23,262 bases of DNA from a virus. Below the pieces are notes generated by a model. The model did no database searches, was not told the origin of the DNA, and saw only the letters and a list, made by a program, of their open reading frames with translations. This document shows, in pieces, positions 1-23,262 of the stretch; position 1 is the stretch's first letter; every line of letters starts with the position of its first letter. Both the position numbers and the translations under genes were made by a program. The stretch is taken from IMG/VR virus record IMGVR_UViG_3300043602_000232, positions 1 to 23,262 of that record. One strand, given 5' to 3'.

Positions 1-160
1 TTCCGGCACCTTCACCAGCTCCGGTGTTGGCTCGCTCATTCTCGTGGCGTAGCTCCGCGATGGTTTTGATGTGGCGATCGGCTTCAGCCAACAGCTCCCG
101 AAAACCCTTACAGGGCTCGGCGCCGTCCGGCATCATGCAATCAGGAAGATGTGGCGTCAT
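1..160 (-). CDS. Hypothetical phage protein, C-terminus off the left edge
   Basis: The visible part is the first 53 residues of a leftward gene that leaves the window before its stop. The start ATG at 160-158 overlaps the TGA of the upstream gene in the ATGA arrangement used throughout this arm, which is the main reason for calling it. The N-terminus holds a cysteine-containing segment, PDCMMPDGAEPCKGF (residues 6-20), followed by a probable helix rich in Glu, Arg and Leu. I associate this layout with small conserved phage proteins of unknown role, but no function can be assigned. Confidence 0.65.
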   Translation of the reverse strand, partial: MTPHLPDCMMPDGAEPCKGFRELLAEADRHIKTIAELRHENERANTGAGEGAG

Positions 161-426
161 GCGTGCCCCGTCAGATCCGGCTGGCCCTCGAATCGCTTGA
201 GCTGCTCCTTGAGCATGGCCACGACGTCGCCGCGGTTCGCATTGCTGATGTAGTTGCAGCGGCCACCGTGGTCCTCGAACGGAAACACCATCAGCACGAA
301 CCCGGTGTGCTTTGGCCGATCTGGGCCATTGAAGAATCCGTCGAGCTTCTTCGCCAGCTCGTTCATCATGTCGCGGTGCTTCAGCTCGATCGGCGCGTCG
401 CCTAACGTATGTTTCTGGGTGGTCAT
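157..426 (-). CDS. Conserved hypothetical phage protein (89 aa)
   Basis: A soluble 89-residue protein with no membrane segment or signal peptide. An N-terminal amphipathic helix (MNELAKKLDGFFNG, residues 21-34) precedes a predicted strand (GFVLMVFPF), the conserved-looking motif NYISNANRGDVVAML (about residues 58-72) and a final helix. It is coupled by ATGA overlaps to the genes on both sides, so it belongs to one polycistronic leftward transcript. The ISNANR/DVVAML block looks familiar from alphaproteobacterial phages and prophages, from memory only. Function unknown. Confidence 0.75.
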   Translation of the reverse strand: MTTQKHTLGDAPIELKHRDMMNELAKKLDGFFNGPDRPKHTGFVLMVFPFEDHGGRCNYISNANRGDVVAMLKEQLKRFEGQPDLTGHA

Positions 427-692
427 GATTTATTCTCCAGCAGAAAACGAAGTCGTTCGATCTCGATCCGATCATATTTACGAAGCTCTCGGCAGGTTTC
501 GACTTGCTCTTTCAGGCGTGCGATCTCGGACCGCAGTAGCACGGCATCGGCACGAACATCTGCCAACTCCTCCTCTAGCCGCTCGATCTTGGCCTCGTTC
601 TCAATTCGCTCTGAGACTAAACAACTGTTCTCCTCGCGCAGTCGCTCGATCTCGGTTTCCAACTTGTACTGCTTGATCTCGTTATGAGTCAT
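423..692 (-). CDS. Small coiled-coil protein
   Basis: An 89-residue protein that is almost entirely one charged coiled coil: EIERLREEN, KIERLEEELADV, EIARLKEQVE and EIERLRFLLE are spaced in heptad fashion from about residue 13 to 87. There is no other domain, so it probably oligomerizes or acts as a scaffold for a neighbour. The ATG at 692-690 overlaps the TGA of the upstream 53-residue gene, and its own TGA overlaps the next ATG, giving coupling on both sides. Low-complexity helices of this kind carry little family information and the role is unknown. Confidence 0.7.
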   Translation of the reverse strand: MTHNEIKQYKLETEIERLREENSCLVSERIENEAKIERLEEELADVRADAVLLRSEIARLKEQVETCRELRKYDRIEIERLRFLLENKS

Positions 693-850
693 GGCTTGTG
701 TTCCAAGACGCGGTCGATATCATCCACCAGTCCGGTTGCTCCTGCATCCCGTACATGAGAGCGAGCCTCCTTAAGCAGCGCCGTCAGCTGCTCAATCTTA
801 GCCCGCAAATCGACGACATGTCCGAGTACGGCTCGTAGTTCGTCGGTCAT
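689..850 (-). CDS. Small hypothetical protein (53 aa)
   Basis: This 53-residue reading frame lies between two coupled genes. Its ATG at 850-848 overlaps the TGA of the 847-1134 gene, and its TGA overlaps the ATG of the coiled-coil gene. A longer in-frame extension upstream would run through the 847-1134 gene, so the overlap start is preferred. The protein is two helices (ELRAVLGHVVDLRAKIEQL and LVDDIDRVLE) joined by a short Gly-containing turn, a plausible small helical bundle. Nothing identifies a biochemical role. Confidence 0.65.
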   Translation of the reverse strand: MTDELRAVLGHVVDLRAKIEQLTALLKEARSHVRDAGATGLVDDIDRVLEHKP

Positions 851-1134
851 GACTTGGCCTCTAGCGCGTCGCGCGCGATCTTGCCGACGCCTTCGATAAC
901 GTGGCGCATGGCATGGGCGCTGATCGCGTCGAGGGTCATGCCACCGGCTTCCAACAATTCGCGGGCACGCTTCAGATCCGGCTCCGGAAATATCTCCAGC
1001 GGGTAAGCACGGCTCCATTGCTCGATCTGCTCTAACGCCGCCTCTAGCCACTCGATCCTGTCGGCCTTGGTCGGTCGTGATTTGCGCGGCGCCATCCTCT
1101 TCCGGTCGGTCGGTTTAAAATCGTCTCCGGTCAT
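847..1134 (-). CDS. Conserved hypothetical phage protein (95 aa), first gene of the distal leftward unit
   Basis: The ATG at 1134-1132 is chosen because AGGAGG lies four bases upstream on the minus strand. A longer in-frame start at 1266 has no such site and would run through a hairpin. The protein has a basic N-terminus (about residues 10-25) and a helical body. The block YPLEIFPEPDLKRARELL (residues 44-61) and the tail AISAHAMRHVIEGVGKIA look conserved and resemble small proteins I recall from rhizobial prophages. The TGA overlaps the next ATG. The upstream gap carries a candidate promoter/operator. Function unknown. Confidence 0.75.
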   Translation of the reverse strand: MTGDDFKPTDRKRMAPRKSRPTKADRIEWLEAALEQIEQWSRAYPLEIFPEPDLKRARELLEAGGMTLDAISAHAMRHVIEGVGKIARDALEAKS

Positions 1135-1153
1135 AAAACCTCCTCGGGGCGTA

Positions 1154-1199
1154 CCGTGAACGGGGTCAGCACAATGTATTAGCGAGGTTAAGTTCACGG
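1154..1199 (-). promoter_or_regulatory. Inverted repeat flanking a -10-like box upstream of the 847-1134 gene
   Basis: On the minus strand the perfect 8-base arms CCGTGAAC and GTTCACGG lie 30 bases apart (plus positions 1154-1161 and 1192-1199). Between them is TAATAC, a plausible -10 element, about 50 bases before the AGGAGG site. A convincing -35 at 16-18 bases is not visible. The arrangement suits a promoter with an operator, but a structured RNA leader would look the same. Confidence 0.35.
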
Positions 1200-1224
1200 A
1201 ATGTCCATCGAAAAGGTTAACGAT

Positions 1225-1252
1225 AGCCCTGGCTACAAGCCGGGGCTTTTTG
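1225..1252 (+). terminator. Rho-independent terminator on the plus strand
   Basis: AGCCCTGGC (1225-1233), loop TACAA, GCCGGGGCT (1239-1247) and then five T residues form a GC-rich stem with one mismatch and a U tract in plus-strand orientation. No plus-strand gene is visible to the left, so it would stop antisense or small-RNA transcription. The hairpin overlaps the last codon and stop of the leftward gene 1233-1526. Confidence 0.5.
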
Positions 1253-1526
1253 TTTCTGCCAGCCATTCGACCGAGCGGCGGACCACGCGGTCAACGGCCG
1301 CGGGCACGGCAGGGCCGTTCATCACCACCTCAATGGCGCAGTCGCCAGCCTCGCAGTCCGGATGTACCGCAGTCAGGCTGGCGTGCCCGGTAGTCAACTC
1401 CTCGCATTCGTAGCAACCGCCGGCAGCAATGAACTGCTCGGCCAACTGCTCGATCTCGGGCGGTCGCTCGACCTCGACAGGGCGGCGCTCACTGTCCGGG
1501 CGCAAATACTGTGTGAACGGAATCAT
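1233..1526 (-). CDS. Conserved hypothetical Cys-containing protein (97 aa)
   Basis: The chosen ATG at 1526-1524 overlaps the TGA of the upstream gene (TGATG). An earlier in-frame ATG would overlap that gene by 54 bases. The central part carries four cysteines in CYECEE and PDCEAGDC (about residues 38-61), which could bind a metal although the spacing is not a classical zinc finger. The C-terminal half is a probable helix (AVDRVVRRSVEWLAE). The gene ends inside a hairpin that is a plus-strand terminator. It resembles small phage proteins of unknown function. Confidence 0.7.
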   Translation of the reverse strand: MIPFTQYLRPDSERRPVEVERPPEIEQLAEQFIAAGGCYECEELTTGHASLTAVHPDCEAGDCAIEVVMNGPAVPAAVDRVVRRSVEWLAETKSPGL

Positions 1527-1840
1527 CAATCCATCCTGCAGACTTCGAAGCTCCGATCCGGCTGAATGATCGCCACCCAATCGTGCGGGTAAAGCAGGAT
1601 CAGCTCGCTCCGCAGCTGAGTCTTCGCTAGCGGCCGCATCGGCGGGTCGCCGGGGTAAGACAGCGAGTTGTCACCGTGCAGCGTGAATCCCGGCATCGGA
1701 TCCCAGCCGCCGCCGTGCTGATAGCCGCTGTCGAACTGCTCGCGCGCCGGCCGCTGGTCGAACGCGCTGAGCATGTGGGGCAAATACGGCCCAAGATTTC
1801 TGAGATCGTACTGCCGATCCAATGAGACCCAGGTCATCAT
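1526..1840 (-). CDS. Conserved hypothetical phage/prophage protein (104 aa)
   Basis: A globular 104-residue protein rich in aromatic residues. It has a central Gly-rich segment (GYQHGGGWDPMPGF, residues 39-52), a PGDPPM turn (about residues 63-68) and a C-terminal strand block (LILLYPHDWVAIIQ) ending in FEVCRMD. The GYQHGGG/PGDPP/WVAI order resembles a small family I recall from rhizobial genomes and phages, with no known function. ATG at 1840-1838 overlaps the TGA of the secreted-peptide gene, with a second ATG directly behind it, so either could be used. Confidence 0.7.
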   Translation of the reverse strand: MMTWVSLDRQYDLRNLGPYLPHMLSAFDQRPAREQFDSGYQHGGGWDPMPGFTLHGDNSLSYPGDPPMRPLAKTQLRSELILLYPHDWVAIIQPDRSFEVCRMD

Positions 1841-2025
1841 GAGCAGCTCGTCTTGACCACGGAGCCGGAACGATAGCTCCGGCAGTTGGTATTGAGGGCC
1901 CGCGGGTTGCTAGTGTTGGAGCAGACCGTGCGGGTTTCGTTACCGCTTTTGTAGGTCCGGCAATCCTGGCCGGCGTAGGCCAGGCTCGGAGCTGATACGG
2001 CGAGAACTAGGAGAAGAGTTTTCAT
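1837..2025 (-). CDS. Small secreted protein with two Cys repeats
   Basis: A 62-residue precursor. Residues 1-18 (MKTLLLVLAVSAPSLAYA) form a clear Sec signal peptide with an AYA cleavage site, leaving a mature peptide of about 44 residues. The mature part contains two copies of one motif: CRTYKSGNETRTVCS and CRSYRSGSVVKTSCS, consensus C-R-x-Y-basic-S-G-x3-basic-T-x-C-S. The four cysteines would form two intra-repeat disulfides in the periplasm. AAGGA eight to nine bases upstream supports the start. Export of so small a peptide from an early phage operon suggests envelope modification or host competition, which is inference only. Confidence 0.7.
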   Translation of the reverse strand: MKTLLLVLAVSAPSLAYAGQDCRTYKSGNETRTVCSNTSNPRALNTNCRSYRSGSVVKTSCS

Positions 2026-2140
2026 GGAGGCGTTCCTTTTTCATTCGTAGTTGGAAGGTTGGGCAGATCGGCAGGAAGCAAATCTGCATGATCTCCTTCT
2101 GCGTGATTCCGCAGATGGTGCAGCGTTCGGGCCAGTTCAT
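1940..2140 (-). CDS. Possible small Cys-rich protein overlapping the secreted peptide gene
   Basis: A 66-residue frame whose ATG at 2140-2138 overlaps the upstream TGA in ATGA fashion, like its neighbours. The N-terminus has RCTICGITQKEI followed by QICFLPIC, giving cysteines 7, 10, 21 and 26 (C-x2-C-x10-C-x4-C), a plausible zinc site. The last 28 or so residues are read out of frame through the signal peptide of the next gene for 86 bases, which is unusual here. Either this is a real overlapping gene or a frameshift has lengthened a shorter original. Function unknown. Confidence 0.45.
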   Translation of the reverse strand: MNWPERCTICGITQKEIMQICFLPICPTFQLRMKKERLHENSSPSSRRISSEPGLRRPGLPDLQKR

Positions 2141-2379
2141 TGCCGGTCGTCCGGTCTGAAGTTGAAGTACCAACGTGGATTGTGGGTGAATTCGAGCGTG
2201 CCTTTTACGCCGTCTTGCTTGCGCGTGACCAACACGAACGGCGCGAGGAAGCTGTGGACCTCGAACAGCTCTCGCACTTGGTCGGTATCCCAGCGTTCCT
2301 CGGCGCGCGCGAGGTCACGATAGGGCTCGCCGGTTTCGAGCATCTCGCGGCGAACGGCTTCGGTTGGGTCCTTGCTCAT
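2137..2379 (-). CDS. Conserved hypothetical protein (80 aa)
   Basis: An 80-residue protein with a charged helical N-terminal half and a beta-rich C-terminal half. The C-terminal half has SFLAPFVLVTRKQDGVKGTL and then FTHNPRWYFNF (about residues 65-75). The FLAPFVxVxRKxDGxxGxLEF block is one I associate with small conserved proteins of Hyphomicrobiales and their phages. It is linked by ATGA overlaps to the metallohydrolase gene upstream and the small Cys protein downstream, so the set is probably made in fixed ratio. No catalytic motif is visible. Confidence 0.75.
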   Translation of the reverse strand: MSKDPTEAVRREMLETGEPYRDLARAEERWDTDQVRELFEVHSFLAPFVLVTRKQDGVKGTLEFTHNPRWYFNFRPDDRQ

Positions 2380-2828
2380 GCACGTTTCTCCTCGTTTCTA
2401 CGTTGCATCCACGGCAGGACGGCCAGGTTGAACTTCACCTTGGCCTGCTTGAGCGTGAACATTGTCATCAGGGTAGGAATATTGAGCACGCGCTCTAAGA
2501 GCTTGATGTAGGCGCCGACGAAATCGGCGCCGTGGCCGTCAGTGTGGCCGTTCTCATTCGAAGTAAGCGTGTGCGCCAGCTCGTGTAGAATTACCCAATC
2601 GGGTGTATGAGTCGGCAATCTGATCTCGCCACGACAACCCGTCGCCATGGTGCGCGTCGCCTGCTTTGGCATCATGCTGACCTGCGGCGGGTACAGCCAC
2701 CCGTGCGCCAGCCATACGCCGTCGACGAACGCCTGCGCCTGATCGAAGGGAACGCTCCTCTTACTCAGAGGAGCAACCACATGACGTTCCCAATCGTAGA
2801 CCTTCTGCTTTTGGCTATCGCGGGTCAT
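2376..2828 (-). CDS. Putative zinc metallohydrolase (TIGR04338-like)
   Basis: A 150-residue protein with the zinc protease signature HELAH at residues 82-86 and a downstream GHGADF (98-103) whose histidine would be the third ligand. The N-terminus reads RDSQKQKVYDWE, which resembles the start of the small TIGR04338 putative metallohydrolases known mainly from actinobacteria and their phages. The length is close to that family. No signal peptide is present, so it should act in the cytoplasm. It is flanked by ATGA-coupled genes. Metal binding is well supported by the motif, whereas the substrate is unknown. Confidence 0.75.
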   Translation of the reverse strand: MTRDSQKQKVYDWERHVVAPLSKRSVPFDQAQAFVDGVWLAHGWLYPPQVSMMPKQATRTMATGCRGEIRLPTHTPDWVILHELAHTLTSNENGHTDGHGADFVGAYIKLLERVLNIPTLMTMFTLKQAKVKFNLAVLPWMQRRNEEKRA

Positions 2829-3568
2829 TTCAGCAGACCCGACTTGGCGCCGCTGTTGATCGGCCGTGAGAGGTTCACGCGATCACCGGCAGCAGATCCC
2901 GCACCGTAGGCGCTATAGCTACGAACAGTACGGTGTGTTCTAACAGAGCGTATCTTGGGGCCGTGGATCTTGAACTCCTGCTCGACCAATTGTTTTTTGA
3001 GCACCACTAACGCAGTGCTGGTAGGCCCCCGTTCGGCGTGTTGCTCGGCTTCACGCGCGTGCAACTCAGCTGTTTCTTCTTTTTTCATCTGCCGCATACG
3101 CTGATTGAGCTTGTCAGTCAGACCGTGCTGAAAACTTACGGTCGATGACCGTCCACGATATTCCGGCGTGCTCTTGAAACGGCGGGTCTCGCTGTCGATT
3201 GCAGCTTTGCACACTTTGAAAAGGTACTGCGCCATGTCCAGGTCTTGTTCCTGGCCAAAGAAGGAGAACACTGTCTGGGAGCCGAACTTTTGATACCACG
3301 GTTTGGTATCGGTAAACCCACCGATGCTGCCGAGGCAATTAGCAATGCGATGACGTGAGCCATCAATTTTGATCGCGATGGTCTTACAAGGCGTTTGCCG
3401 CACGTCTAACTCGGACATGGTCAAGTTGTACTGTTGCAACAGGCGACCGACGCCTTGCATCGCGGACATGGCTTCTGCTTCGCTGCAACCGTTATCGACG
3501 GTCTTGGCGGAGAGCGCTTTGATCTTGATCTTGATGCGATCGAGTTCGGAATATTGGGTGGTGTTCAT
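2825..3568 (-). CDS. DUF2786-domain protein
   Basis: The ATG at 3568-3566 is chosen because it follows the stop of the upstream gene by one base. The 247-residue product starts with a helical DUF2786-type domain (about residues 9-55: a LDRIKIKIKALSAK helix, a SEAEAMSAM helix, then LLQQYNLTMSEL). A middle region follows with FTDTKPWYQKF and VFSFFGQEQDLDMAQYLF, typical of the second part of such phage proteins. The tail is basic and Ser/Arg-rich. The DUF2786 family is widespread in phages and plasmids and has no established activity. It is ATGA-coupled to the metallohydrolase gene. Confidence 0.8.
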   Translation of the reverse strand: MNTTQYSELDRIKIKIKALSAKTVDNGCSEAEAMSAMQGVGRLLQQYNLTMSELDVRQTPCKTIAIKIDGSRHRIANCLGSIGGFTDTKPWYQKFGSQTVFSFFGQEQDLDMAQYLFKVCKAAIDSETRRFKSTPEYRGRSSTVSFQHGLTDKLNQRMRQMKKEETAELHAREAEQHAERGPTSTALVVLKKQLVEQEFKIHGPKIRSVRTHRTVRSYSAYGAGSAAGDRVNLSRPINSGAKSGLLK

Positions 3569-3569
3569 T

Positions 3570-3827
3570 TCAAATGCCCTCCAGGCCGTCGTTGAGTTCG
3601 ACGGCACCGCCGCCCATGCCGGTAAGCTGCTCGCCCTTGTAGACGAGCTTGCCCTTGGGCGGGTTGAGCAGGCGCCTGCGCTGGGCGAGGAGCTTCTCCA
3701 GCTCGCGCGCAGCACGCAGCAGCTTGCGCTGCCAGCGATCGATAGCTTCACCGTTGAGGGCGAGCTTGGTCTGGCGGGCTTCGACCTTCATTTCGGGGTG
3801 CTTGGGAACGATACGACGACGTTTCAT
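3570..3827 (-). CDS. Basic helical protein behind leader cassette copy 1
   Basis: An 85-residue, strongly basic protein. It starts MKRRRIVPKHPEMKVEAR and has a long probable helix from about residue 28 to 55, then a Gly-rich turn (TGMGGGAVEL) near the end. AGGAG lies seven bases before the ATG. It is the first gene after a promoter-leader cassette that is repeated upstream of the 4298-4555 gene, although the two proteins are not similar. The next ATG follows its stop after one base. High positive charge would suit nucleic-acid binding, but no domain is recognised. Confidence 0.7.
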   Translation of the reverse strand: MKRRRIVPKHPEMKVEARQTKLALNGEAIDRWQRKLLRAARELEKLLAQRRRLLNPPKGKLVYKGEQLTGMGGGAVELNDGLEGI

Positions 3828-3912
3828 TTTTAGGCTCCTGGGTTGAGGCCGCTTCAACGGCCCTGCATTTCGTATTCCTATTTGATATACGAGTTCAAAC
3901 AGGAAGTCAAGC
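3828..3912 (-). promoter_or_regulatory. Promoter-leader cassette, copy 1
   Basis: Read on the minus strand, it contains a -35 TTGACT (3910-3905), AT-rich TATATCA at -10 spacing, the dyad TCGTAT-N11-ATACGA (arms 3870-3875 and 3887-3892), the hairpin GGCCGTTGAAGCGGCC (3862-3847) and an AGGAG ribosome site. Across 3841-3912 it matches copy 2 (4569-4640) at 63 of 72 positions by eye, without gaps. The -35 overlaps the stop codon of the upstream gene. Confidence 0.65.
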
Positions 3913-4095
3913 GTCTTCTTCAGCTTCGTCGCGCTCTTGATCGAGGCGACCAAGATCCGCGATCGCCTGCTCTGGGGTGGCTCCCCAGCCACAATGGCCG
4001 TCTTCCTCATCGCCATCGTGCCAGGCGCACCAGTCCCAGCGCCGATCTGGGATCGGTGGGTAAACTTGTCTCAGGACGAGATCGCGCATTCTCAT
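3907..4095 (-). CDS. Small conserved hypothetical protein (62 aa)
   Basis: ATG at 4095-4093 overlaps the upstream TGA (TGATG). The protein has the block PPIPDRRWDWCAWHDGDEED, then GHCGWGATPEQAIADL (residues 33-48). That last block is a pattern I recognise from phage proteins with a short beta hairpin followed by a helix, in which T-x2-QAIxDL closes the fold. The last 12 residues are acidic. Its stop lies within the -35 of leader cassette copy 1, so transcription from above may read into the cassette. Function unknown. Confidence 0.7.
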   Translation of the reverse strand: MRMRDLVLRQVYPPIPDRRWDWCAWHDGDEEDGHCGWGATPEQAIADLGRLDQERDEAEEDA

Positions 4096-4301
4096 CACGA
4101 CACCGGGAGCAGATTGGCGGGGTGGAACTTGCGCACCTTGTCGCTGCGGTCCATCCGAACGTGGATGTGCTTGGCGCCGATCTTGATGACGGTGCCGTAG
4201 ACATCGCCCATCATGAAGCAATCCATTGCTGGGTGCGCCTTGACGCGCTGGCCCTCGAAGAACGAACGGCGCAGCAGCGTGGTCTTGGAGAGCGGGATCA
4301 T
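4095..4301 (-). CDS. Small SH3/KOW-like beta-barrel protein (68 aa)
   Basis: A 68-residue protein with the layout of a small beta barrel. A basic N-terminus (TTLLRRSFFEGQRVKAHP) is followed by GDVYGTVIKIGAKHIHVRM (about residues 32-50) and FHPANLLPV. The G-x-V-x-x-IG-x2-HI-V-V pattern with a closing HPANLL strand is typical of KOW/SH3-type folds in small phage proteins. Another protein here, 9799-9969, has a comparable layout. The start overlaps the TGA of the 4298-4555 gene (ATGA). It may bind nucleic acid or a partner, but that is inference from fold type only. Confidence 0.7.
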   Translation of the reverse strand: MIPLSKTTLLRRSFFEGQRVKAHPAMDCFMMGDVYGTVIKIGAKHIHVRMDRSDKVRKFHPANLLPVS

Positions 4302-4555
4302 GACACGCCCTCCGCCTTGAGAGTTGCTGCCCGGCGCGAGGCGTTCTCTTGGTTGATCGCGGTGTATTCCTGGCGAGTGATCTCGATCGCCGGAACAATC
4401 TCAGTGCCTTTTGCTGCATTGTAGGCGAGGCCTACTGCACTCGCCCATTGCGCGGCTTTCCAGCCAGGAGAATGGGCGTGGCTGTACTTGCGGCCGGCGG
4501 TCGATCGCGTGAACACCTGGCCGTTTGAGAAGGTCGCCTTGTAATAAGTGGTCAT
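4298..4555 (-). CDS. Hypothetical protein behind leader cassette copy 2 (85 aa)
   Basis: The first gene after promoter-leader cassette copy 2, with AGGA nine bases before the ATG. The 85-residue product begins with a short beta hairpin (YYKATFSNGQVFTRST) and continues with SHAHSPGWKAAQWA and a helix ending near AAKGTEIVPA. The first 20 residues read like a small strand-turn-strand module in which FSNGQVF forms the turn. No catalytic or membrane segment is seen. It heads a three-gene unit ending at 3907. Confidence 0.7.
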   Translation of the reverse strand: MTTYYKATFSNGQVFTRSTAGRKYSHAHSPGWKAAQWASAVGLAYNAAKGTEIVPAIEITRQEYTAINQENASRRAATLKAEGVS

Positions 4556-4640
4556 TTTTCAGTTTCCTGGTTGGGGCCGCTTCAACGGCCTTGCATCTCG
4601 TATGCCCATCTGATATACGAACTCAAATAGGAAGTCAAGC
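4556..4640 (-). promoter_or_regulatory. Promoter-leader cassette, copy 2, shared with the divergent regulator gene
   Basis: On the minus strand it has TTGACT (4638-4633), TATATCAG at -10 spacing, the dyad TCGTAT-N11-ATACGA (4598-4603 and 4615-4620), the hairpin GGCCGTTGAAGCGGCC (4590-4575) and an AGGA ribosome site. It differs from copy 1 at nine of the 72 core positions. The dyad and hairpin stems are unchanged, and most differences fall between the conserved elements. The dyad also overlaps a plus-strand promoter for the regulator gene. Confidence 0.65.
4591..4619 (+). promoter_or_regulatory. Candidate promoter for the ribbon-helix-helix gene
   Basis: TTGCAT (4591-4596), a 17-base spacer and TATACG (4614-4619) point rightward toward the 4668 start. 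The -10 overlaps the right arm of the TCGTAT/ATACGA dyad. A protein bound to the dyad would therefore cover both this promoter and the opposing leftward one. Copy 1 has CTGCAT at the same place and no rightward gene. Confidence 0.4.
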
Positions 4641-4667
4641 AGACGAATTCAAAAAGGAACCAGGACA

Positions 4668-4886
4668 ATGCCAAGCGGCGGAGCAAGAGAGAAGTCCGGA
4701 CCGGAGAAACGGTTCGAGGAGCGCATCATGATCAAGCTTTCGACCAAGCTGTTGGGGGCGCTCGACGAGATCACCCGCGAGGGCGAGACCCGCAGCGAGG
4801 TGATCCGCCGCGCCCTTGAGCGCGAAGTGACACGTTGCCTCAAGATCCACAGTAAAGCTGGCGGCAGGACGTCAGCGCACGTATAA
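4668..4886 (+). CDS. Ribbon-helix-helix (CopG/MetJ-type) DNA-binding regulator
   Basis: A 72-residue protein whose core from about residue 20 reads MIKLSTKLLGALDEIT then TRSEVIRRALERE. That is the beta strand, helix A, and S-E-V-I-R-x-A-L helix B pattern of ribbon-helix-helix repressors. The strand residues of a dimer would contact operator DNA. The first 20 residues and the C-terminal tail are poor in predicted structure. AAGGA nine bases before ATG 4668 supports the long start, and the internal ATG at residue 21 is an alternative. No toxin gene is adjacent, so a simple repressor is more likely than an antitoxin. It diverges from leader cassette copy 2. Confidence 0.75.
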   Translation: MPSGGAREKSGPEKRFEERIMIKLSTKLLGALDEITREGETRSEVIRRALEREVTRCLKIHSKAGGRTSAHV

Positions 4887-4965
4887 TCTTCACAAGCGCT
4901 GAACGTGGCGGGTTTGCGCTCCTGGTTCCTTCAAAAGAACAGCGAACCCTAACCCATCAGCGACA

Positions 4966-4999
4966 GGCCCTCGGCGCGGCTTCAAACGTGCCGGGGGCC
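4966..4999 (+). other. Leader hairpin before the zinc-ribbon gene
   Basis: GGCCCTCGGC (4966-4975) pairs with GCCGGGGGCC (4990-4999) over ten base pairs including one U-G, around a 14-base loop. It lies 21 bases before GTG 5021, and no T tract follows. It could be a leader structure or a poor terminator for the regulator gene. The rest of the 4887-5020 gap shows nothing clear apart from a 12-base inverted copy of the regulator ribosome-site region at 4920-4931. Confidence 0.3.
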
Positions 5000-5020
5000 G
5001 CTTCATATCTGGAGGCCACT

Positions 5021-5395
5021 GTGCCAATACTGAAATCGAAACCGCAGATGCCAGCCCCGTTGCAGCGCCCGTATGTCGACCCGGCGCCGCACCTCACCAG
5101 CGCCGGCTCCTGCTCCTACTGCGGATGCAAAGCGATCACCGCCGCCAACAATATGCTCGTGTGTCCGGAGTGCTTTGCACTACTGCGGCACGAAGACTAC
5201 TCCGCCGAACTACGGCGCAAGCAGGAACTCATCAATCAAAAAATAAAAGAAACCCGCGAGCGCAATCGCCAGCTCGACGCGGAACGCAAGGATCGAATCA
5301 GAGAAGAGCGCCGGCAAATACAACAGATGATCAAGGCCGAGGAGAAGCTAAAACCACCTGAGCAGGATAAGCAGCACGAAGATAATGGCCAGTGA
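5021..5395 (+). CDS. Zinc-ribbon plus coiled-coil protein
   Basis: GTG 5021 is chosen because GGAGG lies five bases upstream. An in-frame GTG at 4988 lacks such a site. The 124-residue product has a Pro-rich N-terminus and a zinc ribbon from CSYCGC (Cys 31, 34, 36) to CPEC (Cys 48, 51). A highly charged helix follows from about residue 58 to 110 with repeated Arg/Glu/Gln, likely a coiled coil. The tail is polar. With the regulator gene it forms a rightward island inside the leftward train. Its 3' end overlaps a tiny membrane-protein gene on the other strand. It may be a nucleic-acid or protein adaptor. Confidence 0.65.
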   Translation: MPILKSKPQMPAPLQRPYVDPAPHLTSAGSCSYCGCKAITAANNMLVCPECFALLRHEDYSAELRRKQELINQKIKETRERNRQLDAERKDRIREERRQIQQMIKAEEKLKPPEQDKQHEDNGQ

Positions 5396-5434
5396 CAGCA
5401 GGCTGTAGAGCAACGCCTGCCGGTGCGAACTCAC
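5348..5434 (-). CDS. Single-pass membrane microprotein (28 aa)
   Basis: GTG at 5434-5432 overlaps the TGA of the upstream 56-residue gene (GTGA). The product begins with a short polar stretch (SSHRQ) followed by one uninterrupted hydrophobic segment, ALLYSLLSLAIIFVLLILL, ending in RWF. It is long enough for one membrane span, with Arg and His at the N-terminal end and Arg at the other. The stop at 5350-5348 lies within the 3' end of the opposing zinc-ribbon gene. Coding status rests on the overlap start and the composition, since 28 codons is too short for codon statistics. Confidence 0.45.
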   Translation of the reverse strand: MSSHRQALLYSLLSLAIIFVLLILLRWF

Positions 5435-5601
5435 GGCTTGGGTTCGCGCAAGCGTCTAATCTCGGCGACAGCTTCCTGTGTCATCCTTGCTATATTGACC
5501 ATGGCTCTTGCTGACCGTTTGTTGTCACCATCCCGATAGCCTGCGATGGCATTACCAAGATCGAGGCCAACTCGCTCAAGTCGCTCGACGATGTCGGGCA
5601 T
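5431..5601 (-). CDS. Small helical protein (56 aa)
   Basis: ATG at 5601-5599 opens a 56-residue frame. Helical segments include VERLERVGLDLGNAIAGYR (residues 5-23), SARAMVNIARM and a charged C-terminal helix AVAEIRRLREPKP. Its TGA overlaps the GTG of the membrane microprotein. No strong ribosome site is evident, so the start is less certain. The upstream gap of 154 bases holds two hairpins. Composition is that of a real soluble protein, but no family is recognised. Confidence 0.55.
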   Translation of the reverse strand: MPDIVERLERVGLDLGNAIAGYRDGDNKRSARAMVNIARMTQEAVAEIRRLREPKP

Positions 5602-5755
5602 TAGTCTTCCACCAGAATTGCGGGTCGCGGTCGCCGGGGATTATTTGAAAGACGCCGCGACCCGCCTTAGGGAACCGCTGCTGCTAGAGGACAGCGGTCT
5701 TATCCGCTTTAATCTTTCGCCGCCGGGAGAGCAAGCCAAGCCCCGGCCAGGGTTT
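5602..5755 (-). other. Structured intergenic stretch with two hairpins
   Basis: Two inverted repeats lie in tandem. CGGGTCGCGG (5621-5630) pairs with CCGCGACCCG (5655-5664) perfectly over ten bases around a 24-base loop. ACCGCTG (5674-5680) pairs with CAGCGGT (5692-5698) around an 11-base loop. A 16-codon ORF starting MKTLAGAWL overlaps the upstream TGA at 5759 and ends at 5709, and a 42-codon frame also crosses here, but neither is convincing. Attenuation, processing or a small RNA are possible. Confidence 0.35.
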
Positions 5756-6034
5756 TCATTGGACATCAGCGCGCCGCGCGCGGCGGCTGATAGCCCTACG
5801 CTGACGTAAAGCTCCTGCACAAGCTTCGGCAAAATCTTCCGCCGACATGTCAGAGTGCTGGTCAATGATCTCCGCAACAAAAGCCAAGGTGATGCTGTAG
5901 ATCGTCCCCACCGCCTCTTGCTCTGGTACGTCAGCCAACTCGCACATCTCGTGCATATGTGCCGCGCCGCGGCGCATCTTCTCTCGGTAATCCTTGGCCA
6001 GATCGAGCAATATTCGCTTCTGCGTCGGATCCAT
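5756..6034 (-). CDS. Hypothetical helical protein (92 aa)
   Basis: ATG at 6034-6032 lies one base after the TAG of the upstream gene (TAGGATG), so translation is probably coupled. The 92-residue product is nearly all helix: ILLDLAKDYREKMRRGAA, then AVGTIYSITLAFVAEIID (residues 42-59), then AEDFAEACAGALRQRR. The middle helix is hydrophobic but followed by acidic residues, so a buried helix is more likely than a membrane span. The C-terminus is Arg-rich. I recognise no family, and the role is unknown. Confidence 0.65.
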   Translation of the reverse strand: MDPTQKRILLDLAKDYREKMRRGAAHMHEMCELADVPEQEAVGTIYSITLAFVAEIIDQHSDMSAEDFAEACAGALRQRRAISRRARRADVQ

Positions 6035-6035
6035 C

Positions 6036-6449
6036 CTACCGGCCCCCGCTGAGCACCCCGGTCCAGGTCCTGACCTCGGTGCGATCGCGCCACCATGGGG
6101 TGGCAAGATCGCTCATAATATCGCACCATTGGTAAAGAAAAGTCCCGTCGAGATCGTTACGCTGGGAGACTGCGGATTCCCGAACGACCTCGACGGGGTT
6201 CACATCAGGCGGCTCGGTGAGGTGTCTAGTCCTAACCGCCCAATGCAACTGTGATTTCGATCTTCCCGGCCGGCCGGCATACCAACACGTACGGCCGTCA
6301 ATGACACGCCAGGAATAATACTGGCCTCGTTGCTTGTCCGGCTTCGCCGGCAGGCACTCATCCGCGCGCGCCACCAAGGTCCCGACCACGACGCTGATGG
6401 CGACAGCCAGAGCACCGGCGACCAGGGCCTCAAGCTGGGTCGTCCCCAT
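6036..6449 (-). CDS. Exported or membrane-anchored protein with a WR-x2-DG-x2-CWY motif
   Basis: A 137-residue protein with an N-terminal hydrophobic segment (LEALVAGALAVAISVVVGTL, residues 6-25) ending in VARADEC. This could be a signal peptide cut after ARA or an uncleaved anchor. The outer part starts with YYSWRVIDGRTCWYAGRPGR followed by SKSQLHW. This SWR-x2-DGR-x-CWY-x-G-x-PG-x-SKS block is one I recall from small exported proteins of Bradyrhizobium and relatives. AAGGG seven bases before ATG 6449 supports the start. The last third lacks known features. A phage copy suggests capture from a rhizobial host and an envelope role. Confidence 0.65.
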   Translation of the reverse strand: MGTTQLEALVAGALAVAISVVVGTLVARADECLPAKPDKQRGQYYSWRVIDGRTCWYAGRPGRSKSQLHWAVRTRHLTEPPDVNPVEVVRESAVSQRNDLDGTFLYQWCDIMSDLATPWWRDRTEVRTWTGVLSGGR

Positions 6450-6834
6450 GGCGCGGCCCTTGCGTCAGGAACTTTGGCAACGGCTGTTGGTGCGTGAGCG
6501 CGTGCGCAACCGCGGCCTCGCCAACCTGCTCGGCGACCGGATTGGCGCGCGGCGGAATCACCGTCAGCGCTTCCTTATGTTCCTGCATGCTGGCCCGCGC
6601 GGCCTGGCATTTCTGCATGTACTCGGCGACCCGGCCGGCCATCTCTTCGTGCGCCGCGGTCAGCGCGTTGGCGATCTCCTCGGCATAAGTGGCGACCTCT
6701 TCACCCTCGCGCTTGGCCTGCGCGCCCAGCTCGCGGATTTGCTCGACCACCGTCTGCCCGCTCTCGCGGATGGCATCGGCGCTTAGCATGGCGGTTGCCC
6801 GCCGCTCCATCGTCGGTCCGTTGGCTCGCTGCAT
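6430..6834 (-). CDS. Helical/coiled-coil hypothetical protein (134 aa)
   Basis: ATG at 6834 is chosen because AAGGA lies eight bases upstream. ATG 6840 is too close to that site. The protein is mainly helix: ESGQTVVEQIRELGAQAKRE, then AEEIANALTAAHEEMAGRV (about residues 51-75) and AEYMQKCQAARASMQEH. The tail is Pro/Gln-rich and looks unstructured. The Leu/Ala heptads suggest a trimeric or dimeric coiled coil. It overlaps the next gene by 20 bases and the preceding gene by 134 bases. It resembles small phage proteins of unknown role. Confidence 0.65.
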   Translation of the reverse strand: MQRANGPTMERRATAMLSADAIRESGQTVVEQIRELGAQAKREGEEVATYAEEIANALTAAHEEMAGRVAEYMQKCQAARASMQEHKEALTVIPPRANPVAEQVGEAAVAHALTHQQPLPKFLTQGPRHGDDPA

Positions 6835-7048
6835 TATCATCGTCCTTTGTCTTTTGACGTTTGGGCTTGCGCGTGTTGCGATCGATGGCGTCGAGCTTGC
6901 GCGGGATTGCCTGAAAGCCGGGACACCCCAAAGTCTGATTGATCCGCTTCAGTTCCGCGCGAATATCCATCAGAACAGCGACGCCCGCCTGCTCCCAATT
7001 CGCCACCTTGTCCGGAAAATTCCAGTCAGCATCTTTATGGCGTGCCAC
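6701..7048 (-). CDS. Hypothetical protein with a long out-of-frame C-terminal overlap (115 aa)
   Basis: A GTG with AAGGA five to six bases upstream is chosen over a TTG further up. The first 70 residues look genuine: DADWNFPDKVANWEQAGVAV, a helix LMDIRAELKRIN, then LGCPGFQAIPRKLDAIDRN. This is a layout I recall from phage proteins of about 65-75 residues. After the KPKRQK segment the remaining 45 or so residues are Arg/Gly-rich, low in structure and overlap the next gene in another frame. That suggests loss of an original stop. Function unknown. Confidence 0.55.
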   Translation of the reverse strand: MARHKDADWNFPDKVANWEQAGVAVLMDIRAELKRINQTLGCPGFQAIPRKLDAIDRNTRKPKRQKTKDDDNAASQRTDDGAAGNRHAKRRCHPRERADGGRANPRAGRAGQARG

Positions 7049-7364
7049 TTTTGTCCTTTCGGGATATCTCGTCGACAACGGCGCCGACGATCGTGGACGC
7101 GCTGCCGTCCGCTTCCCTGGTCATCGCATGTCGGATCGTTTCGAGCGGGACATGATGCTGCAGGGCGAGCGAAAGCAGGATCGCACCATCGCGTGCGACA
7201 GCATCAAACGAACTACCCGACTTGGAGCCCGCGATGAACACCTCGGCGATCTCACCGTTAGGGAAACGTCCGATCGTGATTGTAAACGCCGTGTTCTGCC
7301 CGCCATGACGCAGCTCAAAATTCTCAGCCAAGCGACGATTCTCGAGAACGCGGCGCGTGTTCAT
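7035..7364 (-). CDS. Stand-alone TSCPD-domain protein, related to the tail of B12-dependent ribonucleotide reductase
   Basis: A 109-residue protein. From TAFTITIGRFPNGEIAEVF (residues 25-43) through GSKSGSSFDAVARDGAILLS and LALQHHVPLETIRHAM (66-81) it follows the TSCPD domain found at the end of class II ribonucleotide reductases and as stand-alone phage proteins. The TSCPD cysteines themselves are not present in the visible motif, so a binding rather than redox role is more likely. No reductase catalytic gene is in the window. It is ATGA-coupled to the winged-helix gene upstream. The domain call is fairly secure, the cellular role is not. Confidence 0.65.
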   Translation of the reverse strand: MNTRRVLENRRLAENFELRHGGQNTAFTITIGRFPNGEIAEVFIAGSKSGSSFDAVARDGAILLSLALQHHVPLETIRHAMTREADGSASTIVGAVVDEISRKDKSGTP

Positions 7365-7633
7365 CGGCGCACAAGGGCAGTCTCAATCAACCTGGCGCCT
7401 TTACGCTTGACGCGCTTGATTTTGTACGGCTCGCGGTTGGCGTTCATTTTATCGGCGAGACGGTGCACTGTGGAATTGACGATGATCCTGGCGTGATACG
7501 GCCGATCGCCGCCACGGTAGACCTTCGGCAACAGCTGCTCCGAGGTCATGGGCGCCCCAGCTGCCGCCAGGGCGTCGAACACCCGCGTCTCCGTGGGCGA
7601 ATATCCGTTGGCTCTGAGTTGAGGTTTAGCCAT
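7361..7633 (-). CDS. Winged-helix DNA-binding protein
   Basis: A 90-residue protein with a winged-helix layout. YSPTETRVFDALAAAGAPMT (residues 11-30) is helix 1 plus turn, SEQLLPKVYRGG is helix 2, and the recognition helix ARIIVNSTVHRLADKM (48-63) is followed by a wing (PYKIKRVKRKGARLIE). This resembles OmpR-type C-terminal domains and small phage regulators. Several ATGs are possible: 7633 gives a leader of about 20 bases from the promoter at 7687-7659, whereas 7645 or 7651 would be nearly leaderless. It is the first gene after that promoter. Confidence 0.7.
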   Translation of the reverse strand: MAKPQLRANGYSPTETRVFDALAAAGAPMTSEQLLPKVYRGGDRPYHARIIVNSTVHRLADKMNANREPYKIKRVKRKGARLIETALVRR

Positions 7634-7658
7634 TACGTTCCCCATGAACAAAGGGCGA

Positions 7659-7687
7659 GAAATATTTATTTATTTGTTAAATGTCAA
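7659..7687 (-). promoter_or_regulatory. Leftward promoter before the winged-helix gene
   Basis: On the minus strand a consensus TTGACA (7687-7682) is followed by a 17-base AT-only-like spacer and TATTTC (7664-7659). The local AT richness stands out against the surrounding sequence. It starts five bases after the stop of the upstream membrane-protein gene, so it creates a new transcript for the genes from 7633 leftward. Confidence 0.5.
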
Positions 7688-7691
7688 GCAC

Positions 7692-7814
7692 TCAGTAATA
7701 GCGCGCCCAGAACCAAATGGACATCAGCCACAGTGGAAGTATTGCCAAGCCCACCATCGCGACGAACGCAGTGGTCCGCCAGAACAAGTCAGAATTTAAC
7801 CGCCCCCGTAACAT
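7692..7814 (-). CDS. Single-pass membrane microprotein (40 aa)
   Basis: ATG at 7814-7812 lies inside the 3' end of the DUF7768-like gene and reads 40 codons in another frame to TGA at 7694-7692. The N-terminus is MLRGRLNSDLFWRTT, followed by a hydrophobic stretch AFVAMVGLAILPLWLMSIWF and the end WARYY. This is a typical single membrane span with positive charges on the N-terminal side. The overlap is 26 bases, and a TTG at the end of the upstream gene is an alternative start. Tiny hydrophobic proteins are frequent in phage early regions, but their function is rarely known. Confidence 0.45.
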   Translation of the reverse strand: MLRGRLNSDLFWRTTAFVAMVGLAILPLWLMSIWFWARYY

Positions 7815-8154
7815 CGCCCTGCACCGCTAACCTCATATCCACACCTCGACGTTCCTCAACCGGGATACCCGCCAGCTCGGCGATCTCCCGCGCCTGCTGC
7901 ATGCCAGGCGAAATGCCGCGATCGATATAAAGCACCATCGCCTCGGCCACGCCGACCCAGGCTAGGCCGGCGGCAATGCCAAGCTTGCGCTCGGCCACGA
8001 ATTTGTCACGCAAGATCCCTGGCTGTGTAAACAGCAAGTGCGACGCAATCGGGGCGTCCCCACGCATGACCGCATCGCGTACGCACGCCCGCGCGTAGGC
8101 GACATTGGCGTCGATGTCGCCGGCATACGGGCTCTCAAGGATAACCCGTCTCAC
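7789..8154 (-). CDS. DUF7768/DUF4406-like phage protein
   Basis: GTG at 8154-8152 overlaps the TGA of the mini-lipoprotein gene (GTGA). The 121-residue product begins RRVILESPYAGD, then NVAYARACVRDAVMRGDAPI (16-35) and SHLLFTQ. It continues with ERKLGIAAGLAWVGVAEAMV and IDRGISPGMQQAREIAE (residues 77-93). This V-ESPYAGD / N-xYAR / SHLL-TQ / GISxGM order matches a phage family with a fold related to nucleoside 2-deoxyribosyltransferase-like proteins (DUF4406, DUF7768). The S-x-GM turn would bind phosphate. Enzyme activity is not established for the family. Start and family call are well supported. Confidence 0.75.
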   Translation of the reverse strand: MRRVILESPYAGDIDANVAYARACVRDAVMRGDAPIASHLLFTQPGILRDKFVAERKLGIAAGLAWVGVAEAMVLYIDRGISPGMQQAREIAELAGIPVEERRGVDMRLAVQGDVTGAVKF

Positions 8155-8216
8155 CGCAGCGGCGCCTGGCACGCGACCAGGAGGAGCGGCAGCACGAAGA
8201 TCAGAAATATTCTCAT
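8151..8216 (-). CDS. Mini-lipoprotein (21 aa)
   Basis: ATG at 8216-8214 overlaps the TGA of the upstream gene (ATGA), and its own TGA at 8153-8151 overlaps the GTG of the DUF7768-like gene (GTGA). It is therefore tiled exactly between two coupled genes. The product starts MRIFLIFVLPLLLVAC and ends QAPLR. Residues 13-16, LVAC, form a perfect lipobox after a basic residue and a hydrophobic core. Processing would leave a six-residue lipopeptide beginning at Cys16. It is much shorter than known spanin or colicin-lysis lipoproteins. Likely location is the outer or inner membrane; the role is unknown. Confidence 0.55.
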   Translation of the reverse strand: MRIFLIFVLPLLLVACQAPLR

Positions 8217-8470
8217 AGGTCAGCCCCGCTCTCCAGTGTGGTCCAGTCCTGCCAGCTCTTTCGATCCAATGGCTTCTTCCCATGCGACGCCGAGACCCCA
8301 CAGATGCGATCCACCGCGGGCGCGACCTTTCTCAATCCAATTCTATAATCGTGATTGTAGTCCTCGGCAGTCTCGTTGATGAATCCGATGCAATCAGCCA
8401 CGAAGTTATAATAATTCTGATGCGGCAGCGCCAAGAACTCTTTCAGACGCCCTTCTTTCGTTCTAATCAT
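8213..8470 (-). CDS. Hypothetical protein (85 aa)
   Basis: AGGAGG lies five bases before ATG 8470. The adjacent ATG at 8473 is too close to it. The 85-residue product has an N-terminal basic segment, a predicted helix FLALPHQNYYNFVADCIGF (residues 12-30) and a second half with GLRKVAPAVDRICG and WQDWTTLESG. There is no signal peptide. Its TGA overlaps the ATG of the mini-lipoprotein. It is the first gene after the hairpin at 8490-8511 and may begin a coupled group with the lipoprotein and the DUF7768-like protein. Confidence 0.6.
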   Translation of the reverse strand: MIRTKEGRLKEFLALPHQNYYNFVADCIGFINETAEDYNHDYRIGLRKVAPAVDRICGVSASHGKKPLDRKSWQDWTTLESGADL

Positions 8471-8489
8471 CATCTCCTCCTAGATGAGA

Positions 8490-8511
8490 CCGGGGGCAAA
8501 AATGCCCCCGG
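8490..8511 (-). other. GC-rich intergenic hairpin without T tract
   Basis: CCGGGGGC (8490-8497), a six-base loop AAAAAT, and GCCCCCGG (8504-8511) form a perfect eight-bp stem between the ParB-like gene and the next gene. There is no following run of T on either strand, so it is a weak terminator at best. It may instead stabilise the mRNA end or be a processing site. Confidence 0.4.
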
Positions 8512-8530
8512 CCTGCCGATCGCTCAGTGG

Positions 8531-9460
8531 TCAGTGGTCAGGGTGAGCTTGCACGATCTGCCACATCTCTTTGCGAGCATCGAGTTGTGAGAGATTGAGC
8601 TTGCTGGTTGACCGCTTGTTGACGTCGAGAGCGACGCCCTTGGCCACCCACCACGGGAGGTGGTTTGGTCGCAGGCGAGCTTCCTTGGTCAGCTTGTGTC
8701 CACCGCCGTAAGTCTTGTGGACAATATCCTGCAGATCGTCTGGCGTGTGCTTCTTGAGCCAACGGCGCACGCCGACGTCGCAGTTACGTACGGTCGCATA
8801 GAGCATCGTCAGTCCGAGAACAACGATACCGTCGATGCGGCCGTGCTTGGGGCCCCAGCTCGAACGCAATGCGAAGAGAGCTTTCGTCATCGACTCACCT
8901 GAGTCGATCTCAAATGCCTTCTTCACGAAGCCGGCACCCTTGAGCACGTCTTTCGACCCACCCACGATGCCGTAGCCAGTAGCCTGGACGCTTTTGAGGA
9001 AGCCCTTGTCGACTCCTCCAATACCCTCGGCGGTCAAGCGGTTTGCCAAAGGAACTGCCTTGCGAGAGGCATTGAAGTGCTTGAACAGAAGCGCTTCCTG
9101 CTTGGGCCCGTTGGTGTCGAAGACCTGACACCGCACACGACTCTCGCCTAGTCCGCGCTTTTCCATGCCGAGCTTGCGAGTTACGCCGTCGCAAGTATAG
9201 AGCGTGGTGTCTGGTCGGCGAGACACTATCGGTGTCTGCACCATTGCAGGGCTAAAGTACTCTGCAATTTGGTCGACCAGTTTCTGGCGCGGGCGGTCCT
9301 GATAGGACCAGTCGATCTGCAGCTGGCTCAGCAGGATCTCTTCGTAACGAGGAACCTGGTCGAGCAGTTTCTGCAGCACTCGCCTCTCGGCGTCACTCAA
9401 CTGTGGCTTCACCTTTTTGGTGCGAGCCTCAGTCGCCGTCTCGTTCGCAACCTGGGTCAT
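8531..9460 (-). CDS. ParB/sulfiredoxin-fold protein (DUF6551-like)
   Basis: The start at 9460 is preferred because GGAGG lies five bases upstream, whereas ATG 9472 has no such site. The 309-residue protein has an Arg/Lys-rich lead followed by LLSQLQIDWSYQDRPR, IAEYFSPAMVQTPIVSRR and LYTCDGVTRKLGMEKRG (about residues 88-104). This follows the ParB-type nuclease fold with the DG-x-TR region in place of the DGxHR phosphate motif. After it come EALLFKHFNASRKAVP and a helical C-terminal half. DUF6551 proteins of phages and actinobacteria share this order. DNA binding or a nucleotide-dependent switch is possible. There is no ParA partner, so partition is unlikely. Confidence 0.65.
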   Translation of the reverse strand: MTQVANETATEARTKKVKPQLSDAERRVLQKLLDQVPRYEEILLSQLQIDWSYQDRPRQKLVDQIAEYFSPAMVQTPIVSRRPDTTLYTCDGVTRKLGMEKRGLGESRVRCQVFDTNGPKQEALLFKHFNASRKAVPLANRLTAEGIGGVDKGFLKSVQATGYGIVGGSKDVLKGAGFVKKAFEIDSGESMTKALFALRSSWGPKHGRIDGIVVLGLTMLYATVRNCDVGVRRWLKKHTPDDLQDIVHKTYGGGHKLTKEARLRPNHLPWWVAKGVALDVNKRSTSKLNLSQLDARKEMWQIVQAHPDH

Positions 9461-9605
9461 GATGACCTCCATGGCGTTGCGAGGTTGGGTGGTCCCTATC
9501 TTTGATCGCGAACGATCCTTATGGCCCGGACCAAATCTGGCCGCGAAGGCAAGGCCTTCACGCAGAGCCTAAACGATCAAAAAGAAACAAACAAACAAAA
9601 AATAC
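9461..9605 (-). other. Untranslated gap with two hairpins upstream of the ParB-like gene
   Basis: This 145-base gap holds GATCG-CGAA-CGATC (9504-9517) and GAAGGC-AAG-GCCTTC (9545-9559), plus an A/C-rich stretch at 9570-9603 that reads T-rich leftward just after the stop of the 9606-9806 gene. No hairpin precedes that T-rich run, so a terminator is not supported. A promoter for the ParB-like gene probably lies here, but no clear -35/-10 pair is visible. Confidence 0.35.
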
Positions 9606-9806
9606 TCATCCGTCGGCCTCAAGCGTATGCTGCAGCGTTACCCTGGCGCGATCGACCAAGCCCGCATTGAGTTCGACCAGGGCGAGCTTGAGCCCGGTGC
9701 GCAAGTCGCGAATCGCCAGGGCCTGGTCGACCATTGTCTCGCAATAGCGCTCGCCGATCCGGATCGAGCAGTCGAGCATGCGCCGCAGCTCTTCGGGGCT
9801 AGACAT
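9606..9806 (-). CDS. Small hypothetical helical protein (66 aa)
   Basis: ATG at 9806-9804 overlaps the end of the upstream SH3-like gene by eight bases. The 66-residue product is helical: PEELRRMLDCSIRIGERYCE, AIRDLRTGLKLALVEL and a last helix ARVTLQHTLEADG, with two cysteines in the first helix. There is no signal peptide or known motif. It is the last gene of the helicase operon before the structured gap, so it is probably made with the helicase and nucleases. Function unknown. Confidence 0.65.
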   Translation of the reverse strand: MSSPEELRRMLDCSIRIGERYCETMVDQALAIRDLRTGLKLALVELNAGLVDRARVTLQHTLEADG

Positions 9807-9969
9807 GGAGTTGAAACACATAGGCGGCAAACGCGCGCCGCTCACCCTCGACATAGATCGCACCGTCCTTGTCGAACGATTCGATCCGCACAATGCGACC
9901 GGTCGGAATCTGGTTGGGGTCGCCAACCCATTCCGGCCGCGGCTCAACGATGTCACCGACGCGCAGCAT
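9799..9969 (-). CDS. Small SH3/KOW-like protein (56 aa)
   Basis: ATG at 9969-9967 shares its A with the helicase stop (TAATG), which favours it over an earlier in-frame ATG at 9990. The 56-residue product reads LRVGDIVEPRPEWVGDPNQI, then GRIVRIESFDKDGAIYVEG and FAAYVFQLHV. This is a compact beta-barrel pattern in which VGDIVEP and GRIVRI are the first strands. Comparable small phage proteins follow SF2-type helicases. It may bind the helicase or nucleic acid, but that is context inference only. Confidence 0.65.
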   Translation of the reverse strand: MLRVGDIVEPRPEWVGDPNQIPTGRIVRIESFDKDGAIYVEGERRAFAAYVFQLHV

Positions 9970-11453
9970 TAAACTACCCATTGACGCCAATTATCCCCGT
10001 TGATCACTGCGGCCATATCTATCTTCGCTCGAAGGGCCTGAAGAATTTTCTCATCCACGGTGCCGGGCACGACGAGGTCGACGTTGTCGACGCCGTGCTC
10101 CTTGTCCTTGCCCATGGTCCGCATCTCGGCCTGATCGCGCAGTTCGAGGTTGTCCCGGTTCGAATAGAAGACGGCGAGGTCGGCCACGTCCCAAGTTCTG
10201 CCCTTGCCGCCGGCGTCGGGCGTGGCCACCATGAACCGGCACTCCGGATCAGTGCGGAATTGCAGCTCCTCGGCTTCGCGGGTGGATTCATTGCCGCCGT
10301 AAAACTTGGCAACCGGACATTCGAATTCTTTCTCCAGCGCCGTCGAGACCTTGCGCACATCGTGGCCATAGCTGCACCAGACGATACACTTGCCATCGTA
10401 ATCCTGCAGCAAATCGAGCAGCGCCGCGGTTCGCTTCTCCGGCAGCACATGCTCGACGCCTTCTTCATCGATCGTGTGGCCCATCAGAACCTGATGCATG
10501 CGAACGATCTGCGCGATTACCACGGTGGCGGTGACGTGCCCGCCAGAGGCCAACAGTGTGGTGGCGAAGTCTTTGATCTCCTTGTAAGCCTTCTCCTGCT
10601 CCTTCGTCATTTCGACTTCGCGGATGGTGAACGTGCTCGGAATCTTAGGGCGGAATTCGACCCGGAACGAATGCGGCTCCATTCGCCGCTTGACCTCGGC
10701 GATCGCCTCCGGGCGAAAACCGCGCACGCCCTTCTTAGTGTCGATGATGTCGACCCAGCGGCCGCCAAAATTCTCCCGCTTCATATGCGCGACCTTGTTG
10801 CGGAACTGGGTCCAGTTCGACGGCAGCGTCCGACCGTAGGTGATGTTGATGATAGTCGGGTCGAGGAACCAGAGCTGGAAGAACACGTCGAGCAGCGAAC
10901 GCGGCGTGGCCAGGCCGGACAGAATGCGCCGATAGCCGGCCAGCGGCCTGATCTTGGTCAGCACGAACATCGTGCGCTCGGCTTTGTTCTTAATGATGGT
11001 GCTCTCGTCGACCACGACGTAAGTCTTGGTCGGGCGCCTGGAGAGAAAATTGATCACGAGATCACGCGCCCGACCCGGCATGCTGAGCGCCTCAACATTG
11101 ATCAACAAAGCGCGCGGACCCTCGTGCGCGAGAAAATCCGGCACCAAGCCAGTAAACCGAGTAGACGAAAAGCTCGACGACCACACTAGCGTCTTGATCC
11201 GGCCCTGCAGATCAAGCGAGAGATCGGCTTCCATCGCTCCGACCCAGGTGCGGTAGACACCGCCAGGCGCGATGAGCAAAAAGTCCTTGGCCTTGCCGAG
11301 CAATTCGAGTTCGCCGAAATCGTCGAGCACAACCTTGCTCTTGCGCGTACGCATCGCCATGAGCAACGCGAAGAACGGTCGGCCGCGCATACGCTGAAGC
11401 GCAGCGACCTGGTTCTCGTCGGCCTGACGCCGAGGCTGATAACGGGCGCTCAT
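9969..11453 (-). CDS. SNF2-like SF2 helicase with degenerate motifs I and VI
   Basis: ATG at 11453-11451 overlaps the TGA of the preceding gene (ATGA). A 494-residue phage SNF2-type protein. Motif I region is LLMAMRTRKSK (residues 30-40), where the usual TGK[ST] reads TRKS. The Walker B/DExx motif is VVVDESTIIKN (146-156), motif III is SGLATP (179-184), and motifs IV-V lie near CIVWCSYGHD and VATPDAGGKGRTWDV. Motif VI reads QAEMRTMGKDK (441-451) instead of the usual QAEDRxHRIGQ, losing the second Arg. VPGTVDEKI (462-470) is the normal family ending. The fold is clear, but ATP turnover is doubtful. It forms an operon with HNH and VRR-NUC-type nucleases. Confidence 0.85.
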   Translation of the reverse strand: MSARYQPRRQADENQVAALQRMRGRPFFALLMAMRTRKSKVVLDDFGELELLGKAKDFLLIAPGGVYRTWVGAMEADLSLDLQGRIKTLVWSSSFSSTRFTGLVPDFLAHEGPRALLINVEALSMPGRARDLVINFLSRRPTKTYVVVDESTIIKNKAERTMFVLTKIRPLAGYRRILSGLATPRSLLDVFFQLWFLDPTIINITYGRTLPSNWTQFRNKVAHMKRENFGGRWVDIIDTKKGVRGFRPEAIAEVKRRMEPHSFRVEFRPKIPSTFTIREVEMTKEQEKAYKEIKDFATTLLASGGHVTATVVIAQIVRMHQVLMGHTIDEEGVEHVLPEKRTAALLDLLQDYDGKCIVWCSYGHDVRKVSTALEKEFECPVAKFYGGNESTREAEELQFRTDPECRFMVATPDAGGKGRTWDVADLAVFYSNRDNLELRDQAEMRTMGKDKEHGVDNVDLVVPGTVDEKILQALRAKIDMAAVINGDNWRQWVV

Positions 11454-11680
11454 GTCGGCTGACTGAGCGATTGACTGAGTGATTGATAGAAGGCGAAGTT
11501 GTCCGCGCGCTCCTTGTCCGACAGTGCCCAGCGTGTGTTGATGGATCCGAATTCCAGAAGGGTACGATCGACCAAGCTGATCCAGCTCAGGTCGTGCCAC
11601 TCGTCATCGGTGAGCGGCTGCTTGGCTGCGAACTTCATCATGGCATCGTAACAGCGCTTGGCCTGCTCGCGCCGGGTCAT
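11450..11680 (-). CDS. Hypothetical protein between HNH and helicase genes (76 aa)
   Basis: A 76-residue soluble protein coupled by ATGA overlaps to the HNH gene upstream and the helicase gene downstream. It contains a helical N-terminus (REQAKRCYDAMMKFAAKQ), then a polar segment with DDEWHDLSWISLVDRTLLEF (residues 25-44) and a tail ending in a short tandem repeat, SLSQSLSQ. The repeat is also visible in DNA as near-duplicated GATTGACTGAG units at about 11459-11489. Function unknown; position suggests a helper of the helicase. Confidence 0.7.
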   Translation of the reverse strand: MTRREQAKRCYDAMMKFAAKQPLTDDEWHDLSWISLVDRTLLEFGSINTRWALSDKERADNFAFYQSLSQSLSQPT

Positions 11681-12021
11681 CGCTTTATCCTCCCTTGCAA
11701 AATCTCAAACGGAGATGATGGCGTATCATCGCCGATCGTGAGCTTCCATTTCTTTCCAAGTTGGTTGGTGATTTTCCCACGGGTTTGATTGCACTCGTAA
11801 CACGCCGCCACGACGTTACCGGGCACGGTGCGACCGCCTTCCCATACCTGCTCTAAATGGTCCGCGGTCATTGTGCGTGGACTGCATACACCGTCCTGGC
11901 CGGCGCTCACCGGATCCATCGGCCTCCGACACCAAAAGCACAGCCCATCCTGGCGCATGAACGCCCGGCGGGCCAACCGCCGCGCCATAATCTGATCGTA
12001 GTGCGTACGCTTCAGACTCAT
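11677..12021 (-). CDS. HNH endonuclease
   Basis: ATG at 12021-12019 overlaps the stop of the VRR-NUC-type gene (ATGA), preferred over an upstream in-frame ATG that would overlap much more. The 114-residue protein has Cys28 and Cys31 (CFWC), the HNH core TADHLEQVWEGGRTVPGNVV with Asp54/His55, Asn69 and CYECN (74-78). Together these give the H-N-H/N metal site plus two CxxC zinc pairs. HNH enzymes of this size in phages nick or cut double-stranded DNA, as in packaging or homing. With helicase and VRR-NUC genes in the same operon, a recombination or branch-processing role is plausible. Confidence 0.85.
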   Translation of the reverse strand: MSLKRTHYDQIMARRLARRAFMRQDGLCFWCRRPMDPVSAGQDGVCSPRTMTADHLEQVWEGGRTVPGNVVAACYECNQTRGKITNQLGKKWKLTIGDDTPSSPFEILQGRIKR

Positions 12022-12440
12022 TCGCCACCTAACATCTTGGCAATTACGTCCCAGTCCCAGGCCCGCGGCCCACCGGCCCACCAATTCAACGGGGTCGCGG
12101 CAGAGATTCCTCCGAGCATCAGCTTGCGCACATCGGCGCCGGCAAAAATCAACAGCTCATCCCGCCCTTCCCGCCGCAAGCCGGCGGAGCACTTCCACCG
12201 TACGATCACCAATACCCGCCCACCGGCACGCAGGCGCCGCTCGATCCAGCCGACTTGCTCGGTCGAAATCCGCACCGCATTGGTCGCCGTGGTCTTGAAC
12301 TCGATCCAGGTCTCGGTTCCACGCAAGCAGACATTGACGTCGGGCACGCCCTGTCCGGTCGACCACGTTTCGACCGACTGAAAATGCGCCGCCTTGATGC
12401 GCTCCACGAATAGCGGCCGCAGTCCACCGTCACGCGCCAT
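12018..12440 (-). CDS. VRR-NUC / PD-(D/E)XK-type nuclease
   Basis: A 140-residue protein with the nuclease core GVPDVNVC (Asp34), WIEFKTT (Glu47, Lys49) and TEQVGWIERRLRAGGRV (about residues 60-76). This is the pattern of VRR-NUC or Holliday-junction-resolvase-like enzymes, in which PD, ExK and a following Q-x3-W helix form the site. The second half has ELLIFAGADVRKL and a Trp-rich region. It begins ten bases inside the upstream gene and ends in the ATGA overlap with the HNH gene. VRR-NUC domains commonly accompany SF2 helicases, as here. Substrate is probably structured DNA. Confidence 0.8.
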   Translation of the reverse strand: MARDGGLRPLFVERIKAAHFQSVETWSTGQGVPDVNVCLRGTETWIEFKTTATNAVRISTEQVGWIERRLRAGGRVLVIVRWKCSAGLRREGRDELLIFAGADVRKLMLGGISAATPLNWWAGGPRAWDWDVIAKMLGGE

Positions 12441-12636
12441 TGCGTTCTACTTTCCCCAAAATTTTGAGTAGCCCACGCCGCTCCTGATATTCCCGCCACA
12501 CAGTGAGATAGACCGAAGCTTGCTTACGCCCACGACACTGCCAGACAACAGTCCATCGACCGTTGCGTATTTCCCACAACTTACCGACCCACCCTCTAGT
12601 CCCATCTGCCGGACGTTCCGTGGTAATTCTCAGCAC
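12430..12636 (-). CDS. First leftward gene: small basic aromatic protein (68 aa)
   Basis: GTG at 12636-12634 is preceded by CTGGAG nine bases upstream. The 68-residue product carries many Trp and Arg residues: GTRGWVGKLWEIRNGRWTVV (residues 12-31), then a beta segment and VYLTVWREYQERRG. The alternating Trp/Arg and strand pattern suggests a small nucleic-acid-binding domain, but no family is recognised. It is the first gene of the leftward helicase-nuclease operon, transcribed from the divergent control region, and overlaps the VRR-NUC-type gene by 11 bases. Confidence 0.65.
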   Translation of the reverse strand: MLRITTERPADGTRGWVGKLWEIRNGRWTVVWQCRGRKQASVYLTVWREYQERRGLLKILGKVERNGA

Positions 12637-12652
12637 GCAATTAAACTCCAGC

Positions 12653-12681
12653 TTGACACCCGATTAAAGATAGCCTTAAAC
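12653..12681 (+). promoter_or_regulatory. Rightward early promoter
   Basis: A consensus TTGACA (12653-12658), a 17-base spacer and TTAAAC (12676-12681) point rightward, about 39 bases before the GTG of the YdaS/Cro-like gene. The internal TTAAAG followed by TTAAAC is also present in the promoter at 18545. The leader contains the palindrome 12685-12697. Confidence 0.55.
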
Positions 12682-12694
12682 CTCAATTTGTCAA
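12667..12694 (-). promoter_or_regulatory. Leftward early promoter
   Basis: On the minus strand TTGACA (12694-12689), a 16-base spacer and TATCTT (12672-12667) lie 31 bases before the GTG at 12636. The -35 is inside the palindrome 12685-12697, so the two promoters overlap face to face. The spacing is one base short of optimal. Confidence 0.5.
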
Positions 12695-12697
12695 ATT
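12685..12697. promoter_or_regulatory. Candidate operator palindrome
   Basis: AATTTG-T-CAAATT is a perfect 13-base palindrome. It contains the -35 of the leftward promoter and lies at about the start site of the rightward promoter. Protein bound here would shut both arms or switch between them. The YdaS/Cro-like product at 12720 is the natural candidate. Confidence 0.5.
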
Positions 12698-12719
12698 CAA
12701 AGTTGGAGGATTATCGACA

Positions 12720-12935
12720 GTGGCAATTCGAAATCATAGTCCGGGCCTTAAGCTCGCATTGAAGGCGCTCGAAGGCGGCCACGCCGAACTGGCACGGCAG
12801 CTCAAGACCACGCCGCAAGCGATTTACCAATGGGTCGACATCCCGTTTAAGCGGGTACTCGACGTTGAGCGCATCACCGGGATCGACCGCGAAAAACTGC
12901 GCCCCGATATCTTCCGCCGGCGGAGAGTCTCATGA
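12720..12935 (+). CDS. YdaS/Cro-type helix-turn-helix regulator
   Basis: GTG 12720 has GGAGG ten bases upstream. The 71-residue product has a helix-turn-helix: ALKALEGGHAELARQLKTTP (residues 13-32) with recognition helix QAIYQWVDIPFKRV, then LDVERITGIDREKLRPDIF (46-64). The ITGI-x-R-x-KLRPDIF ending is typical of the YdaS/Cro-like family of phage regulators. It is the first rightward gene after the divergent control region and lies just right of the palindrome, so it is probably the Cro-like or repressor protein of that switch. ATGA overlap links it to the methyltransferase. There is no second repressor in the window. Confidence 0.85.
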   Translation: MAIRNHSPGLKLALKALEGGHAELARQLKTTPQAIYQWVDIPFKRVLDVERITGIDREKLRPDIFRRRRVS

Positions 12936-13468
12936 CGGTTCGCGGCGCCAATTACGAACGCAAGCCGAACGACAATTATCCGACGCCGCCGGAGGCGATC
13001 GACATCCTATTCGAGCATGTCAACTTCGGCGAAGTATTAGACCCTGCCTGTGGAGAACTGCAGCGGATCGTCGAGGCAGCTTGGCGCCACGGCTACGACG
13101 CCATGGGGACCGACATTATCTTCGGCGCAGACTTCCTCGACAGTACCGACTGTGACAACCACGACATCGTCACCAACCCGCCCTACGGCGGTCGGAGCGG
13201 GCGCCTGGCGCGGGAATTCATCGAGCATGCCCTGGAGCTGACCGAAGGGCACCAGGGTCGGGTGGCCATGCTGCTGCCGGTCGATTTCGATTCCGGCAAG
13301 ACGCGCCTGCATTTGTTTCAACACCCGGCCTTCGCGCTCAAGCTGATCCCGGTCGATCGCATCAAATGGTTCGATGGTAAATCCGGCTCGATCAATAATG
13401 CCTGGTTCGTCTGGTGCTGGCGGCACAACGGCCCACCGATCCTACGCTACACCAGGATCCCAGTGTGA
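12932..13468 (+). CDS. SAM-dependent DNA methyltransferase-like protein (NPPY type)
   Basis: A 178-residue single-domain protein. Near the N-terminus is NDNYPTPPEAIDILFEH (residues 13-29), followed by a SAM-binding motif LDPACGE (36-42), the acidic end of strand 2 at DIIFGADF, and the catalytic motif NPPYGG (82-87). This is the order of phage N6-adenine methyltransferases, and the NPPY motif means an amino group on adenine (or cytosine) is the target. It is shorter than typical because no target-recognition domain is visible, so a partner or loose specificity is possible. No cognate restriction gene is in the window. It overlaps both neighbours. Confidence 0.8.
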   Translation: MTVRGANYERKPNDNYPTPPEAIDILFEHVNFGEVLDPACGELQRIVEAAWRHGYDAMGTDIIFGADFLDSTDCDNHDIVTNPPYGGRSGRLAREFIEHALELTEGHQGRVAMLLPVDFDSGKTRLHLFQHPAFALKLIPVDRIKWFDGKSGSINNAWFVWCWRHNGPPILRYTRIPV

Positions 13469-14598
13469 AGAACCCACCAACCCTGGCGGATGCTCTAATC
13501 GCGGAATCGTATAGCCGCAAGATGCCGCCGCATGCTGTGCAGCACATCCGCGCCATCGTCCCGGCACGCAAATTTGTCGTCGACGATGACATGTGCCGCT
13601 ACTGGGCCGACGCTGAAATGGCGCTGCTGACAAAGGGCAGCTACAAAAAATGCCTGCGCATGCTGGACCTCGCACGCATGCAGGCACGGTTGCCGCACGG
13701 CCTGACATGGATCGAGCACAATCCACGGGCGTTTCGCGAGCGGTCATTGCAGCAGGGATTTGTGATCAAGCCAGGCATGCGTACCGCTTTTCGCCGCGGC
13801 TGGTTACTGGAGCAACATCCCCATATCGACGTCGCGATCCGTTGCACCGAGTTCACGGCACACGATAATTTGGGCGATCTGCAAGGTAACTATTTTCGCT
13901 TTGCTTGGGTGTGCGACGACGCCACGCCAATGCCGTGGCCGCGCGCTGACTATCCAGCCGACTGGCTGCAAGTGAGACACAATCGCGATAGCTCCAACAT
14001 GGCAAAGGTGCCGGAGGCTTTTAATCGCGACAGCCCCAAAGCGCCAGATGATTTCATGTGGACTGAATCGGAACTGCTGGCTGGCATGGCCGGATTCATC
14101 ACGCCGCAAGTCGCGTTGACGATCGGCGGCAGCAAGGAGTTCCTGTCGACTTACAGCGGTAAAATGACACCAAGGGAATTATGGAAAATACGAGCATCGT
14201 GCCGGGCGCTGTGGATGTTGCTGGCAATGATCAACGATCTCCCGACCACCGTAGAATCTATCATGCCCAGCAAGGGCTATGTCGCGCGCGGCAGCTACAA
14301 GAAATTCCTCAAACACTCGATCATTCATCTCAACGTACCCGAGAATGTGTGGCGTAAATTGATTGCCAAGACCGTCGCAATCCTACGCCGACGCGCGCAC
14401 CAGGTCCGCGGCCACTGGCGACTGGACTATCGTCATCCGCTTAGCGGCAAGTGCGAGCATAACTGGCACGTCGAAGAGCGAGCGTTACTCTGTTCGCGTT
14501 GCGGCGGCGCTAAGCTGTGGATCGCGGAGCATCAACGCGGCGACGCCTCGATTGGTTTTGTCACCCACGATTACTCAGTGGAGCACAAAAATGCTTAG
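13465..14598 (+). CDS. Unknown conserved phage protein with a C-terminal Cys/His segment (377 aa)
   Basis: GTG 13465 overlaps the methyltransferase stop (GTGA). The 377-residue protein is soluble. The first 150 residues include DDDMCRYWADAEMALLTKGS and RMLDLARMQARLP. The middle has a run from WTESELLAGMAGFITPQVAL to GGSKEFLSTYS. The C-terminus carries KCEHNWHVEERALLCSRCGG with Cys, His and two further Cys, a plausible zinc site, followed by RGDASIGFVTHDYSVEH. I do not recognise the family. It lies between the methyltransferase and polymerase genes and overlaps the polymerase start by eight bases, so a DNA-replication or modification link is likely but unproven. Confidence 0.7.
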   Translation: MKNPPTLADALIAESYSRKMPPHAVQHIRAIVPARKFVVDDDMCRYWADAEMALLTKGSYKKCLRMLDLARMQARLPHGLTWIEHNPRAFRERSLQQGFVIKPGMRTAFRRGWLLEQHPHIDVAIRCTEFTAHDNLGDLQGNYFRFAWVCDDATPMPWPRADYPADWLQVRHNRDSSNMAKVPEAFNRDSPKAPDDFMWTESELLAGMAGFITPQVALTIGGSKEFLSTYSGKMTPRELWKIRASCRALWMLLAMINDLPTTVESIMPSKGYVARGSYKKFLKHSIIHLNVPENVWRKLIAKTVAILRRRAHQVRGHWRLDYRHPLSGKCEHNWHVEERALLCSRCGGAKLWIAEHQRGDASIGFVTHDYSVEHKNA

Positions 14599-16741
14599 CC
14601 CCGATCGTCCACGGCGCGAACTTCTATTCGACGTCGAAAGCCGCAGCACCTACGATGTCACCGACGTTGGCCCGTACATTTACGCCACCCATCCCACCAC
14701 CGAAATCCAGTTCTTCACCTATGCCGTCGACGACGGGCCGATCCTGATCTGGCGCCGCGGCGACCCGCCGCCGCAGCCGTTCATCGATGCCGCCGAGAAC
14801 ATCGACACCTGGACCATCTACGCCCACAACGCCGGCTTCGACCGCCCCATGCACGAGCACATCCTGGTCAAGCGCCACGGCTTCCCACCGCTGGCGCTGG
14901 AGCAGTGGCGCTGCACCATGGCGCAGGGCCTGGCGGCGGCGCTGCCGGGGCGGTTGGAGCGCCTGGCCAAGGTGCTCAACCTGGAGCACCAGAAGGACAA
15001 AGCCGGCAGCCGGCTGATGAAGCAGATGGCGAAGCCGCGCAAGCCGCGCAAAGGCGAGGACCCCACAGCCACGCTCTATTTTGACGACCCCGTACGCATG
15101 GCCGGGCTCGAGGATTACGGCGTCAGAGACACCGCCGCCATGCGCGAAGCCCATTACGGCCTGCCGGATCTGATCCCGTTCGAGCAACAGGTCTGGCTGC
15201 TCGATCAGAAGATCAACGGTACCGGGTTCTACCTCGACCAGGAGCTGGCGCTGGCGGCCAACAAGATCGCCGAAGACGCCAACCCGATCATCAACGCCGA
15301 GCTGACCCAGCTCACCAATGGCCAGGTCACCGCCTTCACCCAGGTCGCCAAGCTGACCGAGTGGCTGGCGCAATGGGTGCCGGTGGAATCGCTCAACAAG
15401 GCCACGATCGAGGAGCTGCTCGACCAGGAGCTTCCCGAGCACGTCCGGCGCGCCCTGGAGCTGCGCCACCTCGGGGCCCAGGCCGCGGTCGCCAAGGTCG
15501 ACGCGCTGCTGCAGCGCCGCTGCCCCGACGGTCGGGTCAGGGATTGCTTCGTTTACCACGCCGCCGGCACTGGCCGCTGGTCCTCGCGAGGCGCCCAGGT
15601 CCACAACCTTAAGCGGCCACAGACCGATTTCAGCAAGGACGAGGGCGCCGAGCTGCGGCGCGCCATCGAGATCATCGGCAGCGGCGACCTCGCCTTGGCG
15701 CGGGAGCATTACGACAACCCGCTCTCGGTCATCGGCGACTGCATCCGGGCCATGATCGTTGCCGCTCCCGGCCACACCCTGATTGGCGGTGATTTCTCCG
15801 GCATCGAGGCGCGGGTCACCGCCTGGATCGCCGGCGAGAAGAGCAAGCTCGACGTCTTCCGGGCCTATGACGAGGGCCGCGGGCCCGACCCGTACGTGAT
15901 CTTCGCCGCCTCGGTGTTCACCCGCGACCCGGAGGAGCTGTCCAAGGCCTACAAGGCCGGCGACCCGGTGGCGCGCGAGCAGCGCCAGATCGGCAAGGCC
16001 GGCGAGCTGGCGTTCGGATTCCAGGGCGGAGTAAAGGCCTACCGCCGGTTCTCTCCGGGCGGAGCACCGGCGGCGACCACGGCGTCGCAGTCGGCCTGGA
16101 TGAAGCTCCACGGCGCCTTCGACCGCACCAAGACACCGCTGGCCGGCACGACGACCGAGTTCACCGACCTCGAAGTCAACCGCATCAAGAACACCTGGCG
16201 CCGCCTGCACCCCAACGTGGTGCGGTTCTGGGACAATATCGATCGCGCCACCTACAAGGCGGTGACCAATCCGGGATGCACGGTGACCTTCGGCAACCTC
16301 TCGCTCATGTGCGATGACTCGCCGATGTTATGGCTGACACTGCCGAGCGGACGCTCGCTGGCCTATCCGCACATCCGCAAGACTCGAGCGTTCTTTTTCG
16401 AGGGCAAGATCGTCGAGCACGAGCGTGGCGAACATTGCGTGCTGTTCAAGGACGCGGCGATGGGGCAGTGGCGCGACGTCAAGGTCTATGGCGGCCTGCT
16501 CACGGAAAACATCGTGCAGGCGATCGCCCGCGATCTCCTGGCCGAGGCCATGATTCGCGTCGACCGCGCCGGGTTTCGGATCGTCGCCCATGTGCACGAT
16601 GAGATCGTGATCGAGGTGCCGAAAGCGAAGGCCGCGGCCGCGGAGGTCACCTTCACCAAGCTGATGTCGCAGTGCCCGCCATGGGCCAAGGGACTACCGA
16701 TCAAAGTCGGCTCCTGGAGCAACGAACGCTACATCAAATGA
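14591..16741 (+). CDS. polA: Family A DNA polymerase (phage Pol I)
   Basis: ATG 14591 overlaps the previous stop (ATGCTTAG). A 716-residue polymerase with a 3'-5' exonuclease domain and no 5' nuclease, as usual in phages. Exo I has Asp14 and Glu16 in FDVESRS, and exo II is AHNAGFD (78-84). In the polymerase domain motif A is GGDFSGIEARV (Asp401), motif B is RQIGKAGELAFGF (Arg465, Lys469), and motif C is VHDEIVIEV (Asp670, Glu671). All catalytic acidic residues are present. Against E. coli Pol I the position of Phe762 is Leu473 and that of Tyr766 is Phe477. It makes the replicative strand with the primase at the right end. Confidence 0.95.
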   Translation: MLSPDRPRRELLFDVESRSTYDVTDVGPYIYATHPTTEIQFFTYAVDDGPILIWRRGDPPPQPFIDAAENIDTWTIYAHNAGFDRPMHEHILVKRHGFPPLALEQWRCTMAQGLAAALPGRLERLAKVLNLEHQKDKAGSRLMKQMAKPRKPRKGEDPTATLYFDDPVRMAGLEDYGVRDTAAMREAHYGLPDLIPFEQQVWLLDQKINGTGFYLDQELALAANKIAEDANPIINAELTQLTNGQVTAFTQVAKLTEWLAQWVPVESLNKATIEELLDQELPEHVRRALELRHLGAQAAVAKVDALLQRRCPDGRVRDCFVYHAAGTGRWSSRGAQVHNLKRPQTDFSKDEGAELRRAIEIIGSGDLALAREHYDNPLSVIGDCIRAMIVAAPGHTLIGGDFSGIEARVTAWIAGEKSKLDVFRAYDEGRGPDPYVIFAASVFTRDPEELSKAYKAGDPVAREQRQIGKAGELAFGFQGGVKAYRRFSPGGAPAATTASQSAWMKLHGAFDRTKTPLAGTTTEFTDLEVNRIKNTWRRLHPNVVRFWDNIDRATYKAVTNPGCTVTFGNLSLMCDDSPMLWLTLPSGRSLAYPHIRKTRAFFFEGKIVEHERGEHCVLFKDAAMGQWRDVKVYGGLLTENIVQAIARDLLAEAMIRVDRAGFRIVAHVHDEIVIEVPKAKAAAAEVTFTKLMSQCPPWAKGLPIKVGSWSNERYIK

Positions 16742-16754
16742 GGAGAAACAATTC

Positions 16755-16796
16755 ATGAGTCCGAAAGCCAACAGCGTCCGCGTCACAAACAAATAA
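16755..16796 (+). other. 13-codon ORF after the polymerase gene
   Basis: GGAG lies nine bases before ATG 16755, which opens a 13-residue frame, MSPKANSVRVTNK. A ribosome site this good for so short a frame hints at a leader peptide or a remnant of a gene start. It sits between the polymerase stop and the next promoter-like TTGACA. It cannot be supported as a gene on length alone. Confidence 0.25.
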
Positions 16797-16804
16797 ACAT
16801 TCGC

Positions 16805-16833
16805 TTGACAACCCGTATGCCTGTCGCCAAAGA
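16805..16833 (+). promoter_or_regulatory. Possible promoter for the zinc-finger/GRPR protein
   Basis: TTGACA (16805-16810) matches the -35 consensus and lies 30 bases before ATG 16841. At 17-base spacing the -10 would be CAAAGA, which is weak. If it is used, the transcript would start almost at the ATG, giving a nearly leaderless mRNA. Confidence 0.3.
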
Positions 16834-16840
16834 TCGCGCG

Positions 16841-17980
16841 ATGAATAGACTAAGAATATGCGTCGTGTGTGGCGGCAGCTTCCACTTGTTATCACGCAAA
16901 CTGACGTGCTCGGACAAATGCCATCGCGAGCGCAAACGCACGGCGGCTTATCGCGAGCACAAACGCGCGCAAGACTGCGCCTATCGTGAAGGGCCTATGC
17001 GCGAGCAACTTCTTGCAGGCAAACGTGAATGGCACGCGGCCAATCGCGAACGGATCCAACAGCAGAAACGCGAATATCGCAAAGCCCATCGCGAGCAGAT
17101 CAACGCATCCAAACGTGTGCCTGCGAGATGGCTGACCTGCGTAGTGTGTGGCGGTGAGTTTCAAACCAAAGTCTCACGAAAACTGACCTGCTCGGCCGCA
17201 TGTGCTCGCAAGCGCAAACACACGGTCCGCGACGAAGCGCATCGGGACCAGATCGTCGCGCAGAAACGTGCATGGAACGCAGCGCATCGTGAGCAAATCA
17301 AAATATCGAACCGCAGATACATAGAAGCCAATCGCGAGCAGATCAACGTACGCCGACGTGACTCACGCCATCATCATCAGGAGTGGGTCAATGCGGTGTT
17401 TCCGCCTCGTCCACCGTGCCCTCGAGTCAACGCGGCCCCATCCAGCCATCAGCATTATCGGGAATGGATTAATGCAGTATTTCCACCTCAGGCAAAGGGA
17501 AGGCGCGGCGGCAAGCGACCGGGCTGCGGGCGACCCAGAAAGGACGTTACGCTGCCATTGAAGACCTGCATAGCGTGCGGCAAAAAGTTTCGGGCTAAGC
17601 GAAGTACTTGTTCGAAAGCTTGTTACCGTAGCTACGTCTATCAACCCTTACCGAAACCTTTGCCGGAACGGCGCGGTGGCTGGCGCCCAGGCGGCGGGCG
17701 TCCCCGAACGAACCCGTTGACGTCGCATGTTGCGGCGTGGAAGTGGCACATTGCTGGGCTACCGCCGTCAGTGCAAGGGCGCGGTGGCGTGCGCCCAGGA
17801 GCAGGACGCCCCCGAACGAATCCAGTCGGATACGAACGCAAGCTCCAAATATCCTACGCAGTCCTCAAGAAACTCGGCATCCCACTGGAACATTTGCCGA
17901 CGCGATACCAGCAAATGCGCGTCGCATATGAATCACTGAAGCAGCTTGGTGTATTGATACCAGAAGAGAAAGGAAACTAA
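16841..17980 (+). CDS. Modular zinc-finger and GRPR-motif protein (379 aa)
   Basis: ATG 16841 is chosen so the protein opens at the first zinc module. Three C-x2-C-x10..13-C-x3-C modules are present: Cys7/10/23/27 (CVVCGGSF...LTCSDKC), Cys100/103/117/121 and Cys243/246/257/261. Basic helices with HREQI-type repeats lie between the first two and after the second. NAVFPP occurs twice (184-189 and 211-216). Three RPG-x-GRPR motifs, AT-hook-like, lie at 226-233, 282-289 and 318-325. The C-terminus is a short helical region. Similar zinc modules occur in phage HNH proteins, but no nuclease core is visible here. Likely a DNA-binding protein; family not recognised. Confidence 0.7.
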   Translation: MNRLRICVVCGGSFHLLSRKLTCSDKCHRERKRTAAYREHKRAQDCAYREGPMREQLLAGKREWHAANRERIQQQKREYRKAHREQINASKRVPARWLTCVVCGGEFQTKVSRKLTCSAACARKRKHTVRDEAHRDQIVAQKRAWNAAHREQIKISNRRYIEANREQINVRRRDSRHHHQEWVNAVFPPRPPCPRVNAAPSSHQHYREWINAVFPPQAKGRRGGKRPGCGRPRKDVTLPLKTCIACGKKFRAKRSTCSKACYRSYVYQPLPKPLPERRGGWRPGGGRPRTNPLTSHVAAWKWHIAGLPPSVQGRGGVRPGAGRPRTNPVGYERKLQISYAVLKKLGIPLEHLPTRYQQMRVAYESLKQLGVLIPEEKGN

Positions 17981-17982
17981 AC

Positions 17983-18477
17983 ATGACGGATATCCACCCC
18001 AACATTGGCACGCTGGGACAGACACGCTCGACTTGGCGCGATGATAATCATCTACGCGGTTTGCTGCTTCGGTTGGTTATAGAAAACCCGCAGGCCAACC
18101 GCGAGGAGTTGGAAGCACTTTATCTTGACAAAGCCGAGTCGAACTCAACGCTAGTCGAAGAAGCACTTCGCCGCTCCTTTGATAACGACTATTGGCAGCT
18201 ACAAAGGCCAGCGAAACGACGACGTCCGCTGATCGAGGCCGAAGTTACCGCCGTGACAGAGCAGCTCCGAGTCGTCGTGCTGCTGGATCTGGTCCTGCCC
18301 AATGGCAAGAAACTACGCGAGTGCTCCGGCCAAGAATGTCGACAGGCAGGTGGTTGGTTAACAGCGGTAGCTGACCGTATTGGCAATCGCGGCATTGTCG
18401 GCGAGAAACTTAGTGAGGCTGAAGTTGCCGCGCTTTATGCCAACCCGAAGAGCAAAAGGAAAAAAGACAAAGACTGA
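17983..18477 (+). CDS. Hypothetical protein (164 aa), last gene before the terminator
   Basis: AAGGA eight bases before ATG 17983 supports the start, two bases after the previous TAA. The 164-residue product is mostly helical. Segments include HLRGLLLRLVIENPQANREE, LEALYLDKAE (residues 43-52) and a basic RPAKRRRP. A C-terminal half follows with LPNGKKLRECSGQECRQAGG (Cys114 and Cys119 region) and VGEKLSEAEVAALY. The tail is Lys-rich. It may bind nucleic acid, but no domain is recognised. It is followed by a strong terminator. Confidence 0.65.
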   Translation: MTDIHPNIGTLGQTRSTWRDDNHLRGLLLRLVIENPQANREELEALYLDKAESNSTLVEEALRRSFDNDYWQLQRPAKRRRPLIEAEVTAVTEQLRVVVLLDLVLPNGKKLRECSGQECRQAGGWLTAVADRIGNRGIVGEKLSEAEVAALYANPKSKRKKDKD

Positions 18478-18504
18478 CGCGGCGAAAGCGAACTTATCAG
18501 CAAG

Positions 18505-18541
18505 CGGACATGGCGGCCTCGTCGTGTCCGTTTTTTTTTTT
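18505..18541 (+). terminator. Rho-independent terminator
   Basis: CGGACA (18505-18510) pairs with TGTCCG (18525-18530) over six bases, and the 14-base loop can form further pairs. Eleven T residues follow (18531-18541). This is the clearest terminator in the window. It closes the first rightward unit and lies four bases before the -35 of the next promoter. Confidence 0.85.
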
Positions 18542-18544
18542 CAC

Positions 18545-18573
18545 TTGACACGGTTAAAGCTTGGCTTTAAACA
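18545..18573 (+). promoter_or_regulatory. Promoter of the second rightward unit
   Basis: TTGACA (18545-18550) is followed after 16 bases by TTAAAC (18567-18572), or after 17 by TAAACA. An internal TTAAAG lies in the spacer. The TTGACA/TTAAAG/TTAAAC order is shared with the promoter at 12653. It directly follows the terminator and precedes the gene starting at 18618. Confidence 0.55.
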
Positions 18574-18617
18574 GCCACCTACCAGTCAACGTCACCGTCA
18601 AAACACAGAGAACCGTC

Positions 18618-18827
18618 ATGAAGACCTATCGATTCACCCGCCGGCTCGCCGACGGCTCGGTCTATATCCTCGGCCACGCCGTGCAGAACGAGGCCGGCTG
18701 GCGCTTCCTCCCCAACGTCTCCGGCCGCAGCCCCAGCCGCAAAGCGCACAAGTCCTTGGAAAAATGCCTGCCGCGCTGGGTCGGTTATCCCGACTATTGC
18801 CAGAGCGAGGTGGTCAGCCGTGGCTGA
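18618..18827 (+). CDS. Small conserved hypothetical protein (69 aa)
   Basis: A 69-residue protein: KTYRFTRRLADGSVYIL (residues 2-18) then GWRFLPNVSGRSPSRK (27-42) and CLPRWVGYPDYC. This is a beta-rich domain with a conserved-looking GWRF-x-PNVSGR block and a LPRWVG ending, which I recall from small proteins in rhizobial phages. The ribosome site is weak. Starting at ATG 18618 is preferred over an upstream in-frame ATG that would lie in the promoter leader. It heads the second rightward unit. Function unknown. Confidence 0.7.
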   Translation: MKTYRFTRRLADGSVYILGHAVQNEAGWRFLPNVSGRSPSRKAHKSLEKCLPRWVGYPDYCQSEVVSRG

Positions 18828-19008
18828 TTTCATGTGCCAGTACGGCAACTGCGAAGAGATCTGTACGCCGATCCTCATCAGCAACAAGGTGACGCTGGAG
18901 CGTGCGCGGTTCTGCTGTCGCGAACATGCCGCACTCTACCTCCTGCGCGACGCCTCCATGGCAACCTACGACCGCGTGCAGGAACAATTCCGGAAGGATT
19001 TCCCGTGA
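18820..19008 (+). CDS. Small Cys-rich hypothetical protein (62 aa)
   Basis: GTG 18820 overlaps the previous stop by eight bases. The 62-residue product has cysteines in MCQYGNCEEICTP (Cys6, Cys11, Cys15) and ARFCCREHAALYLL (Cys32/33, His36). The C-x4-C and CC-x2-H layout resembles a treble-clef zinc site of the type C-x4-C...C-x2-H. The end is a helix, YDRVQEQFRKD. A later ATG at 18832 would remove four residues only. ATG/GTG coupling joins it to the next gene. No function is known. Confidence 0.6.
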   Translation: MADFMCQYGNCEEICTPILISNKVTLERARFCCREHAALYLLRDASMATYDRVQEQFRKDFP

Positions 19009-19274
19009 CCCACCACCGCGGCACTCCGACATGGCGCCACGACTGCACGCGCTGCCGTTTCCTCGGTCAGACCATCGGCGGCGGCAAGCTGCACGATCTC
19101 TACGCCTGCGACCGGCCCGGCGATATCGACCAGAAGCGCTCGCCAAGCCTGATCGCCCGCTACGGCAACAACGGGTCGGAGTATTATTCCATCGACGCCA
19201 ACTACGCCCATGCCACCGGCCACGCCGAGCTGTTCGCCGCGGCCTGGCTGTGGCGGGTCAGCGAGGAGGAGTGA
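19005..19274 (+). CDS. Conserved hypothetical protein with CxxC (89 aa)
   Basis: GTG 19005 overlaps the previous stop (GTGA) with AAGGA six bases upstream. The 89-residue product has HDCTRCRFLG (Cys14, Cys17), then LHDLYACDRPGDIDQ (Cys34) and SLIARYGNNGSEYYS (residues 47-61). CxxC plus the third Cys may bind zinc. The xxIARYGxxGxxYxS block is a motif I recall from phage proteins of unknown function in replication-gene clusters. Its tail is helical (AAAWLWRVSEEE). It is three bases upstream of the next gene. Confidence 0.7.
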   Translation: MTHHRGTPTWRHDCTRCRFLGQTIGGGKLHDLYACDRPGDIDQKRSPSLIARYGNNGSEYYSIDANYAHATGHAELFAAAWLWRVSEEE

Positions 19275-19277
19275 GTC

Positions 19278-19532
19278 ATGGTTACGCTCACCGTGAACGA
19301 ACTGATTGCGTCCATTCCCGAGAAAGAAAAACAGAGGTGGGCATCAGATCTCATAGACGCTCTTTATAACGGCGGGTTCGACCCAGCAGATTGGAATCCG
19401 GAGGAAGGACAAAGTTCTCTCGAACAAACCATCCTGCAAAATTGTCTGGATGGATGGATTTTTTATCGTTTCTTCCAGCATCTTGAGTTCCCCATAACCG
19501 TGACCGTCGACGAGGAGCCAGAGGAGCAATAG
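19278..19532 (+). CDS. Hypothetical acidic protein (84 aa)
   Basis: GGAGGAG seven bases before ATG 19278. An 84-residue acidic protein: helical N-terminus (VNELIASIPEKEKQRWASDL, residues 6-25), GGFDPADWNPEEG turn, then a helix LEQTILQNCLDGWIFYRFF (48-66) and strands at the end (EFPITVTVDEEP). GC content by eye is lower than in the flanking genes, perhaps from a different source. No function is recognised. It sits in a run of closely spaced rightward genes. Confidence 0.6.
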   Translation: MVTLTVNELIASIPEKEKQRWASDLIDALYNGGFDPADWNPEEGQSSLEQTILQNCLDGWIFYRFFQHLEFPITVTVDEEPEEQ

Positions 19533-19534
19533 CC

Positions 19535-19855
19535 ATGTCAGCCGACACCCCAGCCTCCTGTGACATACGTGCTCCGCGTGCCGGCGAATTCTTTCGGGTC
19601 AATCCTGATCCGGCCTTCCACACCGACGTCGCGCTGGTGCGCGATCCCGAGGACAACAAGCTGTACAAAATTGCGCCGGAGCTTGTGCCCGAGGCGATGG
19701 AGCGCATCCCCGATAAGGTCAAGCATTGCACTATGTTCTTGGCACAGAACCAGGACGGCGAGATATTCCTCTGGCCGGTCGAGAAACCGGTCCCGACCGA
19801 GCACCCAGTATACCGAGCAATGACCGAGTGGATTTCAATTCGGCTGCAATCCTAA
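19535..19855 (+). CDS. Conserved hypothetical phage protein (106 aa)
   Basis: A 106-residue protein two bases after the previous stop. Blocks include PRAGEFFRVNPDPAFHTDVA (residues 14-33), LVRDPEDNKLYKIAPELVPE and FLAQNQDGEIFLWPVEKP (68-85). The FRV-x-PD / LY-x-x-P-ELV / GExFLWPV order resembles small proteins common beside phage replication genes, from memory only. It reads as a compact beta-rich fold. It lies 13 bases upstream of the nuclease gene, with GGAG in the gap. Function unknown. Confidence 0.75.
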   Translation: MSADTPASCDIRAPRAGEFFRVNPDPAFHTDVALVRDPEDNKLYKIAPELVPEAMERIPDKVKHCTMFLAQNQDGEIFLWPVEKPVPTEHPVYRAMTEWISIRLQS

Positions 19856-19868
19856 CAGGAGCAAACCT

Positions 19869-20966
19869 ATGTCAGTCGTCACACCAGCCTTCAAGCAGTT
19901 CGGCGAGCGCAAGCGGCCAGGGTTCTCGCGGCGCAGCCGCGAGACCTCCGTGGGCGCGTCCGAAATCGGTCAATGTGAGAGGAAGATCGGCTACGAGAAG
20001 CACGACGCCGATCAGGACGAAGAGTTCATCCGGACCTGGGGCGCGGCGCAGCGCGGCATCTCGATCGAGAAATCATTTTTCGTGCCGGCAATGAAAAAAT
20101 TCTACGGCGAGAACTTCATCGCCGCCGGTTCGAAACAGAAGCGCCTGGTCGACGGCAACCTCTCGGCCACGCCGGACGCGCTGCTGGTCAACCAGCCGCG
20201 CAATCTCCTCGCCGGCCTGATGGTGCCCGACATTGGTCCCTCCGGATGCGTGGCGGTGGAATGCAAGACCGTGGACCCGCGCGTGAACCTATCACGGCCC
20301 AAGCCCGAGCACATCTTCCAGGTCGTGGTGCAGCTCGGCTTGTTACGCAAGCTCACGGAGTATCAGCCGGACTACGCGCTACTGAGCTACATCAATGCTA
20401 GCTTTCTGGATGACGTCGTCGAGTTCGTGATCGAGTTCGATCCAGCGGTATTCGCAGAGGCGTACAAGCGCGCCGACCGCATCATCAACGCCACCGCGGC
20501 GGCGCAGCTCAAGCCCGAAGGCTGGATTGCCAGTGGCGGTAGTGAATCCGGCGAGTGCAAATACTGTCCGTACGCCACCGCATGTAGGGCGCTGCGTGGC
20601 GACGTCCCACCAGGAATAGACAAGCTCGGCTTTAACGACCCGCAGTTCATCGCCGAACTCACCGACCTGGCATACCAGGAACGCGACCGTCACGCCGCAG
20701 TGAAGGAGGCCGACGCCTTGCATCGCGAGGCGCAAGAAAAAATAAAAGAGCGGATGCGCGAACGCAGCTTGCGGACTCTGAAAACTTCCGACATCAATGT
20801 GGTCTGGTCGACCGTCAAAGGTCGACCTTCGTACGACTGGCCAGGCATTCGCGCCGCAGTCGCTGAAGCTGGACTTGACCTTTCTCCCTACGAAACCACC
20901 GGGGAGCCGAGCGATCGGCTGTCGGTTACTGTCACTAAACGCGACCGCTTGGTGAAGGCTGGATGA
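19869..20966 (+). CDS. Cas4/RecB-type PD-(D/E)XK nuclease with an Fe-S site
   Basis: A 365-residue nuclease. The active site shows TPDALL with Asp103, VECKT with Glu131 and Lys133, and a Gln-rich helix HIFQVVVQLGLL (148-159) as in RecB-like motif III. Cys36 (GQCERKIGYEK) at the N-terminus and Cys230/Cys233/Cys239 (CKYCPYATAC) after the nuclease core form the iron-sulfur staple of Cas4 and AddB nucleases. It lacks CRISPR neighbours, and phage Cas4-like enzymes usually process DNA ends in recombination or replication. The 250-365 tail is helical and basic. Four Cys and all core residues are intact. Confidence 0.85.
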   Translation: MSVVTPAFKQFGERKRPGFSRRSRETSVGASEIGQCERKIGYEKHDADQDEEFIRTWGAAQRGISIEKSFFVPAMKKFYGENFIAAGSKQKRLVDGNLSATPDALLVNQPRNLLAGLMVPDIGPSGCVAVECKTVDPRVNLSRPKPEHIFQVVVQLGLLRKLTEYQPDYALLSYINASFLDDVVEFVIEFDPAVFAEAYKRADRIINATAAAQLKPEGWIASGGSESGECKYCPYATACRALRGDVPPGIDKLGFNDPQFIAELTDLAYQERDRHAAVKEADALHREAQEKIKERMRERSLRTLKTSDINVVWSTVKGRPSYDWPGIRAAVAEAGLDLSPYETTGEPSDRLSVTVTKRDRLVKAG

Positions 20967-21454
20967 CCGTTGAACTTGGGCAGGTATTCCATCGGCTCGT
21001 AGTTGTCGACTGGGGTTTCAAACCGAAAGACCGGCCGCGGCAAGTAGAGTGTGAGTGTGCGTGCGGCAATATCTGCTTTGTTCGAGTTGCAGATTTAACT
21101 CGTAACGGTGGACAATGGCAGAAGTCATGTGGCTGCTGGAGAGTTGATTTTGGTAAACAAAAGAAAACTCACGGTCTAACTAGGAAAATTCCAGAGTACA
21201 ACATCTGGAAAACAATGCATCAGCGGTGCTCTAATCCGAAGGCTGCAAAGTACAAAGACTACGGCGGTCGAGGGATCAAAGTCTGTAAGCGATGGTTCGG
21301 CTTCCAGCACTTCCTCGATGATCTGGGCCGCCGGCCATCGGCAGAACTTTCACTTGATCGTATCGATAACGATGGCGACTACGAACCTGGCAATGTACGA
21401 TGGGCTACGGCTGTTGAGCAGGCAAACAACCGTAGACGAATAAAGATCGCCTGA
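20963..21454 (+). CDS. HNH-like (AP2/homing-type) endonuclease
   Basis: A 163-residue protein starting with an ATGA overlap on the nuclease stop. The N-terminal half has a zinc knuckle, CECACGN with CGC (Cys30/32/34 and Cys56/58). Then come HQRCSNPKAAKYKDYGGRGI (residues 86-105) and KVCKRWFGFQHFLDDLG. The end has SLDRIDNDGDYEPGNVRWAT and EQANNRR. This RCxNPxxxxYKDYGGRGI / SLDRIDNDGxYEPGNxRWAT set is typical of phage-borne HNH-like nucleases related to homing enzymes. Lower GC than the neighbours suggests a recent insertion. It probably cuts a specific phage-related site. Confidence 0.75.
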   Translation: MTVELGQVFHRLVVVDWGFKPKDRPRQVECECACGNICFVRVADLTRNGGQWQKSCGCWRVDFGKQKKTHGLTRKIPEYNIWKTMHQRCSNPKAAKYKDYGGRGIKVCKRWFGFQHFLDDLGRRPSAELSLDRIDNDGDYEPGNVRWATAVEQANNRRRIKIA

Positions 21455-21503
21455 GCGTCAGCGTCACGAAAAAAGATCGACTTATTACCAAGCGTGCGTC
21501 CTG

Positions 21504-21532
21504 AATCTGTGCGTCATCCCGAGGCGCAGATT
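21504..21532. repeat. Imperfect inverted repeat upstream of the 21562 gene
   Basis: In the 107-base gap after the HNH-like gene, AATCTG-T-GCG (21504-21513) pairs with CGCAGATT (21525-21532) apart from one bulged T. Repeated GCGTC words occur around it. The following ribosome site AAGGA is upstream of ATG 21562. The gap may hold a promoter, but no clear -35/-10 pair is visible. Confidence 0.3.
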
Positions 21533-21561
21533 GTCATCGTCAACTGAAGGAACTTTAAATT

Positions 21562-22407
21562 ATGGCTACGAACGGAAACAACGGTAACCTTCCCGCCATC
21601 CCCACCGGCTCCGATCCCTGGAGCGACTACGCCTCCGAGGCCAACGCCCGCGGCCCGATCCAGGGTCTGCTCCTGCGCTTCACCAAGCACGGCGATTACC
21701 GCGCCGGCCAGGACGGCGAGGATGTGCCGGAGGGCACGCGCATGCTGGTCTACATGCCCGGCCTGCAGCGTGGCTGGGTCAAATGGGAGGACCAGAAGCC
21801 GATCCGCCACATCATCGGCCTGGTGGCCGAGGGCTACAAGCCGCCGCCCCGCTCGACGCTGGGCGACATGGACGAGACCGACTGGCCGATGTTGAACGGC
21901 CGTCCGATCGATCCCTGGCAGAATACCAACTACGTGACCATGCTGGACGAAGGCGGCCAGATCTACACCTTCGTCACCGCCAGCAAGGGCGGCCTCTCGG
22001 CGCTCGGCGAGCTGGTCGACCAGTATGCCAAGCGCCGGCGGATGAAGCCGGACGAGATTCCGGTGATCGAGCTGCACGCGCGTTCCTACCAGCACAAGGA
22101 ATACGGCGAGACGTTTGCGCCGCAGCTCAAGATCACTGGCTGGGCCCCGATCCCGGAGAACTTCACCGAGCTGGCCTCGGCGATGGAGCCCGAAGGCGAT
22201 GAGGGCGAGGGCGTTCCGTTCCAGCTCTCGCCGCCGCCGGCCCAGACCGAGGAGCTGAGCGCGCCTGCACCCGCTCCGGCGCCTGCCGCCAGACGGGCTC
22301 CGGGCCGGCCGCCGAAGGCTACCGCTCCGGTTGCTGCCCCGGCGCCGAAGCCTGCTGCGGCCCCGCTGCGGTCGGTCCAGGGAGGCAAGCGGCCGGTGAA
22401 ATTCTAG
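21562..22407 (+). CDS. Conserved phage replication-cluster protein with Pro/Ala-rich tail (281 aa)
   Basis: AAGGA twelve bases upstream of ATG 21562. The 281-residue product has an N-terminal domain with DPWSDYASEANARGPIQGL (residues 18-36), LVYMPGLQRGWVKWED (62-77), a DPWQNTNYVTML block and YTFVTASKGGLSALGELVDQ (135-154). It then has VIELHARSYQHKEYGETFAP. The last 60 residues are Pro/Ala-rich with an AT-hook-like APGRPPK. I recall homologous proteins beside phage polymerases. The disordered tail suggests interaction with partners or DNA, like a single-strand-binding accessory, but no activity is known. It is followed by a long perfect hairpin. Confidence 0.8.
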   Translation: MATNGNNGNLPAIPTGSDPWSDYASEANARGPIQGLLLRFTKHGDYRAGQDGEDVPEGTRMLVYMPGLQRGWVKWEDQKPIRHIIGLVAEGYKPPPRSTLGDMDETDWPMLNGRPIDPWQNTNYVTMLDEGGQIYTFVTASKGGLSALGELVDQYAKRRRMKPDEIPVIELHARSYQHKEYGETFAPQLKITGWAPIPENFTELASAMEPEGDEGEGVPFQLSPPPAQTEELSAPAPAPAPAARRAPGRPPKATAPVAAPAPKPAAAPLRSVQGGKRPVKF

Positions 22408-22431
22408 ACAGCCCCAAAGGTTAAAATAATC

Positions 22432-22472
22432 GGAGGGCGGCAACTTTTCTGGGCGATTAGTTGCCGCCCTCC
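22432..22472. terminator. Long perfect hairpin, terminator- or attenuator-like
   Basis: GGAGGGCGGCAACT (22432-22445) pairs perfectly with AGTTGCCGCCCTCC (22459-22472) over 14 bases around a 13-base loop. The sequence after it is TTGTCCC, so the T tract is poor. It lies 35 bases before the primase ATG. It may lower read-through into the primase gene, act as an attenuator, or protect the upstream mRNA end. Confidence 0.55.
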
Positions 22473-22506
22473 TTGTCCCAACTCCTGTATGCGCAGGGGC
22501 GGAACA

Positions 22507-23262
22507 ATGGGTACCCCGGCAGAATTCCTGCTCGAAGCCTTTGCCGGACGCTCACAGGCGCCGGTCTGTATTTTGTGCTTACCCAATATTCGCGGCGCGT
22601 TTCCACCAAGCGAAATTTACACCCGCGATCTGGCTAAGGCCGAGGCCTTCGTCAAGGAGAGGGACGGTCCTGGCGCCGCCATCTATTTCGGTGCCAATAC
22701 TACCTTGCCAGGACGCAAACGCAACAAGGACAACGTTGCGGAAATTGTTACGCTGCACGCCGATCTCGATTTTAAGAATATTGCCGCCTCCCCGGATATC
22801 ATCGACCAGGTCCTGCGCGCGCTGCCGTTGCCGCCGTCCACGATCGTCGATTCCGGTAACGGATTTCACGGCTACTGGCGGTTCCGCGAGGCGCTGCCAC
22901 CGGCGCTACGGGAGCGGGTCGAGGCGGCGTTGCGGCGCCTGGCCTGGGCCTTAGCCGGCGACCCGGCGGTGTGCGAGATCGCCCGGATCATGCGGCTGCC
23001 CGGCTCGCACAACACCAAGGACGGCGCCTGGAAGCCGGTCCTGGTGCGCTGGAATAGCGGGCGGGAGTATTCCTTCGAAGAGCTGGAAACGTGGCTCTCC
23101 GGGCTCGAGAGCCCGTTGCTGACCCGTCTGGCGCCGCAGCCTAAGGCCGGCAAGAACGGCAATGGCGGCCTGGCGCCGGTGGACGATCCGTTCGCGGCCT
23201 TCGGGGCGGAGGTCAAGCCGATCCCGATCGACGTCGAGGACGAACTCGACGCCATGGAGTTT
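22507..23262 (+). CDS. AEP-superfamily primase-polymerase, C-terminus off the right edge
   Basis: ATG 22507 opens 252 codons without a stop to the window edge. The catalytic set of archaeo-eukaryotic primases is present: motif I HADLDFK (residues 84-90, Asp86 and Asp88), motif II SGNGFHGYW (116-124, His121) and motif III RIMRLPGSHNTK (160-171). These are the residues of prim-pol domains that start DNA chains in phages and plasmids. The segment after about residue 195 becomes a linker rich in Gly/Pro/Lys, so a helicase domain may follow outside the window. It acts with the polymerase at 14591. A weak GC-rich ribosome site precedes it, and it sits after the 14-bp hairpin. Confidence 0.85.
   Translation, partial: MGTPAEFLLEAFAGRSQAPVCILCLPNIRGAFPPSEIYTRDLAKAEAFVKERDGPGAAIYFGANTTLPGRKRNKDNVAEIVTLHADLDFKNIAASPDIIDQVLRALPLPPSTIVDSGNGFHGYWRFREALPPALRERVEAALRRLAWALAGDPAVCEIARIMRLPGSHNTKDGAWKPVLVRWNSGREYSFEELETWLSGLESPLLTRLAPQPKAGKNGNGGLAPVDDPFAAFGAEVKPIPIDVEDELDAMEF

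Follow-up and report, generated by a model that had tools for sequence, protein, structure and literature searches.

Two similar elements in a 23-kb virus fragment (the window, meaning the whole stretch of DNA analysed here) probably belong to a phage-wide family of promoter-leader cassettes, in which a shared promoter box and an mRNA hairpin would control scattered small genes. All phages that carry these cassettes are uncultured and belong to one group, in which about ten similar gene front ends are scattered, as if many small genes had been placed under one shared module. Start-associated repeats are described from several actinobacteriophage clusters, without a known role. The present family separates the parts naturally into full cassettes, hairpin-only leaders, two promoter types and a covarying stem, so the role of such repeats becomes directly testable. 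The cassette is also a marker that ties together fragments of this uncultured group.

A preliminary description of the window had reported a duplicated element with a -35 site, a dyad, a hairpin and a ribosome site, and all of these parts were found again in both copies. The direct repeat (3824-3912 and 4552-4640) is identical at 74 of 89 positions overall and at 63 of 72 positions in its core, and the sense strand of both copies is the minus strand. The covariance model matches copy 1 at 3825-3869 (50.2 bits, E 4e-16) and copy 2 at 4553-4597 (51.4 bits, E 2e-16). Hairpin, ribosome site and ATG occur together twice in the window against 0.025 expected by chance, and six times in the record L031 against none expected. 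The parts of the two copies are listed here; G001 is a related contig of 72,469 bases.

3825..3912, minus: cassette copy 1 (promoter block, leader hairpin, ribosome site, ATG), from the direct repeat; predicted to drive gene 3570-3827
4553..4640, minus: cassette copy 2, from the direct repeat; predicted to drive gene 4298-4555
3905..3910, minus: -35-like TTGACT of copy 1, from sequence
4633..4638, minus: -35-like TTGACT of copy 2, from sequence
3882..3899, minus: A-type box TTTGAACTCGTATATCAA of copy 1, from a pattern search in eight records
4610..4627, minus: A-type box TTTGAGTTCGTATATCAG of copy 2, from the pattern search, 3 mismatches
3870..3892, no strand: dyad TCGTAT-N11-ATACGA of copy 1, exact; one mismatch in G001
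4598..4620, no strand: dyad TCGTAT-N11-ATACGA of copy 2, exact; one mismatch in G001
3847..3862, minus: leader hairpin GGCCG-UUGAAG-CGGCC of copy 1, from covariation over 22 leaders and folding
4575..4590, minus: leader hairpin GGCCG-UUGAAG-CGGCC of copy 2, from covariation and folding (z -2.3)
3835..3839, minus: Shine-Dalgarno AGGAG of copy 1 (within CCCAGGAGCC); CAGGA invariant in the leader alignment
4564..4568, minus: Shine-Dalgarno AGGAA of copy 2; CAGGA invariant in the leader alignment

The two copies precede different and unrelated genes, as had been proposed: each gene encodes an 85-amino-acid protein, and blastp finds no relation between the two. Copy 2 probably also drives two ORFs behind its first gene. 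It is indeed divergent from an RHH gene, whose product passes the Pfam gathering score for RHH_1 (E 2.7e-5, 24.4 bits against 20.5); no solved structures related to this protein by sequence were found. Copy 1, unlike copy 2, has no divergent gene.

3570..3827, minus: gene predicted to be driven by copy 1, 85 aa, function not assigned; 96% identical in G001
4298..4555, minus: gene predicted to be driven by copy 2, 85 aa, function not assigned; 87% identical in G001
4095..4301, minus: second ORF behind copy 2, overlapping the first, from a phrog match (phrog_5546); absent between the copies in G001
4668..4886, plus: RHH_1 (CopG-family) regulator gene, 72 aa, divergent from copy 2 (PF01402)
4591..4619, plus: possible RHH promoter TTGCAT-N17-TATACG over the copy-2 dyad, from sequence
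4644..4653, minus: extra TTTGAATTCG box between copy 2 and the RHH start, from sequence comparison; absent from G001
12720..12935, plus: YdaS/Cro-like regulator (PF15943 E 4e-13, P22_Cro E 2e-8)

One viral relative each was found for the RHH gene and the copy-2 gene, both in G001 (94% and 87% protein identity), where both cassettes lie at the same place as in the window. Two further contigs match parts of the window at 99.96-99.97% identity, and the pattern of hairpin plus ribosome site revealed another four contigs that belong to the same phage group (G002-G005). Blastn searches of annotated phage records with the locus or the cassette gave no match. G001 and the other cassette contigs are close relatives, and copies across the six contigs are not fully independent. 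A rhizobial-type host is only a guess, based on a 34% polymerase match to a Rhizobium phage. As a separate observation, the DNA polymerase match in G001 (25185-27404) reads through one TGA codon, which may be a sequencing error, a pseudogene or recoding.

The preliminary description had proposed a small regulon instead of a chance repeat. The analysis supports this and shows it to be an understatement: the covariance model finds strong hairpin leaders not only in the window (two) but also in G001 (nine), G002 (two), G003 (four), G004 (seven) and G005 (four), with weaker ones in the last two. G001 carries both window-type copies and seven more leaders, all on one strand; these further copies, found with a relaxed hairpin pattern, have different stems and the same loop. 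The leaders share a common build, in which a stem with the loop UUGAAG (or AUGAAG) is followed by CAGGA. Every strong leader precedes an ATG, and about 29-37 nt separate loop and ATG. CAGGA is invariant in an alignment of 22 distinct leaders, with the ribosome-site consensus CCAGGAGAC.

Does the hairpin act as RNA? Across the 22 distinct leaders, 94.7% of stem cells are paired, and three pairs have changed on both sides (10 such cells), one position being GC, CG or UA and the next GC or AU. None of 500 shuffles did as well and slid controls fell far lower; the copies are related, so this count is not a probability, and the double changes are the direct evidence. Folding z-scores of single leaders are modest (-0.4 to -2.3), and Rfam gave no match at gathering score in the window. 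The covariation argues that the hairpin acts at the RNA level. Leaders that lack the promoter block point the same way. They are of three kinds: one lies at 13.7 kb in G001, another at 41.8 kb in G001 and, as orthologues, in G003 and G004, and the third, which is weaker, in G005. They keep the hairpin and the ribosome site and sit directly behind the stop codon of another gene, which argues that the hairpin works in mRNA and not solely in DNA. One hairpin-only leader of G001 lies between the copy-1 gene and a DUF2786 gene; the same junction in the window lacks a leader, with almost no gap between stop and start codon.

Outside this group, the hairpin and ribosome-site pattern gave 48 matches in 84,980 genomes, in a scatter over many phyla that chance can explain. 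Scored with the model, the highest of these pre-selected matches (33.6 bits) is an Arthrobacter site, which we rejected as it has no ATG at the expected place. A search of plasmid records gave one match, before glgX in a Sinorhizobium plasmid; it lacks the hairpin and was put down to chance.

Upstream of the hairpin, most copies carry TTGAC or a variant and then TTTGAAC or a variant, with a spacing that varies by two bases between copies. The -35-like site of promoter-bearing copies is kept as TTGACT, TTGCAT, TTGCAA or TTGACA. Two types can be told apart by what follows. The A type, which continues as CGTATATCA, is made up of the two copies of the window, their orthologues in G001 and a copy that precedes another gene and is present in G001, G002 and G004. 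The B type continues as CTAGGCATAC and accounts for most of the promoter blocks outside the window. The B-type 17-mer TTTGAACCTAGGCATAC has 19 matches among 2.9 million viral contigs, all 19 in these phages, and no near-matches with 1-3 mismatches were found in their records. Since it is invariant between paralogue flanks that are only 47-70% identical, it is under selection. In the A-type box of copy 1, the part that recurs in the B-type 17-mer is TTTGAAC, and the presumed -10 is TATCAA. The exact A-type pattern has no match in the viral contigs because the relatives differ by a base. A degenerate form has 80, of which four have an upstream TTG and a downstream ribosome site; all four are cassettes of these phages, and the remaining 76 are background.

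In G004, a strong terminator-like stem with a T-run stands immediately ahead of four of the six B-type cassettes and about 150 bases upstream of a fifth, which suggests that many cassette genes form transcription units of their own. Two B copies, one in G001 and one in G004, have another sequence downstream where the UUGAAG hairpin would be. The B-type blocks at L031 3238 and L025 306 (minus) are followed by GAGGGCGCCGGATGGTCCGG, not by that hairpin; in L031 this sequence is partly tandem-duplicated. A B-type cassette contig, L029 (3300043496_000256), comes from the same sample as L022 (3300043496_000253), a near-identical copy of the window; the two may be parts of one phage.

Which protein acts on the promoter block? 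It had been proposed that the RHH protein binds TCGTAT-N11-ATACGA. An RHH regulon of this kind, with the protein bound at both copies and repressing both genes and itself, like p576 Reg on EGeRS2 promoters, is possible but doubtful. The RHH gene is directly divergent from copy 2 in both the window phage and G001, and the dyad overlaps presumed -10 boxes on both strands. Its inner part, GTAT-N11-ATAC, is kept in seven A-type copies, the left half overlapping the presumed -10, and p576 offers a precedent of RHH-controlled repeated promoters with inverted repeats in the 5' leader (PMC8708921). Against this, the search of relatives recovered the hairpin and the promoter block, but the dyad came back with one arm mismatch in each G001 copy, and arm changes are no rarer there than in the rest of the element. 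The window holds 86 perfect 6-bp dyads with spacers of 8-14 (3.7 per kb); with such dyads this common, the dyad alone is not significant, and its presence in both window copies follows from the duplication. The B-type copies lack it altogether. The RHH gene also has no match in G002-G005, to which we give little weight since these records are fragments without the homologous region (and without the polymerase region). The comparison does not support assigning the RHH protein to this dyad. RHH control of copy 2 is nonetheless reasonable, given the inner GTAT-N11-ATAC of A-type copies and a divergent promoter kept in both phages; for the family as a whole such control is not established. That divergent promoter, TTGCAT-N17-TATACG, is plausible: G001 has it too in copy 2, and in copy 1 of both phages it is degraded. 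The cassette promoters on the minus strand have poor -10 boxes. The window boxes TATCAA and TATCAG are rejected by a strict sigma-70 scan, and the Sinorhizobium promoter consensus CTTGAC-N17-CTATAT (PMC2573895) fits the cassette -35 better than its -10.

Rather unlikely, in our judgement, is that TTTGAAC is a common operator for another phage regulator such as the YdaS/Cro-like protein. Apart from the TTG of the -35, no other sequence of the promoter block is common to A and B types, the B-type 17-mer is invariant, and the window does encode a Cro-type regulator, but nothing links that protein to the box, and no box is seen upstream of its own gene. We consider it improbable that a phage factor recognises the hairpin with its near-invariant loop, which would make a two-layer regulon with one protein on the promoter box and a second factor on the mRNA leader of those same genes. 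The chance is smaller again that the block serves a phage-encoded RNA polymerase or sigma factor without any repressor. A long, invariant, asymmetric 17-mer found only at gene starts in one phage group does resemble a dedicated promoter; however, the TTGAC -35 and the A/T-rich upstream tract suggest host polymerase, and a search for single-subunit RNA polymerase in G000, G001, G002 and G004 gave no match, a search without a positive control in which the control genomes also gave no signal. Least credible are neutral repeats kept alike by recombination, mainly for the exchange of gene units. Gene content between cassettes does vary among the phages, yet compensatory stem changes and an invariant 17-mer amid divergent flanks require selection.

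In the reading that we favour, the family itself, the location and strand of its copies, the covariation, the invariant 17-mer and the hairpin-only leaders are observed, and promoter activity, transcription start, regulator and effect on mRNA are inferred. A full cassette would consist of a housekeeping-type promoter with a TTGAC -35, often with an A/T-rich tract upstream; a common TTTGAAC box within that promoter, to which a phage regulator probably binds; and a short leader RNA whose strong stem with a UUGAAG loop stands a few bases ahead of a strong Shine-Dalgarno. The promoter part would most likely switch scattered small accessory genes on or off together. On the mRNA, the hairpin may shield the 5' end or isolate the ribosome site, and so could set the translation level of each gene independently of its coding sequence.

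How does this family relate to known systems? Cluster K mycobacteriophages have Start Associated Sequences (SAS), 13-bp sequences at the ribosome site, and extended SAS (ESAS), pairs of 17-bp inverted repeats upstream of the SAS (PMC3203893); among Microbacterium phages, SAS/ESAS occur in Cluster EF and 18-bp inverted repeats in Cluster EG (PMC7302621). Like these, the cassettes stand directly before start codons, around the ribosome site, in many conserved copies; the genes behind them are unrelated, and only some copies have an additional part upstream. Unlike them, they have an unrelated sequence and probably unrelated hosts, their upstream part is promoter-like and their hairpin is backed by covariation. 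The cassette consensus fits neither SAS consensus, GGGATAGGAGCCC of Cluster K or GGGAAAGGACCCC of Cluster EF, and the paired repeats of Cluster K ESAS are absent, the cassette 17-mer being a single asymmetric box.

The EGeRS2 regions of plasmid p576 and other clade II pLS20-family plasmids are repeated promoters with an RHH regulator, and the leader inverted repeats of p576 are thought to prolong RNA life (PMC8708921). There too, a single mobile element carries several similar regions of promoter and leader inverted repeat, one of which has an RHH gene as its neighbour. The p576 operators, however, are direct repeats (TTATCCCnnTTATCCC) upstream of the -35, whereas the cassette RHH operator is only a candidate dyad, and the p576 RHH gene lies behind a copy, not divergent from one as here, where the copies are phage-wide. 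By layout the cassette family is of the same kind as SAS/ESAS and EGeRS2; by sequence it belongs to neither.

The stoperators of Cluster A mycobacteriophages, mentioned in PMC4351075, are asymmetric short phage repeats oriented with transcription. Cassette repeats are likewise short, asymmetric and transcription-oriented; unlike stoperators, they occur only at gene fronts and are joined to a leader hairpin.

Some smaller features of the window concern its control regions. TTGAC and TTTGAAC lie about 12 bases apart (3905-3910 with 3893-3899, and 4633-4638 with 4621-4627; 10 in G005) and together make an imperfect direct repeat, which could be a regulator site over the -35. The extra TTTGAATTCG box at 4644-4653 is the third such box and adjoins the RHH ribosome site. 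The YdaS/Cro-like gene starts a rightward operon and faces a leftward gene block; its locus is probably another control point.

The cassettes also show genes gained and lost as units between them. At 3907-4301 the window has phrog_5546 and a 61-aa ORF between its copies, both extra with respect to G001 and best read as gene gain or loss between cassettes. In G001, the TTTGAAC box of copy 1 lies 15 bases past the copy-2 gene.
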